The notes under the pieces are model-generated. The model worked only from the letters and a program-made list of their open reading frames with translations, was not told the origin of the DNA and did not search any database. A program made the translations under genes and the position numbers. A DNA stretch of 64,000 bases from Armatimonadota bacterium (lineage in GTDB: Bacteria > Armatimonadota > Fimbriimonadia > Fimbriimonadales > Fimbriimonadaceae): assembly GCA_016223145.1 (NCBI GenBank), contig JACRPN010000001.1:124001-188000 (forward strand), written 5' to 3'. Below, in pieces: positions 1-64,000 of this stretch. How positions within the stretch are numbered: position 1 is the first letter of the stretch; each line of letters opens with the position of its first letter.

Positions 1-103
1 GTATCCGACAGCACAAGTACTCAAACGCCTCTGATTCAGGCATCTCCGGGGAAGGCCCCGAGGCCTCGGCAATGGCTGCACGAAGGTCCGCTTCTTGGCT
101 CAA
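1..103 (-). CDS. hypothetical protein, cut by window edge
   Basis: An open minus-strand frame runs off the left edge. It reads as acidic, Ala/Glu-rich protein-like sequence (SQEADLRAAIAEASG and onward). The frame stays open back to a TAG at 178-176, but no ATG or GTG lies in that stretch, so the only usual start is TTG at 103. Residues upstream of that TTG also look coding (GIYTQQGKIITFGYKYL), so this may be the remnant of a gene that has lost its own start. The function is not recognised, and the call rests only on the open frame and the composition. Confidence 0.3.
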   Translation of the reverse strand, partial: MSQEADLRAAIAEASGPSPEMPESEAFEYLCCRI

Positions 104-203
104 ATACTTGTACCCAAATGTAATGATCTTTCCTTGCTGAGTGTAAATGCCGAATCCCTTACCCTTAACAGAGATCTATGGGCCCTGGGTGCCATCCGGC
201 AAG

Positions 204-264
204 CCACCCTCCGGGTGGGGATACCTTCAACTCCTGGAACGGGGTGCCTTCCCGATAATCGGGA
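204..264. repeat. two small palindromes next to the Y1 transposase
   Basis: Two perfect short hairpins lie just beyond the 3' end of the transposase gene: a 6-bp stem at 204-209/213-218 and a 7-bp stem centred on 257 (250-256/258-264). REP-associated Y1 transposases are known to act on or near such palindromes. The link here is inference from position only. Confidence 0.4.
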
Positions 265-331
265 TGCTCTTGGAGTAATCTCCCAAACTGCACACAACCC
301 AATCATACTGAATGCTCCTAGCGAAACGGCC

Positions 332-913
332 TCAAATGGTTTCAACCGGGCACCTGTCCACCTCGAACGGCCACGGAGGGAGGCACTCGTAGAATCGGTA
401 GGAAGACCAGGGCCATTCGTCCGGCCTCTCACAGAGCCCTCTGGCAACTGGGTTGCCATGGATGTAGGCGATGCAGGCATAGGTGGAGTTCGAGCTCCAC
501 AGATTCCGGTCGTAGCCCTTGCCCTCCTGCCAGAACCGGGCCCCAACCCTGGCTTTCTCCACGATTCGAAGCTCGTGCAGCATGGAAGTGTCGTTCTGCC
601 GAAGCCAGGAAAGGGCCCGGAAAGCAGACTTCTGCCTGAAGCTCGAACGTATTCTCTCGATCGAATAGGACTCCTGATTCGGCTTGAGCAGTAGATGCAG
701 GTGCTCCGGCATCAACACGTAGGCCCAGACTTGAAGGTCAAACTCACTCCTGACCTCATCCAGCACATCGAGCATAGTCCTTCGGACCTCGTCGTGCTGG
801 ATCAATGGAAGTCTCTTGAAGCAGGAAAGAGTGAGCTCGTGGGCATGCCGAGGTTCGTTCCAGTCCACCCTCTGGCCAAGCTCTCTCACCACGGCTGGAT
901 GTTGCTTTCTCAT
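332..913 (-). CDS. REP-associated tyrosine (Y1) transposase
   Basis: About 193 residues. It has the core of the Y1_Tnp/IS200-like HUH superfamily: a strand ending in MPEHLHLLL that supplies the His-x-His metal site, and the conserved C-terminal block YIHGNPVARGL followed by DEWPWSSYRFY. RAYT enzymes are single-copy, domesticated relatives of IS200/IS605 transposases that cleave palindromic REP-type sequences. The frame extends to a start at 961, but the ATG at 913 (MRKQHPAVV) gives the usual family N-terminus. No partner tnpB and no classical IS ends are visible. Small palindromes lie just downstream, and REP-like palindrome pairs occur elsewhere in the window near 10.1 kb. Confidence 0.85.
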   Translation of the reverse strand: MRKQHPAVVRELGQRVDWNEPRHAHELTLSCFKRLPLIQHDEVRRTMLDVLDEVRSEFDLQVWAYVLMPEHLHLLLKPNQESYSIERIRSSFRQKSAFRALSWLRQNDTSMLHELRIVEKARVGARFWQEGKGYDRNLWSSNSTYACIAYIHGNPVARGLCERPDEWPWSSYRFYECLPPWPFEVDRCPVETI

Positions 914-1181
914 CAAGGAGCAACTCCAATAGCACCACCCATGAAGGGTGGAGGCACCCACCTACTTCCCATCAAAGGGTATTCCCACTCGTCACTACTC
1001 CAGTTGACAAACGCCACTCCCAAGCGCCTCGTCTAGATGAGCTCCCCATAGCAACCCACCCTTCCTCAATATCGCCATGCCTAAAGTACTGGATTTCCCG
1101 AAGTGGAGAAGTATTTGGAGGATTTCGAGGACGCGTGGTCCATCCTTGCCTGCCGAAAACGCGGTGGCAAGCTCAGCCCCA

Positions 1182-1760
1182 TCACTTCGGATACCGAAAG
1201 TGCCCGGTGATCTTCCAGGTGGTCAGGCAGTCCTCTTCCTTCGGGGTCCAGAGGTTGTGGATGACGAACGGGATGCCGCTGGGGTTCTTCTTGTCCGTGA
1301 CGATCCCGCAGTGATCCAGTCCGCTTTCGAGCTTCCAGGTGACCACATCGCCGGGCTTCCACCAGCCGATGCTTGGCGGGGAGGTGTCCTTCGTGAGCGT
1401 GAGGCCGTGTCGCTTGAAGAAGACCATCTGGTTCGGCACGCGGCGGTGGTCAATGCTCGCGTCCGCGCCCTGCTGGCCCGGGTACTTCGGATAGGCGCCC
1501 GGCGCTTTCAGCTTGTCCGCGTGGATCAGCTTCTGAAGGTCGTAGCCCGCTTTCCTGAGGGCCCGAATCACGACGTCTGTGCACACGCCCTTGTCCTTCG
1601 GCACGTCGCCACCGGGGTAGCGGATCTTGACGTAGCCGGGGCTGTAGGTGGTCCCCCAAGTGAGCTGCTCCCTGGCGCCAATGACGATCTGCTGTGCGGC
1701 CGTTGGGCGGTTGCTTTGGGCACCGCTCATTGCCACGAAACAGACCGCCGCATAGATCAC
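1182..1760 (-). CDS. DUF1287 family exported protein
   Basis: 192 residues matching the DUF1287 (YijF-like) family: an N-terminal hydrophobic export signal, then the family blocks CTDVVIRALR (with the conserved Cys-Thr-Asp), DHRRVPNQMVFFKRHG, and GDVVTWKLESGLDHCGIV. The fold is thought to be related to NlpC/P60-like cysteine hydrolases with the Cys of CTD and the His of DHCGIV, but no activity is established here. The start is GTG; a TAGAAT hexamer ends six bases before it, so the mRNA is probably leaderless. It stands alone between the Y1 transposase and the sugar transporter operon. Confidence 0.8.
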   Translation of the reverse strand: MIYAAVCFVAMSGAQSNRPTAAQQIVIGAREQLTWGTTYSPGYVKIRYPGGDVPKDKGVCTDVVIRALRKAGYDLQKLIHADKLKAPGAYPKYPGQQGADASIDHRRVPNQMVFFKRHGLTLTKDTSPPSIGWWKPGDVVTWKLESGLDHCGIVTDKKNPSGIPFVIHNLWTPKEEDCLTTWKITGHFRYPK

Positions 1761-1766
1761 GGGAGC

Positions 1767-1772
1767 ATTCTA
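1767..1772 (-). promoter_or_regulatory. leaderless-type -10 element (TAGAAT)
   Basis: TAGAAT ends six bases before the GTG of the DUF1287 gene. No Shine-Dalgarno sequence fits in the gap, so transcription probably starts at or next to the start codon. No clear -35 is visible. Confidence 0.6.
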
Positions 1773-1935
1773 TCCGGCGGTCTTGTTCGCCCACGTCGCG
1801 ACTGGACCAAATCGCGTTCTCAATGCTATTCCAGGCGCCAGCCCGGAGCTTTCTCGCAAAGGCGCAAAGAATCGCAAAGGAACGCAGAGGAACGACTGTG
1901 AGGACTCGGAGGAACGTTATTCCGAATGAGCAAAT

Positions 1936-1978
1936 CCTTATTCGCTATTCGTCAATCGTCAATCGCAAATCGTAAATC
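1936..1978. repeat. degenerate heptamer tandem repeat
   Basis: Units such as TTCGTCA, ATCGTCA, ATCGCAA and ATCGTAA follow each other in the gap after the permease operon. This is one of several short degenerate tandem repeat tracts in the window's intergenic spaces. Confidence 0.6.
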
Positions 1979-1981
1979 CCT

Positions 1982-2950
1982 CTACCCCTCCGCCAGCTTG
2001 CCCTTCGACTCCAGTGTGCGCTGGATCAGGATGAACGCCAGCAGCAGTGCGCCGATGAAGATCTTGGTCCACCAAGAGTTGAGCGTGCCCTGAAAGGTGA
2101 TGGCGGTCTGGATGATCCCGAGGATCAAGACTCCCAGGAACGTGCCGAACACCGAGCCATAACCACCGCTCAGAAGGGTGCCGCCGATGACCACCGCCGC
2201 GATGACGTCGAGCTCCATCCCGACGCCCGAAATCGGGTTTCCGCTGCCGAGGGCGATCGAATACAGCAGCCCTCCCAGCGCCGCACAGAGGCCCGATAGG
2301 GCATAGACCTTCACAGTGGTGGAGCGCACCGGCAGCCCCATCAAATGCGCCGAGGCCGCGCTGCCGCCCAGGGCATACACAGTCCGCCCAAACCGCGATT
2401 GCCGCGCCACCAGGATGCCGGTAACGAGCACGGCGAGAAACACCAAACTCACCAGTGGGAGCTTGCCGTCGCCTGGCATTCGGATCGCGAAATCGGTCCA
2501 AGACTTGAACATAGGGTCGCGGATGCTGATGGCGTCGTTGCTCACGATCAGCGCTAGGCCCCGGCAGAGGAACAATCCGGAAAGCGTGACCAGAAACGGC
2601 GCCAGCTTGAACTTGGCGACCAGCAACCCCTGCAACACTCCGAGCGCGAGACCGAGCGCCAGTACCACCAGGCAAGCAAAGACCGCCGACTGGTGGGCGC
2701 GCTCCATCAGGTGGGCCGCCAGGATGCCCGCGAAGCCCGCCATCGCTCCTACGCTCAGGTCGATCCCGCCGGTCAGGATCACAAACGTCATTCCGACCGC
2801 GATCACGCCGAGGTAGGCATTTTCCGAGATCAGGTCCAGCGCGACCCGAACCGAAGCGAACCCAGGGAACTGCCACGCGCAGACCCCATAAAGAAGGAGG
2901 CACACGGCGAACGTGGCCAACACCGGGTTGCGCCGAAAGTCGAACCGCAT
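1982..2950 (-). CDS. yjfF: sugar ABC transporter permease (YjfF-like)
   Basis: 322 residues with about nine membrane segments and the BPD_transp_2 signature of ribose/galactofuranose-type permeases (GMTFVILTGGIDLSVG, then GGTLLSGGYGSVFGTFLG). The best family match by eye is YjfF, the second permease of the galactofuranose importer. The ATG at 2950 shares its A with the TGA stop of the preceding permease (TGATG), so translation is coupled. The frame could begin at 3004, but that would overlap the neighbour by 55 bases. Last gene of the transporter operon. Confidence 0.88.
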   Translation of the reverse strand: MRFDFRRNPVLATFAVCLLLYGVCAWQFPGFASVRVALDLISENAYLGVIAVGMTFVILTGGIDLSVGAMAGFAGILAAHLMERAHQSAVFACLVVLALGLALGVLQGLLVAKFKLAPFLVTLSGLFLCRGLALIVSNDAISIRDPMFKSWTDFAIRMPGDGKLPLVSLVFLAVLVTGILVARQSRFGRTVYALGGSAASAHLMGLPVRSTTVKVYALSGLCAALGGLLYSIALGSGNPISGVGMELDVIAAVVIGGTLLSGGYGSVFGTFLGVLILGIIQTAITFQGTLNSWWTKIFIGALLLAFILIQRTLESKGKLAEG

Positions 2951-3924
2951 CAGGCCCTCGCCCCCTTGAGCTTGCCCCGCAGTTCTGGAGATTGAAGCAG
3001 GCAAACCGCGACCACGACAAGCGCCTTGACGACGTAGGTCAGGTCGGCGGAGACGCCGCGCGTGTTGATGGTGGTCGTCAGGGCCTGCATCAGAAGCGCG
3101 CCCAGGATCGATCCGGCAAGGTTGAATCGCCCCCCAGCCAGCGACGTGCCCCCGATAGCCACTGAGAGGATGGCGTCGAGCTCGAGATAGAGGCCGCTTG
3201 CGTTGGCGTCGGCGGCCTTGATGTCTGCGGCTGCCACGACCCCCGCGATGCCCGCTCCAAGGGCGCAGGCCACATAAGCAAAGCCGATGATCTGCCGGGT
3301 CGAAACGCCTGCGATCCGTGCGGCGGTCTCATTGCTTCCGGTAGCTTCCACCATCAGTCCGAGGGCGGTCCGGCGCACCAAGAGAATGACGAGGCCCACG
3401 AATCCAAGCGCGATCCAAACTGGATTGGGAACCAGAAGGCTGGCGCCCGATCCCAGGGCGATCAGGCTGGGATTGTCGAAGTTGATGATCTGTCCGCTGG
3501 TCAGGAGTTGTGCTGCGCCTCGCCCCGCTACCATGAGCAGCAGCGTCGCCACAATCGGCTGAATCTTGAATCGGCCCACGAGCAAGGCGTTCCATAGCCC
3601 GCACAGCACCGCCGCGGCCAGTCCCGCCAAGACAGCGGCAGGCATGGTCTGGGGCAGATGGAGCGAGGTGATCAGGCTCCCCTCGGGCCGGGCGATGACG
3701 CACGCGGCCACCGCGCCTCCGATTGCCATGACCGCCCCAACCGAGAGGTCCACGCCGCCCGTGGCGATGACCAGCGTCATTCCAGCCGCCAAAAGGAGCA
3801 CCGGCACGGCGCGGTTCAAGATGTCGATCAGGCTGCCGAAGAGCCGCCCATCTTGGATGCCGATCGAGAAGAAATCGGGCGTCAGGAGCAAATTGAATCC
3901 GAGCACCAACAGGATGCCGAGCAC
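2950..3924 (-). CDS. ytfT: sugar ABC transporter permease (YtfT-like)
   Basis: About 324 residues, a multi-pass inner-membrane permease with the family block GMTLVIATGGVDLSVGA and the later GGTSLAGGRFNLAGSILG. It pairs with YjfF to form the channel. The start is uncertain: GTG at 3924 is the first standard start, but the hydrophobic sequence continues upstream through a CTG codon, better spaced behind a GAGG at the end of the ATPase gene; no ATG is available in frame. It follows the ATPase gene by about 23 bases. Confidence 0.88.
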   Translation of the reverse strand: MLGILLVLGFNLLLTPDFFSIGIQDGRLFGSLIDILNRAVPVLLLAAGMTLVIATGGVDLSVGAVMAIGGAVAACVIARPEGSLITSLHLPQTMPAAVLAGLAAAVLCGLWNALLVGRFKIQPIVATLLLMVAGRGAAQLLTSGQIINFDNPSLIALGSGASLLVPNPVWIALGFVGLVILLVRRTALGLMVEATGSNETAARIAGVSTRQIIGFAYVACALGAGIAGVVAAADIKAADANASGLYLELDAILSVAIGGTSLAGGRFNLAGSILGALLMQALTTTINTRGVSADLTYVVKALVVVAVCLLQSPELRGKLKGARA

Positions 3925-3947
3925 GGGCCAAATCAGGGGGGAGCGCC

Positions 3948-5450
3948 TCAGTCCGGGCCCCCCGACGCCAGCGCCTGCATGACCGACGCCTCGTTCACTT
4001 CAGCGCCCTCCAATTGGGCGCAGAGCCTGCGCTCACGAAAAACATACACGGGGTTCGAAACGCGCACGACTTCCGGGATCTCCGAGGAAACGAACACGAA
4101 CGCCATCCCCTGGCCCCTGAGCCGCTCGATTTCCGACATGATCTCAAACTTGGCGCCCACGTCGATGCCGCGGGTGGGCTCATCGAGAAGGAGAAGCTTG
4201 GGGTCGGCAATCAGCCAGCGGGCAAGCAGCGCCTTCTGTTGGTTGCCGCCGCTGAGCTCCTGGATGGGCTTCGCCGAATCCGGCGTGGCGATGCGAAGTT
4301 GGGCGATCATGCCGTCGACCAGGGCCTGGCGCTGCTTGCGCCCGATGGGCCGGAACCAGCCGCGCTTGGCCTGAACTGCAAGCAAGATGTTCTCTGCGAC
4401 GCTGAGTTCCGGCAGGATGCCCTGCGCCTTGCGATCCTCGGGGCAGAGCCCAAGGCCCTGCCGGATCGCCGATCGGATCGAGGATCGACGGCCGAGGGAG
4501 ATATGGCCGGTAGTGGGCCGGTCGATTCCGTAGAGCAGACGAACGGTCTCGGTTCTGCCGGAGCCCAGAAGACCCGCGAAGCCGACGGTCTGTCCGGCCC
4601 TCACCTCAAGCGTCACGCCCTGTACGCTCTTATCGCGCCCCAAACCCGACGCTGAAAGGAGGACCTCACCCGAGGTGGAAGTCCGCTTCTCGGAGGCCGA
4701 GGTCTCGAATTCGGCGGGGTCGCGACCGGTCATCGCGCCAACAAGCCGCAAGCGGCCGAGCGCCAGCGGGGTCTCCTCGACCACCTTCTTGCCGTTACGA
4801 AGCACCGTAATCCGGTCGCAGACCTCATAGACCTGGTCGAGGAAGTGGGTCACAAACACGATCCCCATGCCTTCGTCGCGGAGCGAGCGCATCACCTCGA
4901 ACAGGCGCTCGACCTCATGCCGATCGAGGCTCGAAGTGGGCTCATCGAGGATCAGAACCTTGGCGTTGACGTCGAGAGCCCTTGCGATCGCGGCTAACTG
5001 CTGAATAGCGGTGGAGCAAGAGCCTATCGGTTCCTTCACATCGATTTCAGTCCCCACACGCTTCAGCGCAAATGCTGCGCGCTCGCGGACTTCGCCCCAA
5101 CGAATCCCTAACGGCCCACGCGGTTCGCGCCCCAGGCAGATGTTCTCCGCGACCGAAAGGTTCGGCGCGAGATTGAGCTCCTGGTACACCGTGCTGATGC
5201 CGAGCCGGACCGCGTGAGAGGGCGAGGCCGGGTGGACCTCGTTCCCTTCGAGCAGGATCGCTCCGGAATCGAAGCTCTGCGCGCCGGTGATCCCCTTGAT
5301 GAGCGTGGATTTGCCGGCTCCGTTCTCACCGAGTAGGGCGTGAATCTCGCCTGCTCGGACCGTGAAGTCCACGCCGTCCAGCGCCAGCAGGCCCGGGAAG
5401 CGTTTCGTTACTTCCCGCGCCTGCAAGACGGGCTGGGTCTGGTCCGCCAT
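3948..5450 (-). CDS. ytfR: sugar ABC transporter ATP-binding protein (YtfR/RbsA-like)
   Basis: 500 residues with two fused ABC domains, as is usual for ribose/galactofuranose-class transporters. The N-terminal half has Walker A GENGAGKST (near residue 41) and Walker B VLILDEPTSSLD. The C-terminal half has the degenerate Walker A (GLLGSGRTE), signature LSGGNQQK and Walker B LLLLDEPTRGID. It energises the YtfT-YjfF permease pair at the inner face of the membrane. It begins 6 bases after the GH127 stop codon, so the glycosidase and the ATPase are almost certainly cotranscribed. Confidence 0.92.
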   Translation of the reverse strand: MADQTQPVLQAREVTKRFPGLLALDGVDFTVRAGEIHALLGENGAGKSTLIKGITGAQSFDSGAILLEGNEVHPASPSHAVRLGISTVYQELNLAPNLSVAENICLGREPRGPLGIRWGEVRERAAFALKRVGTEIDVKEPIGSCSTAIQQLAAIARALDVNAKVLILDEPTSSLDRHEVERLFEVMRSLRDEGMGIVFVTHFLDQVYEVCDRITVLRNGKKVVEETPLALGRLRLVGAMTGRDPAEFETSASEKRTSTSGEVLLSASGLGRDKSVQGVTLEVRAGQTVGFAGLLGSGRTETVRLLYGIDRPTTGHISLGRRSSIRSAIRQGLGLCPEDRKAQGILPELSVAENILLAVQAKRGWFRPIGRKQRQALVDGMIAQLRIATPDSAKPIQELSGGNQQKALLARWLIADPKLLLLDEPTRGIDVGAKFEIMSEIERLRGQGMAFVFVSSEIPEVVRVSNPVYVFRERRLCAQLEGAEVNEASVMQALASGGPD

Positions 5451-5456
5451 AGGTTG

Positions 5457-7820
5457 TTAATCGTCCTGGGTCAGGACCCGCCACTCGTGGACGCCCACCG
5501 ACCAGCGTGGCTGCAGCTTCATGACTAGGCGGATGGCTTTGGTCTTCACGACAGGGAACGACACCTTGATCCAGCGATCCAGGTCCTTGGAGTAGCCATC
5601 CGACGCGATCGGCTTCCAGCTTGCGCCGTCTTGGACCTCGATGTGCCACTCGGCCGGTGGACGGCACTCGCCAAAGCCTGTGTCATCGAACCAGTAAAGC
5701 TCCACGCCGTTCACGTTTTCAGCCTCCGAAAACGTGTACTGCACCCACTCGCTCGTGCCCTTATGGGGCCAAAAGTGGCAAAGCTGGCCGGGATGCTTGT
5801 TCGACCCTGCAATCTCCTTGCCGTCGTTGATCGCTGACGGATCGGCATTTCCGCTGGTGAAGGAGAGCGTGACCCTGGCATTCCGCTCCGGCCCACCAGG
5901 CACTTCGACGGGAGGCGCGCCCCGCAGCCAGACCGCCATCGCGCCGGCCTTGCGGTTGTCCCAGGCGTAGTAGGGGATCGCCTTGATCGGCACCTGCTTG
6001 GGCGCCTGGAGGTTCTGATAGAGCTTGCCGCGCCATGACGATTCCGGGGCCATGCGAGCGTTGCCCTGAAGCACGGTCACACCGCCGAGGATCGGCTCTG
6101 ACTTCGGCGCCAGGGCCGCATCGAGCGGCATGTAGATCTTGTCGAAGTCCACGGGGTTGTCCACGCCTTCTAGGCAGTAAAGGAGTGGCCCGCGCTGAAG
6201 GGCGAACATTCCGGAGACGTCCTTGGCATTGGGGTTGGCCGATACCCGCTGAACGCTCATCGGGAAGGTGATGGTGAACTTATCGCCGTTCTTCCACGCC
6301 CGCCCCAGTTCGATGTAGCCGTTTCGGACCTTGGGCTGAAGCCGCTTGCCGTTCATTTGCGCCTGCCATCCCGTCGCCCAGGAGGGGACCCGCACGTTCA
6401 GACCGGGGGTCCTACCTTTGGCGGTAGGAACCAGGAGGATCGTGCCGCCCCAAGGATAGGTCGTCACCACTTTCGCCGAGATTCGGTTGCCCGGCGAGAG
6501 GTCGGTGCTCACCGAACCGTTGGCAAACAGATTCACATAAAGCGCGTCGCTGGACTTGGCATACATATAGCTGCCGATGCTCGCGATGGTGCGCGTGACG
6601 TTCGGCGGGCAGCAGGCGCATCCGAACCACTCAGAGCGGTGGTGGCCGCCTCGGCTGGCGAGGGGGTTGGTGTAATAGAAGTGCGTACCCTCCAGCGAGA
6701 CACCAGCGAGAAACCCATTGTAGAGCGAGCGTTCGACGTAGTCCCAATAGGTGGCGTCGGCTTCGAGCAGACCCATCCGGTGGTTCCACATCGCCATCGC
6801 AACCGACGCGCAGGTTTCTTGGTAGGCTGAATGGGTGGGCAGGTCGTAGTCCACGGTAAAGCCTTCATTGCTTCCCGAGGGCCCGATTCCGCCGGTCACA
6901 AACATCCTCTTGAAGGCGGTGTTGCGCCAGACCTTGCCGAGCATGGGCTTCAGGGTTTGGTCTCCCGAATAGCGCGCGTAGTCTGCCGCGCCGCTGAGCA
7001 GATAGGCCGCACGGACCGCGTGGCCCTTGATCTCTTTGTGGTCGCGCAGGGGCACGTCGTCCTGCCAGTAGGTGCCGTCGAACCGATCCTTCGGGATGTG
7101 CTTCTCATCGGCAAAGAACCGGATGCCCCGGTTGTTCAGGAAGAAGGCCGAGAGATCGAAATAACGCTGTTGCCCGGTGACCCTCCAGAGCTTGAAGAGG
7201 GCTTGCTCGATCTCAGGGTGGCCCGGATAGCCCATTCGCTTGCCTGGCCCATCGCCAAAGGTCGCGCAGAGGAGATCGGCGAACTTCGTAGCGACGTTCA
7301 GGAGGTTCTTCTTGCCGGTGGCGCGGTAATGGGCAGCGGCCGCTTCGAAGAGGTGGCCCGCGCAGTAGAGTTCGTGGTTGTCGGCGAGGTTGGTGAAGCG
7401 CTTGTCGAGGCCATTGATGATGTAGTAGGTGTTCAGATAGCCGTCGGGCTGCTGGGCGGCGGCGATGCGAGCAATGATGCTGTCCACCCGCCTGTCGAGC
7501 GCAGGATCGTTTTGTTCATCGAGCGCATAGGCAGCCGCTTCAAGGCACTTGTACACGTCGGAATCGTTGAAGACGTAGCCTTCGTATCCGGACTTTGCCC
7601 CTTTGGCGGCCAGGTCGAAGTTCCTCATCCGCCCCGTCTTTTCGCATTGCTCGAACGTGTGCGGGATCGAGATCAGGCGGTTTGTCTTCTGCCTGGGAGC
7701 CCAAAAGGCGTCCTCGATCTTGACGTCGGTGAAGGGAACTTCGGAGAGTCCGTGGATGGGCGTTTGCACCAGATTCAATGCCAAGCCGAGCGAAAGAAGT
7801 GTCACCATACGCAACCTCAC
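5457..7820 (-). CDS. GH127 beta-L-arabinofuranosidase family protein
   Basis: 787 residues: a signal peptide (about 1-24), then the GH127 (former DUF1680) alpha/alpha-barrel. The catalytic zinc-cysteine site of this family is recognisable: an E-x-C motif in YQETCASV and a double cysteine in GCACCPPN, equivalent to Glu338/Cys340 and Cys417/Cys418 of the Bifidobacterium enzyme HypBA1. The last 150 residues look like a discoidin/galactose-binding beta-sandwich (VNGVELYWFDDTG). It sits inside a furanose-type ABC transporter operon, which supports release of L-arabinofuranose followed by import. A GAGG Shine-Dalgarno-like site lies upstream of the start, so this gene has a normal leader. Confidence 0.88.
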   Translation of the reverse strand: MRLRMVTLLSLGLALNLVQTPIHGLSEVPFTDVKIEDAFWAPRQKTNRLISIPHTFEQCEKTGRMRNFDLAAKGAKSGYEGYVFNDSDVYKCLEAAAYALDEQNDPALDRRVDSIIARIAAAQQPDGYLNTYYIINGLDKRFTNLADNHELYCAGHLFEAAAAHYRATGKKNLLNVATKFADLLCATFGDGPGKRMGYPGHPEIEQALFKLWRVTGQQRYFDLSAFFLNNRGIRFFADEKHIPKDRFDGTYWQDDVPLRDHKEIKGHAVRAAYLLSGAADYARYSGDQTLKPMLGKVWRNTAFKRMFVTGGIGPSGSNEGFTVDYDLPTHSAYQETCASVAMAMWNHRMGLLEADATYWDYVERSLYNGFLAGVSLEGTHFYYTNPLASRGGHHRSEWFGCACCPPNVTRTIASIGSYMYAKSSDALYVNLFANGSVSTDLSPGNRISAKVVTTYPWGGTILLVPTAKGRTPGLNVRVPSWATGWQAQMNGKRLQPKVRNGYIELGRAWKNGDKFTITFPMSVQRVSANPNAKDVSGMFALQRGPLLYCLEGVDNPVDFDKIYMPLDAALAPKSEPILGGVTVLQGNARMAPESSWRGKLYQNLQAPKQVPIKAIPYYAWDNRKAGAMAVWLRGAPPVEVPGGPERNARVTLSFTSGNADPSAINDGKEIAGSNKHPGQLCHFWPHKGTSEWVQYTFSEAENVNGVELYWFDDTGFGECRPPAEWHIEVQDGASWKPIASDGYSKDLDRWIKVSFPVVKTKAIRLVMKLQPRWSVGVHEWRVLTQDD

Positions 7821-7845
7821 GGGTCTGCCCTAAGACCCAGGCTCA

Positions 7846-7851
7846 TTATAA
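7846..7851 (-). promoter_or_regulatory. -10-like TATAAT upstream of GH127
   Basis: TATAAT on the minus strand, about 25 bases before the GH127 start, followed by a GAGG ribosome-binding site. This is a conventional leadered promoter, unlike the leaderless pattern seen at many other genes here. Confidence 0.4.
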
Positions 7852-7887
7852 CGAAGGGTCGGGCTAGCGGGCGCGGCGGAGAGTGTA

Positions 7888-7995
7888 GGGGTTGAGGAGA
7901 TTAGGAGACGAGGAGATTAAGGGATGAAGAGATGAGGGGATGATGAGGTGATCGGGCTCCTATCTCCTTATCTCTTCATCTCCTCATCCCCTCAA
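7888..7995. repeat. purine/pyrimidine tandem repeats forming an inverted pair
   Basis: A run of GAGGAGATTAGGAGACGAGGAG-type units on the + strand is followed by TATCTCCTTATCTCTTCATCTCC-type units, the reverse complement of the first half. The RNA could fold into a long imperfect hairpin. It separates the binding-protein gene from the GH127 gene in the operon, so it may limit read-through. Confidence 0.6.
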
Positions 7996-8003
7996 GCCCC
8001 CCC

Positions 8004-9008
8004 TCAGTACTTCCGCGTAGGCAGCACCTTGGCAGCGTTCGTCGCGTCGAAAAGGTCGTCCTTGATGATCGTTCGCTTCTCCAGCGGCTTCTTGGCCATA
8101 AGGGCGTCGATCGCGTCGAAGAGGAACGGGCCAAGGAGCGGGTTGCACTCCACGCTGCAGTTCAGCTTGCCGTCCACGATGGCTTGAAGCGCATCGCGGA
8201 TGCCGTCGATCGAGACGACCATGATGTCCTTGCCCGGCTTCTTGCCAGCCTCTTCGATGGCCTGGATCGCGCCGATCGCCATGTCGTCGTTATGGGCGAA
8301 GAGCACGTTGATCTTGGCCCCGTCGGGACTTTTGAGCAAGGCCTCCATCACCTGCTTTCCGTTCGCGCGCTTGAAGTCGCCGGTCTGCGAGAACACGATC
8401 TTCATGCCCGGGTTCTTGGCGAGCACCTCTTCAAAGCCCTTCTTGCGGTCGTTCGCGGGGGCGCTGCCAGGGGTACCGGTGAGTTCGGCGATGACCGCCT
8501 TGCCACCCGTGGCCTTGGCGAGCCATTCAGCCGCGCGTCGGCCCTCTTCGATGAAGTCGCTGCCGAGGAAAGTTACATAAAGGTCGTCAGGCACATCTGG
8601 ACGGCGATCCGAGACGACGACAGGAATCCCGGCTTCCTTGGCTTCCTTCAGGACAGGCTCCCAACCGGCTTCGACGACCGGCGAGAAGGCGATGACGTCC
8701 ACTTTCTGAGCGATGAAGCTCTTGATCGCCTTGATCTGATTCTCTTGCTTCTGCTGGGCGTCCACGAACTTAAGGTCGATCCCACGGGCCTTGGCTTCCG
8801 ACTGGATCGACTCCGTATTGGCGGTGCGCCAAGCGCTCTCCGCTCCGATCTGCGAAAAGCCCACGACCAGCTTCTTCTTCTCGCCTCCGCCTGCATCGGC
8901 CCCGCCGCCTGCGGCGCCCGAATCCGTTCCTCCACCCGAGCCACAGCCCACCAGGGCGAGTGCCAAAACCGTCGCGCCGAAAGCGCCTTTCCAAGAGATC
9001 TTCATCAT
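8004..9008 (-). CDS. ytfQ: sugar ABC transporter substrate-binding lipoprotein (YtfQ-like)
   Basis: About 334 residues. The N-terminus is a lipoprotein signal ending in the lipobox LVGC, followed by a Gly/Ala/Asp-rich linker. The body is a Peripla_BP_4 fold: VVGFSQIGAESAWRTANT matches the YtfQ N-terminal strand, and VLFAHNDDMAIGAIQAIE and VVSIDGIRDAL match the hinge and sugar-contact regions. It should capture a furanose or related sugar for YtfR/YtfT/YjfF. The start at 9008 has GGAG seven bases upstream; longer frames are shadows. It begins the operon and is separated from GH127 by a repeat-filled gap. Confidence 0.9.
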   Translation of the reverse strand: MMKISWKGAFGATVLALALVGCGSGGGTDSGAAGGGADAGGGEKKKLVVGFSQIGAESAWRTANTESIQSEAKARGIDLKFVDAQQKQENQIKAIKSFIAQKVDVIAFSPVVEAGWEPVLKEAKEAGIPVVVSDRRPDVPDDLYVTFLGSDFIEEGRRAAEWLAKATGGKAVIAELTGTPGSAPANDRKKGFEEVLAKNPGMKIVFSQTGDFKRANGKQVMEALLKSPDGAKINVLFAHNDDMAIGAIQAIEEAGKKPGKDIMVVSIDGIRDALQAIVDGKLNCSVECNPLLGPFLFDAIDALMAKKPLEKRTIIKDDLFDATNAAKVLPTRKY

Positions 9009-9064
9009 GGTTACTCCGTGCCCCGAGTGTAGCACCGGCACCTTGCAGGCGTCACAATGCTCCT

Positions 9065-10093
9065 GTGGATGCGCTGGAACTGCTAAGGGACCTTGTTTTG
9101 CTGCCCGGACCCCCAGGGCAGGAGGAGGCCGTGCGGGCCTATCTTCAGGCACGGCTGTCCGAATTGGGTCTGGCCGGAAATGTGGACGCGAAGGGCAACC
9201 TGGAGGTCCGCTTCGGCAAGGGTCGGCCGCGGGTCGTGGTCACAGCCCACATGGACGAGATCGCGATGATCGTGAGGGGCCTAGAGTGGGACGGCAGCCT
9301 GCGCGTCGGCCCTTTGGGCGGCATGGACCCGTGGAAGGTGGGCGAAGGACCCGTATCCATCCTGACTTCGTCGGGGCCGGTCAACGGAGTTTTGGCTTTT
9401 GGCGGTATCCACACTGCCGACCCTGCCAGCACCGTCGAGCAGGCCGAAGCCGGGCCATTGAAGTGGGAGATGGCGCGCGTGTTGACGGGACTCGGCTCCG
9501 CGGACGATGTCGCGGCGATGGGTATTCGTCCGGGGACCCGCGTCGTGCTCGCCGAAGATCGGAGGAAGCTCTGGTCCGTGGGAGACCTCGTCTCTGGGCC
9601 GTTCCTAGACGACCGTGCCGATCTAGTCTCCTGGCTTCTGGCTCTCGAAGGGTTGAAAGGGTTCGAAGGAGAGGTTGCGTTTTTGGCGTCCGCAAGCGAG
9701 GAGGTTGGGGGCGAGGGTGCGCTTTACTACCTGCATGGGCACCGGCCGGAAGTCTGCATCGCGCTGGAACTCGGCCCGAACGTCTCTGATGCGCCTGTGG
9801 AGATCAGCGACCAGCCGACGGTGTGGGCGACCGACTCTTTCGCGACGATGACGGCGTCCGATGGCGACTTGCTGGCCAATCTCGGGCTTGACCTGGAGAT
9901 GGACCTTCAGTTTCAGGCGCTCTCTCGGGGCGGCAGCGACGCCAGTTGCGCGGCGAGCCACGGCCTTTGCGCGCGCCCTATCACGCTGGGACTCCCGATG
10001 GAGAATAGCCACGGGTTCGAGATGATCCACCCGGGAAGCATGGACAACCTTGCCGGGCTGACGGCGGCATTGGTAAAGCGGCTCCTGAACTAG
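9065..10093 (+). CDS. M42 family metallopeptidase (glutamyl aminopeptidase/glucanase type)
   Basis: About 342 residues. The two-metal site of M42 aminopeptidases can be followed in order: His in TAHMDE, Asp in FLDDRAD, the Glu pair in ASASEEVGGEG, an acidic ligand, and the final His in ENSHGFEM. These cytosolic enzymes form dodecamers and trim peptides. The first in-frame start that leaves the full domain is GTG at 9065; the upstream extension to 8960 is only a shadow of the divergent ytfQ gene. ytfQ and this gene diverge from a 56-base gap. Confidence 0.88.
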   Translation: MDALELLRDLVLLPGPPGQEEAVRAYLQARLSELGLAGNVDAKGNLEVRFGKGRPRVVVTAHMDEIAMIVRGLEWDGSLRVGPLGGMDPWKVGEGPVSILTSSGPVNGVLAFGGIHTADPASTVEQAEAGPLKWEMARVLTGLGSADDVAAMGIRPGTRVVLAEDRRKLWSVGDLVSGPFLDDRADLVSWLLALEGLKGFEGEVAFLASASEEVGGEGALYYLHGHRPEVCIALELGPNVSDAPVEISDQPTVWATDSFATMTASDGDLLANLGLDLEMDLQFQALSRGGSDASCAASHGLCARPITLGLPMENSHGFEMIHPGSMDNLAGLTAALVKRLLN

Positions 10094-10139
10094 TGTCCTC
10101 ACGCGACAATTGGCGCCGTATGTCGGACGCCGGCGGAAC

Positions 10140-10186
10140 GCAGACATCCTTGTCTGCACCCCGGTCCGCGAGCATCCTTGCTCGCG
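10140..10186. repeat. pair of REP-like palindromes
   Basis: Two hairpins share the same TCCT loop: GCAGACA-TCCT-TGTCTGC at 10140-10157 and CGCGAGCA-TCCT-TGCTCGCG at 10167-10186. The identical loop and arms of similar length, with different stem sequence, mark them as members of one repeat family with compensatory stems, of the type associated with Y1/RAYT transposases. Confidence 0.75.
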
Positions 10187-10327
10187 ACACAGGAGAACTG
10201 AATTGACGCCCTAGGTTCATCACCATGGTCGGACTTAAGTTCTGGATGCCTTCCAAGTGCGCCCCTTGCCATGCCACTGAGCTTCAACTCTCTGCACGTT
10301 TCCCGTAGTCCCGGTTGCGGCTTCCTC

Positions 10328-10333
10328 TATAAT
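10328..10333 (+). promoter_or_regulatory. leaderless-type -10 element (TATAAT)
   Basis: A consensus TATAAT ends six bases before the ATG at 10340; there is no Shine-Dalgarno sequence in the gap. Transcription is expected to begin at the start codon. Confidence 0.65.
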
Positions 10334-10339
10334 CCCTTC

Positions 10340-12238
10340 ATGTCGAAGTCGACCCTTTTGTTCGGCCGCATCCACTTTGCCCTCGCAGCGGCCACCGGCG
10401 TCCTGCTCGCCACAGCCTTCACTTGGCCGCAGGACCAAGCCGCCAAGCCGGTGTTCGCCGATGGGCAGGCGCAGGTGGTTCCGGCGTTCGCCAAGTCGGA
10501 GGATTGGGTTCGTGAGCGCCTCTGGGTTGAGACCGAGTTCGATTCCGACAAAGACGGCAAGAAGGACCGCGTCCATGTGGACGTCACGCGCCAGAAGCAG
10601 ACCGACACCGAAGGGCTGAAGGTGCCCGTGATCTATGAGTCCTCGCCCTACTTCGCCGGGACAGCCGGAGGCGGTTCGATCCTATGGGACGTCCACCAGG
10701 AGCTCGGCGAGGACCCGCCACCAAGGACGGCGCACCCCGACGTTCCGTTCAACCCCAACCGCACTTCCGTCTCCAATGGGCTCACCTCGACATGGGTTCC
10801 TCGAGGGTTTGCGGTCGTCCACTCCGAAGCGCCGGGAACCGGTCTCTCAACCGGCAGCCCGACGGTCGGTGGCCCTGCTGAGAGGCTGGCGCCGAAGGCG
10901 GTCATCGACTGGCTGAACGGGCGAGCCAAGGGCTTCACGACGGTGGACGGAACGGTGCAGGTGGTTGCCAAGTGGTGCACCGGCAAGGTGGGTATGACGG
11001 GCACCTCGTATAACGGCACGATTCCGGTCGCCGCGGCGACCACGGGCGTGCAAGGGCTCGAGTGCATCATCCCCGTCGCGCCGAACACCTCTTACTATCA
11101 CTATTACCGCTCCAACGGGCTCATCCGGCATCCGGGCGGCTGGCTTGGCGAGGACATCGATTCGCTGTACGACTTCATCAACAGCGGCAACCCGGCAGGG
11201 CGCGCGAATAGCAACGCCCTCTACCGGGACGGTGAGTTTGCCAGGGGCCGCGACCGGAAGTTCGGCGACTACAACGCGTTTTGGGCTGAGCGCGACCTCT
11301 TGCCCTATGCGAAAAACATCAAGTGCGCGGTGCTGATGGCCCACGCGTTCAACGACTGGAACGTGGTGCCAGAGCACAGCGTTCGCATCAGCCAGGCCAT
11401 CAAAGGGAAGGTGCCGCTGGTTCAGTACTTCCATCAAGGCGGCCATGGCGGCAACCCCCCATTCGAGCTGATGAACAAGTGGTTTTCAAAGTTCCTTTAT
11501 GGCGTGCAGAACGGCATCGAGAACGGCCCCAAGGCGTTCATCGTCCGCGAGCGGGCGCCCGGTGCGCCGCGCGGCGGCGCCCAGGAGCCGACGGCCTATG
11601 CCGACTATCCCAATCCGCGGGCGGTTTCCGTTGCCTTCTCGCTTTCGAAGGGAGGCAACGCAGTAGGTGGGCTATCTCTTTCGGCTTCGACGAAACAGGG
11701 CACAGAGACGCTCACCGATGACGTTTCCTTCGATGCCCCTTCGCTGGCGAAGGCACCTTCCTCTCCCAACCGCCTCCTCTACGCCACTCCGGAGCTTTCC
11801 CAGTCCCTGCATCTTTCGGGGACCGTTCAGGCCACCATTCGGCTGGCGTCCAACGTGCCTGCGGCGAACCTCTCGGTGTATCTGGTTCAACTTCCTTGGA
11901 CGGATGGGCCAATCGGGACGTCCAACCTCATCACACGCGGGTGGGCCGACCCTCAGAACGCCAAAGCGCTCACGAAGGGCGGGGACTTCCACTCGATGGA
12001 GCGCGGGCAACCCTTGAAGCCGGGCGAATTCGTGACGCTGACCTTCGACCTTCAGCCTGACGACCAGATCATTCCCGCAGGCAAGAGGATCGGACTGATG
12101 ATCCTCTCCAGCGACCGCGACTTCACGCTTTGGCCCAAGCCTGGCGCAAAGCTGACGGTCGACCTCGATAGGACGTCGGTCAAGATCCCCATTGTTGGCG
12201 GAGCAGGGGCCTACGCCAAAGCGACAGGGAATGACTGA
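10340..12238 (+). CDS. S15 family X-Pro dipeptidyl-peptidase / CocE-like hydrolase, secreted
   Basis: 632 residues. A signal peptide (about 1-32) is followed by an alpha/beta-hydrolase domain of the S15 PepX/CocE type. The Ser nucleophile lies in MTGTSYNGT, the Asp in AHAFNDWNV, and the His in HQGGHGGNP. The C-terminal 200 residues form the PepX_C jelly-roll. The insertion WVETEFDSDKDGKKDRVHVDV is typical of PepX proteins. It should cleave X-Pro dipeptides or hydrolyse an acylated substrate outside the cytoplasm. The ATG at 10340 was chosen because it gives a clean signal peptide and follows a TATAAT by six bases. It is monocistronic. Confidence 0.88.
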   Translation: MSKSTLLFGRIHFALAAATGVLLATAFTWPQDQAAKPVFADGQAQVVPAFAKSEDWVRERLWVETEFDSDKDGKKDRVHVDVTRQKQTDTEGLKVPVIYESSPYFAGTAGGGSILWDVHQELGEDPPPRTAHPDVPFNPNRTSVSNGLTSTWVPRGFAVVHSEAPGTGLSTGSPTVGGPAERLAPKAVIDWLNGRAKGFTTVDGTVQVVAKWCTGKVGMTGTSYNGTIPVAAATTGVQGLECIIPVAPNTSYYHYYRSNGLIRHPGGWLGEDIDSLYDFINSGNPAGRANSNALYRDGEFARGRDRKFGDYNAFWAERDLLPYAKNIKCAVLMAHAFNDWNVVPEHSVRISQAIKGKVPLVQYFHQGGHGGNPPFELMNKWFSKFLYGVQNGIENGPKAFIVRERAPGAPRGGAQEPTAYADYPNPRAVSVAFSLSKGGNAVGGLSLSASTKQGTETLTDDVSFDAPSLAKAPSSPNRLLYATPELSQSLHLSGTVQATIRLASNVPAANLSVYLVQLPWTDGPIGTSNLITRGWADPQNAKALTKGGDFHSMERGQPLKPGEFVTLTFDLQPDDQIIPAGKRIGLMILSSDRDFTLWPKPGAKLTVDLDRTSVKIPIVGGAGAYAKATGND

Positions 12239-12560
12239 GAAAGAGGATTGGCGTCCGGAGGCGCTTCGTTAAGGCCATTCGGTCCCCTCACCCGGTTCGC
12301 TGACGCTCCCCGATGGAACCGGGGCAGGCACGGACCTCTCCCCAGCGGGGAGAGGTGGCCTCTAGATGGAACGGTATGACGGCGTTCCTCCCCAGCCCAG
12401 CCGATGACAGCGATGATTCGGGGCGCCACCCGTTTGTTTGGTGCGCCAAGAGGTCAGGAGCGTCCAGCCACTGAACAACCCATTGGGCGCCGGCATGGCG
12501 TCGCCGATGTGTCCGGAGCGATCTGTCACCCAAGTGTCCGGTAGGGGCAGAAGAGCGAAA
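12239..12560. other. intergenic region after the S15 peptidase
   Basis: About 320 bases with no credible gene. It contains a strong hairpin (12335-12357) of the widespread CCTCTCCCC/GGGGAGAGG intergenic type preceded by a CCCCTCACCC block. The rest shows nothing I recognise. Confidence 0.6.
12335..12357. repeat. intergenic hairpin repeat
   Basis: A near-perfect palindrome, ACCTCTCCCC-AGC-GGGGAGAGGT, with a 10-bp stem. Sequences of this kind recur between genes in many unrelated bacteria. It may also act as the transcript end for the peptidase gene, although no T-tract follows. Confidence 0.6.
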
Positions 12561-12636
12561 TGGCGACCCCGGAGGGATTCGAACCCCCGACGCCCTCCTT
12601 AGGACGGAGGCGCTCTATCCTCTGAGCTACGGGGCC
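12561..12636 (-). tRNA. tRNA-Arg (CCT)
   Basis: A complete cloverleaf on the minus strand: acceptor GGCCCCG paired with CGGGGTC, anticodon stem CCTCC/GGAGG with loop GTCCTAA (anticodon CCT, reads AGG), T-loop TTCGAAT, discriminator G, and an encoded CCA end. Confidence 0.95.
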
Positions 12637-12691
12637 GCGCTGCATAAAGGTACCCGCAACGCATCGGTAACTCAACGCGCGCGCAAAGGGC

Positions 12692-13300
12692 TCACGAGGT
12701 TTCCTTAACGAGCGACAAGACCTGTCGGAACCGCAAGTGCTGGGCCGAACCGAGCCATTCATAGACCGCCGACTCGCTATGAACCAGGACCGCCCCGGCC
12801 CGCTCCATCCGACGGAGCCCTAGTTCATGCCGATCTTGGGACCGCGCCCCAGTTGCGTCCGAAACGACGAACACACGATGGCCCATCCTGAGCAGGTCGA
12901 GGACGGTCTGCAGAACGCAAATGTGGGTCTCTATGCCGGCAATCACGAGTTGCTTCGGCGCCAACGCGACGAGCTCGGCCTGAAGTGCGGCGCACCCACA
13001 GCAAGAGAAGGTCATCTTGGGAAGTGGCCCGCGTTCCAGGTGGATCCGCAGCTCGGGGACCGTCTCCCCCAAGCGCGAGGGGTTCTGCTCTGTCGCCATA
13101 ACAGGAATACCGAGTTCTTTTGCCGCGCGGCACAGGAACTGCGCCTTTCGAACCATCTCAACCCCTCCGTGGATCTCGGGGACAAGGCTGGGCTGGACGT
13201 CGATCAGGAGGATTGCAGTACCTTCAGCGGAGCAGAGCTCGGGTTCCACAGTGAGGATTATGGAGCTTTGAACCCCTCGTTGAATTGACGTATCGCGCAC
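12692..13300 (-). CDS. isochorismatase family cysteine hydrolase
   Basis: About 202 residues with the isochorismatase-like fold. The catalytic triad is visible as Asp in LLIDVQPSL, Lys in PKMTFSC, and Cys in GIETHICVLQT. The cis-peptide glycine region VIAGIETH is also present. Members hydrolyse isochorismate, nicotinamide or other small amides, and the substrate cannot be told from sequence. The GTG at 13300 is eight bases behind a TATTCT hexamer. That hexamer overlaps the opposite-strand TAGAAT of the next gene, so one site may serve both directions. Confidence 0.82.
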   Translation of the reverse strand: MRDTSIQRGVQSSIILTVEPELCSAEGTAILLIDVQPSLVPEIHGGVEMVRKAQFLCRAAKELGIPVMATEQNPSRLGETVPELRIHLERGPLPKMTFSCCGCAALQAELVALAPKQLVIAGIETHICVLQTVLDLLRMGHRVFVVSDATGARSQDRHELGLRRMERAGAVLVHSESAVYEWLGSAQHLRFRQVLSLVKETS

Positions 13301-13313
13301 AAGTGAGTAGAAT
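13285..13313 (+). promoter_or_regulatory. sigma-70-type promoter TTGACG-N17-TAGAAT
   Basis: A near-consensus promoter: -35 TTGACG at 13285-13290, 17-base spacer, -10 TAGAAT at 13308-13313. It drives the beta-barrel gene at 13376 with a leader of about 55 bases. The -10 is nearly symmetric with a TATTCT on the other strand for the divergent isochorismatase gene. Confidence 0.75.
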
Positions 13314-13375
13314 AGGAAAGCTCAAGGGACTGAGCGCCTCGCGTTTCCGTCCCAGTTACGGAGGTTCGAATTAGG

Positions 13376-13900
13376 ATGAAGCGACTGCAAGGGCTCATTT
13401 CGGTTGGTGCGCTGGCTCTGATGACGGGTTCGGCCATGGCTCAGATCGAAAACTTCGATCCCACACCCTACAACTTCTCATTCCGCTTTGGCATCGTGAT
13501 GCCCGGCACTGACCCCCTTCGCGAAATCGAGAACAATTGGCTCTCGATCGGCATCGACTACACCTTCTCCAAACAATACGTCAAGGGTTCTGAGACCTAC
13601 CTATCGATCGATTGGATCGGCAAGTCAGGGTCGGGCGAGAAGGGAAGCTACTGGCCGATTCTCGTGAACCAGAAGTTCTTCACCGCCGGCCAAGAAGACG
13701 CCCGAACGTATATCACAGTTGGCGTTGGCGTGGTGAACTTCAACGTGTCTTCGTCGGATACGGTGTTCGGTGGCAGGCTCGGCTTTGGCGTCGAACTCAG
13801 CCGACAGATCTTCGCGGAAGCGAGTTACTTCGCCAGCGATGCGGCGAAGGGCGGCCTTCGGGCGCAGAGCTTTGGCGCCTATATCGGCTACCGATTCTAG
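13376..13900 (+). CDS. exported beta-barrel-like protein, copy 1
   Basis: 174 residues, function not recognised. It has a clear signal peptide ending near AMAQ (residue 23). The mature part is a series of amphipathic strands with Gly and aromatic residues (YNFSFRFGIVM, TYITVGVGVVNFNV, GAYIGYRF) and ends in Phe. This is the pattern of small outer-membrane barrels with a C-terminal aromatic residue. It is followed by a paralogue of the same length and layout (13991-14500). The leader carries GGAGG 12 bases before the ATG. Expected location: outer membrane. Confidence 0.7.
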   Translation: MKRLQGLISVGALALMTGSAMAQIENFDPTPYNFSFRFGIVMPGTDPLREIENNWLSIGIDYTFSKQYVKGSETYLSIDWIGKSGSGEKGSYWPILVNQKFFTAGQEDARTYITVGVGVVNFNVSSSDTVFGGRLGFGVELSRQIFAEASYFASDAAKGGLRAQSFGAYIGYRF

Positions 13901-13904
13901 TTTG

Positions 13905-13938
13905 TTCGGCCTATCGAAGCCAGCTTCGATTGGCCGAA
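13905..13938 (+). promoter_or_regulatory. long hairpin between the paralogous barrel genes
   Basis: TTCGGCC-TATCGAAG pairs with CTTCGAT-T-GGCCGAA around a 4-base loop, a 14-bp stem with one bulge, immediately after the stop of copy 1. It has no T-tract, so it may stabilise the upstream mRNA or reduce read-through into copy 2 rather than terminate fully. Confidence 0.55.
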
Positions 13939-13990
13939 TCGCATTGGATTCCACTATCGTCTGTACTTGTTGCTATTACGGAGAAAAAAC

Positions 13991-14500
13991 ATGAAAAAGC
14001 TATCCTTGCTGGTCGCGGCTGCTGCAGGGCTTGCCGGCCTTTCGAGCGCGCAAAATATGCCGATCTCGTTCGCCCTTAGGGGTGGCGGGGCCCTGGCGCA
14101 GGATTCGGAGCTTCAGGCTGCCGAAAACACCTGGGCCTCCGCCGGGCTCGATATTGGCCTTGGGGCTTCCGGTCTCTTCCCGGACGCCACGTCCTACATA
14201 TCGTTCGACTGGCTTCGACGTAGCGGAAAATCCGACAACGTCTACATTCTGTGCTTCAACCAGCGGTTCTATGGCGGGATGACCTCGAACGCGGACCAGC
14301 GCATCTACCTGATCGGCGGCTTGGGAATGGCCAAGTTCGACATCGGAAGCGTGGACGACAACGTTGTCGCCGGCCGCGCGGGCGTGGGCATGGAGTTCAC
14401 GAAGTTCTTCTATGGCGAGGCGATCCTGAACCTGAGCGCCAAGGGAGACGGCGGATTCAGGACCAACAGCTTCTGCTTCTACTTCGGCTTTAAGCTGTAG
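13991..14500 (+). CDS. exported beta-barrel-like protein, copy 2
   Basis: About 169 residues, paralogous to the preceding gene: the same signal-peptide architecture (to about residue 20, LSSAQ), a shared early motif (LQAAENTWASAGLDIGLG against the neighbour's EIENNWLSIGIDYTF), a SYISFDW/TYLSIDW strand, a RIYLIGGLGMAKFDIGS/TYITVGVGVVNFNVSS strand, and a barrel-type C-terminus. The ATG at 13991 has GGAG eight bases upstream. It ends just before a strong terminator, so the two copies form a two-gene unit. Confidence 0.7.
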   Translation: MKKLSLLVAAAAGLAGLSSAQNMPISFALRGGGALAQDSELQAAENTWASAGLDIGLGASGLFPDATSYISFDWLRRSGKSDNVYILCFNQRFYGGMTSNADQRIYLIGGLGMAKFDIGSVDDNVVAGRAGVGMEFTKFFYGEAILNLSAKGDGGFRTNSFCFYFGFKL

Positions 14501-14525
14501 TTCGTTCGATCTTAGGATCGAATGG

Positions 14526-14562
14526 AACCGGGCGGCAAGGTATACCTTGCCCCCCGGTTTTT
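14526..14562 (+). terminator. rho-independent terminator
   Basis: A two-step stem AACCGGG/CCCGGTT plus GCAAGGT/ACCTTGC, with the last bases of the stem running into TTTTT. It ends the beta-barrel gene pair. Confidence 0.85.
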
Positions 14563-14581
14563 CCTTGTGAACTTTAAATCC

Positions 14582-14674
14582 TGGCGGAGCGGGTGGGATT
14601 CGAACCCACGGCCCGGCTCAACACCGAGTACGCGATTTCCAGTCGCGCTCCTTCGACCACTCGGACACCACTCC
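14582..14674 (-). tRNA. tRNA-Ser (GGA)
   Basis: A class II tRNA of 93 bases on the minus strand: acceptor GGAGTGG/CCGCTCC, anticodon stem CGCGA/TCGCG with loop CTGGAAA (anticodon GGA), a long variable arm, T-loop TTCGAAT, and an encoded CCA. Confidence 0.95.
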
Positions 14675-14685
14675 GCAGAAGCTCA

Positions 14686-15567
14686 TTATGACCCATCGGG
14701 CAGGGCCTCGGCACCCTGGTCCAATAGGGCAGAGGCGGCTTCGTCTTGGGCGCGTACGCGAACCGGTACGCCCGCCTTTAGCGCCAGGCCAGCGATCGTT
14801 TGCATCGTGCCAGAGGGCCGAATGAACGCGAAGTCGATCCGGTCGCTGAGCGACGCGATCAGCCGGTCCCTCATCCAGTTGTAGGGTCTCCCATACCCCG
14901 ATTCCGGGCTCGCAGGCGTCGCCACCAGGTCCGTCGTGGGGTCGAACTTGTAGCGCCACAGGCGCGCCGCCGCAAAGGGCTCCTCCGACAAGGTCTCTCC
15001 CAGGGCTGGGATGAGCCCCCGATCGAGGCAAAGGATGCGCGGAGAGCCCCACCGGAGGGGAACGACCGCCGCACGCATGTACTCGGCACGGTTGTGGCCA
15101 GTCACCAGGATTTCGGAGTTCAGCACCCCGCTTTCGGCCAGTCGTTCGATGCGGTTGAGCGCCTCCGAGTCTCCGTGGTTGGAGCTTAAGACGGAGAACG
15201 TTCTGCCCTCAAGGAGCCGCATGTTGCCATAGAAGAATAGCGCCGCAGGCGCATCAGGATCGAAGCGCTCGACGCGCGCCGGATAGTGGGGGTCTACGGC
15301 CGTTACCACCTGGACCTTGTACGTTTCCAGCCGTTGAAGGAGGCCAAGTGCGTGGTCCCGAACGCCCGGGGCAGGGTTAGCGATCTTGCGTGCCACCGCT
15401 TCGCTTAAACCGAGCTCCTCGCGCAGCGCTGCTACAGAGAGAGTCGTTGCAGAATCCGGCGAAATCCCAAGCAGGTCCATGCGTAGTAGCGCCTTTCGAA
15501 CCGACCTAGCGCCGACCCCGGGCAGCAGCGACAGATAAAGCGCGTAGCGTCTGCGCGTCCAGGTCAT
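14686..15567 (-). CDS. divergent DprA/Smf-like protein
   Basis: About 293 residues. The N-terminal part has a helix-hairpin-helix-like start (LSLLPGVGARSVRKAL). The block YPARVERFDPDAPAALFFYGN followed by FSVLSSNHGD occupies the place of the DprA Rossmann entry (Y-P-x-x-L ... D-P-P-x-x-L-F-x-x-G-N ... V-A-I-V-G-S-R). The hallmark G-S-R is changed to SSN, so it is a divergent member and the recombination-mediator activity of DprA is not assured. It starts at 15567 with an ATGA overlap with the phosphorylase gene, so the two are coupled. Confidence 0.6.
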   Translation of the reverse strand: MTWTRRRYALYLSLLPGVGARSVRKALLRMDLLGISPDSATTLSVAALREELGLSEAVARKIANPAPGVRDHALGLLQRLETYKVQVVTAVDPHYPARVERFDPDAPAALFFYGNMRLLEGRTFSVLSSNHGDSEALNRIERLAESGVLNSEILVTGHNRAEYMRAAVVPLRWGSPRILCLDRGLIPALGETLSEEPFAAARLWRYKFDPTTDLVATPASPESGYGRPYNWMRDRLIASLSDRIDFAFIRPSGTMQTIAGLALKAGVPVRVRAQDEAASALLDQGAEALPDGS

Positions 15568-16301
15568 GGCCAACCCGCCGCTGACCTCGCCGCGCCCAAC
15601 AGGATCGAAACCGCCTTTTCGCCGGAGCGCTGCATCTCGTCCACCACCTCTTCGTGCGAGAGCGCGGCGCCGATTAGGCCGCAGGCGAAATTCGTCGAGA
15701 CGGCAAGGCACGCGTAAGGAACGCCGGCTTCTTGCATGGCGATGGCCTCGGATGCAGCCGTCATTCCGACCACGTCGCCGCCAAGCTCTCTGTAGAGTGA
15801 GACTTCCTTCGGCGTCTCGTAGCGGGGTCCATTGCCGTTCACATATACCCCTCCATCAATTACGTCGATGGAGAGGTCCATTGCGCTCTGCAGCATCGCG
15901 CTGCGGGCCCTGGGGTCGAAGGGATGTGAGAAATCGGTATGCCTCACCTCCCGGTCGAAAAGAGTCAAGTTTCGGCCGGTGAGGTCCAAAAAATCGGAAC
16001 AGACCGAAAAGCTGCCGACAGGCCAATCCGCGCGCAGAGAACCCACTGCAGCGCTGCCAAAACAGGCCCTTGCGCCAAGCGCCTTGATGCCGAGCGCCAA
16101 CGCTCGGTAGTTCACCAAGTGGGGCGGCGTCGCGTGGCCCGTGGAATGCCGCTGCACCACGGCGATGGTGGCTTTCTCGACCTCGATGAGCTTTCCACGC
16201 ATGAGCCCAAACGGGGTTGGCACATGAATGGGCGCGCCTGGCCGTTGGGCCAGGCGCGAACCGATTCCTGTTCCACCAATGATCGCAGCGTCGACCCTCA
16301 T
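15564..16301 (-). CDS. mtnP: S-methyl-5'-thioadenosine / inosine phosphorylase family protein
   Basis: 245 residues of the MTAP/PNP family. Recognisable blocks are IIGGTGIGS (phosphate loop), RHSTGHATPPHLVNYRA, NGNGPRYETPKEV, the ribose/base site GGDVVGMTAASEA, and VSTNFACG. The enzyme splits 5'-methylthioadenosine (or methylthioinosine) with phosphate in methionine salvage; the exact base specificity is not certain. The ATG is preceded by TATAAT with an 8-base gap, so the transcript is nearly leaderless. It is first gene of a unit with the DprA-like gene. Confidence 0.85.
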   Translation of the reverse strand: MRVDAAIIGGTGIGSRLAQRPGAPIHVPTPFGLMRGKLIEVEKATIAVVQRHSTGHATPPHLVNYRALALGIKALGARACFGSAAVGSLRADWPVGSFSVCSDFLDLTGRNLTLFDREVRHTDFSHPFDPRARSAMLQSAMDLSIDVIDGGVYVNGNGPRYETPKEVSLYRELGGDVVGMTAASEAIAMQEAGVPYACLAVSTNFACGLIGAALSHEEVVDEMQRSGEKAVSILLGAARSAAGWP

Positions 16302-16309
16302 CTTGGCGG

Positions 16310-16315
16310 ATTATA
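16310..16315 (-). promoter_or_regulatory. leaderless-type -10 element (TATAAT)
   Basis: Consensus TATAAT, 8 bases before the phosphorylase ATG on the minus strand. It is arranged back to back with the -10 of the CBS gene at 16359. Confidence 0.55.
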
Positions 16316-16358
16316 GCTTTGAAACCCGCTCGCCGACGCGCGCCGCTGAATTCGCCGG

Positions 16359-16364
16359 TAGACT
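16359..16364 (+). promoter_or_regulatory. leaderless-type -10 element (TAGACT)
   Basis: TAGACT ends seven bases before the ATG of the CBS-domain gene. No ribosome-binding site fits in the gap. Confidence 0.5.
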
Positions 16365-16371
16365 CCTGGCC

Positions 16372-16764
16372 ATGACGCTCAGGGAGGTGCTGCACGCACA
16401 CATCCCCGTGCTGACTGAGATCAGCACGGTGCGCGACGCCGTCGACAAGATGGACATCTACCAGTTCTCGGCCCTGGCGGTTGTGGATGAGCGCGGCAAG
16501 CCCATTGGGGTCGTAACCGAAGGAGACCTATGCCGCAGCGCCTCCAAGCGCGACAGCCTGGCCGACATGATGCAGGAACCTGCATACGTCCATGGGACGG
16601 CCGAGCCCGAGGTCGCCTCCGCAGAAATGGAGATCGGCGATGCCTTTCACCGCATGCTGATGAGCGGCCTGACGCTGCTACCCGTCGTGGAGGGAGAGAG
16701 GCTTCTGGGCGTGGTGCTGCGCGTGGACCTGATGCAGGCGCTGATGGCCGACAGATCTGGATAG
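16372..16764 (+). CDS. CBS-domain protein
   Basis: About 130 residues made of two CBS motifs: residues about 8-55 (STVRDAVDKM, SALAVVDERGKPIGVVTEGDL) and about 72-125 (IGDAFHRMLMSGLTLLPVVEGERLLGVVLRVDLMQAL). A pair of this kind forms one Bateman module that binds adenine nucleotides and usually controls a partner protein. No other domain is attached. The start at 16372 follows a TAGACT by seven bases. It diverges from the phosphorylase gene. Confidence 0.85.
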   Translation: MTLREVLHAHIPVLTEISTVRDAVDKMDIYQFSALAVVDERGKPIGVVTEGDLCRSASKRDSLADMMQEPAYVHGTAEPEVASAEMEIGDAFHRMLMSGLTLLPVVEGERLLGVVLRVDLMQALMADRSG

Positions 16765-17059
16765 GGGAGGTTGAGAACGGTTTGGCCCAGGCGTCCCGTC
16801 TGGGCAGCTTAGGCTCAGGGACTGTAGGAGCCATCTCATAGACCTGCAAGACGCTATCGGAGGAACTGAGGTACAAAGGAACGAAGGGACGCGTAACCGC
16901 AGCCCCAGGTCTTTAGCCTGGGACCAGCATTTGTGAGAGAGCTTGTTGTTTCACAAAGCCTATACGGCAGTACTCAACGGTCCTTTCAGGAGTGCCGCGC
17001 TTGGCGGCCATCGGGCGCTTCGAAGCAGTCGTCCAGCCTGGGCGGTAGAATTCATACCG
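16765..17059. other. intergenic region with hairpins before panB
   Basis: About 295 bases without a convincing gene. A CCCAGG/CCTGGG hairpin lies at 16904-16922 and a GCCCA/TGGGC hairpin just after the CBS gene. No T-tracts follow them. The panB -10 element closes the region. Confidence 0.5.
17046..17051 (+). promoter_or_regulatory. leaderless-type -10 element (TAGAAT)
   Basis: TAGAAT ends eight bases before the panB ATG. No Shine-Dalgarno sequence lies between. Confidence 0.5.
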
Positions 17060-17845
17060 ATGTCCGAGCGCGTCACAGCCCCGTTGTTCCGTTCGATGAA
17101 GGCCTCTGGGCGCAAGATCGTTGTGGTCACGGCCTATGACGCGTGCACCGCCGGCCTCGCCGAGGCCGCCGGAGTCGACGCGATCTTGGTGGGGGACTCC
17201 GTCGGAAACGTGGCGTTGGGGATGCCCACGACGCTTCAAATGAGCCTCGAGGCGATGGTCCACCACACGGCTGCTGCGGCGCGAGGTACAAGCCGTTGCC
17301 TTTTGATAGCCGACATGCCCTTTGGCTCCTATCAGGCGTCGGATGCGCATGCCGTCGAATCCGCCGTTGCGCTTGTGAAGGCCGGCGCAGAAGCGGTCAA
17401 AGTGGAGGGCGCCTACGACGATAGGGTGCGCGCGATTCTGCGCGCGGGAATTCCCGTCATGGGGCACCTCGGGCTCACTCCCCAGAGCATTCACGCGTTT
17501 GGCGGCCACAAAGTTCAGGGCAAAGGGGACGATGCGGCGGCCATTTTGAAGGCCGCGCGATCGCTGGAGCAGGCAGGGGTGTTCGGCCTGGTGCTTGAAC
17601 TCGTGCCTGGACAGTTGGCCGAGGAGGTCACGCGAGCCGTCAGCTGCCCCACCATCGGAATTGGCGCTGGTAAGGAGTGCGACGGCCAGGTTCAGGTTTT
17701 CCACGACGTAGTTGGATTGACGCGGCGTACGTACAAGCACGCCCACGCCTTCTGTAAGGGCTGGGACGTCTTCGAATCTGCGCTTCAAGACTACGCGTCT
17801 TCAGTTCGCGACGGCCGGTTTCCCGGCCCTGAGAACACATTTTGA
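17060..17845 (+). CDS. panB: 3-methyl-2-oxobutanoate hydroxymethyltransferase (PanB)
   Basis: 261 residues, the normal length. PanB moves a hydroxymethyl group from methylene-tetrahydrofolate to alpha-ketoisovalerate, the first step to pantothenate. Family blocks are VTAYDACTAGLAEAAGVDAILVGDS (the Mg-binding Asp is in VGDS), HHTAAAARG, ADMPFGSYQ, VKVEGA, VMGHLGLTPQS, and GIGAGKECDGQVQVFHD. The ATG at 17060 matches the family N-terminus; the longer frame to 16943 is intergenic. The stop overlaps the panC start by four bases. Confidence 0.95.
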   Translation: MSERVTAPLFRSMKASGRKIVVVTAYDACTAGLAEAAGVDAILVGDSVGNVALGMPTTLQMSLEAMVHHTAAAARGTSRCLLIADMPFGSYQASDAHAVESAVALVKAGAEAVKVEGAYDDRVRAILRAGIPVMGHLGLTPQSIHAFGGHKVQGKGDDAAAILKAARSLEQAGVFGLVLELVPGQLAEEVTRAVSCPTIGIGAGKECDGQVQVFHDVVGLTRRTYKHAHAFCKGWDVFESALQDYASSVRDGRFPGPENTF

Positions 17846-18669
17846 AGATCATTCGCCGCCTTGCGGACTATCCAGGTAATTCGGATGGCATTGTGGGGTT
17901 TGTGCCCACGATGGGTGCTCTTCACGAAGGGCATTTATCGCTGATGCGAACCGCGCGGTCAGAGTGCGATGTATTGGCCTCGTCCATCTTCGTAAATCCG
18001 CTGCAGTTCGGGCCTAGTGAGGACTTCTCCAGATACCCCCGACGAGAGGAGCAAGATTTTGAGCTTGCGCGAAGCGCCGGCGTGGACTTGATGCTTTGCC
18101 CCGAGCCTGACGAACTGACGCGCAGCCAGCAGACTACCGTGCATGTGTATGGTGTTTCTGAGCTATTCGAGGGCGCCTTCAGGCCGGGACATTTCGATGG
18201 CGTGGCTACGATTGTTGCGAAGCTCTTCAACATCGTTCGCCCCAACGCTGCGTTTTTCGGCGCTAAAGACCTTCAGCAATGTGCTGTCCTTCGAACGATG
18301 GTCCAGGATCTGAACTTTGGGATCAAGCTGAGGTTCCTGCCTACGGTCCGGGAATCTGACGGATTGGCGCTTTCCAGCAGGAACGCATACCTCAGCCCGC
18401 AGGAAAGGGAGCTTGCGCCACGGCTTTTTGCGACGCTTTGCGGAGTGGCCGAGAGCGCAAAGTCGAACGTCGGGAGCCTTGCTGAAGAGCTTCTTGTCCA
18501 AGCCAAGAACAGGCTCGATTCCTACGGCTTTGACGTGGACTACCTTGATGTGGTGGACTGGAATACCATGCGACCCACCAGGGTAGTCGACGAGTCGACG
18601 TGGCTCGTCGCAGCGGCGAGGCTCGGGACGACCAGGCTGATCGACTCAAAGTGGGTTTTGGAGCCATAG
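17842..18669 (+). CDS. panC: pantothenate synthetase (PanC)
   Basis: 275 residues. PanC condenses pantoate with beta-alanine using ATP. The nucleotidyl-transferase motifs are present: FVPTMGALHEGHLSLM (HIGH-type), SSIFVNPLQFGPSEDF, GHFDGVATIVAKLFNI, FFGAKDLQQC, and the KMSKS-like LALSSRNAYLSP. The start is TTG at 17842, overlapping the panB stop as TTGA, which implies coupled translation. No panD is next to it. Confidence 0.95.
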   Translation: MKIIRRLADYPGNSDGIVGFVPTMGALHEGHLSLMRTARSECDVLASSIFVNPLQFGPSEDFSRYPRREEQDFELARSAGVDLMLCPEPDELTRSQQTTVHVYGVSELFEGAFRPGHFDGVATIVAKLFNIVRPNAAFFGAKDLQQCAVLRTMVQDLNFGIKLRFLPTVRESDGLALSSRNAYLSPQERELAPRLFATLCGVAESAKSNVGSLAEELLVQAKNRLDSYGFDVDYLDVVDWNTMRPTRVVDESTWLVAAARLGTTRLIDSKWVLEP

Positions 18670-18697
18670 GGCGTTCCATTTAGCCGTGAAGACACAC

Positions 18698-18727
18698 TTG
18701 CAATTACGTTACAGCAAAAAGTAAAGT
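18698..18727 (+). promoter_or_regulatory. promoter TTGCAA-N18-TAAAGT
   Basis: A -35-like TTGCAA at 18698-18703 and a -10-like TAAAGT at 18722-18727 precede the basic hypothetical gene. The same stretch holds an inverted repeat CACACTT/AAGTGTG (18693-18699, 18724-18730) that spans the promoter and could be an operator. Confidence 0.5.
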
Positions 18728-18755
18728 GTGACTATTGGAGTTTGGAGGTCAGGTT

Positions 18756-19160
18756 ATGTCCAAAACGGTAAAAAGTGTAAAGAATTCGCTCAAGTTCAAA
18801 GCAAACGTCAAGAGCGGTTTGCTTTCGGTCAAGGTCGGCATCAAGCGGTATGTGTTGCCGGTGCAAGTTCGCATGTTGAGCAACAGCTCTCACATCTTCC
18901 TTTCTTTTGCTGCTTCGTCTGAACTCTACAAGCTAAAGGACAAGCAGTTGGTCGCGATGAAGCCGGACGAAGACGCAACTGATGCGTTTGCCTCCCTGAA
19001 TCCCGGACGAAAGCGAACGGGTCGCAGACGATCTGCGGGCGTGGAGCTTCCCGCAGCGCTGGCTGAGGCCGCGAAGAAGGTCCCAGCGGGCTATAAGCTC
19101 GGTTACGGCCCGGACGGCGAGCTTCGCCTCGTGAAGAAGCGCGTGCGCCGCAAGAAATAA
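18756..19160 (+). CDS. basic hypothetical protein
   Basis: About 134 residues, not recognised. It is strongly basic at both ends (MSKTVKSVKNSLKFKANVKSG, then KKRVRRKK at the C-terminus). A central block begins VLPVQVRMLSNSSHIFLSFAAS. The C-terminal half PAGYKLGYGPDGELRLVKK looks like a small conserved module. No signal peptide or membrane segment is seen. The charge suggests RNA or DNA binding, but this is inference. GGAGG stands seven bases before the ATG and a good promoter lies upstream, so it is probably well expressed. Confidence 0.7.
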   Translation: MSKTVKSVKNSLKFKANVKSGLLSVKVGIKRYVLPVQVRMLSNSSHIFLSFAASSELYKLKDKQLVAMKPDEDATDAFASLNPGRKRTGRRRSAGVELPAALAEAAKKVPAGYKLGYGPDGELRLVKKRVRRKK

Positions 19161-19531
19161 CGCCTGCTCACGCCGCCGAGCCAGTGCGGCCGGCTTCGCA
19201 GTAGTTTCCTTGGGGCTTCCCGGTGGTTGCACCAATAGGTCCAACTTCAGGAAGCCCCAAAACCTGTTCGCCAGGCGTCTACCTGTCGCCTTAAGTCCGA
19301 TTGCGTGACACATCGCGGCAGTGATGGCGAAGCCGCGAATGGCGCATAGCATACGATTGAGCGCCCCTTCAGGGCCTATCATCGCACACGCAACGGGTTC
19401 CAGGGCTGCGCCATACGCTACCTTCTTTTGGGCCGTTGTGCCCCCAAGAGAGATTCCTGCGATTCACAAGTGGCCTCACAGCGGCCGGCGAGGTGCGCGC
19501 AGCTTGCCGGGGCAAGTAGAATCTCCCTTGC
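19161..19531. other. intergenic region before tRNA-Thr
   Basis: About 370 bases with no credible gene. It holds an 11-bp inverted repeat (19210-19220/19250-19260), TTGGGGCTTCC against GGAAGCCCCAA, with a 29-base loop. This may be a terminator of the hypothetical gene or a structured RNA. Confidence 0.5.
19210..19260. repeat. 11-bp inverted repeat
   Basis: Perfect arms TTGGGGCTTCC and GGAAGCCCCAA separated by 29 bases, about 50 bases after the basic hypothetical gene. No T-tract follows directly (AAAACC on the + strand). Confidence 0.6.
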
Positions 19532-19606
19532 GCCGCCGTAGCTCAGAGGTAGAGCACCCGCCTTGTAAGCGGACGGTCGAGAGTTCGATTCTCTCCGGCG
19601 GCTCCA
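19532..19606 (+). tRNA. tRNA-Thr (TGT)
   Basis: A complete cloverleaf: acceptor GCCGCCG/CGGCGGC, D-arm AGCTCAGAGGTAGAGC, anticodon stem CCCGC/GCGGA (one mismatch) with loop CTTGTAA (anticodon TGT), T-loop TTCGATT, discriminator T, and an encoded CCA. Its 3' end is repeated at 29981-30009. Confidence 0.95.
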
Positions 19607-19609
19607 GGA
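19581..19609 (+). repeat. direct repeat, left copy (tRNA-Thr 3' end)
   Basis: 29 bases covering the T-arm, 3' acceptor strand, CCA and three further bases of tRNA-Thr. An identical copy lies at 29981-30009, exactly 10,400 bases away. Integrases commonly recombine at this part of tRNA genes, so it is a candidate attL. Confidence 0.7.
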
Positions 19610-19750
19610 TTTGGATTTGGCAATGACCGAATCTGTTGTCAAGAACTCTCTGGCTAGTCCTCTCGACCTTTAGCCACAGGATGATCGGCGGTGGCACATT
19701 CACCGTATCTATAGCATAGGGTTCAGAGTAACACGCTTCGTAGCCATAGG

Positions 19751-19780
19751 CTGAAGGTTCGAGTCCTGAGTGGGGCGCCA
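19751..19780 (+). pseudogene. tRNA 3'-end fragment
   Basis: A T-loop (TTCGAGT) with partial T-stem, then GTGGGGC-G-CCA, has the form of a tRNA 3' end. A matching 5' acceptor strand (GCCCCAC) is not found upstream at the right distance. It is probably a tRNA remnant and lies 170 bases into the candidate island. Confidence 0.45.
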
Positions 19781-19858
19781 AAGAGCAGCAAGTTCTGTCA
19801 GGCGCTCCAGTGGAGGGGTGAGCTGAGCGGCTACCGTGATTTCTCAGCCGGGCACGCG

Positions 19859-19901
19859 GTTGCGGGAGCCGTGGGTGAGACTTGCCCTCGGCTCCCGCAA
19901 C
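19859..19901 (-). terminator. hairpin after the propeller gene
   Basis: A 13-bp perfect stem, GTTGCGGGAGCCG/CGGCTCCCGCAAC, with a 17-base loop, starting 16 bases after the stop of the minus-strand propeller gene. There is no T-tract on the minus strand, so termination efficiency is uncertain. Confidence 0.55.
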
Positions 19902-19916
19902 AACGCAGCTCGACGG

Positions 19917-20918
19917 CTACTGCGCGGTGAGGAACGTTTTCGTCCCTCCCGCAGATACCAGGCTGTAGATGTTGAGCCCAACTTGGAACAACATGCGCTG
20001 GTCGTCGAGCGTGAAGCACGGAAGGAACGCACCGTCCGATCCTGGGATCAACTGTGCCGTCGCCGCTCCCCCTGGGTAGGAGACTCGATAGAGCCTCGAA
20101 GTGCGGTCAGCCTCTTGAAACGCGGTCACCAGGAAGGTGTCCTCGTTGCTGTTCGCCCATGCGGGCGGACCGTTGATGAAGTGGTCGTTCAAGATGCCGA
20201 AGGTGGCCGTTAGGTCGATCGAACCGGTTACTGCAATGCCTCCAGCCCCGTCCTGGCCCACGTCAAAGACCCAAAGGTGGTGGCGGTAGTCCCCGCCCGT
20301 GCCGATCGGGAAGGCGACGTTGGCGACGATCTTCGTGGCGGAGGCGGACCAGTCCCCGCCCCAGACGTGGTCTTGAGAGGTAAGGCGCTGCTTTTCTGTG
20401 CCGTCCGGGTTGATGACGAAGAGATCGTCCGCTGCGCCCCCCGTGCCCCCGTTCACCTGGTCCGCGAAGAGGATCTTGTATTGGCCGTCAGGCGCGGGTT
20501 TTGGCGACCACTTCGGGTTGATCGGCAGGGTTCCGACCGTGGCGATTTTGGTGAGGTTTTTGCCGTTGCTGTCGATCACCCAAAGGCCGGGCGCCCCATC
20601 GAGGTAGCTGCCAAACGCGATCTTCGTTCGGTCGGGCGAGAGGCTCGGCCGTGCGGAGTCCGTCACGTTGCGAAGGAGGCGAACCTTGTTGGACACCGTG
20701 TTGCCGCTGAGGTTCATGGTCCAAAGATTGCCTTGGCCGTTGTTGGTCCGCTCGATGTAGGCGACGTCGGGCAAGGGTGGTGTGGTCCCTCCGCCCTTTT
20801 GAGCTGACGTCGGGCTGGACGCGACCCCGAAGACCGTGCCAATCACGACGGCGTAGGCGAATACTTTGGCCGCTCTTTGATAGGTGCGGCCGCCGCTTGA
20901 TGAAGAACCTGTGGTCAT
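19917..20918 (-). CDS. secreted TolB/WD40-like beta-propeller protein
   Basis: About 333 residues. A long N-region (GSSSSGGRTYQRAAK) precedes a hydrophobic export signal. The mature part is a series of PD40/TolB-type blades: ARPSLSPDRTKIAFGSYLDG, LWVIDSNGKNLTKIA, PKWSPKPAPDGQYKILFADQ, DLFVINPDGTEKQRLT. These blades usually bind peptides or glycans. No catalytic domain is seen. The ATG at 20918 has AAGGAG eight bases upstream. The 5' leader contains copy 1 of the shared element (20965-21009). Confidence 0.8.
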   Translation of the reverse strand: MTTGSSSSGGRTYQRAAKVFAYAVVIGTVFGVASSPTSAQKGGGTTPPLPDVAYIERTNNGQGNLWTMNLSGNTVSNKVRLLRNVTDSARPSLSPDRTKIAFGSYLDGAPGLWVIDSNGKNLTKIATVGTLPINPKWSPKPAPDGQYKILFADQVNGGTGGAADDLFVINPDGTEKQRLTSQDHVWGGDWSASATKIVANVAFPIGTGGDYRHHLWVFDVGQDGAGGIAVTGSIDLTATFGILNDHFINGPPAWANSNEDTFLVTAFQEADRTSRLYRVSYPGGAATAQLIPGSDGAFLPCFTLDDQRMLFQVGLNIYSLVSAGGTKTFLTAQ

Positions 20919-20964
20919 CTCATTTCTCCTTGCGCACCTCTCCTTTGGAAGACTCCGGAGAGCG

Positions 20965-21009
20965 GCGCTTGAAGGTAGAAGCGCAAAGCCGCCAGGTTCC
21001 CCCTCCCCC
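20965..21009 (-). promoter_or_regulatory. shared leader element, copy 1
   Basis: Read on the minus strand: a G-rich run (GGGGGAGGGGGAACC), then CGGCTTTGCGCTTC, then a hairpin GCGCTT/AAGCGC with an 8-base loop. Close relatives lie ahead of the other two propeller genes of the island. It sits about 47 bases before the start codon in the 5' leader. Candidate cis-regulatory RNA; no known riboswitch class was recognised. Confidence 0.5.
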
Positions 21010-21034
21010 AAAATCAGTTCTCGCAATAAGACAA

Positions 21035-21058
21035 GGGGCGGGCCTGATGGCCCGCCCC
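21035..21058 (-). terminator. terminator hairpin after the RCC1 gene
   Basis: GGGGCGGGCC-ATCA-GGCCCGCCCC on the minus strand, a 10-bp stem followed by TTGTCTTATT. It starts 27 bases after the RCC1 stop and precedes leader copy 1. Confidence 0.7.
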
Positions 21059-21084
21059 CCTTACCCTAACTTCCGACAAGCCCT

Positions 21085-22701
21085 CTAGGGCAGTCCCAGT
21101 AGGTAGATCATCAGCTGCACCTCGGCGTACAGAGCGGACTTCTCGGCCCCGTCCACCATCCAGTCCTTGGGCGATGGGTCCCCGTCCAGCTTGTCGAGAA
21201 GAGCCGTCAACTCCGCAATCGCCTCCTGGCGGTTCCCCGACGCGACGAAGTTGGCCGCTTGCGTCAGCTTGTTGCTCAGCGCCGTGCGCTTGCCTGCTGC
21301 CGCGTTGGCGTTAGGCGCGTCGATCAGAGTCAGGCCGTAATTGAGCACCAGGGCCGCTTGCTCGCGAAGCTTGTTCTCGATCCAAGAACCTGGAACACCC
21401 GGCGTCAGCGGGGTGGGATCCAGCAGATCGCCAACGCCGTCGCCATCGGTATCCGGGTTGCAAGGCGAGGTTCCGAGAGCCACTTCCGCGCCGTCTGAAA
21501 GCCCATCGTCATCGGAGTCGGAATCCAACGGGCTCGGGCATCCCGATCCCTGCGCCATGTCCACCTCGGTGCCGTCGAGCAGGCCGTCGGCGTCGGTGTC
21601 TCCCATCAGCGGGTTGGTGTGATGGGCGTTCACCTCCGCTCCGTCGGTGAGGCCGTCGGCGTCGGTGTCTGACGCAAGAGGGTTGGTGTGGGTGGTGTTG
21701 ACCTCAACGCCGTCCTGCAGCATGTCGCCATCGGTGTCGGCGCTGTTGGGGTTGGTGCCGAGCACGGCCTCCTGCGCGTTCGTGAGCCCATCGCCGTCTG
21801 CATCCGCGGGTATCGCCCTAACCGCCACACCATGGAAGGTGCCGGCTGCCACGGCGAGGAAACCGCTACCAGATGGAGGTGGGCCCTGCACATAGCCCCA
21901 AGCAACAATGGTTCCATCCTCGCGTACCGCAAAGCACTGGTATCCGCCTGCCGAAACGGCTTTGAAGCCCGTGCCGCTTGGGGTGCCAGACACTTTGCCG
22001 TAAGTGTCCTGGCCCCAGGCGACGAGGCTGCCGTCTGCCCTGATGGCGATGCTCATGTCTGCACCTGCAGCTACGCTGATGAAACCTGTCCCTGTCGGCG
22101 TGTTCGTGACAACCGGTCCGGAGGTCCCCCAAGAAGCCAAGCTGCCGTCCGACCTGAGAGCGACGCCGTGCCGAGTACCCGCTGCAACGGCTACGTAGTC
22201 GTTTCCGGGAGGAGGCAAAGGCCAGGTCAAATTGCCAAAGGCCACAAGGCTTCCGTCGGTTCTGATGGCATAGGCATTGTAATAGCCGGAAGCGACTGCG
22301 ACATATCCCATGCCATCAGAGGTCTCAGGCGCGGGGTAGTAGGGCAGGTATCCCCACGAAACTAGGTGCCCGTCTGAGCGTATGGCCAAGCTGTGATCAT
22401 GCCCGGCCGATACGGCAACGTACTCTCCGACCTGAGGCGTGCCTGAAACTTGGCCGACGCTGTTATTCCCCCATGAAGCGAGTGTGCCGTCTGACCTTAG
22501 TGCCACATTATGCTGCGAGCCAGCCGAAACAGCAACAAAGTTGGACCCTAATGGAGTTCCTGAGACTGTTCCGCGCGCATCGCTCCCCCAAGATACGAGG
22601 GAACCAGGGGCTTGAGCCAGAGCCTGCTGCGGAACGGAAAAGTAGAGCGCACTGCAGGCGAAAGCCGCCAGGCAGCGCACTGTTCGTGTGGACAAAGACA
22701 T
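21085..22701 (-). CDS. secreted RCC1-repeat protein with thrombospondin-3 and FIMAH-like domains
   Basis: 538 residues. Signal peptide to about residue 30; residues about 32-300 are seven or so RCC1/BLIP-II-type blades (repeating unit VAVSAGxxHxxALRSDGxLxSWG). Residues about 305-430 are thrombospondin type-3 calcium repeats (DTDADGLTDGAEVNAHHTNP and variants). The C-terminal 105 residues are helical (IENKLREQAALVLNY, GNRQEAIAELTALLDKLDGD, LYAEVQLMIYLLGLP) and resemble the FIMAH/FIVAR surface domains. A cell-surface or extracellular binding role is likely. GAGGAGG precedes the ATG by seven bases; leader copy 2 lies just upstream. Confidence 0.82.
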   Translation of the reverse strand: MSLSTRTVRCLAAFACSALYFSVPQQALAQAPGSLVSWGSDARGTVSGTPLGSNFVAVSAGSQHNVALRSDGTLASWGNNSVGQVSGTPQVGEYVAVSAGHDHSLAIRSDGHLVSWGYLPYYPAPETSDGMGYVAVASGYYNAYAIRTDGSLVAFGNLTWPLPPPGNDYVAVAAGTRHGVALRSDGSLASWGTSGPVVTNTPTGTGFISVAAGADMSIAIRADGSLVAWGQDTYGKVSGTPSGTGFKAVSAGGYQCFAVREDGTIVAWGYVQGPPPSGSGFLAVAAGTFHGVAVRAIPADADGDGLTNAQEAVLGTNPNSADTDGDMLQDGVEVNTTHTNPLASDTDADGLTDGAEVNAHHTNPLMGDTDADGLLDGTEVDMAQGSGCPSPLDSDSDDDGLSDGAEVALGTSPCNPDTDGDGVGDLLDPTPLTPGVPGSWIENKLREQAALVLNYGLTLIDAPNANAAAGKRTALSNKLTQAANFVASGNRQEAIAELTALLDKLDGDPSPKDWMVDGAEKSALYAEVQLMIYLLGLP

Positions 22702-22731
22702 GTCAATCCTCCTCGCGCTCTTCTCGTGCAG

Positions 22732-24663
22732 TTATCCACAAAGAGAGGCGCTTGAGGGTTGAAGCGCAAAGCCGCCCGGTTCCCCCTCCCCCCTCAAAAA
22801 GCCTCCCGTAGACTTTTCGGGGCCGTCAACCATCCAATCAGGCGGCGACGGGTCGCCGTCCAGACGGCCCAGAAGCGCCGACAATTCCGAGATCGCCGCC
22901 TGCCTGTTGCCCTGGGCAACCAGGTTTGCCGCAGTGGTGAACGCGGTGCTGAGCGCGTTTCTGCGGCCCGCTGCCGCGTTGGCATTGGGGGCGTCGATCA
23001 GCGTCAGGCTGAAGCCCAACACGGCGGCCGCATCGTTTCGTATGGCGTTTTCGATCCATCCGCCCGGCACGCCTGGCGTCAGGGGGGTCGGATCCTGGGC
23101 GTCGTTCACCCCGTCGACATCCGTGTCGGGGTTGCACGGCGAAGTCCCCAAGGCAACCTCGGCTCCATCGCTCAGTCCGTCGCCGTCCGAGTCGGGATTC
23201 AGAGGGCTCGGGCAGCCTGTGCCGTGGGCCATGTCCACCTCGGTGCCGTCAAGCAGGCCGTCTCCGTCGGTGTCCCCAACAAGCGGATTGGTGTGATGCG
23301 TGTTGACTTCAGCTCCGTCGATCAGAAGGTCGCCGTCGGTGTCTGCCACGTTCGGGTCGGTGTGGTAGACGTTGACCTCGTCCAGGTTGGATAGGCCATC
23401 GGCGTCAATGTCGCCATTGGCTTCGTACTTGATGGTCAGCCAATCGAACTGCCCCTGGCCCTGCCCACTTCCGGTGACATAAACATTGCCAAATGGGTCC
23501 ATCGCGATGGAGACCGGAACTGCTGCCCCAAGCCCTAATCCAAGGTATCTGTCGACCCAAACAATCTGGCCGGTCTCTCCATCGAATTGCACGGTCGTGA
23601 AGTGATCTCCCTCATATAATCCACGAGAGTTGCCGGTAACGACCGCATCTCCTGAAGGCTTCAGGACGAGCCCCGACGCTACGTCCACCCAGCTATCCTG
23701 GTTGTCGTAATACGATGTCCATAGTTCGGCACCCTGCGGTCCAAACTTGGTGACAGCATAGTCACCGTTACCGTGCCATACTGCGGTGCCGCTAACGAAC
23801 ACATCTCCGTCCGCGTCCACAGCGATATCATCGTTCGAAACCGGCCCGGGACGAATGGCGAACCACTGCTCATTGCCTTCTGTGTCGTACTTTGTCGTTC
23901 GAGAACCGCACGTCACGTAAGGATTACCGTTGGCATCGAGCGCAATCGCAGCTCGCCCCCATCCGGTCCCATCGCTGAATTGTGCTTCCGCAGTCCACAG
24001 CACGATTCCATTCGGGTCAACCTTGCAGGTTCTGGCGTACCCTGCAGTACCCTGTGTAACGTATGCGTTCCCGCCGGAATCGACGGCGAAGTCGTAGGTT
24101 CCCACTGACCCGAGCGCCCACAGTTCATTGCCGTTGCCGTCCAACTTCATCAGGGCACGCCCCAAGCCGGCCCCCAGTACGTACACATTGCCCAAGTGGT
24201 CGGTTTCGAGCCCAGTTGGATCACCTTGGGTGTCGAAGCGCGATTCCCACAACTGAGTTCCATTGGAGTCGTACTTGAGGACCACGCATTGGCGCGGGCC
24301 ATAGCTGGCAGTGAATCCGGCAACCAGAACGTTCCCGTCTCCGTCTAGGGCAACCTTGTGACCCGCTGCGCCGCCACTGTTCAGCGGGTTTCCCCAATAC
24401 CGAGCGACCCAACGGAGTGAGCCGCTCGGTCCGTACTTGATGGTCACGCACTGATTGTCTGCCTTGCCGGTTACATAGGCGTTGCCGGCGGAATCTGCGA
24501 CAACGTCCTTGGCGGCCTCAGCGATGAAGCTGTGCTCGCTATATCTCGACGCCCAACTCATCTGGAGTTGGGCAGAGGCCCCGGCAGGCATAGCCATAGT
24601 GACGAGGGCGACGGCGGCCGATAGGCTGAGCTTCGCCGCACGGTTCTTCAAGGTCAAGTTCAT
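22732..24663 (-). CDS. secreted SBBP beta-propeller protein with thrombospondin-3 repeats, altered C-terminus
   Basis: About 643 residues. Signal peptide to about residue 32; residues about 35-430 are SBBP-type blades (DSAGNAYVTGKADN, DGDGNVLVAGFT, DPFGNVYVTGSG). Then come thrombospondin-3 repeats and most of the FIMAH-like domain shared with the neighbour (LIDAPNANAAAG, GNRQAAISELSALLGRLDGD, DWMVDGPEKS). At that point the two proteins diverge: the neighbour has a last helix, while this one continues into STGGFLRGEGEPGGFAL, which is translated from leader copy 2. This looks like a 3' deletion fusing the gene to the next leader. The ATG at 24663 has GGAGGGAGGAG upstream. Confidence 0.8.
   Translation of the reverse strand: MNLTLKNRAAKLSLSAAVALVTMAMPAGASAQLQMSWASRYSEHSFIAEAAKDVVADSAGNAYVTGKADNQCVTIKYGPSGSLRWVARYWGNPLNSGGAAGHKVALDGDGNVLVAGFTASYGPRQCVVLKYDSNGTQLWESRFDTQGDPTGLETDHLGNVYVLGAGLGRALMKLDGNGNELWALGSVGTYDFAVDSGGNAYVTQGTAGYARTCKVDPNGIVLWTAEAQFSDGTGWGRAAIALDANGNPYVTCGSRTTKYDTEGNEQWFAIRPGPVSNDDIAVDADGDVFVSGTAVWHGNGDYAVTKFGPQGAELWTSYYDNQDSWVDVASGLVLKPSGDAVVTGNSRGLYEGDHFTTVQFDGETGQIVWVDRYLGLGLGAAVPVSIAMDPFGNVYVTGSGQGQGQFDWLTIKYEANGDIDADGLSNLDEVNVYHTDPNVADTDGDLLIDGAEVNTHHTNPLVGDTDGDGLLDGTEVDMAHGTGCPSPLNPDSDGDGLSDGAEVALGTSPCNPDTDVDGVNDAQDPTPLTPGVPGGWIENAIRNDAAAVLGFSLTLIDAPNANAAAGRRNALSTAFTTAANLVAQGNRQAAISELSALLGRLDGDPSPPDWMVDGPEKSTGGFLRGEGEPGGFALQPSSASLCG
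22748..22793 (-). promoter_or_regulatory. shared leader element, copy 2
   Basis: The same organisation as copy 1: GGGGGAGGGGGAACC, CGGCTTTGCGCTTC and a GCGCTT/AAGCGC hairpin with loop CAACCCTC. It lies 47 bases ahead of the RCC1 gene and inside the last codons of the SBBP gene. Confidence 0.5.
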
Positions 24664-24748
24664 TTCGCTAACTCCTCCCTCCAGAAGCCCCATGCTCAGG
24701 GGGCGTTTTGCCAAGAGGCGCCTGCGTTGTCCCACAATGGCTCTCCGG

Positions 24749-24792
24749 GCTCAACCGGTAGAAGCGCAAACCGACCGGTTGCCCCCTCCCCA
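24749..24792 (-). promoter_or_regulatory. shared leader element, copy 3
   Basis: On the minus strand GGGGAGGGGGCAACCGG, then CGGTTTGCGCTTC. Here CAACCGGT pairs with ACCGGTTG (8 bp) around the TTTGCGC core instead of the GCGCTT/AAGCGC stem. It stands about 86 bases before the SBBP start. The conserved core is the same as in copies 1 and 2. Confidence 0.5.
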
Positions 24793-24814
24793 CTTTTTCA
24801 CTTCTCGCAAAGAG

Positions 24815-24842
24815 ACCAGGGCGGCCAATCGGCCGCCCTGGT
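24815..24842 (-). terminator. terminator hairpin after the TPR gene
   Basis: ACCAGGGCGGCC-GATT-GGCCGCCCTGGT on the minus strand, a 12-bp stem followed by CTCTTT. It is 13 bases after the TPR stop. The bases that follow (TTGCGAGAA, then the G-rich run) are similar to those after the terminator at 21035. Confidence 0.75.
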
Positions 24843-24854
24843 GTGGAAAGGTCC

Positions 24855-27800
24855 CTATCCCCCTAACCGCTTGATGCCGTCAAGCGCATTCTGCTGCTTG
24901 GGGTCGAAGGAGAGCGCCTTGCGGAAGTGCTCGACGGCCTTGGCTTTGTTACAGCGAGCCTCATAGACCAGCCCGAGCTCCGCCCAGGTCTCGGCCGCAT
25001 CGGTGGAGTTCTTGTAGAGGTCCAAAGCCTTCCTCAGCCAAATCTCGGCGTCCGTTAGGTCGCCCCTCATGCGCTGGATCTCGCCCACCAGCGCGGCACG
25101 GTTCGGGCGGCTCGGGTTGTCGGCGACCGCGCGCCTGGCGAGGTCCAGAGCCTCGTCCAGGTTCTTTCCCGTCAAGGCGAAGATCGAAGCCAGGTTGTTC
25201 AGCACCATGCCGTTGGCGGCATCGATCGCTAAGAAGTCGCGGTAGACCTGGACCGCTTCGTCAAACCGCTTCAGGTCCTTCAGCATCTCGGCCAGGTTGA
25301 TCGAGCAGAAGGGGTTCTTTGGCGCGAGCGCCAGCGCCTTTCGAAGGATGGTCTCCGCCTCCGGATACCGGCTCACCTTTCGCAGGTGATTGCCGTATCC
25401 GAGGTGCACCTGGGCACTCGCGGGCGCGAGCTCAAGGGCCCTCTTGAACGCCTCCTCAGCCTCTTTCGGCTTGCCTGCTTGGGCTAGGCCGTTGCCCAGG
25501 TCCAGCCAGCGTCCAGGATTATTCGGCTCGATCTCGGCGGCTTTGGCCAGCGCCTTCGCCGCGTCCGCGTGCTGGCCCTGCTTCTTGTACACGTTGGCCA
25601 GGCTCGCCCAAACGTGGACCGCGGAGGCCCTAGCGCCGTAGAGCTCGATGGACCTCTTGTAGGCTAAGATCGCCTGAGGAAGCTCGTTCCGCTTGAAAAA
25701 GACCGCGCCGAGCGTGTCGAGGAAGTTGGCGTTCCTGGGCTCAAGCTTGGTTGCCTGCTTGGCCAGCGCAAGCGCCTCATCCAGGTTGATTCCCCGCTCG
25801 GAGAACTCCCACGCCAGCCAGTTCAGGGTGAAGGCATCGCCCGGAGCGATCTTAAGCAGCGCCCTTGATTCCGCGACGGCTTCCTCAAACCGGCCCGTTT
25901 TCGCGAGCAGATCGGCGAGATTGGAGCGCGCCTCGATATTGCCTGAGCGCGCCTCAATGGCCTGCCGGAACAGGTCTTCGGCCTCTTTGAGCAGCCTGTT
26001 GCGCTGTTTGAGGAGCCCGAGACCGTTCAGCGCGTTCGAGAACTTGGGGTTGATCTTCAGCGAGCGCAGGTAGGCGGCTTCGGCCTCCTCCCAGCGGTTC
26101 ATCCGCTCCATGAGCATCGCCACCTCATACGGCGCTTGCGGGTCTTGCGGCGCCAAGCGCTCAAGCTCCGCCAAGTGTTTGACAGCTTCGTCGAACTTGC
26201 GGAGCGCCACCAGGCACCTGGCCAGATTGACGTGGGCGAAGGGGTCCCTTGGTTCCATCGCGACGGACTTCCTAAGGAACGGCTCTCCTTCTTCGGGCCT
26301 GCCCATGTCCGTCAGCGCGGCTCCGAGCCGCCAGTGCGTCTCCGGGTCCCGCGGCTCTAGCGCGAGGGACTTTTTAAGGATTTCAACCGCCTCCACGTGC
26401 TGGCCGAGTTGTGCGAGAACGTGGCCAAACCCCCTCATCCCCATCGCAAAGTCCGGCGCCATCTCGTACAGTCGCCTAAACCAAGTCTCGGAGAGCCCCA
26501 GGTTGCCTTCCCGATGGTAGAGGTTGGCGAGGTTCATGTAGGCCAACCGGTTGGTGGGTCCGGCTTCGATGGCCTTCTTGTAGGCGCTTTCGGCCTCCCG
26601 AATGCGGCCGAGATCCTCCAGGGTGTAGGCCATGTTGGTGAGGAAGGAGGTGTTGTTCGGGTCGTATTTGACGGCGTACTCATGGGCAACGAGGGCCTCT
26701 TCGAGCTTTCCGAGGTCGCTCAGGATGAGCCCTTTGCGCTGCCAAAGGTAGGGCTGTTGTGGCTCTCGTCGCAGGCCCTCCTCGACCTGTTCGAGGGCTT
26801 CGTTGGTCCTTCCCGTTCGATGCAGGGCTCCGGCAAGGACCTGGCGCGAGTTCCCGTCGTTGGGGTTCACCTCGATCGCCCGTCGGCCATAGATCTCCGC
26901 GTCCTTCAGCCCGTCCCTCGCTTGATAGTAGTATTGGGTGAGGAACTGCCACGGGTTGACGTGATACGGATCTATCTCGGTGGCCAAGTGCACCACCTGC
27001 AGCGCCTCTGGGATCCTTCCCATTCGCTGCAAAATCTTGGCTTCGCCATGAAGCACGAGCCCAGCGCCGGGGAGCAGCCTCTTGCCGTTGCGGGTGGCGA
27101 CGAGGGCTCCTGCCAGATCGCCGGAAGCCAGCAGAATGTCGGAGAGCTCCATGTGTGCCCAAGGCCAATGGGGCGCAAAGCGAACAGCGATCCGGGCCTC
27201 TTCTGCCGCACGCGGCAGGTTACCAATCTTCTTGAGCGCGATGGCCAGGTTTTGGTGCGCCAAGGCACTTTGTGGCTCAAGTCGCACAGCTTGCTGGAAG
27301 GCGCGGATGGCCTCGCCCATGTCGTCGCCTATTTCGTGCAGGATTCCCAGGTTTATCCAGCCAGCGCACGTCGGGTTCTCCCTAAGCTCGCGCTGCAGCC
27401 CCTCTATTCCTTCCTCTCGGCTCTGCCATAGGCCCAAGTCGGTCCACGGCCTCACGGCGTCGGCAATGTCGGCGTTCCAGGACGGGATGGGCTGTCCCTC
27501 GACGATCGGCACGACGGGGATGGACCGCTGTTGGCCCTTGCGAATGAGCGACACGCCAATTCGCTTGCCCATCGAGCGCCAAGCCACGCGCCTGACGTCG
27601 AGCATGCTTCGCGTAGGCTGCCCATCCATGGCCACGATCACGTCGTCGCGCCATATCCCCGCCCGCAGTGCAGGCGAATGAGACCACATATACAACACGC
27701 GAACCCCGTCTGCGACGCTTTCGCCCTCCAGTAAAAGTGAGCCGCCCGGCATCGCCAACCGATAGAGCGCGCTCTGGGTGGTTAGGCGCGATGTCCCATC

Positions 27801-28973
27801 GACAAGTAAGTGAAACGTCGTGGACGATTGGCCTGGTGCCTTCACCGAGCGGTATGCCGAACCTTGGGTGAGCCGCAAAACGCTCAGCCTCTTCGGTTCC
27901 GTGGGCTTCGACCCTTCCACCACAACCGATTCGGTCATCCCCGTGGCCGTCTCGCTTCCAAAGCTGTTGAAGAAGGCCACCTTGCCTTCCCTAACCTGCA
28001 AGGTCGCTCTGAGTCTTTGCGATTCGTCCTCGGTCCTCGCGACCTCCAGGCCAAACTCCGTGCCAACGACCTGGGCCGTCGCGACCGGAGTCACGACCTC
28101 GAATGGCGACCCGGCCAAGTCATGCTGCACCGAAGCATAGAGCCGGCCCAAGCCCAGCGAGATCCGGTTCGGCCTGGAGGCCGAGACAGCGCCACGCGGC
28201 GCATCGGGCAAGGTCACGATCGTGTTGAACCCGAGCCCCACGATCGTCCCGTCGCTAAACCGCAGGGTCGCAGTACCCATGTCGCCGGTCTCGATGCGAG
28301 ACCCGAAAGCCACTTTCATGCCTCGCGACGCAGGCCGCGCCTCCTTCGCGCCCGGTTCGTAGACCTGCAGATCCCCGACGACGCGGACGAGCGTGCCCGC
28401 TGTCGGCGGTTTCACGGCGACTGCACCTTTATGGTCGCCCCTGCCGCGTTTCGATGGCGGCGGGCTCTTGGCGCCGCCCTTGTTGTCGGCCACCGGGCCA
28501 TTGCGATCCGGGGCCGAGCGGTCCGGCGCCAGTCGCTCTGGGAGCGGCCTCGTCTGCTTCGGCGGCGCCGGGGCGACGGCTCTCGAGCGCTGGAGCTGCC
28601 ACGTCACGGCCAGGTAGCCAAGAAGGATCAGAGCCGCCAAGCCGGCGAACGCCAGGCTCCAACGAATCGGACGCGACGCCCTGGGCAACCCAAACCCCCA
28701 CCGCCCCATGGCCTCTCCGTTGAAGGTGCCGTAGGAGTGCTCCTGCTCTTTGGCTTTGGCACGTGCCCTCGCTCTGTCCAGAAGAGCGTCCAGGCCCCGC
28801 TTCCGCGCCGCCTCGCTCATTAGGATCGCGCCCGCCCCATCCGCCGACCGAACCAGGGATTCGAAATGGTCGTCAAACGCCCCGCCCTTATCGCTCGAAG
28901 TGGCCCCCCGTCCCAAGCCGCGAAGCTCGTCCAACAGGCGCGTTAGGGCTGTGCTGAGATCGCGCTCGTTCAT
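24855..28973 (-). CDS. giant FecR-PDZ-TPR membrane protein
   Basis: About 1,373 residues. Residues 1-105 are cytoplasmic and lie where an anti-sigma domain would be. One membrane segment follows (about 110-128, SLAFAGLAALILLGYLAV), then a Pro-rich stretch. A FecR domain comes next (VVGDLQVYEPG, SRIETGDMGTATLRFSDGT, EVVTPVATAQVVGTEFGL, VREGKVAFF), then a PDZ-like domain (SHSPALRAGIWRDDVIVAMDG), and about 20 TPR units to the end. The ATG overlaps the sigma-factor stop as ATGA. By analogy with FecI/FecR, the cytoplasmic N-terminus may hold the sigma factor while the outside senses a partner; this is inference. Confidence 0.85.
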   Translation of the reverse strand: MNERDLSTALTRLLDELRGLGRGATSSDKGGAFDDHFESLVRSADGAGAILMSEAARKRGLDALLDRARARAKAKEQEHSYGTFNGEAMGRWGFGLPRASRPIRWSLAFAGLAALILLGYLAVTWQLQRSRAVAPAPPKQTRPLPERLAPDRSAPDRNGPVADNKGGAKSPPPSKRGRGDHKGAVAVKPPTAGTLVRVVGDLQVYEPGAKEARPASRGMKVAFGSRIETGDMGTATLRFSDGTIVGLGFNTIVTLPDAPRGAVSASRPNRISLGLGRLYASVQHDLAGSPFEVVTPVATAQVVGTEFGLEVARTEDESQRLRATLQVREGKVAFFNSFGSETATGMTESVVVEGSKPTEPKRLSVLRLTQGSAYRSVKAPGQSSTTFHLLVDGTSRLTTQSALYRLAMPGGSLLLEGESVADGVRVLYMWSHSPALRAGIWRDDVIVAMDGQPTRSMLDVRRVAWRSMGKRIGVSLIRKGQQRSIPVVPIVEGQPIPSWNADIADAVRPWTDLGLWQSREEGIEGLQRELRENPTCAGWINLGILHEIGDDMGEAIRAFQQAVRLEPQSALAHQNLAIALKKIGNLPRAAEEARIAVRFAPHWPWAHMELSDILLASGDLAGALVATRNGKRLLPGAGLVLHGEAKILQRMGRIPEALQVVHLATEIDPYHVNPWQFLTQYYYQARDGLKDAEIYGRRAIEVNPNDGNSRQVLAGALHRTGRTNEALEQVEEGLRREPQQPYLWQRKGLILSDLGKLEEALVAHEYAVKYDPNNTSFLTNMAYTLEDLGRIREAESAYKKAIEAGPTNRLAYMNLANLYHREGNLGLSETWFRRLYEMAPDFAMGMRGFGHVLAQLGQHVEAVEILKKSLALEPRDPETHWRLGAALTDMGRPEEGEPFLRKSVAMEPRDPFAHVNLARCLVALRKFDEAVKHLAELERLAPQDPQAPYEVAMLMERMNRWEEAEAAYLRSLKINPKFSNALNGLGLLKQRNRLLKEAEDLFRQAIEARSGNIEARSNLADLLAKTGRFEEAVAESRALLKIAPGDAFTLNWLAWEFSERGINLDEALALAKQATKLEPRNANFLDTLGAVFFKRNELPQAILAYKRSIELYGARASAVHVWASLANVYKKQGQHADAAKALAKAAEIEPNNPGRWLDLGNGLAQAGKPKEAEEAFKRALELAPASAQVHLGYGNHLRKVSRYPEAETILRKALALAPKNPFCSINLAEMLKDLKRFDEAVQVYRDFLAIDAANGMVLNNLASIFALTGKNLDEALDLARRAVADNPSRPNRAALVGEIQRMRGDLTDAEIWLRKALDLYKNSTDAAETWAELGLVYEARCNKAKAVEHFRKALSFDPKQQNALDGIKRLGG

Positions 28974-29617
28974 ATCACCAGCAACTCCAGGCAGATCATG
29001 CGGAAAGGCTCGTCGCCCAGCCACCGCAGCATCTCGCGTCGCGGCCTTTCCCTGGCCTTCTCGAGGAGGCGCTCGACGGAGCGCTCGGTTCGGCGCATGA
29101 TCCGCGCGATCTCGGGTACCGAGAACCCCTCGACGTAACGCATCGAAACGGCCTCGCGCTGGTCGGGAGTGAGCGTGTTGAGCAAGGCCTGCACCAGGCG
29201 AACCCGATCCAGGCTAGCCACCAACTCCTCCACCGAGACTGAAGGATCGTGGAGTTCCCTGAGCCGTGACCTCGTCTCGGAATCAATCCGCACCAGGCGG
29301 TCTTCCGGAATTCGCTTGGCCGCGCCCGTCCTTCGATGAAAGTCCACGATGCGGTTTCGCGCCAGCCCGCAGAGCCAGCTGAAGACCGAGCACGAGCCGT
29401 CGTAAGTCTCGCCCATGTCCATCGCGGCGAGGAACGTGTCGTTGGTGATCTCCTCGGCGTCCTCGCGGGAACCCCGAATCCGGCGAACGACGAAGCGCAG
29501 CAACGGGTCGCAGAAGGTCTCATAGACCTCCCGCGCCGCCGCCTCGTCTCCTCGTGCCATACAGCCGATCAAAGACGCTTCACTCTCGCGCGAATGCTCG
29601 CGCTCACTGACTGCCAT
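28970..29617 (-). CDS. ECF-type RNA polymerase sigma factor
   Basis: About 215 residues with sigma region 2 (DPLLRFVVRRIRGSREDAEEITNDTFLAAM, FSWLCGLARNRIVDFHR) and region 4 (LNTLTPDQREAVSMRYVEGFSVPEIARIMRRTERSVERLLEKAR). The spacing is that of ECF sigma factors. It is cotranscribed and translationally coupled with the FecR/TPR protein, its likely regulator. Targets may include the three propeller genes of the island, but no binding site has been identified. The start codon follows a region without a clear ribosome-binding site. Confidence 0.9.
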   Translation of the reverse strand: MAVSEREHSRESEASLIGCMARGDEAAAREVYETFCDPLLRFVVRRIRGSREDAEEITNDTFLAAMDMGETYDGSCSVFSWLCGLARNRIVDFHRRTGAAKRIPEDRLVRIDSETRSRLRELHDPSVSVEELVASLDRVRLVQALLNTLTPDQREAVSMRYVEGFSVPEIARIMRRTERSVERLLEKARERPRREMLRWLGDEPFRMICLELLVI

Positions 29618-30203
29618 CTGCTACGGTACGGCCTCTCGCTGTGAACTCAAAGGCTAGCCGAGTTCTTTGTAACGACCTATGTCCGTCGTCACACTATGAT
29701 TCGGCAAGAGAGCGCTCCAAACCTTTCAAGCGCAATCTGAGTCCGTTCCCCCCCCTGTTCAGGATGTCGTTCTCACAAGATTGCTCACAGGAATAGGATC
29801 AAGGTCCAATGTAGGCTGTGCCCTAAATCCGAGGTCTCACCAAAGCATCGCAAAAGTGTCCGAAGAGCAGACTCGGCCTGTTGTCAATGCCCGTTGTCAT
29901 CGACGGTGTTCTACAGGATGCTTGGGAACCTGGGAACCTCGAATCAGGCAGGGCTTGCAGGTTCGCAGGTTCAACGAGGGGAGTTCGATTCTCTCCGGCG
30001 GCTCCAGGAATGCCTCCACCGTTGCGCCTATCAAGGGGATGTCATGTTCCCTTCTAGGGCGTCCAGAGCGCCGCGCCAACACTGCACTGTCTTCCAGTTG
30101 AGGCCCACAATCCACCGGCGCAAGGTTCAGCACCTCGCCCTGCTCGGAAGCGGCCGACATGCCGACAATTTCCTGCAGGGCAGCGCTTCCTCAAGGACAT
30201 TTC
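29618..30203. other. intergenic region at the right end of the island
   Basis: About 585 bases with no believable gene. The stretch 29920-29975 is made of CCTGGGAACCT/GCAGGTTCGCAGGTT-type degenerate repeats. The direct repeat (candidate attR) follows at 29981. The remaining part up to the kinase has no features I recognise. Confidence 0.55.
29981..30009 (+). repeat. direct repeat, right copy (tRNA-Thr 3' end)
   Basis: A 29-base exact copy of 19581-19609, containing the T-arm and CCA end of tRNA-Thr without the rest of the tRNA. Candidate attR of the island. Confidence 0.7.
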
Positions 30204-31784
30204 GTGGGTTTTTCATTGCATCCATCACAGCACACGATCGCGGCGCCCGGCGTCGCCCGCCGAACGCTTCACGGCTTGTCCCACCTGCTCGACCTGGCGG
30301 CGACCGCGCAGCAGAGCGGAGACGACACGCGGTATCGGGCGCTCGTAGAACGCTGCGCCGACTGGTTCTCGGCGAAGGGCGCCTCCCTGTTCATCGGAGT
30401 TGGCGACGAATACAGCCTTGTGGCGCGCGCCGGCGCCGACGAGAGAGCGCCCGCGAACGCCTCGATCCGGCGGGGTGAAGGGGTAGGGGGCGCCTGCATC
30501 GCCGACGGCAAGCCCCGCATCCTCAACGATCTCGATGCCGACCCCGAGCTCTCGGGCCGAGGCATCCGTAAGCGGTCCGACATCGGCTCTGCCATGGTCG
30601 TGCCGCTGATCGCGCCGTCCGGCGGGTGTGTGGGGGTGCTCAACCTCTCCCGAACCCCCCAAGACACGCCGTTTGGATCCGACGAACTGGCGCTTGCCAA
30701 CTCGGTGGCCGCCTATCTGGGTCTCTCCATCGCCAACGCGGACCTCGTCCGCCAACTGCAGCGCTCACTGAATTCATCCAGCGCCCTCCAGGACCAGCTT
30801 GAGGGCATCCTTTTGGGAGTTGGGGTCGGGATTTTGGCGTTCGACAGTCGTGGAAAGCTGGTCCGCTTCAACCCGGAAGCCGCACACATTTTGGGCACGG
30901 ACCTGCACGTTGGGAGTACCGGCAAGAGCCTGCGTTGCGGTGTGGACCCTGCACTCTCCCGAGCCATTCAGGACGCTCTGGCCGGGAAGATCTCGCGCGC
31001 TCATGGGCGCTTCGGCCCGACGACGGAATCGGGCCGAAAGAGCTGGAGCCTGACCGCGAAACAGCTTCAAGACGGTGTCGTTCTGGCACTGCACGACACC
31101 TCGGACCTCGAGGAGGCGCAGGAGGAGCTCTCCCGCGTGCGGAGGCTCGCGGAAATCGGGCAGATGGCGGCCGCCATTGCCCATGAGATCCGAAATCCGC
31201 TGACGGGCATCCGTGGCGCGGCCCAGGTCATTCGGGATGAACCCGAACTCGCTGCCGAGTTTGGAGAGATCATCGAGTCTGAAGTAGCCAAGCTCAACCG
31301 CCTCTGCGAGGACTTCCTCGACTTCTCCAGGCCGTTGCGGATGGTGAAGGAGCCAATGAGGCTGAGCGAATCCTTCGAGACTCCGATCAAGCGACTACGC
31401 TCCACATTCGACGAGCGCGACATCGAGCTTAGCTTTGTTTCAGAGCCCGAGGAACCGACAATCCTAGCGGACCCACGGCGCTTGGAGCAAGTCGCCCACA
31501 ACCTGTTGCGCAACGCCATGGAGGCTTGCGTGCCGGGCGGAAAGGTCCAAGTGCGAATCAACGGTGGGACTGCCGAGGTCCAGGACGACGGATGTGGGAT
31601 GGATGAAGAAGCGATGAGCAACCTGTTCGTTCCTTTTCACACCTCAAAGCCGAGCGGCACCGGTTTGGGTCTGAGCAACGTCCGACGCATTCTGGACGCC
31701 CACGACGCCGCGATCGAAGTGGTCTCGGCAAAGGGCAAGGGAACCACATTTCGACTCCGATTTCCGACAGGTGACATGGCTTGA
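30204..31784 (+). CDS. GAF-domain sensor histidine kinase (NtrB-like)
   Basis: About 526 residues, soluble: no membrane segment. Order: GAF domain (about 20-185, ADWFSAKGASLFIGVG, GSAMVVPLIAPSGGCVGVLNLSR), PAS (about 200-310, GILAFDSRGKLVRFNPEAA), HisKA with the phospho-acceptor His in AIAHEIRNPLTGI, and HATPase with N-box NLLRNAMEA, G1 QDDGCGM and G2 GTGLGLSNVRR. It should phosphorylate the NtrC-type regulator encoded next. GTG at 30204 follows AAGGA by six bases; an ATG at 30159 is an alternative. The stop overlaps the regulator's TTG start. Confidence 0.88.
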   Translation: MGFSLHPSQHTIAAPGVARRTLHGLSHLLDLAATAQQSGDDTRYRALVERCADWFSAKGASLFIGVGDEYSLVARAGADERAPANASIRRGEGVGGACIADGKPRILNDLDADPELSGRGIRKRSDIGSAMVVPLIAPSGGCVGVLNLSRTPQDTPFGSDELALANSVAAYLGLSIANADLVRQLQRSLNSSSALQDQLEGILLGVGVGILAFDSRGKLVRFNPEAAHILGTDLHVGSTGKSLRCGVDPALSRAIQDALAGKISRAHGRFGPTTESGRKSWSLTAKQLQDGVVLALHDTSDLEEAQEELSRVRRLAEIGQMAAAIAHEIRNPLTGIRGAAQVIRDEPELAAEFGEIIESEVAKLNRLCEDFLDFSRPLRMVKEPMRLSESFETPIKRLRSTFDERDIELSFVSEPEEPTILADPRRLEQVAHNLLRNAMEACVPGGKVQVRINGGTAEVQDDGCGMDEEAMSNLFVPFHTSKPSGTGLGLSNVRRILDAHDAAIEVVSAKGKGTTFRLRFPTGDMA

Positions 31785-32968
31785 AAGAACCGAAGCGCCT
31801 CCTAATCGTCGACGATGAGCCGCACATTCGGCGTGTGCTCCAGGCCGCATTTGAGAAGGCCGGCTATGGGGCTGGCTGTGCGGGCGATGCCGCCGAAGCG
31901 CTGGAGCACCTTAGGGAAAGCAGCTTCGACCTGGTGCTCACCGACGTGACGATGCCGGGCATGACCGGCTATGAGCTGCTTCGAGAGATCAAGGCGGCCC
32001 ACCCGGAGATTCCGGTCGTCATCATGACCGCTTACGGAACGATTCCCGCGGCCGTTCAGGCGATTCGAGACGGCGCGTTCGAATATATCACGAAGCCGTT
32101 CGACCTGGAGGTCTTGAAGAAGGTCGTGGCCTCGGCTCTTGAGGAAGCAAGCAGGCCCGCCGAAACCGCCGGCCCGCGACGCAGTTCTCGAAGCAAAGCC
32201 GGATTCCAGATGATCGCCGAATCGCCGGCGATGAAAGAGGTCCTCGCCACGATCGAGCAAGTGGCCGATTCCAAGGCGACCGTGCTGGTGACGGGTGAGA
32301 GCGGCGTTGGAAAGGAAGTGGTCGCCAAGGCACTCCATACCCTTTCGGCGAGGTCAGCCAAGCCGTTCGTGGCTGTGAGTTGCGCAGCGTTGCCCGAGAC
32401 CTTGCTTGAGAGCGAGCTGTTTGGCTACGAGAAGGGCGCGTTTACCGGGGCTAACGGCTCGAAGGTGGGCCGATTTGAGCTGGCCCACACGGGCACTCTG
32501 TTTCTGGATGAGATTGGCGACATCCCCGCGACAATCCAGATCAAGCTCCTGCGCGTCCTCCAGGAGCGCGAGTTCGAGCGACTGGGCGCGAGCAGGGCAA
32601 CCAAAGTGGACATTCGGCTCGTGACGGCGACCAACCGGGACCTGGCCGAAGCGGTCGAAGCCGGCACGTTCCGGCTCGATCTCATGTACCGGCTTCAGGT
32701 GGTCGAGATCTCGATTCCGCCGCTTCGCGAACGCCTGGAGGACATCCAGCCGCTGGCGGAGCACTTCCTGGCCAAGTGCGCTGCCGACAATGGGCGCTCG
32801 AAGCTCAAGGTCGGGGCCGACGCGCTCAGGGTGATGCAGGGTTACCGATGGCCGGGCAATGTGCGCGAGCTTGAGAACACGATGGAGCGCGCGACGGTGC
32901 TGGCGCCTGAGAGCGCGGAGGAACTGACGCTCTTCCTGTTGCCTCCGCATATGCGAAAAGCGGCATAG
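31781..32968 (+). CDS. sigma-54-dependent response regulator lacking a HTH domain
   Basis: 395 residues. Receiver domain (about 1-120) with the acidic pocket VDDEPH, phospho-acceptor Asp in LVLTDVTMPG, and Lys in YITKPF. AAA+ domain with Walker A GESGVGKE, the sigma-54 contact loop GAFTGA, Walker B LFLDEIGD and the R-finger region. The protein ends right after the AAA+ lid (WPGNVRELENTMERATV, then about 20 residues), so the Fis-type DNA-binding helix-turn-helix of NtrC is missing. The start is TTG overlapping the kinase stop. It pairs with the kinase at 30204. Confidence 0.9.
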   Translation: MKEPKRLLIVDDEPHIRRVLQAAFEKAGYGAGCAGDAAEALEHLRESSFDLVLTDVTMPGMTGYELLREIKAAHPEIPVVIMTAYGTIPAAVQAIRDGAFEYITKPFDLEVLKKVVASALEEASRPAETAGPRRSSRSKAGFQMIAESPAMKEVLATIEQVADSKATVLVTGESGVGKEVVAKALHTLSARSAKPFVAVSCAALPETLLESELFGYEKGAFTGANGSKVGRFELAHTGTLFLDEIGDIPATIQIKLLRVLQEREFERLGASRATKVDIRLVTATNRDLAEAVEAGTFRLDLMYRLQVVEISIPPLRERLEDIQPLAEHFLAKCAADNGRSKLKVGADALRVMQGYRWPGNVRELENTMERATVLAPESAEELTLFLLPPHMRKAA

Positions 32969-33059
32969 AACCGTGTTGAGCATGGCCTGCGAGCGGAAGT
33001 ATCCGATCGACAAGCGGTGAGGCAACCCAGGCGAGGCGCTTGGGCTACAACGGCTTGCG

Positions 33060-33725
33060 CTACTTTGCGGCCCAGAGGAAGCCGCGCCGGGTGATCTCTT
33101 TGGGCACTTCAGCCTCAAGAATGTCGGCGTGATGCCCCAGGGCGTTGTAGAACACCCGCCCTTTTCCGAAATGCTTCGTCCAGACCGTCGGCATTTTGCA
33201 GGGGTTCATCTCGTGCGGACCGCCGACTCCCGGGGCGGGGAAGTCGCAGGTCGCCAGCACCTGCACGCCGGGATCGACGTGAAGGTAGTACTGCTCGCTG
33301 CAGACCTCAAAGTCCTGCAGGCCCTCGATGATCGGGCTGGAGACGGACCGGCAAAGGTTGACCGCATACCGGACACCGTCGTTTCCGGGGTGAGCCACCC
33401 ACTGGCCGCCGGTCATGAACTGCCAGTCGGTGTCGTTGCGAAAAGCGTCGCACATGCCGCCGTGGCACCCGGCGAGGCCCACGCCATCGTCGCGGACGGC
33501 TTTGACGACAGGCTCGCGCTGCTCATGCTTGATCTCGCCCATGGTCCAGATCGGTACGATCAAATTCAGGCGCGAAAGCTTATCATAATCTTCAAAAGCG
33601 GTTAGGGTGTCGGCGACTTCGACCTGGAAGCCTTCGCCGGTGAGAATGGAGTGAAAGAGGGCTGCGACTTTGTCCGGTTCGTGGCCGTCCCAGCCACCCC
33701 AGACGATGAGTGCCGATTTGCTCAT
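33060..33725 (-). CDS. ThuA-like domain protein
   Basis: 221 residues of the ThuA-like glutamine-amidotransferase-fold family: IVWGGWDGHEPDKVAALFHSIL at the start, the loop GVGLAGCHGGMCDAF, ending with FYNALGHHADILE. ThuA proteins are linked to trehalose or other sugar utilisation, and many members are found in Planctomycetes-like bacteria. The typical catalytic Cys/His of amidotransferases is not clear, so activity is unknown. It stands alone between the regulator and a lipoprotein gene. Confidence 0.82.
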   Translation of the reverse strand: MSKSALIVWGGWDGHEPDKVAALFHSILTGEGFQVEVADTLTAFEDYDKLSRLNLIVPIWTMGEIKHEQREPVVKAVRDDGVGLAGCHGGMCDAFRNDTDWQFMTGGQWVAHPGNDGVRYAVNLCRSVSSPIIEGLQDFEVCSEQYYLHVDPGVQVLATCDFPAPGVGGPHEMNPCKMPTVWTKHFGKGRVFYNALGHHADILEAEVPKEITRRGFLWAAK

Positions 33726-33788
33726 GGCGTCTGTGAGCGTACCTATCGGAAGTCTGAACTCGCCGGAGCGGTGATCTAGGCTCAGTAC

Positions 33789-34253
33789 CTACTTGTGCAG
33801 CGTCAGGTTGCCCTGCACGCTCGTCGTGCCGCCGGGGATCAGCGACAGCGTCTTGTCGCCCTCACCGATCTTGAAACGGACGGTGTCGCTGGCGTTCTCC
33901 AGCATCCCTTTGGGGACCGTCGCGTCCTTCTCGGTCTGCTGCCTGAGCTCCTGCCAGGTCCTCCCGGCGACTTTGTCCACCTTCAGCACGATTTCGTCCT
34001 TCGCCACGCTCCACGAACCCTCATTGGGCACGTTGTTAATTTTGAGGACGAAGGTCTTGTCCTCTTTGAGACTTAAACTGGCCTTGGTGTCGACCTTTGA
34101 CAAAAGGAACTGTGCGCGCGGATCCTCCTTCAGCCGTTGAGGGATTTCGATCTCACCCTTCCATTCGCCGGCAAGGGCGGCCTCCCGGTTGCTGCAGCCG
34201 GCGAGGCACAATGCAGCGGCAAAGAGCGGGATGAGCGCGGCCTTTCGAACCAT
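33789..34253 (-). CDS. small lipoprotein
   Basis: About 154 residues. A lipoprotein signal with lipobox LAGC at residue 20 is followed by a beta-rich domain starting LAGEWKGEIEIPQ, with GSWSVAKDEIVLK later. The pattern resembles lipocalin-type or DUF-type small lipoproteins that assess a fluctuating value, but no family is recognised. The ATG at 34253 is preceded by TATCTT with a 7-base gap, so the mRNA is probably leaderless. It diverges from scpB. Confidence 0.75.
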   Translation of the reverse strand: MVRKAALIPLFAAALCLAGCSNREAALAGEWKGEIEIPQRLKEDPRAQFLLSKVDTKASLSLKEDKTFVLKINNVPNEGSWSVAKDEIVLKVDKVAGRTWQELRQQTEKDATVPKGMLENASDTVRFKIGEGDKTLSLIPGGTTSVQGNLTLHK

Positions 34254-34260
34254 GCCCGAT

Positions 34261-34266
34261 AAGATA
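34261..34266 (-). promoter_or_regulatory. leaderless-type -10 element (TATCTT)
   Basis: TATCTT ends seven bases before the lipoprotein ATG on the minus strand. Confidence 0.45.
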
Positions 34267-34330
34267 CACCGCATCGCCCTCTGAACTCCAGTCAACCCGG
34301 GCCCTCAAGAGCCATACTTGAGAGCGTTCC

Positions 34331-34924
34331 GTGAATATCGTCTCCTCGCTGGAAGCCCTCTTGTTCGTCGCCGACGCCCCCGCGCCGGCGGAAGCCTTGG
34401 CCGTCGCCCTCGGCGTTTCGGTTGGGCAGGTGGAGCAGGCGCTCGAAGTGCTTCAGGGTCGGCTGGCCGAGCAGAGCAGCCTCGAGGTTGTACAGCTCGC
34501 GGGCGGCTATCAGCTCAGCACACGAAAGGAGTATGCCGGGGCGATTAGCGAATTCCTGAAGCCGCAGCGCTCCCGCCTGAGCCGGAGCCTCATGGAAGTT
34601 CTGGCGATCGTAGCCTACCGCCAGCCCATCACCGCCGCTGAGATCGAGCGCGTGCGCGGCGTTCAGAGCGACTATGGGCTGCGTTCGCTTCTTGAACGGC
34701 GCCTTATTCGCGACGTCGGGCGCAAGCAGGCCCCCGGGAGACCTACCCTTTATGGAACCACCCAGCAGTTCCTCCACCAGTTCAACCTAAAGGACCTGGC
34801 GAGCCTGCCGCCGCTCGATCCCGCGCTTCCCGCAAAGCTGGATGCGGCGCTCGAAACCCTTCCAGGCACAACCGAGATTCCAGCGGAGGAAGAGACCGCT
34901 GCCGGCCCGAATCCTGACGCTTGA
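34331..34924 (+). CDS. scpB: segregation and condensation protein B (ScpB)
   Basis: 197 residues with two winged-helix domains, the normal ScpB layout (SLEALLFVADAPAPAEALA; YRQPITAAEIERVRGVQSDYGLRSLLERRLI; GRPTLYGTTQQFLHQFNLKDLASLPPL). It bridges SMC heads together with ScpA during chromosome segregation. The start is GTG at 34331. scpA is not adjacent, so the partner must be encoded elsewhere. It is followed by dacA after 48 bases. Confidence 0.9.
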   Translation: MNIVSSLEALLFVADAPAPAEALAVALGVSVGQVEQALEVLQGRLAEQSSLEVVQLAGGYQLSTRKEYAGAISEFLKPQRSRLSRSLMEVLAIVAYRQPITAAEIERVRGVQSDYGLRSLLERRLIRDVGRKQAPGRPTLYGTTQQFLHQFNLKDLASLPPLDPALPAKLDAALETLPGTTEIPAEEETAAGPNPDA

Positions 34925-34972
34925 CGTGGCTTGGGCGCGTCTGGTCAGAAGGTAGACTTGCCGTCCTCTCCC

Positions 34973-36178
34973 ATGAGAAAGCTCGTGCTCCTGGTGGTCC
35001 CATGCTTGCTGTTCTGCGCGTCGATGGCGCAGGCGCAGAAAGCCAAGCCTGCGCAGAGCGCCGTCACCGCCAAGAGCTTTGTAGTCATGGAGGCGGGCTC
35101 TGGCAAAGTCTTGCGCTCCTCCAACCCTGACGCCAGCCGCTTTCCAGCCAGCACCACCAAGATCTTGACCACGCTTCTGCTCCTTGAGCACTGCAAAGCC
35201 GACGAGCGAATTCAGGCAACGCCTGAGGTCGAGACCATTGAAGGGTCCAGCCTCCACCTCAAGGCAGGGGAGACCGTCACCGCCACCGACATGGCCTACG
35301 CCTTGCTTCTGCGCAGCGCCAACGACGGGAGCTACGCGACAGCGGTTCACATCTCGGGCTCGGTCGAGGCGTTCGCCGAGCTTATGAACCAACGCGCCAA
35401 GGAGATCGGCTGCACGAACACCCACTTCGTGAACCCCAACGGCCTTCCCGATCCCAACCACACGACCTCCGCAATGGACCTTGCCAGGATCGCGCGCGAG
35501 GCCATGAAGAGTGAGCGATTTCGGGAGATCGCTGGCACCCGCAAGCACCAGATCTCGCGCGACATCAACCTGGAAGACACGTGGCTGATCAGCAAGAACA
35601 AATATCTGGCGTGGGACCCCACCAATGAGGGCATCAAGACCGGCTACACAGCCGCCGCCGGCCAGTGTTTTGTGGGGGCCTCAACGCGCAAGGGGATGCG
35701 CATTATCACGGTCGTTTTAGCAAGTAAAGATTGGAAAAACGACTACAAATCGCTCAACGATTGGGCGTTCGCGCGGCATAGCCTGGCCACGGTCGAGCCA
35801 GCCGGTGCAAAGGTGGGCGAGGCGAAGGTCTTGGGAGGGGCGAAGGACAAGGTTGGGCTGCGCTTGGTGGACGACGTCCGCTATCCTCAGTCGGGCGATG
35901 CGGCTCCGAACCTCAAGATGAAGGTCTACGGGATCAAGGGGCTCTCCGCGCCGATCAAGGAGGGCCAGCGCGCGGGCAGCGCCATCTTCTCGGACGGGAC
36001 TGGCTGGACGTTCACAGCGCCATTGGTGGCCGCCGAAGAAGTCGGCCACGGTTCGTTGGTGGCCCGGGCCGCGCACATGCATTGGTCGAGCTACGCCCTG
36101 GCGGGCATGCTGGGCGTGGGGGCGATGGTCGTCCGCAAGAAGGCCCGGAGGATGGCGAGCGGTGCAGGACGACGCTAA
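34973..36178 (+). CDS. dacA: D-alanyl-D-alanine carboxypeptidase (DacA/PBP5-like)
   Basis: About 401 residues, S11 family. Signal peptide to about residue 22; active-site motifs SxxK in PASTTKILT, SxN in LRSANDGSY, and KTG in GIKTGYTAAAGQ. A C-terminal beta-domain (about 270-360) and a membrane anchor at the end (YALAGMLGVGAMVV then KKARR) match the PBP5 arrangement. It trims pentapeptide stems in peptidoglycan. The ATG at 34973 was chosen for its complete signal peptide. The stop overlaps the start of the pseudouridine synthase gene. Confidence 0.9.
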   Translation: MRKLVLLVVPCLLFCASMAQAQKAKPAQSAVTAKSFVVMEAGSGKVLRSSNPDASRFPASTTKILTTLLLLEHCKADERIQATPEVETIEGSSLHLKAGETVTATDMAYALLLRSANDGSYATAVHISGSVEAFAELMNQRAKEIGCTNTHFVNPNGLPDPNHTTSAMDLARIAREAMKSERFREIAGTRKHQISRDINLEDTWLISKNKYLAWDPTNEGIKTGYTAAAGQCFVGASTRKGMRIITVVLASKDWKNDYKSLNDWAFARHSLATVEPAGAKVGEAKVLGGAKDKVGLRLVDDVRYPQSGDAAPNLKMKVYGIKGLSAPIKEGQRAGSAIFSDGTGWTFTAPLVAAEEVGHGSLVARAAHMHWSSYALAGMLGVGAMVVRKKARRMASGAGRR

Positions 36179-36974
36179 AGAAGTCCTTCACAAGCTCATC
36201 TCGGCGACTGGCGTCTGGAGCCGCCGCAAGGCTCAGGACCTGATCGTCGAGGGCCGCGTCAAGGTCGATGGCTGGCTCATCACGAACAAAGCGGAACGCG
36301 TTCCGGTGGGCGCCCAGGTGCTGGTGGACGGCAAGCCGATTGAGAAGGCGCGCATGCGCTATCTGGCGCTCAACAAACCCGCCGGGGTCACCACGACGAT
36401 GTCCGATCCCCACGCCAAGAGAACCGTGGGCGACCTGGTGCGGGAGCTCGGCGTGCCCGTCAAGCCGGTGGGCAGGCTCGACGCCGACACGGAAGGGCTT
36501 CTGCTGCTTACGAATGACGGCGACCTTGCGTTCCGTCTGACCCACCCCTCTTTTGGGATCGAAAAGGAATACGAGGTCGAGGTGGTTGGCGAGGTCACTT
36601 CCGCGACGATGGACAAGCTAGAGAAAGGCATCTACCTCGAAGGAAAGCGAACCGCCCCTACCCAGATTGCGCGCGACGCCGTGCACGTCAAAGACGGCCG
36701 CACGAAGCTCCGCATCGTGCTGCATGAGGGCCGAAAGCGCCAGATTCGCCAGATGTTCCTGTTCATGGGGCACCCGGTGAAGAAGCTCCGGCGCATGAGA
36801 ATCGGGGGTGTGAGGCTGCGCGGCCTGCCCAAAGGAACCTTTCGCGATCTGGATGGCGGTGAGGTGCGGAGCCTGAGGTTAGCAGTGGGTCTGGAGGAGG
36901 CACCGGTTCGCCAAAGTTCCAAGTCGAGGACGCCCACCCGAGAAAATGCCAGAACCAAGCCCCACAACGCATAA
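36162..36974 (+). CDS. pseudouridine synthase (RsuA/RluB family)
   Basis: 270 residues. An S4 RNA-binding domain (about 8-65, ATGVWSRRKAQDLIVEGRVKVDG) precedes the RsuA/RluB catalytic domain. The catalytic Asp lies in GRLDADTEGLLLLTNDGDL; the motif KEYEVEV and IVLHEGRKRQIRQMF confirm it. It modifies uridine in rRNA, and whether the target is 16S or 23S cannot be settled. It starts at GTG 36162 inside the last codons of dacA (17-base overlap). The C-terminal tail of 25 residues is basic and low in complexity. Confidence 0.9.
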   Translation: MQDDAKEVLHKLISATGVWSRRKAQDLIVEGRVKVDGWLITNKAERVPVGAQVLVDGKPIEKARMRYLALNKPAGVTTTMSDPHAKRTVGDLVRELGVPVKPVGRLDADTEGLLLLTNDGDLAFRLTHPSFGIEKEYEVEVVGEVTSATMDKLEKGIYLEGKRTAPTQIARDAVHVKDGRTKLRIVLHEGRKRQIRQMFLFMGHPVKKLRRMRIGGVRLRGLPKGTFRDLDGGEVRSLRLAVGLEEAPVRQSSKSRTPTRENARTKPHNA

Positions 36975-36980
36975 TGGGCT

Positions 36981-37772
36981 GTGCGCCCGAAACTAGTCGT
37001 CGCGAACTGGAAGATGAACATGGCCGTTGCGGAGGCGGAAGCAGCGGTCGAGTCGTTCCTAAGGCATATCGACACGAGGACGACTGCGGACGTAGCCATC
37101 TGCCCCCCCTACCTTGCGATCGGCGTGGTAGGCGAGGTGCTCCGGGGCTCTCGCGTCGCGCTCGGCGCACAGGACGTCTTCTGGGCGGAAAAGGGCGCCT
37201 TCACCGGACGGATCAGCGCGAAGATGCTGGTGGACGTGGGCGTGAGCACCTGCATCGTGGGCCATTCCGAAACGCGCGGGAGGTTTGGCAAGCTGGAGGT
37301 GCCCGAGTCCACGATCGGCTACTTCGCCGAGACGGACGAGACGATCAACCTCAAGATCAAGGCGCTGCTCTACGCCTCGATCGCGCCGATTCTATGTGTG
37401 GGTGAGACGCTTGCCGAGCGCGAGGCGGGAAGCACCGACGCCGTGATCGCAGAACAGATCGTGGGCGCTTTGGTGGGGCTCGATCCTTCTGAGCTTGGTC
37501 CGCTTTCGATCGCCTATGAGCCCGTCTGGGCGATTGGCACGGGGCAAACGTGCGACTCGGCCGAGGCGAACCGCGTTTGCGGCGTGGTCCGGGCGGAAGT
37601 GGCAAAGCTTTGCGGCGATGATCTGGCTCAGAGCATGCGGATTCTCTATGGCGGCTCGGTGAAGTCTTCGAACGCCTATGAGCTCTTCCACCAGTCGGAT
37701 ATCGACGGCGGTCTTGTGGGCGGCGCAAGCCTCGATCCGGAAGAGTTCAGCCGGATTGTGATGAGCGGGTAG
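36981..37772 (+). CDS. tpiA: triosephosphate isomerase
   Basis: 263 residues, normal length. The catalytic residues are in place: Lys in VANWKMNM, His in CIVGHSETRG, Glu in AYEPVWAIGTG. The phosphate-binding region GGSVKSSNAYEL and GGLVGGASLDPEEF close the barrel. The start is GTG at 36981, five bases after a CATAAT, with six bases between this gene and the upstream stop. It may belong to the scpB-dacA-pseudouridine synthase transcript or have its own start. Confidence 0.95.
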   Translation: MRPKLVVANWKMNMAVAEAEAAVESFLRHIDTRTTADVAICPPYLAIGVVGEVLRGSRVALGAQDVFWAEKGAFTGRISAKMLVDVGVSTCIVGHSETRGRFGKLEVPESTIGYFAETDETINLKIKALLYASIAPILCVGETLAEREAGSTDAVIAEQIVGALVGLDPSELGPLSIAYEPVWAIGTGQTCDSAEANRVCGVVRAEVAKLCGDDLAQSMRILYGGSVKSSNAYELFHQSDIDGGLVGGASLDPEEFSRIVMSG

Positions 37773-37865
37773 GGGATGCGGGCCGAACGTCCGCGGATCG
37801 GGATGCGATTCGAACGCCTGCGCTCCGTAAGGTGGCGCGGCTCTCCGCGATTCAGTCCATGTCGC

Positions 37866-40223
37866 TTAAGTGCGCGTGGTGTTGGGCTGGGCCTCCACCA
37901 CCCTCTCCTTCCCCATCACCGTCAGCTTCACCTTTCTCTTGGTCGGCGCCCAGACCTTTAGGTCCACCTTTTTGCCACCGTCGGACCACGAGACGTCCAC
38001 GATCAGGCCGCCACGGGCGCGGAGGCCCTTGGCGGAGCCGGATTTCCAAGAGGCGGGGAGGGCGGGAAGGACTTGGATGCGGCCGCCGTGGCTCTGAAGC
38101 AGCATCTCAGCGATGCCGGCCGTCACGCCGAAGTTGCCGTCGATCTGGAACGGCGGGTGCGCGCAGAAGAGGTTTGAATACACCCCGCCGCCGTTCGACA
38201 TGTCGTAGCCCATGTTCCCGACCGGCATCAGGAAGCGCTTGAGGATCTGGTTCGCGTGCTCACCGTCTAGGAGCCGCGCCCAGAACGCGACCTTCCACGC
38301 CAGCGACCAGCCGGTGCCCATGTCGCCGCGGCGCTCCAATGAGACGCGCGCGGCCTTGGCGAGCTCTGGTGTAGCCGAAGGAGTGATCTGGTCCGAAGGA
38401 TACAGCCCGTAGAGCATCGACACGTGGCGGTGGTGCGGCTCGGACTCGTCGTAGTCCTCCAGCCACTCCATGATCTGGCCGTGCTTGCCGACTTGGGTCG
38501 GGGCGAGCTTCGCGCGAGTCGTCTCCAGTTCCTTCCGTAGCCCCTCATCCACGCCAAGAACAGAGGATGCGGCGATCACGTTCGCGAACAGTTCGCGTAC
38601 GATCTGTTGGTCCATCGTGGGGCCCATGCAGGTGTTCAGCGTGCCGTCCTTGATATGGATGTAGGCGTTTTCGGGGGAATTCGAGGGTGCCGTGACCAGC
38701 CAGCCGTGCTTAGGTTCGGCGATCAGCATATCCTTGAAGAACAGCGCCGCCTCTCTGAGCGTCGGGTAGACCGCCTTAAGGTACGCCTTGTCTCCCGTGT
38801 AGGCGTAGTGCTCCCAAAGGTGCTCGCAGAGCCACCCCGCGCCAGAACAGGTCGAGCCCCAACTGGCGTGCTCGCCGGGCGAAGTGAACTTCCAGGGGTT
38901 CGTGATCACGTGCGCCACCCAGCCCCGTGCGCCGTAGTAGGCCTTGGCGGTCTTGCGGCCGTTCGCCACCAGCCCTCGGATGAAGCGGATCAGCGGCAGG
39001 TGGCAGTCTCCGAGGCCCGTGACTTCGGCGGGCCAGTAGTTCATCTGCACGTTGATATCGATGTGGAAGTCGCCGTTCCAGGGGGTCTGGTATTCCTCCG
39101 CCCAGATGCCCTGGAGGTTCGCGGGCAGAGGACTATCGGGGCGAGAGCTGGAGATGAGCACGTACCGGCCGAAATTGAAGAGCAAGGCGGCGAGAGAGGG
39201 GTCCTCATCGCCTTTGGCTTGAGCGACAAGGCGCTCCGGGGTGGGCCTGCCCGATGAGGGTCCGGCCGGGAGGGTCAGATCGCTGCGGCTGTAGAAGCGC
39301 CGGAAGTCCCGGATATGGCGATCTGCGAGTTCACCGATCGGGCGCTTCGCGGCCTTGTCCACGTCCGCCATGGCCTTGGCGAGGAAGTCTGGAGTGGTGA
39401 AGCTCGTGCGGGCGCTGACAAACAGGAGCGCGCTCTGCCCACCTGTGATTTTGATGCCTTCATCCGTCGCTTCGACTTTCGAATCCGGCGCCACCACGCG
39501 CAGCACGCTCACATAGCGGACGCCACGAACGCCCTGTTGCCCGCTGCTCAACTCGCCCTCGAGGATCAGGTCTCGGCCGCTGGCGCGAACCTGGCCCCGC
39601 TCTTTCCGGGAGAGCTTTGCCGCAAAGTTCAGCGGACCGCCTCGCATGTTCCAGACGCTGTAGACGATCACTTGGTCTGGCGCCGAAACGTAGCAGGTTC
39701 GGAGCTGCACATCCCCACCGGCACTCTCGCAGCTCACCTTGGCCATGGCGTTCCTCAGATCGAGCGATCGTGAATAGGTCTTGGCCTTCGGTGCATTTGG
39801 GAATTCGATTTCGAGGTCGCCGAGGGTCTGATAGCACCCGTATGGCACGTCCTTGCCGTTCCCGTGCCCAGATCCCGCTCCCGCACAGACGAACTCCTTC
39901 TGCAGGAGTTCCTGCGCCTTGCGGTTCTCGCCGGCGAGCAACAGACGGCGGATCTCCGGAAGCGCCCTGTAGGCGTCTTTGCGATCGCCATCGTAGGGCG
40001 ATCCAGACCACATCGTGCTCTCATTCAGCACGACGCGCTCGCGCTGGACGCCTCCGAAAACCATCGCCCCAAGCCGCCCATTGCCAAGCGGCAGCGACTC
40101 CGTGAACCGTTCAGCGGGCTTATCGAAGGCGATCGTAAAGTTCGGATTCGCCGCCGAGGAAGCGAAATCGAGAGGAAGTGCAGGGACGCCCATCAGTCCA
40201 ACACCGCTTAGCAAGGCAAGCAT
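37866..40223 (-). CDS. GH95 alpha-L-fucosidase family protein
   Basis: 785 residues. Signal peptide to about residue 22, then the GH95 N-terminal domain ([30 protein letters not shown]) and the alpha/alpha-barrel ([73 protein letters not shown]). The C-terminal region ([33 protein letters not shown]) is also typical. These enzymes split alpha-1,2-L-fucosyl or alpha-L-galactosyl links by inversion. A TAGAAT lies six bases before the ATG. It stands alone but complements the GH127 operon as part of plant or algal glycan use. Confidence 0.9.
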
Positions 40224-40229
40224 GGCCCG

Positions 40230-40235
40230 ATTCTA
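40230..40235 (-). promoter_or_regulatory. leaderless-type -10 element (TAGAAT)
   Basis: TAGAAT ends six bases before the GH95 ATG, and the gap CGGGCC offers no ribosome-binding site. Confidence 0.6.
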
Positions 40236-40300
40236 CGCGTAAAGCCCAGAAAAAGCCCATCCGGGTGCGCGGTGTGGTTCGTCCCTAACCATACGCACCC

Positions 40301-40876
40301 ATGAGCAACGTATCCGCCAAGACGGTGGCCTCTTCGCGCACGGAGACCTCGCAGGTCATGACGCCAAACGACGCCAACTTCCTGGGCAAGGTCTTTGGCG
40401 GCGCGATCCTATCCATGATCGACCTTTGCGCCTATGCGACCGCTTCACGTTTTGCCGGAAACGTGAGTGTTACAGCAAGCTTTGACCGCGTGGACTTTCA
40501 TGAATCCATCAACATGGGCGAGGTGGTGACCTGCATCGGGCACGTCTCCTATGTGGGCCGCACGAGCATGGAGGTCACCATCGAAGTCTACGCGGACAAC
40601 GTGCTTAGCGAAGCGAGGCGCCATACAAACACGGCCCGCGTCACGATGGTCGCGATCAAGGACGATCACCCGGTGGAAGTACCTCGTCTCATCTGCGAGA
40701 CCCGGGATCAGAAGGTGGCGTTCCTTGAGGGCATGATGCGGCGCGACCTCCGCGCGAAGCGCAAGGAACAGCAGGAGCAGATGGAGCACCGACTCCACGA
40801 AATGACGCAAGAGGAGCTTGAGGACCAGTGGACCAGCCCGCATCTTGAGACTTTGTTTGGAGAACCGGGACAATAG
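40301..40876 (+). CDS. acyl-CoA thioesterase (hotdog fold)
   Basis: 191 residues. Residues about 12-125 form the hotdog domain of YciA/BfiT-type thioesterases: MTPNDANFLGKVFGGAILSMIDLCAY with the catalytic Asn/Asp helix, RVDFHESINMGEVVT, and GRTSMEVTIEVYADN. It should hydrolyse acyl-CoA thioesters in the cytosol. The last 50 residues are a charged coiled helix (RDLRAKRKEQQEQMEHRLHE) that the short family members lack. Next gene starts 15 bases later. Confidence 0.88.
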   Translation: MSNVSAKTVASSRTETSQVMTPNDANFLGKVFGGAILSMIDLCAYATASRFAGNVSVTASFDRVDFHESINMGEVVTCIGHVSYVGRTSMEVTIEVYADNVLSEARRHTNTARVTMVAIKDDHPVEVPRLICETRDQKVAFLEGMMRRDLRAKRKEQQEQMEHRLHEMTQEELEDQWTSPHLETLFGEPGQ

Positions 40877-40879
40877 CGC

Positions 40880-40885
40880 TAAGAT
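40880..40885 (+). promoter_or_regulatory. leaderless-type -10 element (TAAGAT)
   Basis: TAAGAT ends six bases before the ATG of the membrane protein gene at 40892. The gap AAAAGG could also serve as a weak ribosome-binding site. Confidence 0.4.
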
Positions 40886-40891
40886 AAAAGG

Positions 40892-41629
40892 ATGTCGGAG
40901 AGAGAGGCGGATGATCGGGACGGCCCGGCGAGTGGGCAGATTCAGGTGCTCGAAGACCACGGAGTCGAGTTCGAGCCGGGGGCTGAGCCGCTAGCTGGAG
41001 TTGCGGTCGTTCAGGTTCCGGCAAAACGGCCCGTTTCCAGAAGGCGCCTCTGGGCCTACGGGCTTGTCGCGATTGCGGCGCTTGCCGGAGCGATGGTGTG
41101 GATCAAAAGCGAATTCCCGTTTATGTTCATGGATGCGAGCGTCTATGACGTCTATTGGCATGCTCCGGCCGGATGGAAGCCGGTAGAGCAGCGCTCCCCC
41201 CTGACCCTCTTTCTCTATCGCCACCCCGAGAGGCACGTCACCATCAGCGGCTTTCAGTACCACGTCGAGAACGAGGTGAACACGAGCCCCGACATGGACG
41301 CCGACGGCCTCGCCAACTTCTATCTTGAGACGACGAGAGCCAACCAGCCCGATTGGACGGGGAAGCGGCTCGAGGATCAGCAGTCGGGGGATCTCAAGTT
41401 TTCGGTGATCGAACGGTCGCGGAAGGGCAAGGTGGTCTACACCGCCTATGCCGTGCGCGGGAACACGACCATCGGCGCTTCACTGGCCGGCGGCGACGAA
41501 AACGAGCGATACGCGCGCGAAACGCTCCCGTTCTTCAGAGACTTCTTGAAGGGCATGTCGCTTAAGCCCACCAAAGGCAGGGGCGAAGGGCACGAGCTGC
41601 CGGCGGTGCAAAAGTCTGCTCTGAAGTGA
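40892..41629 (+). CDS. single-pass membrane protein, unknown
   Basis: 245 residues, not recognised. An acidic N-terminal region (1-45) precedes one membrane segment at about 52-72 (LWAYGLVAIAALAGAMVWI). The outside part (about 80-235) is an alpha/beta domain with WHAPAGWKPVEQRSPLTLFLYRHP and ARETLPFFRDFLKGM. Its pattern is like small DUF-type extracytoplasmic domains that resemble PsbP/LpqN-type folds, but this is a weak guess. It is followed after 6 bases by the methyltransferase gene. Confidence 0.65.
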   Translation: MSEREADDRDGPASGQIQVLEDHGVEFEPGAEPLAGVAVVQVPAKRPVSRRRLWAYGLVAIAALAGAMVWIKSEFPFMFMDASVYDVYWHAPAGWKPVEQRSPLTLFLYRHPERHVTISGFQYHVENEVNTSPDMDADGLANFYLETTRANQPDWTGKRLEDQQSGDLKFSVIERSRKGKVVYTAYAVRGNTTIGASLAGGDENERYARETLPFFRDFLKGMSLKPTKGRGEGHELPAVQKSALK

Positions 41630-41635
41630 GACGTT

Positions 41636-42442
41636 GTGGAGCACTATGAAAGGCCCGCGCTACTCCCTGCGATCGTCGAGGCCCTGAGGCAGGAAGGGAA
41701 GGACCCGCTTTCGTTTCGGGCGAGCGACCTCGCACCGGTGGACCAACTCCACATCGGCGGTAAACCGGAGGCGTTGGAGCTTATAGAGCGTTCTGGGGTC
41801 GAGCCCGGGATGCGCGTGCTGGACGTCGGCTGTGGGCTCGGAGGCCCTGCGCGGCTGTTGGCAGAGCACGGTGCTTCCGTCGTTGCCATAGACTTCACAG
41901 GGTCGTATGCTATGGCTTGCGCGGAGCTTTGCGCTCGTAGCGGTTTAGGTGACCGGGTTAAGGTGTTGAGGGGCGACGGGACCCACTTGCCGTTCGACCG
42001 TCAGTCGTTTGATGGGGTCTGGATGCAACATGTTAACATGAACATAAGGGACAAAGGAGCCCTCCTGAGGGAGATCCGGAGGGTCCTTCGGCCAGGTGGG
42101 ACGCTCGCCTACCATGAGGTCTTTCGGGGTCACGGGGGTCCGGTGGCCTATCCCGTGCCTTGGTCTCAAGATGGGCGCTCCAGCACGGTGTCGCCCTACC
42201 AAGATTGGGCGTCGGAGATCGAGAAGGCCGGGCTTCTCCGAACTGCTTACGAGGATCGTACGGCGTTCTCTTTGCAGTGGCTTGTCCAGCTCCTTGAGAA
42301 GCAACGGGCCTCGCCCCCGAGGCCCCTTGGCTTGTCTTTGCTTTTTGGGGATCTGGCCCCTCAGATGATGTCGAACCTGATGCGAAACCTCGCCGAGCGC
42401 CGAATCCAGGTTGTGATGGGGTCGGCGAGGCGTGTGCCCTAG
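41636..42442 (+). CDS. SAM-dependent methyltransferase
   Basis: 268 residues of class I. Motif I is VLDVGCGLGGPARLLAEHGASVVAIDFTG, motif II GVWMQHVNMNI, and motif III EIRRVLRPGGTLAYHEVF. It resembles UbiE/sarcosine-dimethylglycine methyltransferase-type enzymes (LAPVDQLHIGGKPEALELIE is the usual start of the latter). The small-molecule substrate is unknown. The start is GTG at 41636, six bases after the preceding stop. Confidence 0.85.
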   Translation: MEHYERPALLPAIVEALRQEGKDPLSFRASDLAPVDQLHIGGKPEALELIERSGVEPGMRVLDVGCGLGGPARLLAEHGASVVAIDFTGSYAMACAELCARSGLGDRVKVLRGDGTHLPFDRQSFDGVWMQHVNMNIRDKGALLREIRRVLRPGGTLAYHEVFRGHGGPVAYPVPWSQDGRSSTVSPYQDWASEIEKAGLLRTAYEDRTAFSLQWLVQLLEKQRASPPRPLGLSLLFGDLAPQMMSNLMRNLAERRIQVVMGSARRVP

Positions 42443-42473
42443 CGAGTCAAAACCTGCTCGACCGTAAAGCGAT

Positions 42474-43397
42474 CTACGACTTCAGCGCTTCGGCGCCGCC
42501 GACGACTTCGAGGATTTCCTTGGTGATCGCGGCTTGGCGCTCGCGGTTGGCCTTGAGCGTAAGACTCTGGATCATCTTTCCCGCGTTGTCGGTGGCCGAG
42601 GTCATCGCCGTCATTCGCGAGCCGAACTCGCTGGCTGTGGCTTCGAGCATGGCTTGGAGCACCAGAGCGAGGAAGTATCGGGGCAGAAGCGTCTGTACCA
42701 GGCTCTTCGCGTCGGGCTCGAACTCGTAGTTGATTGGAGATTGGTGTTCAGGTGACCGGGTGCTCTGGTTGTCAGGTCCCGGAGCATGAGTACCTGAAGA
42801 CCTGGAAACTTGCGAACCCTCCGCCGGCGGCTCGATGGGGAGCAGTTGCACCACTTGCGGCACCTGGCGGATGGGTGAATAGAACTTGCTGTAGCAGATG
42901 TAGAGTTTGGCAATCTCCCCGGACTCGAACATCGCTTGCGAAATACGCGCGATCTCAACCGCATCGTCGTAGCCAGCGCCGGCGCTGGGCGGGTTGTGCG
43001 TGTGCGTGACGGTGTAGCCGCGCTTCCCGAAGAACTGCGAGCCCTTCTTTCCCACTGCGATGATCTTGCAGGCGCCCTCAGTGTCGCGAATGAAGTTGGC
43101 AGCTGTTCTGTTCAGGTTCGTATTGTAAGAACCGCACAGACCGCGCTCGGCCGTGATCAGAATCAGGCCGTAGTTGTCTCCAGTCTTCTTCTCTAGCAGA
43201 GGGTGTGAAGGCAGCTCTCCGCCAGATCCGAGCGAACCCACGACCTCACGCAGCTTCTCACTGTAGGGGCGGGCCGCCAGAGCCCTTTCGGTTGCCTTTT
43301 TGAGGCGAGCCGCGGCCACCAGCTTCATCGCGCGCGTGATCTGCTGGATGTTCTTCGCCGCTTTGATGCGGCCCCGGATTTGCTTAAGAGTTGCCAT
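42474..43397 (-). CDS. atpG: ATP synthase gamma subunit with an in-frame repeat insert
   Basis: 307 residues. The N-terminal and C-terminal helices that form the central stalk are intact (IRGRIKAAKNIQQITRAMKLVAAARLKKA; MTAMTSATDNAGKMIQSLTLKANRERQAAITKEILEVVGGAEAL). Between LLPIEPP and YEFEPDAK there is a low-complexity stretch of about 27 residues with many Ser, Pro and Gln. Its DNA (42733-42820) consists of ACCTG/CAGGT-type degenerate repeats like those between genes. The globular domain should tolerate it at this surface loop. It is the last gene of the operon present here; atpD and atpC do not follow. Confidence 0.93.
   Translation of the reverse strand: MATLKQIRGRIKAAKNIQQITRAMKLVAAARLKKATERALAARPYSEKLREVVGSLGSGGELPSHPLLEKKTGDNYGLILITAERGLCGSYNTNLNRTAANFIRDTEGACKIIAVGKKGSQFFGKRGYTVTHTHNPPSAGAGYDDAVEIARISQAMFESGEIAKLYICYSKFYSPIRQVPQVVQLLPIEPPAEGSQVSRSSGTHAPGPDNQSTRSPEHQSPINYEFEPDAKSLVQTLLPRYFLALVLQAMLEATASEFGSRMTAMTSATDNAGKMIQSLTLKANRERQAAITKEILEVVGGAEALKS
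42733..42820. repeat. degenerate tandem repeat inside atpG
   Basis: TTCAGGT, CTGGTTG, TCAGGTC, CTGAAGA, CCTGGAA-type units in the coding sequence. The composition differs from the rest of atpG and resembles intergenic repeat tracts near 29.9 kb. The frame is kept. Confidence 0.55.
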
Positions 43398-43443
43398 TGT
43401 TAGGTATAGGTCATATAAGTCTTATAGGACATATACGTCGTTG
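43398..43443. repeat. AT-rich repeat between atpA and atpG
   Basis: TAGGTCATATAAGTCTTATAGGACATATACGTC: overlapping 7-8 base units with partial inverted symmetry in an otherwise GC-rich operon. Only 46 bases long. Confidence 0.55.
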
Positions 43444-45012
43444 CTACGCGGTTACGGCCTCCCTCAGGGGCTTGCCTGAGGTCTGGGACTCCTTGAAGAT
43501 CGCGGCGTACTCGGTGTAGGCCTTCTTCATGGCTTCCTCGATTTCGGGGGCCACGGCCTTGGTGGCTCGGATGGATTCGACCACGTCCGGATACTTCTCG
43601 TGGATGTAAGCGACGGCGCCCTTCTCGAACGCGGCGACCTGCTGGTTGGTCACGTCATCCAGATAGCCGCCGGTTCCGCCATAGATCGCGATGATCTCAT
43701 CGGTGACATCGTAGCTGACGTGCAGGTCCTGCTTGAGCAGTTCGGTGAGTCGCTGGCCTCGGATGAGCTGCATCTGGGTGGCTTTGTCGAGGTCGCTGGC
43801 GAACTGGCTGAACGCCTGCACTTCGCGGAAGTTTGCCATCTCGAGCTTCAGCTTTCCGGCAACCTGCTTCATCGCCTTGATCTGGGCGTTGCCACCCACG
43901 CGGCTGACCGAGATGCCCACGTTGATTGCGGGCCGGACACCGGCGAAGAACAGGTCCGGCTCCAGATAGATCTGGCCGTCCGTGATCGAGATGACGTTCG
44001 TCGGGATATAGGCTGAAACGTCTCCCTGTTGGGTTTCGATGATCGGCAGCGCCGTCAAAGAACCGCCTCCAAGCTCGTCGTTGACCTTCGCCGCACGCTC
44101 CAGAAGGCGGCTGTGCAGGTAGAAGACGTCGCCAGGATAGGCTTCGCGTCCGGGGGGTCTCCGTAGGAGAAGCGAGACCGCGCGATAGGCTTGGGCGTGC
44201 TTGGAAAGGTCATCGTAGACCACAAGGGCATGTTGGCCGTTGTCCCGATAAAACTCGCCGATGGCTGCGCCGGCGAACGGCGCCAGGTACTGCATGGCGT
44301 TCGGGTCTGAAGCGCCTGACGCCACGATGGTCGTGTATTCCATGGCGCCGTACTCTTCCAGGGTCGCCACAACGCGGGCCACGGAGGACATCTTCTGGCC
44401 GATGGCGACGTAGATGCAGTACACAGGACTTCCGCCGGGCTCGTGCGTCGACTTCTGGTTGATGATCGTGTCGATCGTGATGGCGGTTTTGCCGGTTTGG
44501 CGGTCGCCGATGATGAGCTCACGCTGGCCGCGGCCGATCGGGATCATCGCATCGATAGCCTTGATGCCGGTCTGAAGCGGCTCAACAACGGGCTGGCGTT
44601 GCACGACGCCTGGGGCGATGACCTCAAGCCGGCGGGTTTCGCTCGCTTGGATCGGGCCCTTTCCATCGATAGGCTGGCCCAGCGAGTTCACGACGCGCCC
44701 GAGGAGCCCCTTGCCGACCGGAAGCTCGATGATGCGGCCGGTTTCCTTGACCGGGTCGCCTTCCTTGATCTCCGAATCCGGGCCGATAAGCACCGCGCCG
44801 ATCGAATCCTCTTCGAGGTTCAGCGCGAGGCCCATGACGCCGCCGGGGAACTCGAGGAGCTCTCCCATCTGCGCATCGGGCAGGCCATAGACGCGGGCAA
44901 TGCCGTCTCCAACCTGGAGGACGGTGCCAACGTATTCGGTCTCGACCTTTCGCTCGAATTTCTCAAGCTCTTGGGTCAGGATCGACGTGATTTCTTCGGG
45001 TCGTATTGCCAT
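43444..45012 (-). CDS. atpA: ATP synthase alpha subunit
   Basis: 522 residues, full length. P-loop [14 protein letters not shown], the alpha-specific [81 protein letters not shown], and the C-terminal helical domain. With the beta subunit it forms the catalytic hexamer, carrying the non-catalytic nucleotide sites. The four-helix-bundle gene separates it from atpH. Confidence 0.97.
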
Positions 45013-45023
45013 GGTGGTATTGA

Positions 45024-45524
45024 TTAGTGGGGTTGATCCCCTTCGAGAAAGTCGTTCTGTGAAAATGGAAAGACTGGTGAGAATGGTGAGAGTTGCTCCG
45101 GATCCAGACCTGCGTAGCTCGCTCGAAGCTCCCTCACCACGTTTCCTTCCACGCGTTCGATCAAGTTGTAGAGTTTGCGTCCCAACAAATGGAGGGTATC
45201 CCTTGCTGCGGCCATCTGCAGTTCCGTCAGATAGCCGAAGTCCTGCGCCAGGATGAGCTGGGTATCGAGCTCGTAAAGGGAACCGCGTGCGACCTTGAGT
45301 GCTTTCACGAACATGCCGGCGCTTTCGTGTCCCCAGCCTTCAGCAATGTTGCTCGGAACGGAAATGGCAGCTCTACGTACTTGTTGCTTTAAGCCATAGT
45401 CCTCAGACTTCGGAAAGAGTGCGCTTAAGTCATAGACCAAGGAAGCCAGTTGGCGGCCGAGTTGCCAGACTTCAAGCTTCTTGAAGCCTTGCGGCTCGAC
45501 GCGCAGTTGTGGCACATCGTTCAC
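45024..45524 (-). CDS. four-helix-bundle protein (S23/IVP family) inserted in the atp operon
   Basis: 166 residues. Residues about 14-125 match the four-helix-bundle family known from intervening sequences of 23S rRNA ([68 protein letters not shown]). Function unknown; such genes spread as small cargo. It sits between atpH and atpA, same strand. The last 20 residues ([13 protein letters not shown]) are translated from CTCACCATT-type repeats, which also lie just before its start. The start is GTG at 45524 with AGGAGG six bases ahead. Confidence 0.88.
45060..45095. repeat. CTCACCATT-type repeat, downstream arm
   Basis: GGTGAGAATGGTGAGA on the + strand, inside the 3' end of the four-helix-bundle gene. 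The same units recur at 45540-45580 and 48950-49050. Confidence 0.6.
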
Positions 45525-45537
45525 TGGCCACCTCCTG

Positions 45538-45579
45538 CAATTCTCACCATTCTCACAACTCTCACCATTCTCACAGTCC
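45538..45579. repeat. CTCACCATT-type repeat, upstream arm
   Basis: Two tandem copies of an 18-base unit TTCTCACCATTCTCACAA in the gap between atpH and the four-helix-bundle gene. Together with the arm at 45060 it brackets that gene. Confidence 0.7.
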
Positions 45580-46134
45580 CTACGCTTGCTTCAACAGCTC
45601 ATACCTGAGCTGATCCTTCATGCGCCTTAGCCCGCCTTTGACGGAGCCGTCTAGAACGTAGTTGCCATAGGCCACGCGAACGCCGGCGATGAGGCCGGGA
45701 TCGACGCGGAACGTCGCCTCAACCTTCTTGCCGGAGGTCTTTTCGAGCTTGTCGACGATTTTCTTGCGGTCGGCGTCCTTCAGCTCGGTCGCTGAAGACA
45801 CCTGCGCGAAGAGCACCTTCCCCTGTTCGCGCCGGATCTCAACGAACCGGTTGCGTACATCGGGGGTCAGGTCTTCACGCCGCTTGGTGACCAGCAGGCG
45901 CAGGGCCGACATCGTGATCTTGGAGAGCTTCGGGCCAAACACGGTCTCCATGATGCGCAGCCTGCGGTCCCTTGGGACGTTCGGGCTGATCATGAAGTCC
46001 TTGAACTTCGCGTCCTGCTCCATCAGGTCGGCAACCAGGTTGAGGTCCTCTTCCACGCGAGCCGTCTCGCCGCCGCGTTCCGCGACGTCGAAAAGGGCCT
46101 GCGCGTAGCGCCGCGCCACTCGCGTGTCGGCCAT
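45580..46134 (-). CDS. atpH: ATP synthase delta subunit
   Basis: 184 residues, normal. N-terminal six-helix domain (VARRYAQALFDVAERGGETARVEEDL) and the C-terminal block GLIAGVRVAYGNYVLDGSVKGGLRRMKDQL match the OSCP/delta family. It ties the peripheral stalk to the top of F1. One base separates it from the end of atpF. Confidence 0.95.
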   Translation of the reverse strand: MADTRVARRYAQALFDVAERGGETARVEEDLNLVADLMEQDAKFKDFMISPNVPRDRRLRIMETVFGPKLSKITMSALRLLVTKRREDLTPDVRNRFVEIRREQGKVLFAQVSSATELKDADRKKIVDKLEKTSGKKVEATFRVDPGLIAGVRVAYGNYVLDGSVKGGLRRMKDQLRYELLKQA

Positions 46135-46135
46135 G

Positions 46136-46729
46136 TTAAGCCGTCGCCTCCACCTTGTCGATGAACTCTTCGACGAGCCTTCTGCTCTTCGCGTCGTCCA
46201 TGCTCTCGCCGACCAATCGCTCGGTTGCCTGGAGCGTCAGGTTGACCACATGCAGCCGTAGGTCGCCCATGATCTTCTGTTTCTCCTGCTCGATTTCAGC
46301 GATGGCCGTCTTCTTCAGCTCTTCCGCCTGCTTGACGGCATCCGAGCGAAGCTGATCTCGAAGCGATTGCGCTTCCCGAATCGTGGCCTGGATACTCTCC
46401 CTGGCCTCGGCTTCGGTCTGCACGATGCGCTTCTCATAGTCGCTCTTGAGCTGAGCCATTTCCGCGCGCATTTCGGTGGCCTCGGCGAAGGTTCGCTCGA
46501 GTTCCGTGGTGCGGCCGTGGATGGCGTCTCCCAGCGGCTTGAAATAGAACATGTTCAAGACTGGGAAGAGGATCAAGAACATTCCGATCATCGAAACGGT
46601 CTTGCCAAGGTCCAGCGGGATGCCCTGCGAGGCGAGCGATTCCTGGAAGGCGAGGTGCACTTCCGTGGAAACGTACCAACCCGCAAAGGCGAGCGCAAGA
46701 CCAACGATGACTATGAAGAGCGTTTTCAT
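46136..46729 (-). CDS. atpF: ATP synthase b subunit
   Basis: 197 residues. An N-terminal export-like hydrophobic stretch (1-20) and a second membrane segment (about 48-65, VSMIGMFLILFPVLNMFYF) lead into a long amphipathic coiled helix (ELERTFAEATEMRAEMAQLKSDYEKR and onward). The first hydrophobic stretch is unusual for b subunits, which normally have one membrane helix. It forms the peripheral stalk with delta. Confidence 0.9.
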   Translation of the reverse strand: MKTLFIVIVGLALAFAGWYVSTEVHLAFQESLASQGIPLDLGKTVSMIGMFLILFPVLNMFYFKPLGDAIHGRTTELERTFAEATEMRAEMAQLKSDYEKRIVQTEAEARESIQATIREAQSLRDQLRSDAVKQAEELKKTAIAEIEQEKQKIMGDLRLHVVNLTLQATERLVGESMDDAKSRRLVEEFIDKVEATA

Positions 46730-46797
46730 GGGCGCAAGAGTATCGAGTGGATCCAGTTCTTCTTGGCGGCGCCAAGCAGCCGGCCTATAGAGCCAAC

Positions 46798-46998
46798 TTA
46801 CTTGTTGAACGAGCCGGGGGCGACGAACAGGGTCAAAAGGAACGTAAGCTCGACGAACGCAAACGCGATCAGCATGACGGTCTGCAGTTTGCCGAGCGCT
46901 TCAGGCTGGCGGGCCATGCCCGACATCGCGCTGTAGCCGATAAGGCCGAAGCCAATGCCCGCGCCGAGTACGGCCAGGCCAAGTCCGATCATCATCAT
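46798..46998 (-). CDS. atpE: ATP synthase c subunit
   Basis: 66 residues, two membrane helices with a polar loop ARQPEA. The ion-binding carboxylate is the Glu in AFVELTFLL. The first helix ([16 protein letters not shown]) has no Gln at the position that marks sodium-type rings, so proton coupling is more likely; this is inference. Subunits form the rotor ring. The ATG is one of three in a row; AAGGAGG lies 14 bases before the first. Confidence 0.95.
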
Positions 46999-47043
46999 GG
47001 TAGTGTGGTTGTCCTCCTTGTATCGCGGTAACTAAAATCGTGG

Positions 47044-47850
47044 TTAATGGGCGTGCGCTGCTTCCTTTCCGTGCTCTTCCTCGTGGTGCGTGACCAAGGA
47101 GATGTAAACGCAGGTCAGAAGCGTAAACACCAGGGCTTGGACGACGACAGTCAGCAGCTTGACGAGAATCAGGAAGCCACCGACGGGAAGGTGGAGCATC
47201 GGGCCATATGCCGTGTTGAGCGCCTCGACCGCTGTGTGGCCTCCGTGGATGTTGCCGAAAAGTCGGAGTGAGAGCGAAACGTTCTTCATCAACTCCGAAA
47301 TCAGTTCGACGACGAAAAGCAAAGGCGTGATAATGATCGCCATCGCAATCGGAAGCTTGGGCCCTGCGAAGTGCCGCATGTGCAGGAAGAAGCCCTTGAA
47401 CCAGGCTGCAGCCTTGCCCTCGCCATGGGCGATCAGATGGTCGGCGTGGCCCTTGATGCCCTCATGCTGAACATAAGCGATCGCGATGAGCGCCATCGCC
47501 AGGTTGAAGCTCAGGTCGGCCGAAGGGGCGCTCGCAAAGAACAGCGCGACACCGTTCGAGATGAAGATGACCATCCAGAGCGTGCCGATAAGCGGGATGT
47601 ACTTCCTTCCGTGCGGGCCGATGATGTTCAACACCATCGCTTCGACGAATAGATACATCTGCTCGGCGGCCTGGGTGATGGGGTTCTTGAAGACCTTTTT
47701 ATTCAGCCCCGCTCGTGTGCGGCCAACCAAGAAGGCGATGATGAGGAGGACTAGCCCAACATAAAAAACGAGCCCGAAATAGCCGGGCCCTTCATGCTCG
47801 CCTCCGGCAGAGGCAAGGGGCAACATATTGATCGTCCTGACGTCCATCAT
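47044..47850 (-). CDS. atpB: ATP synthase a subunit
   Basis: 268 residues, five to six membrane helices. The proton-path block is present in SLSLRLFGNIHGGHTAVEAL (essential Arg) and the C-terminal VKLLTVVVQALVFTLLTCVYISLVTHHEE. The N-terminal region starts MMDVRTINMLPLASAGGEHEGPG. It forms the stator channel against the c ring. It precedes atpE by 45 bases and is preceded by the AtpI-like gene. Confidence 0.95.
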   Translation of the reverse strand: MMDVRTINMLPLASAGGEHEGPGYFGLVFYVGLVLLIIAFLVGRTRAGLNKKVFKNPITQAAEQMYLFVEAMVLNIIGPHGRKYIPLIGTLWMVIFISNGVALFFASAPSADLSFNLAMALIAIAYVQHEGIKGHADHLIAHGEGKAAAWFKGFFLHMRHFAGPKLPIAMAIIITPLLFVVELISELMKNVSLSLRLFGNIHGGHTAVEALNTAYGPMLHLPVGGFLILVKLLTVVVQALVFTLLTCVYISLVTHHEEEHGKEAAHAH

Positions 47851-47928
47851 CCCTGGTTGGTCGCGAGCCGCTTGCCGAGGGATATCCGTTTCCGGAGAAC
47901 GCAGGTCTTTTGCCTACGCTTCGAAGGT

Positions 47929-48306
47929 CTACGCATAACCCCCGTCTTTGCGGGTTGATGCCCACGCGACGAGCAACGAGTATACCAAGATGACCCCCGT
48001 CAAAAAACACCCCGGGGCGGGGTCGCCGATCTTTTGGGAAACCCTCCACACGACAATGTAGAGGGGGATCTTGGCGAAGAAGGCGAGGATCGAAACGGTC
48101 GCGCCGAAGGGGGACGTGGCGCCCCTTCCCACAGCGTCGCCGAGCAGCCCGATGACCATCTTGAGGGCGAAGACGCCGAAGGCTGCCGAAGCGAGCCCGA
48201 GCGCCATGCCCTCCACGGCCTTGCTCTGGCCGTATACATAGCTGGCGATCAGAGCGGCAAGTCCAGCGGCGGCCAAGAACACCCAGAGCTTTCCTGTTCT
48301 CTTCAT
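47929..48306 (-). CDS. AtpI-like membrane protein
   Basis: About 125 residues with four membrane helices (LWVFLAAAGLAALIASYVYG, MALGLASAAFGVFALKMVIGLLG, VSILAFFAKIPLYIVVWRV, CFLTGVILVYSLLVAWA). The position between atpZ and atpB and the helix count are those of AtpI, the assembly helper for the c ring, although sequence similarity is low. The ATG at 48306 follows a GGCTTCCGG; a TTG further upstream (48372) is possible. Confidence 0.65.
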   Translation of the reverse strand: MKRTGKLWVFLAAAGLAALIASYVYGQSKAVEGMALGLASAAFGVFALKMVIGLLGDAVGRGATSPFGATVSILAFFAKIPLYIVVWRVSQKIGDPAPGCFLTGVILVYSLLVAWASTRKDGGYA

Positions 48307-48401
48307 TGCCGGAAGCCCTTTTGATGCCTCCGCCCGTTCCGGGCTGGTGGCCTCAAAAGGGGCCTCCTCCAACCCGAAGCGGCGGCTTTCCCAAGATTGT
48401 C

Positions 48402-48920
48402 CTACCTCTCCTCATTTCTCTTGAGCATGAACAGGGCCATGCCCATCCCCAAAGCCGCACCCGCGATGGCGCCGATTCCTGCCCACTGCGAGGTGCCATT
48501 CGCCCGATCCACGAACAGCCCGACGACGGCGAACAAAACGGGAAATCCGATGATAGTGTACGCGATGGAGAGCCCAACGCCAAGCCCGCGATAGTCCTCT
48601 GCATCCTTCGCTGACCGGCGCTTTGGGATTGAGCCCACGTTTTCGTTGCGCGCGCGGGCGTCCTTGGCCTGGCTCTCGATTCGGCTCAACCGACGCTCCA
48701 AATCGGGGTCAATCCCCAAATCCGGGGCGTTCCGGGTCCGTTCCGCGGCCTCCTCCATCTCACCGAGCCTCGTGCCAAAGGTGACGTCGAGCTCCTTCTC
48801 AATGCGATCGACGGCCTTCTGCAGGCGCTGTTCGACTTCGTCATCCACGGCGTCCTCGCAGACTGGAGAGTCTGCGCCACGGGGGGGCTCCCCTTTTCCA
48901 GGTAGAGGCTCGTCTGGCAT
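48402..48920 (-). CDS. atpZ: AtpZ-like ATP synthase operon protein with long N-terminus
   Basis: 172 residues. The C-terminal 70 residues carry two membrane helices in the AtpZ/AtpQ pattern (YRGLGVGLSIAYTIIGFPVLFAVVGLFVDRA and WAGIGAIAGAALGMGMALF). The first 95 residues are acidic and helical, a region that ordinary AtpZ proteins do not have. AtpZ and AtpI together can form a Mg/Ca channel serving the ATP synthase. A TACCTT lies seven bases before the ATG, so the operon's mRNA is likely leaderless. Confidence 0.8.
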   Translation of the reverse strand: MPDEPLPGKGEPPRGADSPVCEDAVDDEVEQRLQKAVDRIEKELDVTFGTRLGEMEEAAERTRNAPDLGIDPDLERRLSRIESQAKDARARNENVGSIPKRRSAKDAEDYRGLGVGLSIAYTIIGFPVLFAVVGLFVDRANGTSQWAGIGAIAGAALGMGMALFMLKRNEER

Positions 48921-48927
48921 ACTGGAT

Positions 48928-48933
48928 AAGGTA
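48928..48933 (-). promoter_or_regulatory. leaderless-type -10 element of the atp operon (TACCTT)
   Basis: TACCTT ends seven bases before the atpZ ATG on the minus strand. No other -10-like site is visible between atpZ and recG. Confidence 0.5.
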
Positions 48934-48954
48934 CCGCGGAAACGCGCAAGTTAA

Positions 48955-49050
48955 GTGAGAGTTGTAGGAATGGTGAGAATTGTGAGCATTGTCCGGGCCC
49001 AATCTCACCAATCTCACCACTCTCACCATTCTCACCATTCTCACCGCTCG
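48955..49050. repeat. CTCACCATT-type tandem repeats before recG
   Basis: On the + strand GGTGAGAATTGTGAGC units are followed by five to six TCTCACCAATCTCACCA/TCTCACCATT units, an inverted arrangement. This unit also brackets the four-helix-bundle gene 3.5 kb away. An in-frame extension of recG would read it as (LT)n. Confidence 0.7.
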
Positions 49051-49054
49051 CACC

Positions 49055-51154
49055 ATGTCCTCCGCCCCCGGACCTCATAAACGCACACTGGACGACGAGA
49101 TTCAGTATCTGAAGGGCGTCGGACCCAGGAACGCAGGCCTGCTCGCAAAGGTCGGCATCAAGACCGTTCGCGACATTCTGTTCCACCTCCCCAGGCGCTA
49201 TGAGGACAGGACCAAGCTCCCCAAGATGCAGAGCCTGCGCTCCGGCGACGTGGTGACCGTGCGCGGAAAGCTCCTCGGACTGGAGACCAAGCAGGTGCGC
49301 GGCGGGATGGTGATTCTGCGCGCCGTCATCAGCGATGGCACCGGCACGGTCGGGCTCACTTGGTTCAACCAGCCCTGGGTGAAGAAGGCGCTCGAGGGGT
49401 TCAAAGGCGAGATCATCGCTTTTGGCCAGGTCAAGGAATCCGGCTGGACCTACGACATCAACAGCCCCGAGTACGAAAAGGTCGATCCTGAGGATGAGGC
49501 CGAGGGGTTTCAGCGGATCATGCCCGTGTACCCGCTTAGCGAGGGCCTCCCGCAATGGGTGGTCCGAAAGGCTGCCGTGTCTGCCCTGCAGACCCACGCG
49601 GAGCTCCTGGAAGAATCGCTTCCTGCAGCCATCCAGCGGACCCACGGCCTCATGTCCCTCGAACTTGCCATCCAGCGTGTCCACCGGCCCGAGAGCCTTG
49701 AGGACGTAGACGCGGCACGGCGCAGGATGGTCTTCGAGGAGTTCCTGTGGCTGCAACTTGCGCTCGGCATGAAGCGGAACGAGACCCACCGCGAATCTGG
49801 CGAGCCGTTCCCGATCTCGAAGATGGAGGGGCTTTGGGACGAGATTCACAGGATGCTTCCGTTTGAGCTAACCGGGGCGCAAAAGCGGGTCATCGGCGAG
49901 ATCTTCTCCGATCTGGAGGCGCCATTCCCGATGAACCGATTGCTGCAAGGCGACGTCGGGTCGGGCAAGACCGCCGTGGCGGCAGCGGCGATGCTTGCCG
50001 CGGTCCGGTGCGGCTATCAGGCGGCCCTCATGGCGCCAACCGAGATCCTCGCCGAGCAGCACCGGATGAATCTGGAGAGCCTCTTTGCGCCGCTGGGGAT
50101 CGAGGTGGCGCTCTTGGTGGGCAGGCAAACCTCCACGGAGCGAAGAAAGGCCCTGGCGCACACCGAAACGGGCAAGGCCGGCATCGTGATCGGCACCCAT
50201 GCCCTGATTCAAGAAGGCGTCCGTTTCCACAAGCTGGGTTTCGTCGTGATCGATGAGCAGCATCGCTTTGGCGTTCTGCAGCGGGCGGCCCTCAAGGAAA
50301 AGGGGTACGGCAACCCTGACGTGCTGGTGATGACGGCCACGCCCATCCCCAGAACCCTGACCATGACCCTTTACGGCGACCTCGATGTGAGCGTCATCGA
50401 CGAACTGCCGCCGGGGCGAAAGCCGATCAAGACGCACTGGAAGGTGCGCTCGGAGCGCGATTCGGTCTATGAGGGAGTGCGAAAACTCATCGAGGGTGGC
50501 CGGCAGGCGTACATTGTGTGCCCTTTGGTGGCCGATAGCGAAAAGATGCTCGCCCAAGCCGCCGAAGATTTACATTACAGGCTTACGCATGAAACCTATC
50601 CAGATTTTGCGGTAGGGTTGCTGCACGGCCAAATGAAACCCAAGGAGAAGGACGACGTGATGGCACGGTTTCGGGCGGGCGAGGTCCAGGTCTTGGTGAG
50701 CACTACTGTTATCGAGGTGGGGGTCGACGTGCCGAATGCGAGCGTGATGGTCGTCGAAGACGCCAACCGCTTCGGCCTTAGCCAGCTTCACCAGCTTCGT
50801 GGAAGGGTGGGTAGAGGCTCGGCGCAGAGCTTCTGTGTTCTGCTAGGCGACGGCCGGACCGAAGACGCCCAGGCCAGGCTGAGCATTATGTCGGAGACCA
50901 CCGACGGCTTCAGGATCGCAGAAGAGGACCTGAAACTCAGGGGTCCCGGTGAGCTTCTTGGAACCAAGCAAGCGGGCAGTCTGGGCCTAAAAGTGGCCGA
51001 CCTCTTAAAGGACGGCAGGGTGCTTGAGGAGGCTCGTCAGGCGGCGATGCGAATCCTTGAGAACGATCCCGGACTCTCACAACCGGATCACGCAGCGCTT
51101 CGCGAAGGCATGCTGCGACTCCAACCCGAACGCGCCGCCGTCATCACATCCTGA
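49055..51154 (+). CDS. recG: ATP-dependent DNA helicase RecG
   Basis: About 699 residues. N-terminal wedge/OB domain (LKGVGPRNAGLLAKVGIKTVRDILFHLPRRYEDR, VTVRGKLLGLETKQVRGG, WFNQPWVKKAL), Walker A GDVGSGKTAVAAAA, DEQH box in VIDEQHRFGVLQR, motif III MTATPIPRT, and motif VI QLRGRVGRG. It remodels stalled forks and Holliday junctions. The start at 49055 (MSSAPGPHK) was chosen over 48989, whose extra residues are translated from tandem repeats. Confidence 0.95.
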   Translation: MSSAPGPHKRTLDDEIQYLKGVGPRNAGLLAKVGIKTVRDILFHLPRRYEDRTKLPKMQSLRSGDVVTVRGKLLGLETKQVRGGMVILRAVISDGTGTVGLTWFNQPWVKKALEGFKGEIIAFGQVKESGWTYDINSPEYEKVDPEDEAEGFQRIMPVYPLSEGLPQWVVRKAAVSALQTHAELLEESLPAAIQRTHGLMSLELAIQRVHRPESLEDVDAARRRMVFEEFLWLQLALGMKRNETHRESGEPFPISKMEGLWDEIHRMLPFELTGAQKRVIGEIFSDLEAPFPMNRLLQGDVGSGKTAVAAAAMLAAVRCGYQAALMAPTEILAEQHRMNLESLFAPLGIEVALLVGRQTSTERRKALAHTETGKAGIVIGTHALIQEGVRFHKLGFVVIDEQHRFGVLQRAALKEKGYGNPDVLVMTATPIPRTLTMTLYGDLDVSVIDELPPGRKPIKTHWKVRSERDSVYEGVRKLIEGGRQAYIVCPLVADSEKMLAQAAEDLHYRLTHETYPDFAVGLLHGQMKPKEKDDVMARFRAGEVQVLVSTTVIEVGVDVPNASVMVVEDANRFGLSQLHQLRGRVGRGSAQSFCVLLGDGRTEDAQARLSIMSETTDGFRIAEEDLKLRGPGELLGTKQAGSLGLKVADLLKDGRVLEEARQAAMRILENDPGLSQPDHAALREGMLRLQPERAAVITS

Positions 51155-51157
51155 GCC

Positions 51158-51461
51158 ATGAAACTGCCCTTTGTTGGATCAACCCTCCCCCAGATCTCGC
51201 CCCTGGAGCTGAAATCAGAGCTTGACGGGAACAACCCGCCCACCCTGCTTGACGTCCGTGAGACAGAGGAACTGGCGATCAGCCATCTGGAGGGAGCCCT
51301 GCACATCCCCATGCGGCAACTGCGTCGTGTGCCGGTCCGGCCACCGAAGCTCTTCGGTAGTCCGTTACTTGATAGAGAACGGCTTCACGTCTGTCCGGAA
51401 CCTGTCCACGGGCATGAACGGCTGGTCCCGCGATGTGGACCCTAACGTGCAGAAGTATTGA
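51158..51461 (+). pseudogene. rhodanese-domain protein, frameshifted
   Basis: The first frame gives a good rhodanese N-terminal half (PTLLDVRETEELAISHLEGALHIPMRQL). The catalytic loop and C-terminal half (VVCRSGHRSS, YLIENGFTSVRNLSTGMNGWSRDVDP) lie in another frame. About ten residues that normally separate the two blocks are missing at about 51320-51335, so a small deletion has shifted the frame. The catalytic Cys is retained in the second half. It starts three bases after recG and would be cotranscribed. A sequencing error alone would not explain the missing residues. Confidence 0.7.
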
Positions 51462-51464
51462 AGG

Positions 51465-52046
51465 TTACTTCAACGCCGCTTCGATCGAGGCAACGAAATC
51501 CTTGTCGTCCGGAGTCACGCGGGGAGCGAAGCGCTTCAGCACCTTGCCGTCCTTTCCGACCAGGAACTTGGCGAAGTTCCACTCGATGTCGCCCTTGTTC
51601 TCGGTGGACTGCAGCAGCCAGGTGTAGAGCGGGTGGATCCCCTCGCCCTTGACCACGATCTTCGAGAACATCGGGAAGGTGACGTTGTACTTGCCGGTGC
51701 AGAACTCCTTGATCTCGGTGTCGGTGCCTGGCTCTTGGCCACCGAACTGGTTCGCCGGGAAGCCGAGGACCACGAGGCCTCTGTCCTTATACGTGGTGTA
51801 GAGCTTCTGAAGGCCCTCATATTGGGGAGTGAGGCCGCACTTGCTGGCCACATTGACCACCAGCACCACCTTGCCCTTGAACTTGGCGAGCGGCATCTCC
51901 TTGCCGTCGATGTCCTTCATTTTGAAGTCGTAAAGGGAGCCGGCCGCTTTGGGATCGAGGGGCGCGGCCTTCCTCCCAAAGAAGAGGCTGAACGACATGG
52001 CGAACACGGGCACGGCGAGCAGGGACAGGATCATTTGAGTTTTCAT
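51465..52046 (-). CDS. glutathione peroxidase-like protein, exported
   Basis: 193 residues. An N-terminal hydrophobic signal or anchor (1-20) precedes the thioredoxin-fold peroxidase. Catalytic residues: Cys (not selenocysteine) in NVASKCGLTPQY, Gln in FPANQFGGQEPG, Trp in IEWNFAKFLV. Cys-type members mainly reduce lipid hydroperoxides using thioredoxin. The export signal suggests an envelope location. A GAGG lies 9 bases before the ATG. Confidence 0.9.
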   Translation of the reverse strand: MKTQMILSLLAVPVFAMSFSLFFGRKAAPLDPKAAGSLYDFKMKDIDGKEMPLAKFKGKVVLVVNVASKCGLTPQYEGLQKLYTTYKDRGLVVLGFPANQFGGQEPGTDTEIKEFCTGKYNVTFPMFSKIVVKGEGIHPLYTWLLQSTENKGDIEWNFAKFLVGKDGKVLKRFAPRVTPDDKDFVASIEAALK

Positions 52047-52077
52047 CTCGATTCCTCGGCAAAGACCGAATCCAGTC

Positions 52078-53478
52078 TTAGTTTGGCTCTAACTTGACGA
52101 GCCTGTAAAGAATGTGCGCATAAATCCTGCTCATTTTGTGCAGGCTTTCGATGCTGAGCCTCTCGTCGGTCTCGTGCGCGTTGCCGTCGCCCTCCCATCC
52201 TGTACCGATGCTCACGGTGTTCGGCAGCTTGCGCGCGTAGGTTCCGCCACCCATGGTTCCGGGTTCCTTGTCCTCGCCCGTCTCTTCCTTGTGAACCTCG
52301 CAGATGGTCTTGACCAGCGGGTGGTCCAGCGGGAAGTACAGCGAGGGACTGTCGTCCATCGACGCGAGCTTCCAACCGCTTTTGAGCGAGGCCAGGTGGC
52401 CCACACACTTGCCTTTGAGCTGTTCGCCGGTCCATGTCACTGGGTAACGGATGTTGAAGAGCAGTTCGATTACGCCCTCGCGCGACGAGACGATGCCGAG
52501 GTTGCATGTCAGGTCCTGGCTCTCTTCATCGCGTCCGTGGATGCCAAGGCCGACGCCCGAAATGTGGGCGCTCTCCATGAGTTCATCGTAGAAAGCCTGG
52601 GTGCTGAGCGGCGAGAGCTCCCTCAGGAATCGGAAGAGGCGCGTAGCGGCCGAGTCGCCCCCGAAGGGAAACGCGCCGTGGGCGGCTTTGCCGAGCGCGT
52701 GAACCTCCAAGCGGCCACCGCTCCAGGTCCACTGAACGTTTTTGTCCCAAGCCGACGCCAACTTGTCCTCGACCTCAGATCGAACCGAGCCCGCCACGTG
52801 GACGGAAGCCGAGCAGGCGTCGATGACAATGTTTGGCCGTTGGCCGCCAGAGACCGATACGATCTGGAAGTCCGATTTAGGAGAATCCAGCTCGACGTGG
52901 AGGTTGGCGATGCCCTTTTCTCCGTGATAAAGGGGCCAGCCGGAGTCTGGCGCGACGCCGAGCGTCGGTGCTCCCTCGACCTCGTAATACTTCTCCACGC
53001 ACTTCATGCCCGATTCCTCATTGCAGCCGAAAACGATGCGGATTCGGCCGCCCAGGTTGGGGCAGGTCTCTTTGAGAGCCCTCGCGGCGTAGTAGGAGGC
53101 CATCGTGGGGCCTTTGTCGTCGGTGGAGCCCCGGGCGTAGATATAGCCGCCATCGATTTCCGCGCCGAACGGTTCGTGTTTCCAGCCGTCGCCGACGGGC
53201 ACGACGTCGAGATGCCCGAGCGAGACGATCAGCCGCTCGCCCTCGCCAAATTCGGCATACCCGGCGTAGCCGTCGATGTCCTTCACCCTGAAACCGTCTC
53301 TCGCCGCCATCGAGAGCGCCAGATCGAGCGCTTTTCGATTGCCCGCGCCGAAGGGGGCGTTGGGCTCAGGGGTGGACTCGATCGAATTGATGCGCAGCAT
53401 CTCAATCGTGTCGGAAAGGAGTTCAGCTTCGTGGGCGCGCAGCCAGTCTTGTGCGCGCAAAACGTCGGGTGAAGGCAT
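52078..53478 (-). CDS. M20 family dipeptidase (PepV-like)
   Basis: About 466 residues. Metal and catalytic motifs of M20/PepV: SLGHLDVVPVGDGW (His and catalytic Asp), ARGSTDDKGPTMASYYA (bridging Asp), FGCNEESGMKC (Glu pair), PDSGWPLYHGEKG, and MGGGTYARKLPN near the end. PepV cleaves unspecific dipeptides, including beta-Ala dipeptides, in the cytosol. The ATG at 53478 follows TACCCT by six bases; the longer frame to 53799 reads through Ser/Pro/Leu-coding repeats (SLSPFLPVSLSPS) and is not used. Confidence 0.92.
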   Translation of the reverse strand: MPSPDVLRAQDWLRAHEAELLSDTIEMLRINSIESTPEPNAPFGAGNRKALDLALSMAARDGFRVKDIDGYAGYAEFGEGERLIVSLGHLDVVPVGDGWKHEPFGAEIDGGYIYARGSTDDKGPTMASYYAARALKETCPNLGGRIRIVFGCNEESGMKCVEKYYEVEGAPTLGVAPDSGWPLYHGEKGIANLHVELDSPKSDFQIVSVSGGQRPNIVIDACSASVHVAGSVRSEVEDKLASAWDKNVQWTWSGGRLEVHALGKAAHGAFPFGGDSAATRLFRFLRELSPLSTQAFYDELMESAHISGVGLGIHGRDEESQDLTCNLGIVSSREGVIELLFNIRYPVTWTGEQLKGKCVGHLASLKSGWKLASMDDSPSLYFPLDHPLVKTICEVHKEETGEDKEPGTMGGGTYARKLPNTVSIGTGWEGDGNAHETDERLSIESLHKMSRIYAHILYRLVKLEPN

Positions 53479-53484
53479 TCCGAA

Positions 53485-53490
53485 AGGGTA
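53485..53490 (-). promoter_or_regulatory. leaderless-type -10 element (TACCCT)
   Basis: TACCCT ends six bases before the PepV ATG on the minus strand. Confidence 0.5.
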
Positions 53491-53504
53491 CCCACGGGAG
53501 GCGA

Positions 53505-53590
53505 TGCGTGAGGGTGTGTGAGGGTGAATGAGCATGCATGAGGGTGATGAGATTAGGGGAAGATGGGATGATGAGATGAGGGAATATGGG
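53505..53590. repeat. GAGGGTGATGAG-type degenerate repeats
   Basis: Units such as GAGGGTG, TGAGGGTGAATGAG, GATGAGATGAGGG follow each other. They are similar in kind to the repeats near 7.9 kb. Confidence 0.6.
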
Positions 53591-53715
53591 GCCGCCTTTG
53601 GTGTGCGGCGACCTTGCGCCGCTTTGGGCACTGCTCGCTTTGCCGTGATCAAGAGACCCCATAGGTAACCCGTGGTGCAGACTCTCCGTCTTCCATCCCA
53701 AAGCCGCATGACGAA

Positions 53716-53786
53716 CGGAGAGAGGGAGAAAGGGAGAGAGGGAGAAAGGGAGACAGGGAGAAAGGGAGAGAGGGAGAAAGGGTGAA
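53716..53786. repeat. AGAGGGAGAAAGGG tandem repeat
   Basis: A 14-16 base unit GGGAGAGAGGGAGAAA repeats about five times with few changes. It is the most regular repeat tract of the window. Confidence 0.8.
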
Positions 53787-54110
53787 AGCGACAGCCCATG
53801 CTGAGCGCAGACTGTCGTCGCTAGACGCCATTCGGCAGCAGGCCCGAGCGGCCGTCGAAAAGGAAGAAAGAAAGCGCCGGCAGGTTCGGGCGGTTTATTT
53901 GAACCTGCTCGGCGCTATCTCTGGTATTCCACTCAGGCTCAAGCATGGCCCCAGTAACGTCACCGGGTATCTGGTAACCCGCAAGCAGAGGTTCAAAGTG
54001 GGACTGGCAAGGGCCGTTCCTCCCGGTGCAGGGCGCATGGGACGACTCAGACTGAGAAGGACGGCCATGCTTCGCGGCGTTCCCAGCACTCCAAGTGCCA
54101 ACATGAAACC

Positions 54111-55265
54111 ATGAAGGTTGCCCGGGCCGCACGCAAAGCCTACATCGAGCAGTTCCGCGATGAACCTGAAGTCGTGGCCTTTGCACCAGGGCGCATCAAC
54201 CTGATCGGCGAGCACACGGACTACAACGACGGCTACGTGTTTCCCGTGGCGATCGATCGCGGCATCGCCGTTGCGGCGTCGCGGTCGAACGGTTCGGTGA
54301 GTGAAATGACCTCTCTTGAGGTCGGCAAGGGTGCGCCATTCGACACCAGCTACCCCATCAACAAAGAACCCAAGAGCTGGACCGTCTACCCGGCCGGCAT
54401 GGCCTGGGCCATCCATCGGGAGTTCAAGAGGGCCATGCCCAACCTCTGCGCTGTGGTCCATGGAGACTTGCCCGTGGCCAGCGGCGTGAGTAGCAGCGCG
54501 GCCATCGAGGTGGCCTTTGGGCGCGTGTATGCCGCCATCGAGGGGTTCGAGCTCGATCCATTCCGGCTGGCGCAGATCGCCCAGCGGTGCGAGATCGAGT
54601 TCGTCGGCGTGAATTGCGGGATCATGGACATGACGGCGTCTTCCTGTGCCAAGGCGGGCTGCGCGATGCTGCTCGACACGCGCTCGTTCGAGATCCGGCA
54701 CGTTCCATTGCCGAAAGGGCTGAGCATCGCGCTTCTCGACACTTGCACGCCGCGAGCCCTGAGCGCTTCCGCCTACAACGAGCGCCGGTCGCAATGCGAA
54801 GCGGCGGCCGCGGCCCTGGGCGTTCCGTCCCTGCGTGACGCCACCGAGTCGGCTCTTGAAGCCAAGAAGAACGACCTTCCAGCGACCGTCTTTCGCCGCG
54901 CTCGGCACGTCATCACCGAGAATCAGCGGTGCCTTGACTTTGTGGCCGCGCTCGAAGGGGGCGACTTCAGCGCGCTTGGCGACCTCATGGCGGGAAGCCA
55001 CGCCAGCCTCAGAGACGATTATGAGGTCAGCAGTCCCGAACTGAACGCGATGGTCGAGGCGGCGCTGGCGTCGCCCGGATGCGTTGGCGCCCGCATGACC
55101 GGGGCCGGCTTCGGGGGGGCTTGTGTGGCCCTCACACGCTCGAAAGAGGCAGCGAATTTCCTTGATTCGACGAAGGTCGGGTACGCTCAAAGAACCGGCC
55201 GGAAAGGGAGTTTTCTGCTCTGTAGCCCAAGTGAGGGGGCGCACATCGTGGAATCCATTTCCTAG
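54111..55265 (+). CDS. galK: galactokinase
   Basis: 384 residues, GHMP family. Galactokinase signature FAPGRINLIGEHTDYNDGYVFPVAID; ATP loop VASGVSSSAAIEVA (canonical GLSSSA with Val for Leu); catalytic Asp region GVNCGIMDMTAS; GHMP C-terminal MTGAGFGGACVAL. It makes galactose-1-phosphate, the entry to the Leloir pathway. No galT or galE is adjacent. It may act on galactose released by the glycosidases and transporters of this strain. Confidence 0.93.
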   Translation: MKVARAARKAYIEQFRDEPEVVAFAPGRINLIGEHTDYNDGYVFPVAIDRGIAVAASRSNGSVSEMTSLEVGKGAPFDTSYPINKEPKSWTVYPAGMAWAIHREFKRAMPNLCAVVHGDLPVASGVSSSAAIEVAFGRVYAAIEGFELDPFRLAQIAQRCEIEFVGVNCGIMDMTASSCAKAGCAMLLDTRSFEIRHVPLPKGLSIALLDTCTPRALSASAYNERRSQCEAAAAALGVPSLRDATESALEAKKNDLPATVFRRARHVITENQRCLDFVAALEGGDFSALGDLMAGSHASLRDDYEVSSPELNAMVEAALASPGCVGARMTGAGFGGACVALTRSKEAANFLDSTKVGYAQRTGRKGSFLLCSPSEGAHIVESIS

Positions 55266-55550
55266 CGAACCCGAAGAAGCGATGATTTGGGAACATGCGG
55301 GGCTCCCTTTTCTTCTGAGTGTTGAACGGGTACGCAGACTCCTCTGAGGGAACTCCTTTAGGTAGGCCACTGTTTCTGGCAGGGGAAGCTTGCATGCCTC
55401 CAGATTTGAGGTACATCAGAGACATGACGTTAGGTTGCCTGTCAGAAGTACCGAGTGGCGAAAAAAAGAGGGCCAAGCATCTCAAATTGATAGGCGCTTG
55501 TGGAATGAACCATGTAGGCGGTTATCCAAACCAAAGTGAGGGGTGGGTTC

Positions 55551-55820
55551 ATGGCAATGCCTAGCGCATCGAGATCGGACGTGGCCAAGCGCGGCGTTCG
55601 TCTTACAAAGCGAGAAATCGAAGTACTGAGCTTGATTGCACAAGGACACAGCAGCAAGGAAGCGGCTGACGTTCTGTTCGTTTCGAAGCGAACTGTCGAT
55701 TTTCATCTCGCAAACATCTACGATAAACTTCAAGTGAACAATCGTGTCCAGGCCTTCCGCGCGGCGACGCGTCTCGGTCTGATTCCGTTCGAGCCGGTTT
55801 TCGGCGCGATGCGGGACTAA
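55551..55820 (+). CDS. small LuxR/GerE-type HTH regulator
   Basis: About 89 residues. Nearly the whole protein is the LuxR-type DNA-binding domain (LTKREIEVLSLIAQGHSSKEAADVLFVSKRTVDFHLANIYDKLQVNNRVQAFRAA). There is no receiver or ligand domain. Stand-alone proteins of this kind act as transcription factors or are controlled by dimerisation. GAGGGG lies 8 bases before the ATG at 55551. It has a good terminator behind it. The leader of about 280 bases upstream holds no other gene. Confidence 0.85.
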   Translation: MAMPSASRSDVAKRGVRLTKREIEVLSLIAQGHSSKEAADVLFVSKRTVDFHLANIYDKLQVNNRVQAFRAATRLGLIPFEPVFGAMRD

Positions 55821-55848
55821 GCGGTCGTTTCACATAAGGTACGGTTTT

Positions 55849-55872
55849 GCCCGGGAGGGTTTCCTCCCGGGC
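55849..55872 (+). terminator. rho-independent terminator
   Basis: GCCCGGGAGG-GTTT-CCTCCCGGGC, a 10-bp stem followed by TTCTGTTTAT. It ends the LuxR-type gene. Confidence 0.85.
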
Positions 55873-55901
55873 TTCTGTTTATTGGGCCCGGCCTGAAGCG
55901 G

Positions 55902-55907
55902 TATTCT
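55902..55907 (+). promoter_or_regulatory. leaderless-type -10 element (TATTCT)
   Basis: TATTCT ends seven bases before the GTG of the DppB-like gene. Confidence 0.5.
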
Positions 55908-55914
55908 GTGCCCC

Positions 55915-56865
55915 GTGAGGATCGCGAGGGCCGTACTGCTCAGGTTTGTCTATGGCCTCGTCAGCCTGATCTTTATCAGCTTCATCACCTTTCTGGCGGA
56001 TGAGGTCGCCCCTGGAGACGCCGCGACCGTCCGGGCCGGCGAAAAGGCCACCAAAGCACAACTCACCTTGCTCCGGCATCAAATGGGCCTCGATCGGCCG
56101 ATGATGATCCGCTATGGCGAGTGGCTGGGCAAGGCGGCAAGGTTTGATTTTGGGGAAAGTTATTACGGGACCAAAGAGCCGGTCACCGACATCGTCAAGC
56201 GCAACCTCCCCACCACCCTCAAGATAGCCACGAGCGCGATCCTGCTCGCCGCGATCCTCGGCATCTTCTTCGGCACGTTGGCCGCAGTCTGGGAGAACCG
56301 TTTCCTTGACCGCACCGTTTTGAGCGTAAGCACTCTGGGGGTGACGCTGCCCAACTTTGTGTTGGCGCCGATCCTCATCTATGTCTTCGCGCTCAAGCTC
56401 GACCGGCTGCCCCAGAACTGGACGACCCCCCTTGCGGGCCCCGAGTGGATGTACCTCTTGTTGCCCGTGGTGGTGCTTTCCGCCAGGCCCACGGCCATGC
56501 TGACCCGTCTCACCCGTGCCAGCATGGTGGAGACGCTCAAGCAGGAATTCATCAAACTGGCCATCGCCAAGGGTGTGCCCACAAACCGCCTCATCTTCCG
56601 ACACGCGCTGCGCAACGCCATCCTGCCGGTCGTCACGGCGATCGGTACCAGCTTCGGCTTCTTGCTCACAGGCTCGTTCGTCGTCGAGACGTTCTTCACG
56701 TTACCGGGCATTGGGCGTGAGGCCATCGAGGCCATTCAAAAGGGCAACATGCCCGTGGTGCAAGCCTGCATCCTGATAACCGGCCTGATGTTCATCACGA
56801 TCAACACGCTCGTGGACATGGTGCTGCCGATCCTCGATCCGCGCATTAGGGAGAGCCAGGTATGA
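55915..56865 (+). CDS. peptide/nickel-type ABC transporter permease (DppB-like)
   Basis: 316 residues, six membrane helices. The N-terminal helix (LLRFVYGLVSLIFISFITFL), the periplasmic domain, and the EAA loop region (RLTRASMVETLKQEFIKLAIAKGVPTNRLIFRHALRNAILPVVT) are typical of DppB/OppB. It forms a heterodimer with the next gene product. The start is GTG, seven bases after TATTCT. No binding protein or ATPase gene is adjacent. Confidence 0.92.
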   Translation: MRIARAVLLRFVYGLVSLIFISFITFLADEVAPGDAATVRAGEKATKAQLTLLRHQMGLDRPMMIRYGEWLGKAARFDFGESYYGTKEPVTDIVKRNLPTTLKIATSAILLAAILGIFFGTLAAVWENRFLDRTVLSVSTLGVTLPNFVLAPILIYVFALKLDRLPQNWTTPLAGPEWMYLLLPVVVLSARPTAMLTRLTRASMVETLKQEFIKLAIAKGVPTNRLIFRHALRNAILPVVTAIGTSFGFLLTGSFVVETFFTLPGIGREAIEAIQKGNMPVVQACILITGLMFITINTLVDMVLPILDPRIRESQV

Positions 56866-57671
56866 AGCGAACCGGCGCTCGGTGGGGGATGATTGTCGGC
56901 GGCGCGTTCCTCGTGCTGCTGATCTTGGTGGCGGTCATCTATCCGATGGTGGGTCCTGCCTATACCAAGGAGGTTGGCCCCAAGTTCTCAGGTCCGAGCC
57001 TCCAGTATTGGCTGGGCACCGACGAGTTGGGCCGCGACACCTTCGCGCGCGTGGCCTATGGAGCCCGGATTTCCCTGTTCATCGGCTTGGCTGTTCAGGC
57101 GATTGCTCTGATTGTGGGGATCGCGGTGGGCACAGCGGGCGTCTTCGCGCCGAAGTGGATCCGCGTTCCGCTCATGCGCTTCACCGATGGCATGTTCGCC
57201 TTTCCCGATTTGCTGCTCGCCGTGCTTCTCATCGCGATCTTCGGCATGGGGGTGACGCCAGTGATTGCTGCGCTCGCCATCACCCACTGGCCGGGAACCG
57301 CCCGCTTGGTCATGACCCAAACGGCCTCACTGAAGGACCGCGAATTTGTGGTGGCAGCGCGTGCTCTGGGAGCCAACACCTTCTATATCACCGTCAAACA
57401 CGTCCTTCCACAGATGTGGGGCATCCTGCTCGCAGTGAGCATGGTCGACCTGGCCGGCACGATCCTTGCCGAAAGCACATTGAGCTTCCTTGGCATCGGT
57501 GTGCAGGCGCCTGAGCCCAGTTGGGGCAGCCTAATCATGCGGGGGCGGGCGAACATCGAGTCGCACCCCGAGCTGCTCATCTGGCCCTGCCTGGCGCTCA
57601 GCGCCACCATCTATGCGTTGAACTTCGTCGGCGACGGCTTGCGCGAATGGCTTGACCCGAGGTCGAAGTAG
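56862..57671 (+). CDS. peptide/nickel-type ABC transporter permease (DppC-like)
   Basis: 269 residues, DppC/OppC family: start helix (IVGGAFLVLLILVAVIYPMV), LGTDELGRDTFARVAYGARISLFIGLA, EAA loop (REFVVAARALGANTFYITVKHVLPQMW), and the end block STLSFLGIGVQAPEPSWGSLI. The ATG overlaps the dppB-like stop as ATGA. Together they form a pore whose other parts are encoded outside the window. Confidence 0.92.
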   Translation: MKRTGARWGMIVGGAFLVLLILVAVIYPMVGPAYTKEVGPKFSGPSLQYWLGTDELGRDTFARVAYGARISLFIGLAVQAIALIVGIAVGTAGVFAPKWIRVPLMRFTDGMFAFPDLLLAVLLIAIFGMGVTPVIAALAITHWPGTARLVMTQTASLKDREFVVAARALGANTFYITVKHVLPQMWGILLAVSMVDLAGTILAESTLSFLGIGVQAPEPSWGSLIMRGRANIESHPELLIWPCLALSATIYALNFVGDGLREWLDPRSK

Positions 57672-58040
57672 CTGCACGGTTGTGGGTCTGCTCGCCTAAC
57701 TCACATAGGCGAAGAGCGAGGTGCGAAGAGCGAACCGATCGCAATACGCGATGGGCGATGGGAACGGTGCGTCGGGCCAGGGGCGACGGTCTCAGCATAG
57801 GCCCAAGGGGCCGTAAGGTGAAAGCGAAGGCCCTAGGCCTGGAACGATGGGTATCCCAACCATCTTCTCTATCCCCAATCGGGCGCAAGGCGAAACGAAG
57901 GAAGAAGAGCGAGGAGCGAAGGGCTAGGTTTCCCGGTTATCGCATCGCGCATCGGCTGGGTATTGGGCGTAGCCCTGGAAGGGTGCATCTCATCGAGCAA
58001 GCTCAGCAAAGGGCGGCCCATCCATCACTTCGATCGCGCG
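57672..58040. repeat. GCGAAGAGCGA-type repeat region
   Basis: About 370 bases with no credible gene. Much of it is built from 7-base units of the type GCGAAGA, GCGAGGT, GCGATGG, GCGAAAC. It lies between the converging ends of the dppC-like and ATP-grasp genes. Confidence 0.55.
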
Positions 58041-58853
58041 TCAGGCCATCCGCTCAATACCCGTGACGAATCTCTGTAGCGCCCTCGGTTCCTGTAGGAA
58101 GAACAGGCTCGGCTCGATCAACTCCAATTCCGAAACGCACAACTTATCTTCGTTATCTCTCATCAAATCGGCCCGCGCGTAGAGGAGCGGACCCGGCGCT
58201 GCCTGGATCGCGCGAAGCGCCAATTCGGCCTCCTCCTGAGTCGGCTTGATCGCACTGGAGACCGATTCCTCGTCGCCGCTGAACCGAGGTTTCTTACGGA
58301 TCGCATGGGTGATCGCCCCGTCGATCCACACCACGGAACACTCACCTTCCGTCTCAACGGATCCGAGAAAGGGCTGGAACATCGGCTCATGGGTCCTGCT
58401 GAGCTGATCGACAAACCGCTCCGCGTCCTCTCGCTCGTCCTGTGAAAACACCCTCGTCAGATACGACCCGCAAGAGACCGTCGGCTTGACGACGTACCGA
58501 TTCCACGGCACCTCCGCCAGGTCCCGACCAATCCAGGTCGTGACCGTCGGGACGCCTTTGGCTTCCAGGTCGTGCAAGTATCGCTTGTTAAGATTCCATC
58601 GAACGACGCTTGGCGGGTTCCAAATCCTGGTTTGGCCCTCAACGGCGTCAAGCCAATGGCGAAAAGCCGTTTCATTCCACGGGTAGTCCCAGCAAGAGCG
58701 AAGGAGAGCCATGTCGAACTGAGACCAGTTGACGTCAGATTGCCAGGGCACGACCTGCACCTCGAATCCGGCCCGAGACAGCGCCGCGACCGTCATCTCT
58801 TCGTCGACATCCGGCTCGGGCAAGGGGTCGCAAGATACGATGGCAAGGCGCAT
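58041..58853 (-). CDS. ATP-grasp domain protein
   Basis: About 270 residues. ATP-grasp features: N-terminal Rossmann-like strand ([19 protein letters not shown]), [13 protein letters not shown], the ATP-binding Lys in [39 protein letters not shown], and the metal-binding end [15 protein letters not shown]. It is like RimK/GshB-type ligases that join a carboxylate to an amine, and also like the YheC/D-type proteins; substrate unknown. TACGAT lies six bases before the ATG. It diverges from hisI. Confidence 0.82.
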
Positions 58854-58859
58854 CGCGGG

Positions 58860-58865
58860 ATCGTA
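58860..58865 (-). promoter_or_regulatory. leaderless-type -10 element (TACGAT)
   Basis: TACGAT ends six bases before the ATP-grasp ATG on the minus strand. A TACAAT for hisI stands on the other strand 30 bases away. Confidence 0.5.
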
Positions 58866-58911
58866 CCGCAAGCTCCTCATCGTTCTCTTAGCGGTACAAT
58901 CGGCCCTTCGC

Positions 58912-59283
58912 ATGAGCCAACTCGATCGCCTCCTCGATAGCCTCAAGTACGATTCAAACGGATTGATCCCGGCAGTGATTCAGGATCACGAAAACGGTCA
59001 AGTGTTGATGGTCGCGTGGATGAATCGCGAATCATTGGAGCAGACGATAGCGACTGGCAAGTGCACTTATTGGAGCCGCTCGCGGCAGAAGTTCTGGGTG
59101 AAAGGTGAAACGAGCGGCCACACCCAGGCAGTCAAGCGCATCGCGATCGATTGCGATCTGGACACGCTACTGATCTGGGTCGACCAGGCTGGGGCGGCAT
59201 GCCACGAGAACTATAGGTCCTGCTTCTTTAGGGATCTGACGTCGGATGGCCTCACGGTGAACGCTGAGCGCGTGGAAGACTGA
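58912..59283 (+). CDS. hisI: phosphoribosyl-AMP cyclohydrolase (HisI)
   Basis: About 123 residues, single-domain HisI. Motifs: [59 protein letters not shown] (metal-binding Asp residues and Cys), NYRSCFF. It opens the adenine ring of phosphoribosyl-AMP in histidine synthesis. No fused HisE domain. ATG 58912 is the family start; TACAAT stands 11 bases ahead, giving a leader of a few bases at most. No other his genes are present. Confidence 0.93.
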
Positions 59284-59345
59284 TGACGTTAGGGCATTAG
59301 GGCATTAGGGCGTTGAGGCATTGGGGCATCGGGTGCTAGGGCTGC
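59284..59345. repeat. GGGCATTAG tandem repeat
   Basis: Units TTAGGGCATTAGGGCATTAGGGCGTTGAGGCATT follow the hisI stop. The unit is 9 bases with substitutions. Confidence 0.7.
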
Positions 59346-59352
59346 GGATGGG

Positions 59353-59375
59353 GGCGGGCTTCAGCCCGCCTTTTT
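59353..59375 (+). terminator. rho-independent terminator of hisI
   Basis: GGCGGGCT-TC-AGCCCGCC followed directly by TTTTT. A second hairpin with the same TC loop, GCGAGCT-TC-AGCTCGC, follows at 59383-59398; the pair resembles the paired palindromes at 10.1 kb. Confidence 0.8.
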
Positions 59376-59431
59376 GGGGTCGGCGAGCTTCAGCTCGCGA
59401 TCAAACAGCCGAATAGAGCCAAACTGAAGCC

Positions 59432-60538
59432 GTGGCGACGTCCTTTGAGAACCTAAGTCCCCTGCTAGAGAGCGCTATTGCCGAGCGGGTATTTCCCTGC
59501 GCCGCCTACGCGATCGGCGTTCCTGGCGACCTTGAATTCGGATTCGCCGGAGCGCACACCTATGCTGCCGCGGCCCCACGAGCCGCTTCAGAAACCCTCT
59601 TCGATCTTGCTTCCCTAACCAAACCTCTCTACGTGACGGCCGCCGCCATGCTGCTCCATCAGGAGGGCCGGCTGGACCTGGATGCCCACGCCATAGACAT
59701 CTGGCCCGAGTTCACCGGAGCGGGCATGGAGGCGATCACGGTGCGCCACTTGCTGCGCCACGACTCGGGGCTGCCGGCCTATCTTCGGATAGAAGACGAT
59801 GCGCCGACGCCCGGGGAAGCGGCGGCCAAACTGCTCGGACTGCTGCACAAGCCCCTGCCTAGCGATCCGGGGGAAGAGACCGTCTATTCCTGCTTGAACG
59901 CAATCTATCTGGATGCCGTTCTACACGAAGTCGTCAATGGCGATGTGAAGATGTTTGTTCGAAAAAAGCTCTATGACACGATCGCTATCCGGCCGCACTT
60001 CTTGCCCTCGGAAGAGGATCACGCCCGCTGCGCGCCGACGATCGCCATCGAACCATGGCGGAGACGGGTTCGCGAGAAACAGGGCAAGCCATATGCCGCT
60101 GATGCGGTCTTCGTCCAAGGCGAGGTCCACGATCCCCTCGCCTTCCTCCAGGGTGGCGTTTCTGGCAATGCGGGGCTTTTTGGCACGATCGCGGACGTGT
60201 CGGGCTTCGCTCAGGAAATGCTGCGGGCATGGCACGGCTCAGGCAAGGTCTTCAGGCAAGAAACGGTCCGTCGTTTCACCGCTCCCGATGCCCCGGGCAA
60301 ACGTCCGCTGGGATGGGACATCAAGGCCTCCGAGGGGTCGAGCGCGGGATCGCTCTTTGGCCCGCACACTTTCGGCCACACGGGCTACACCGGTACGTCC
60401 ATCTGGATTGACCCCGAGGCTGCTATTTTCGCGGTGCTTCTTACGAACCGTGTGCACCCGAACGACGACCATGCCGAAGCCATGTTGGCGGTTCGTCGAG
60501 CATTCCATGACAACGCGTACCGGCTCCTGACCCAGTAA
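59432..60538 (+). CDS. serine hydrolase, beta-lactamase / class C fold
   Basis: 368 residues. SxxK in DLASLTKPLYVTAAAMLL, the Tyr motif YSCLN (class C YxN-like), and a C-terminal HTFGHTGYTG block in the KTG position (His-Thr-Gly-type). No signal peptide, so it is probably cytosolic or non-classically placed. Members include esterases, peptidases and EstB-type enzymes; substrate unknown. The start is GTG at 59432. The TAA stop forms the first bases of the -10 of the next gene. Confidence 0.85.
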   Translation: MATSFENLSPLLESAIAERVFPCAAYAIGVPGDLEFGFAGAHTYAAAAPRAASETLFDLASLTKPLYVTAAAMLLHQEGRLDLDAHAIDIWPEFTGAGMEAITVRHLLRHDSGLPAYLRIEDDAPTPGEAAAKLLGLLHKPLPSDPGEETVYSCLNAIYLDAVLHEVVNGDVKMFVRKKLYDTIAIRPHFLPSEEDHARCAPTIAIEPWRRRVREKQGKPYAADAVFVQGEVHDPLAFLQGGVSGNAGLFGTIADVSGFAQEMLRAWHGSGKVFRQETVRRFTAPDAPGKRPLGWDIKASEGSSAGSLFGPHTFGHTGYTGTSIWIDPEAAIFAVLLTNRVHPNDDHAEAMLAVRRAFHDNAYRLLTQ

Positions 60539-60541
60539 ACT
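60536..60541 (+). promoter_or_regulatory. leaderless-type -10 element (TAAACT)
   Basis: TAAACT ends six bases before the antiporter ATG. Its TAA is the stop codon of the preceding hydrolase. Confidence 0.45.
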
Positions 60542-60547
60542 CCCGAT

Positions 60548-62215
60548 ATGGAGGGGCAGGGATGGGGCCTGATGCTGGACCTTGTGGCGATCCTCGCTGC
60601 CGCTTTCCTGCTCGGTGCGCTCATGGAGCGCTTTCGCCAGGGCGCGGTGCTCGGCTACATCCTCGCCGGCGTGATTTTAGGACCGAGCTGTGCGGGCTTG
60701 GTGAAGGACGTCGCCACCGTTCACAGCCTTTCCGAACTGGGTGTCAGCCTGGTTCTGTTCTCGATCGGCCTCGAGTTCTCGGGCCGTGAGCTGCGAAAAC
60801 TGGGGCGTATCGGCATTGGCGGCGGATCCCTTCAGATCTTTCTCACAGCCACCTTGTTTGCTGCCATCGCCTTGGTCTGCCGGTTGCCGTGGCGCGAGGC
60901 GGTGGCGCTTGGCGCGATCGCTTCGCTCAGCAGCACGATGCTGGTCTTGAGGGGCCTCAAAGAGACCGGAGAACTCGACGCGCCCCACGGCAAGGCCTGC
61001 TTTGGTGTCCTCCTGGTTCAGGACATCGCGTTGATCCCGCTCGTCCTCCTCTTCACGTTGATCTCGCCTGTGCGCGTGCAAGGCGCCGCGGATTGGCAAG
61101 ATGTCGGAACAAGTCTGGCCGGCGTTCTCGCGGGCATCAGCGCTTTTGTTCTGATTGCCGTGCTGCTATTGCCGCGACTTCTTTCTTCGCGCGCGATGGC
61201 GCGAAACCGCGAACTCCCGATCCTGCTTGCAGTGACCACGTGCATTGGCGCGGCATGGGCGGCCGAAACGATTGGGATTTCGCCCGCTCTTGGCGCGTTT
61301 GTAGCGGGCATCCTCTTGGCGGAGACCGGCTTCGCGTCTCAACTCCTCGCCGACGTCGCCCCGCTCAAGGCACTCTTTGCCACCATGTTTTTCGCTTCTA
61401 TCGGCATGCTCGCGAACCTGCACTGGGTCTGGGGCAACTTGGGGCTGGTGGTCTTGTTCTCGGCGGTGCTGATCGTAGGAAAGACCTTCATGGCGGCCGG
61501 CGCGCTTCACGCGCTCCGTCTTCCGCCTATCTCCGCGGCCGCTTCAGGACTCTGCTTGGCGCAGGTCGGGGAGTTGTCGTTCGTTCTGCTTCAACTGGCG
61601 CTGACTCTGGGGCTGCTTTCAGAGCGAAGCGGACAGTTGGCCACATCGACGGCGGTCATCTCGCTTCTGGCCTGCCCTTTTCTCGTGGCGAGGAGTTCCA
61701 GCCTGGCGGCAGTCCTCGCGATCCCACTCTTGAAGCGAAAGCAAGGGGGCCTGCAGGTCTGGGAGCCGAAAGAAAAGCCGAGCGGGCACGTGGTGGTGGT
61801 CGGCTATGGCCAAGCGGGCAGGGAAGCCTGCAGGAGCCTGATCCGGGCTGGCGGCGAGGTGCTGGTGCTGGAGACGAACCGCCGCCTGGTTCACCTGGCC
61901 AGGGATGCGGGGATCAAGGCGCTGCTCGCCGATGGGTCGCAAACCGAAAACCTGGAACACGCCGGCTTGGAGCAAGCCAAAGGGCTCATCATCGCTCTTT
62001 CCGAGCACCGAACGGTCTCGCTTGTGGCCTCTCAGGCCAAGCGGCTGGCGCCTGATCTTCCCGTCGTGGCCCGCGCGCGCTACCATCTGTTTCACGAAGA
62101 AATCGACCTGGCCGGCGCGGACATCGTGGTGGACGAAGAGTCGGAAACTGGGCGGCTTCTTGGCGAAGAAATGGCCCACCATTTGGGCCTCAGGTGGGAG
62201 AACGAAGGGTCGTGA
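60548..62215 (+). CDS. KefB-type monovalent cation:proton antiporter with RCK domain
   Basis: 555 residues. Residues about 5-385 form the CPA2 antiporter with about 12 membrane helices (LLGALMERFRQGAVLGYILAGVILGPS, ALGAIASLSSTMLVLRGLKE, ISPALGAFVAGILLAETG). A TrkA-N/RCK Rossmann domain follows (VVVVGYGQAGREACRSLIRAG, ALLADGSQTENLEHAGLEQAKGLIIAL) and probably binds NAD(H). It exchanges K+ or Na+ for H+. TrkA-C is not present. The ATG is six bases behind TAAACT. Confidence 0.93.
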   Translation: MEGQGWGLMLDLVAILAAAFLLGALMERFRQGAVLGYILAGVILGPSCAGLVKDVATVHSLSELGVSLVLFSIGLEFSGRELRKLGRIGIGGGSLQIFLTATLFAAIALVCRLPWREAVALGAIASLSSTMLVLRGLKETGELDAPHGKACFGVLLVQDIALIPLVLLFTLISPVRVQGAADWQDVGTSLAGVLAGISAFVLIAVLLLPRLLSSRAMARNRELPILLAVTTCIGAAWAAETIGISPALGAFVAGILLAETGFASQLLADVAPLKALFATMFFASIGMLANLHWVWGNLGLVVLFSAVLIVGKTFMAAGALHALRLPPISAAASGLCLAQVGELSFVLLQLALTLGLLSERSGQLATSTAVISLLACPFLVARSSSLAAVLAIPLLKRKQGGLQVWEPKEKPSGHVVVVGYGQAGREACRSLIRAGGEVLVLETNRRLVHLARDAGIKALLADGSQTENLEHAGLEQAKGLIIALSEHRTVSLVASQAKRLAPDLPVVARARYHLFHEEIDLAGADIVVDEESETGRLLGEEMAHHLGLRWENEGS

Positions 62216-62262
62216 GGGAGAGACGGTGAGACGGAGAGTCTGCCCTACGGGTTCCTTGCTTC
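62216..62262. repeat. GAGACGGAGAGTC-type repeat
   Basis: GAGACGGTGAGACGGAGAGTC in the gap between two converging genes. The same string GAGACGGAGAGTC occurs inside the coding sequence of the next gene at about 63099-63116. Confidence 0.6.
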
Positions 62263-62296
62263 TACCATTTGCACCCTCGTTCAGCCTTACTCATCC

Positions 62297-64000
62297 TCAC
62301 TCATTTCTCGCATCTTTGACGCACCGAAACCCGATCGTCGAGCAGCGGTTTAGCGCCGGACCGAGCAGCAGAAACTTGGTGTGGTGGTCCAGCGGATGGG
62401 CGCCTCCCAGCACGTACCAGCCGCTGCCTTTGGCTTGAAACCACGATCCGCCGCGGAGGATGCAGTAGCGCGTGTTGCCGCCCAGGCGTTCGGATTCGGT
62501 CCACTGATACACGTTGCCGACGGTGTCGTAGAGCCCATTGGGGCCACGGCCGTTCGGGTAGGCATGAACCTTGGAAGGGCCGCTCGAGTCGGCGTTGCGC
62601 CGAGCAGGATCGTCCTTGTCGCCCCAGGGCCACTTGCGGCCGTCGGTCCCTTGCGCTGCGAACTGCCATTCGGCTTCGGTCGGCAACCGCTTGCCCGCCC
62701 ATTTGGCATAGGCCCGGGCATCGTCGAGGTCGACGTAGACGACCGGCAGGTCGCGGAGCGCGGAGGGGCAATCCCTTGTGCCCACCGCCCCCCAGTGTTT
62801 CAGGAAGTTGTCTTTCACCTTCGGGACATAACCCGAGGCCTTCAAAAACGCCTCGAAGTCTCCATTCGTGACCAGCGCCTCGTCAATGAAGAAGGACCCA
62901 ACGTGCTCGGCGTAGTCGTGGGTGATCTCCTGCCACCACGGGTCGCCCCAGGTCCAATAGGATGGGTCCAGGGTCTTGGGTCCGAGGTGCAGGTCCGGAG
63001 GGTCCGGGTAGCACCCGCACTCGCGTCGTTGGTGGGTGATCTTCATCCGGGCGGTGCCGCCCGGGATGAAGACCATGCCGGGAGGCCTATCAGAGCGAGA
63101 GAGACGGAGAGTCGGAGAAGGGTTGATTGGGAGGTGGTCGCCGGGGTCTACGGTGACATTGGGAGGTGTCTTGAAGGTGTCGCCTTGGAAGTGGCCCTGG
63201 ATGCCGTTGAAGAACGCATAGGCGTCGTCTGTGTTCGCCCCGCCGATGGCGCCATTTCGATCGATCGGTGCGTAGAACCGTCCGTTCTGTGCCGGCCCAA
63301 GCTCCGAACGGCCGACGTCGTGCCCAAATCGCTGTCCTTCCATCTTCACGCCCACCTTCCCAAATCCTCTCGGCACAGCGATGAGTGCCACGGCGGCGTC
63401 CTTGGCCGAAAACAGGTTGGCATAAGCGTCCTCGGGCGTGGATTGGGCATATGGGACCCAACGGCTTCGCTCGATCAGAGGCGTCAAGTAGGACAACAAG
63501 CGGGAGTCAACAGACCATTTGGCGGCGTCTCCATCGCCCCACGGATTCCAGGTCCCGAAGATGTTCTCCCAAACCAACATGCCGCTGGCGTTGAAAAACG
63601 CCTCATCGATCTCTCTCGCATGATCGGTGTTCCATCGCCGGATCTGGTGCTGCATGTGCCTTGGCTCGATCCACTTGTGGACCAGGATGCCTGGAGTGTC
63701 GTAATAAGGCAGCCATTGGCCCCAGGAAGAGTCGCAGACGGCGAGCTCGCCGAAGTCCGGCAGCGTGCCTTCCGGTTCAAGAGACTGCCCCAGGTTCAGC
63801 CTATCCAGCTCTTCGCGCAGACCCGCCTGAGGCTCGTTCATGGTGTCCAGGAACACGCCGTCCGCGCCGATCGCTTTCACAAGTTGAGCCAAGGCCACGG
63901 CGTCCGAGACGCCTTCCCGCCGGGTTCCGGTGTCCCAAGGGTTATAGGGGATCATCGCCTTGGCGCCCGACTTGTGGATTTGGTCCACTGCTGCCTTTAG
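62297..64000 (-). CDS. formylglycine-generating-enzyme-like protein with N-terminal barrel, cut by window edge
   Basis: At least 567 residues; the 5' end lies beyond the window. The N-terminal part looks like a glycosidase-type TIM barrel (AMIPYNPWDTGTR, ADGVFLDTMNEP, AFFNASGMLVWENIFG). The C-terminal 230 residues are an FGE-sulfatase/SUMF1 domain (MVFIPGGTARMK, GSFFIDEALVTNGDFEAFL, GKRLPTEAEWQFAA, GPNGLYDTVGNVYQWTESE, LRGGSW). The Cys pair used by true FGEs is not evident, so a structural or binding role is likely. A short stretch (PTLRLSRSDRPPG) between the halves is coded by intergenic-type repeat sequence. Confidence 0.8.
   Translation of the reverse strand, partial: LKAAVDQIHKSGAKAMIPYNPWDTGTRREGVSDAVALAQLVKAIGADGVFLDTMNEPQAGLREELDRLNLGQSLEPEGTLPDFGELAVCDSSWGQWLPYYDTPGILVHKWIEPRHMQHQIRRWNTDHAREIDEAFFNASGMLVWENIFGTWNPWGDGDAAKWSVDSRLLSYLTPLIERSRWVPYAQSTPEDAYANLFSAKDAAVALIAVPRGFGKVGVKMEGQRFGHDVGRSELGPAQNGRFYAPIDRNGAIGGANTDDAYAFFNGIQGHFQGDTFKTPPNVTVDPGDHLPINPSPTLRLSRSDRPPGMVFIPGGTARMKITHQRRECGCYPDPPDLHLGPKTLDPSYWTWGDPWWQEITHDYAEHVGSFFIDEALVTNGDFEAFLKASGYVPKVKDNFLKHWGAVGTRDCPSALRDLPVVYVDLDDARAYAKWAGKRLPTEAEWQFAAQGTDGRKWPWGDKDDPARRNADSSGPSKVHAYPNGRGPNGLYDTVGNVYQWTESERLGGNTRYCILRGGSWFQAKGSGWYVLGGAHPLDHHTKFLLLGPALNRCSTIGFRCVKDARNE
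63086..63125. repeat. repeat insert inside the FGE-like gene
   Basis: On the + strand GAGCGAGAGAGACGGAGAGTCGGAGAAGGG. It shares GAGACGGAGAGTC with the intergenic repeat at 62222-62241. It encodes the linker between the two domains in frame. Confidence 0.55.

Follow-up and report, generated by a model that had tools for sequence, protein, structure and literature searches.

What does a gene of the 23S rRNA intervening-sequence protein (IVP) family do inside an ATP synthase operon, and what are the short repeats around it? The question is raised by 64,000 nucleotides of an Armatimonadota bacterium (assembly GCA_016223145.1, contig JACRPN010000001.1, positions 124,001 to 188,000), hereafter called the window. 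The preliminary description of this DNA had placed such a gene between atpH and atpA on the same strand, and family matches and coordinates bear this out. The open reading frame at 45024-45524 on the minus strand starts with GTG and matches PF05635 (23S_rRNA_IVP) in a Pfam profile search with an E value of 2.5e-32, as well as a second family, TIGR02436; its domain spans about 45168-45482. Upstream lies atpH (45580-46134, minus strand) and downstream atpA (43444-45012, minus strand). The product is small and helical and has a relative of known structure (2gsc); PF05635 was its only Pfam match, and neither a nuclease, transposase or reverse-transcriptase domain nor any other recognisable catalytic domain was found. 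Among the IVPs of the same bacterial family, its closest relatives are encoded at groES-groEL junctions. A role in ATP synthase, considered unlikely from the outset, finds no support.

The repeats are built from a 9-nt unit. The sequence CTCACCATT occurs six times in the window compared to 0.32 expected copies, a number that was reached in none of 100 shuffles, and all six copies fall at three places: a 5' arm upstream of the IVP gene (45537-45576), a 3' arm (45057-45096) and an array before recG (48955-49056). Repeats had been reported before the gene start, within its 3' end and before recG, and each of the three sites indeed holds copies. The 5' arm consists of about four units, which read GTGAGAATG in the sense of the gene; it lies 3-5 nt from the atpH stop codon and is separated from the GTG start by a Shine-Dalgarno-like sequence, AGGAGGT (45530-45536, minus strand). 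The 3' arm is an inverted copy of the array, lies inside the open reading frame and encodes the C-terminal tail of the protein. The claim that repeats bracket the gene was thus correct as to position, but did not include the inverted orientation of the two arms, which are mirror images of 40 nt with 85% complementarity, a perfect 19-nt core and 440 nt between them. The predicted RNA fold has a z score of -4.6 and is closed by both arms. On the plus strand the 3' arm is followed by TTGCTCCGGATCC, the centre motif of solo hairpins, one of which is the recG array, where the same 9-nt unit forms a gene-less hairpin that lies before recG and reads into it. The window also contains 8-nt arrays at 7887-7995 and 53714-53791, which match the units belonging to L005 and L006, two further IVP genes of the same genome.

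The history of the junction was approached by reading the atpH loci of 29 relatives, in 28 of which atpA was visible as well. The atpH-atpA gap measures 7-79 nt in 27 relatives, 191 nt in one and 570 nt in the window genome, and none of the 28 relatives has an IVP gene in it. This makes the gene an insertion of its own lineage rather than a fixed, repeat-free component of the operon. The relatives lack the insert, but the nearest of them are so diverged (atpH 54-55% identical) that the comparison yields neither the base-exact ends of the insert nor a defined target-site duplication, as would be expected of a classic insertion sequence or MITE.

A comparison of many IVP loci connects the arrays to the gene. 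Loci were collected from the window genome, its family, its phylum and named metagenome-assembled genomes, and in the 153 left after removal of duplicates the left flank was locally aligned to the right flank in reverse complement; the threshold was set at the 99th percentile of scores from 444 control placements. Inverted matches flank 128 of the 153 loci (84%, compared to about 1% of controls), while 16% stay below the threshold; direct orientation gives 6.5% and mispaired flanks 2.2%. These loci are best hits related by descent, so that the counts do not represent independent events. Inverted flanks were found in all groups: at 10 of 13 loci in the window genome, 39 of 48 in the family, 57 of 63 in the phylum and 22 of 29 in named genomes of other phyla. 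Most of the matches are arrays in which a unit of 7-11 nt, specific to the locus, is repeated in tandem, most commonly with period 7, and the arms are G-rich when read towards the gene at 116 of the 128 loci. IVP genes on cyanobacterial plasmids were counted apart, and all eight (L240-L247) exceed the threshold; where their flanks were inspected, heptamers such as GGGAACA and GGGTGTA are seen in inverted orientation to the left and right of the gene. The similarity of the arms is weakly correlated with protein identity (Mantel r 0.18, reached in 0 of 999 permutations), and the kinship of units thus follows that of the proteins over short distances only. Phage records gave no IVP match, and a search for near-identical IVP copies inside one genome, which would fix the element boundaries, returned none, as well-aligned copies at distinct places belonged to different genomes. 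Weaker PF05635 matches of about 26-32 bits were also seen (L011-L013, L235-L239), two of which (L011, L012) appear to have their left array within the reading frame. It had been suggested to look for the bundle gene with these flanking repeats at other sites; inverted arrays are common there, and their unit differs from locus to locus.

Arrays without an IVP gene provide a second line of evidence. In 464 kb sampled from the window genome (stretches C5, C15 and the window), 47 such loose arrays were found, the arrays flanking the window IVP and one other IVP gene (L009) being left out of the count. Two thirds of them (66%) match, with a score of at least 16, one of the 13 IVP units of the same genome, and about a third match none; random sets of 13 units from other genomes match 10%. 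Sampling of genomes rich in IVP genes gave 11 arrays in 393 kb, spread over 8 of 20 segments, and that of genomes lacking IVP genes gave none in 369 kb (0 of 20 segments), an association rather than proof, as the two sets differ in phylogeny. Two close relatives (G001 and G002), with 96.6% identity between them across about 384 kb of alignment, showed no array indels and hence no recent movement, but the comparison says little on this point, as both are nearly free of arrays (0 in 400 kb and 1, respectively).

These data bear on the idea that the arrays arise by replication slippage and act as passive hot spots, into which another agent drops IVP genes. Tandem repeats of 7-11 nt are prone to slippage. 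Heptamer copy number also varies between Coxiella strains (PMC4990558). This origin nevertheless leaves the unit-matched inverted arms at 84% of IVP loci, the empty 369 kb of IVP-less genomes and the near-absence of arrays in G001 and G002 to be explained, and it is very improbable. The preliminary description had offered two readings of the repeats, traces of gene movement or pre-existing hot spots for insertion. The first gains from an insertion unique among 28 relatives and from the prevalence of inverted arrays; the second fits poorly because the unit is locus-specific, the arms match within each locus and the sampled IVP-less genomes hold no arrays. The ends of an element are a better reading of the repeats.

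Gene-less arrays resemble this element in structure. A CCGG/TCCG-like centre was found in 8 of 9 hairpins of the 9-mer examined and also at the inner end of the 3' arm, as expected if the hairpins are the element without its gene. Three of these hairpins lie in frame inside dtd (L017, 1198-1785), nadA (L021, 1081-2265) and tilS (L015, 1267-2955), where they add roughly 24-50 residues that are missing from solved relatives of Dtd, NadA and TilS. Further arrays occur at nuoH/nuoJ and nuoJ/nuoK, and array pairs can enclose cargo other than IVP: inverted heptamer arrays surround nuoJ in one case (L296, 1559-2526) and an uncharacterised reading frame in another. The groES-groEL junction is found in three states in related genera: empty (17-45 nt), with IVP and arrays, or with arrays alone. 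Many relatives (L075-L098, L348-L366) have an IVP gene with genus-specific arrays directly after the groES stop codon, the unit differing between genera while both arms match within each locus. Arrays alone are represented by a 151-nt junction with AAATCGT heptamers on both sides (L355), a 91-nt junction with array remnants (L359) and the second groES-groEL junction of the window genome, which holds a hairpin of the window 9-mer. Gene-less relatives of the IVP element are the best reading of the loose hairpins.

A regulatory function could account for part of this picture. IVP would be a nucleic-acid-binding regulator, the dispersed arrays in operon gaps its regulon and its own arrays a site of autoregulation, with no need for gene mobility. 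The positions of arrays in the gaps of the atp, nuoH/nuoJ, nuoJ/nuoK and groES/groEL genes, a 5' arm at a median of 48 nt from the IVP domain and the matching loose arrays for each IVP would all be compatible with it. Yet inverted arms to either side of the gene are superfluous for a regulon, the in-frame arrays in Dtd, TilS and NadA look like selfish insertion, and units turn over between genera at groES-groEL. Such a regulon is therefore considered unlikely.

If the arrays move, they might also be moved in trans by other enzymes, with IVP as a mere adaptor for RAYT/Y1 transposases or a reverse transcriptase. The Avd protein of diversity-generating retroelements, likewise small and helical, is considered a relative of IVP. 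Twelve Y1 transposase matches were found in the window genome, and IVP and Y1 counts are weakly correlated across genomes (partial r 0.27 given genome size). Two genomes with at least three IVP genes (G157 and G186) lack a Y1 match. Most Y1 genes of the window genome have inverted palindromic repeats at their flanks in which no significant 7-11 nt periodicity is seen, a single flank (L379) scoring 19.5 against the L009 unit and the others below 16. A reverse transcriptase as partner was rejected, since the window genome, 97% complete, has no RVT_1 match, by which it differs from Avd systems; RVT_1 is also absent from 16 of 30 genomes with at least three IVP genes. Mobilization by either enzyme is hence quite doubtful. 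The layout resembles that of REPIN/RAYT systems, in which a single gene is also bracketed by a short repeat in inverted orientation, and the repeat is dispersed gene-less in the genome. The window gene, however, encodes an IVP (PF05635 only) and not a Y1 HUH transposase, tandem units of 7-11 nt take the place of a palindrome in its repeat, and the RAYT-like loci of the genome are separate from its IVP loci. These RAYT-like genes (L378-L389), most with inverted palindromic repeats at their flanks, form a parallel system of the same layout.

Another close known system is the 23S rRNA intervening sequence (IVS). In Coxiella burnetii, the IVS contains an S23p reading frame, 28-bp terminal inverted repeats and tandem heptamers (GACAGAT) just upstream of the reading frame, and is excised by RNase III (PMC4990558). 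According to Warrier et al. (PMC4990558), neither what IVS elements do nor where they come from is clear, and their paper cites the idea of a once-mobile IVS (Ralph and McClelland, 1993). The window element shares with the IVS the IVP/S23p family (PF05635), a reading frame inside stem-forming terminal inverted repeats and short tandem repeats just upstream of it. It differs by its location outside rRNA, in a protein operon, by tandem arrays that form both arms and by dispersed gene-less arrays. The Coxiella IVS fits the same plan, and the 23S rRNA IVS is best read as a special case of the IVP element with inverted arrays. In the open-licence PMC literature, no paper was found that generalises the link between IVP and arrays or extends the layout beyond rRNA.

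Taken together, the IVP gene and the two inverted arrays of the 9-nt unit around it probably constitute one selfish element, about 515 nt long, which inserted into the atp operon of this lineage. The linkage of array and gene is well supported, and mobility, RNase III processing and binding of IVP to the array are inferred. In the transcript, the arrays would pair into a stem with the IVP gene in the loop, and by analogy with the 23S rRNA IVS, which is removed from its transcript without ligation, RNase III may cut the stem-loop out of the RNA, which would allow the operon to tolerate the insert. IVP itself may bind the G-rich array unit and help to copy array or hairpin DNA to further sites, probably assisted by host replication or repair enzymes, and gene-less hairpins would be carried along in trans.

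Short-unit tandem arrays are also known from other bacteria. The STRRs of cyanobacteria are heptamer tandem repeats. The TAACTGA repeats of Beggiatoaceae are likewise heptamers (PMC4679880), and both share with IVP arrays a dispersed, mostly intergenic distribution of 7-nt tandem arrays. The proposal made here is that these repeats, too, may be linked to an IVP gene; the TAACTGA paper mentions neither S23 nor a helix bundle. More broadly, and with somewhat less confidence than would tip the balance in its favour, IVP genes with inverted 7-11 nt arrays might form a distinct and widespread class of mobile elements, which encode neither a transposase nor a reverse transcriptase for their spread and have given rise to many of the short-unit tandem arrays of bacterial genomes, heptamers in particular, the 23S rRNA IVS being one lineage that landed in rRNA. 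Both the short-unit tandem arrays and the function of IVP/S23 proteins have been poorly explained so far. The proposed link suggests why hairpins of a 9-nt unit occur in operon gaps and in frame within housekeeping genes, and since each IVP names its own repeat unit, binding, spread and excision become assayable.
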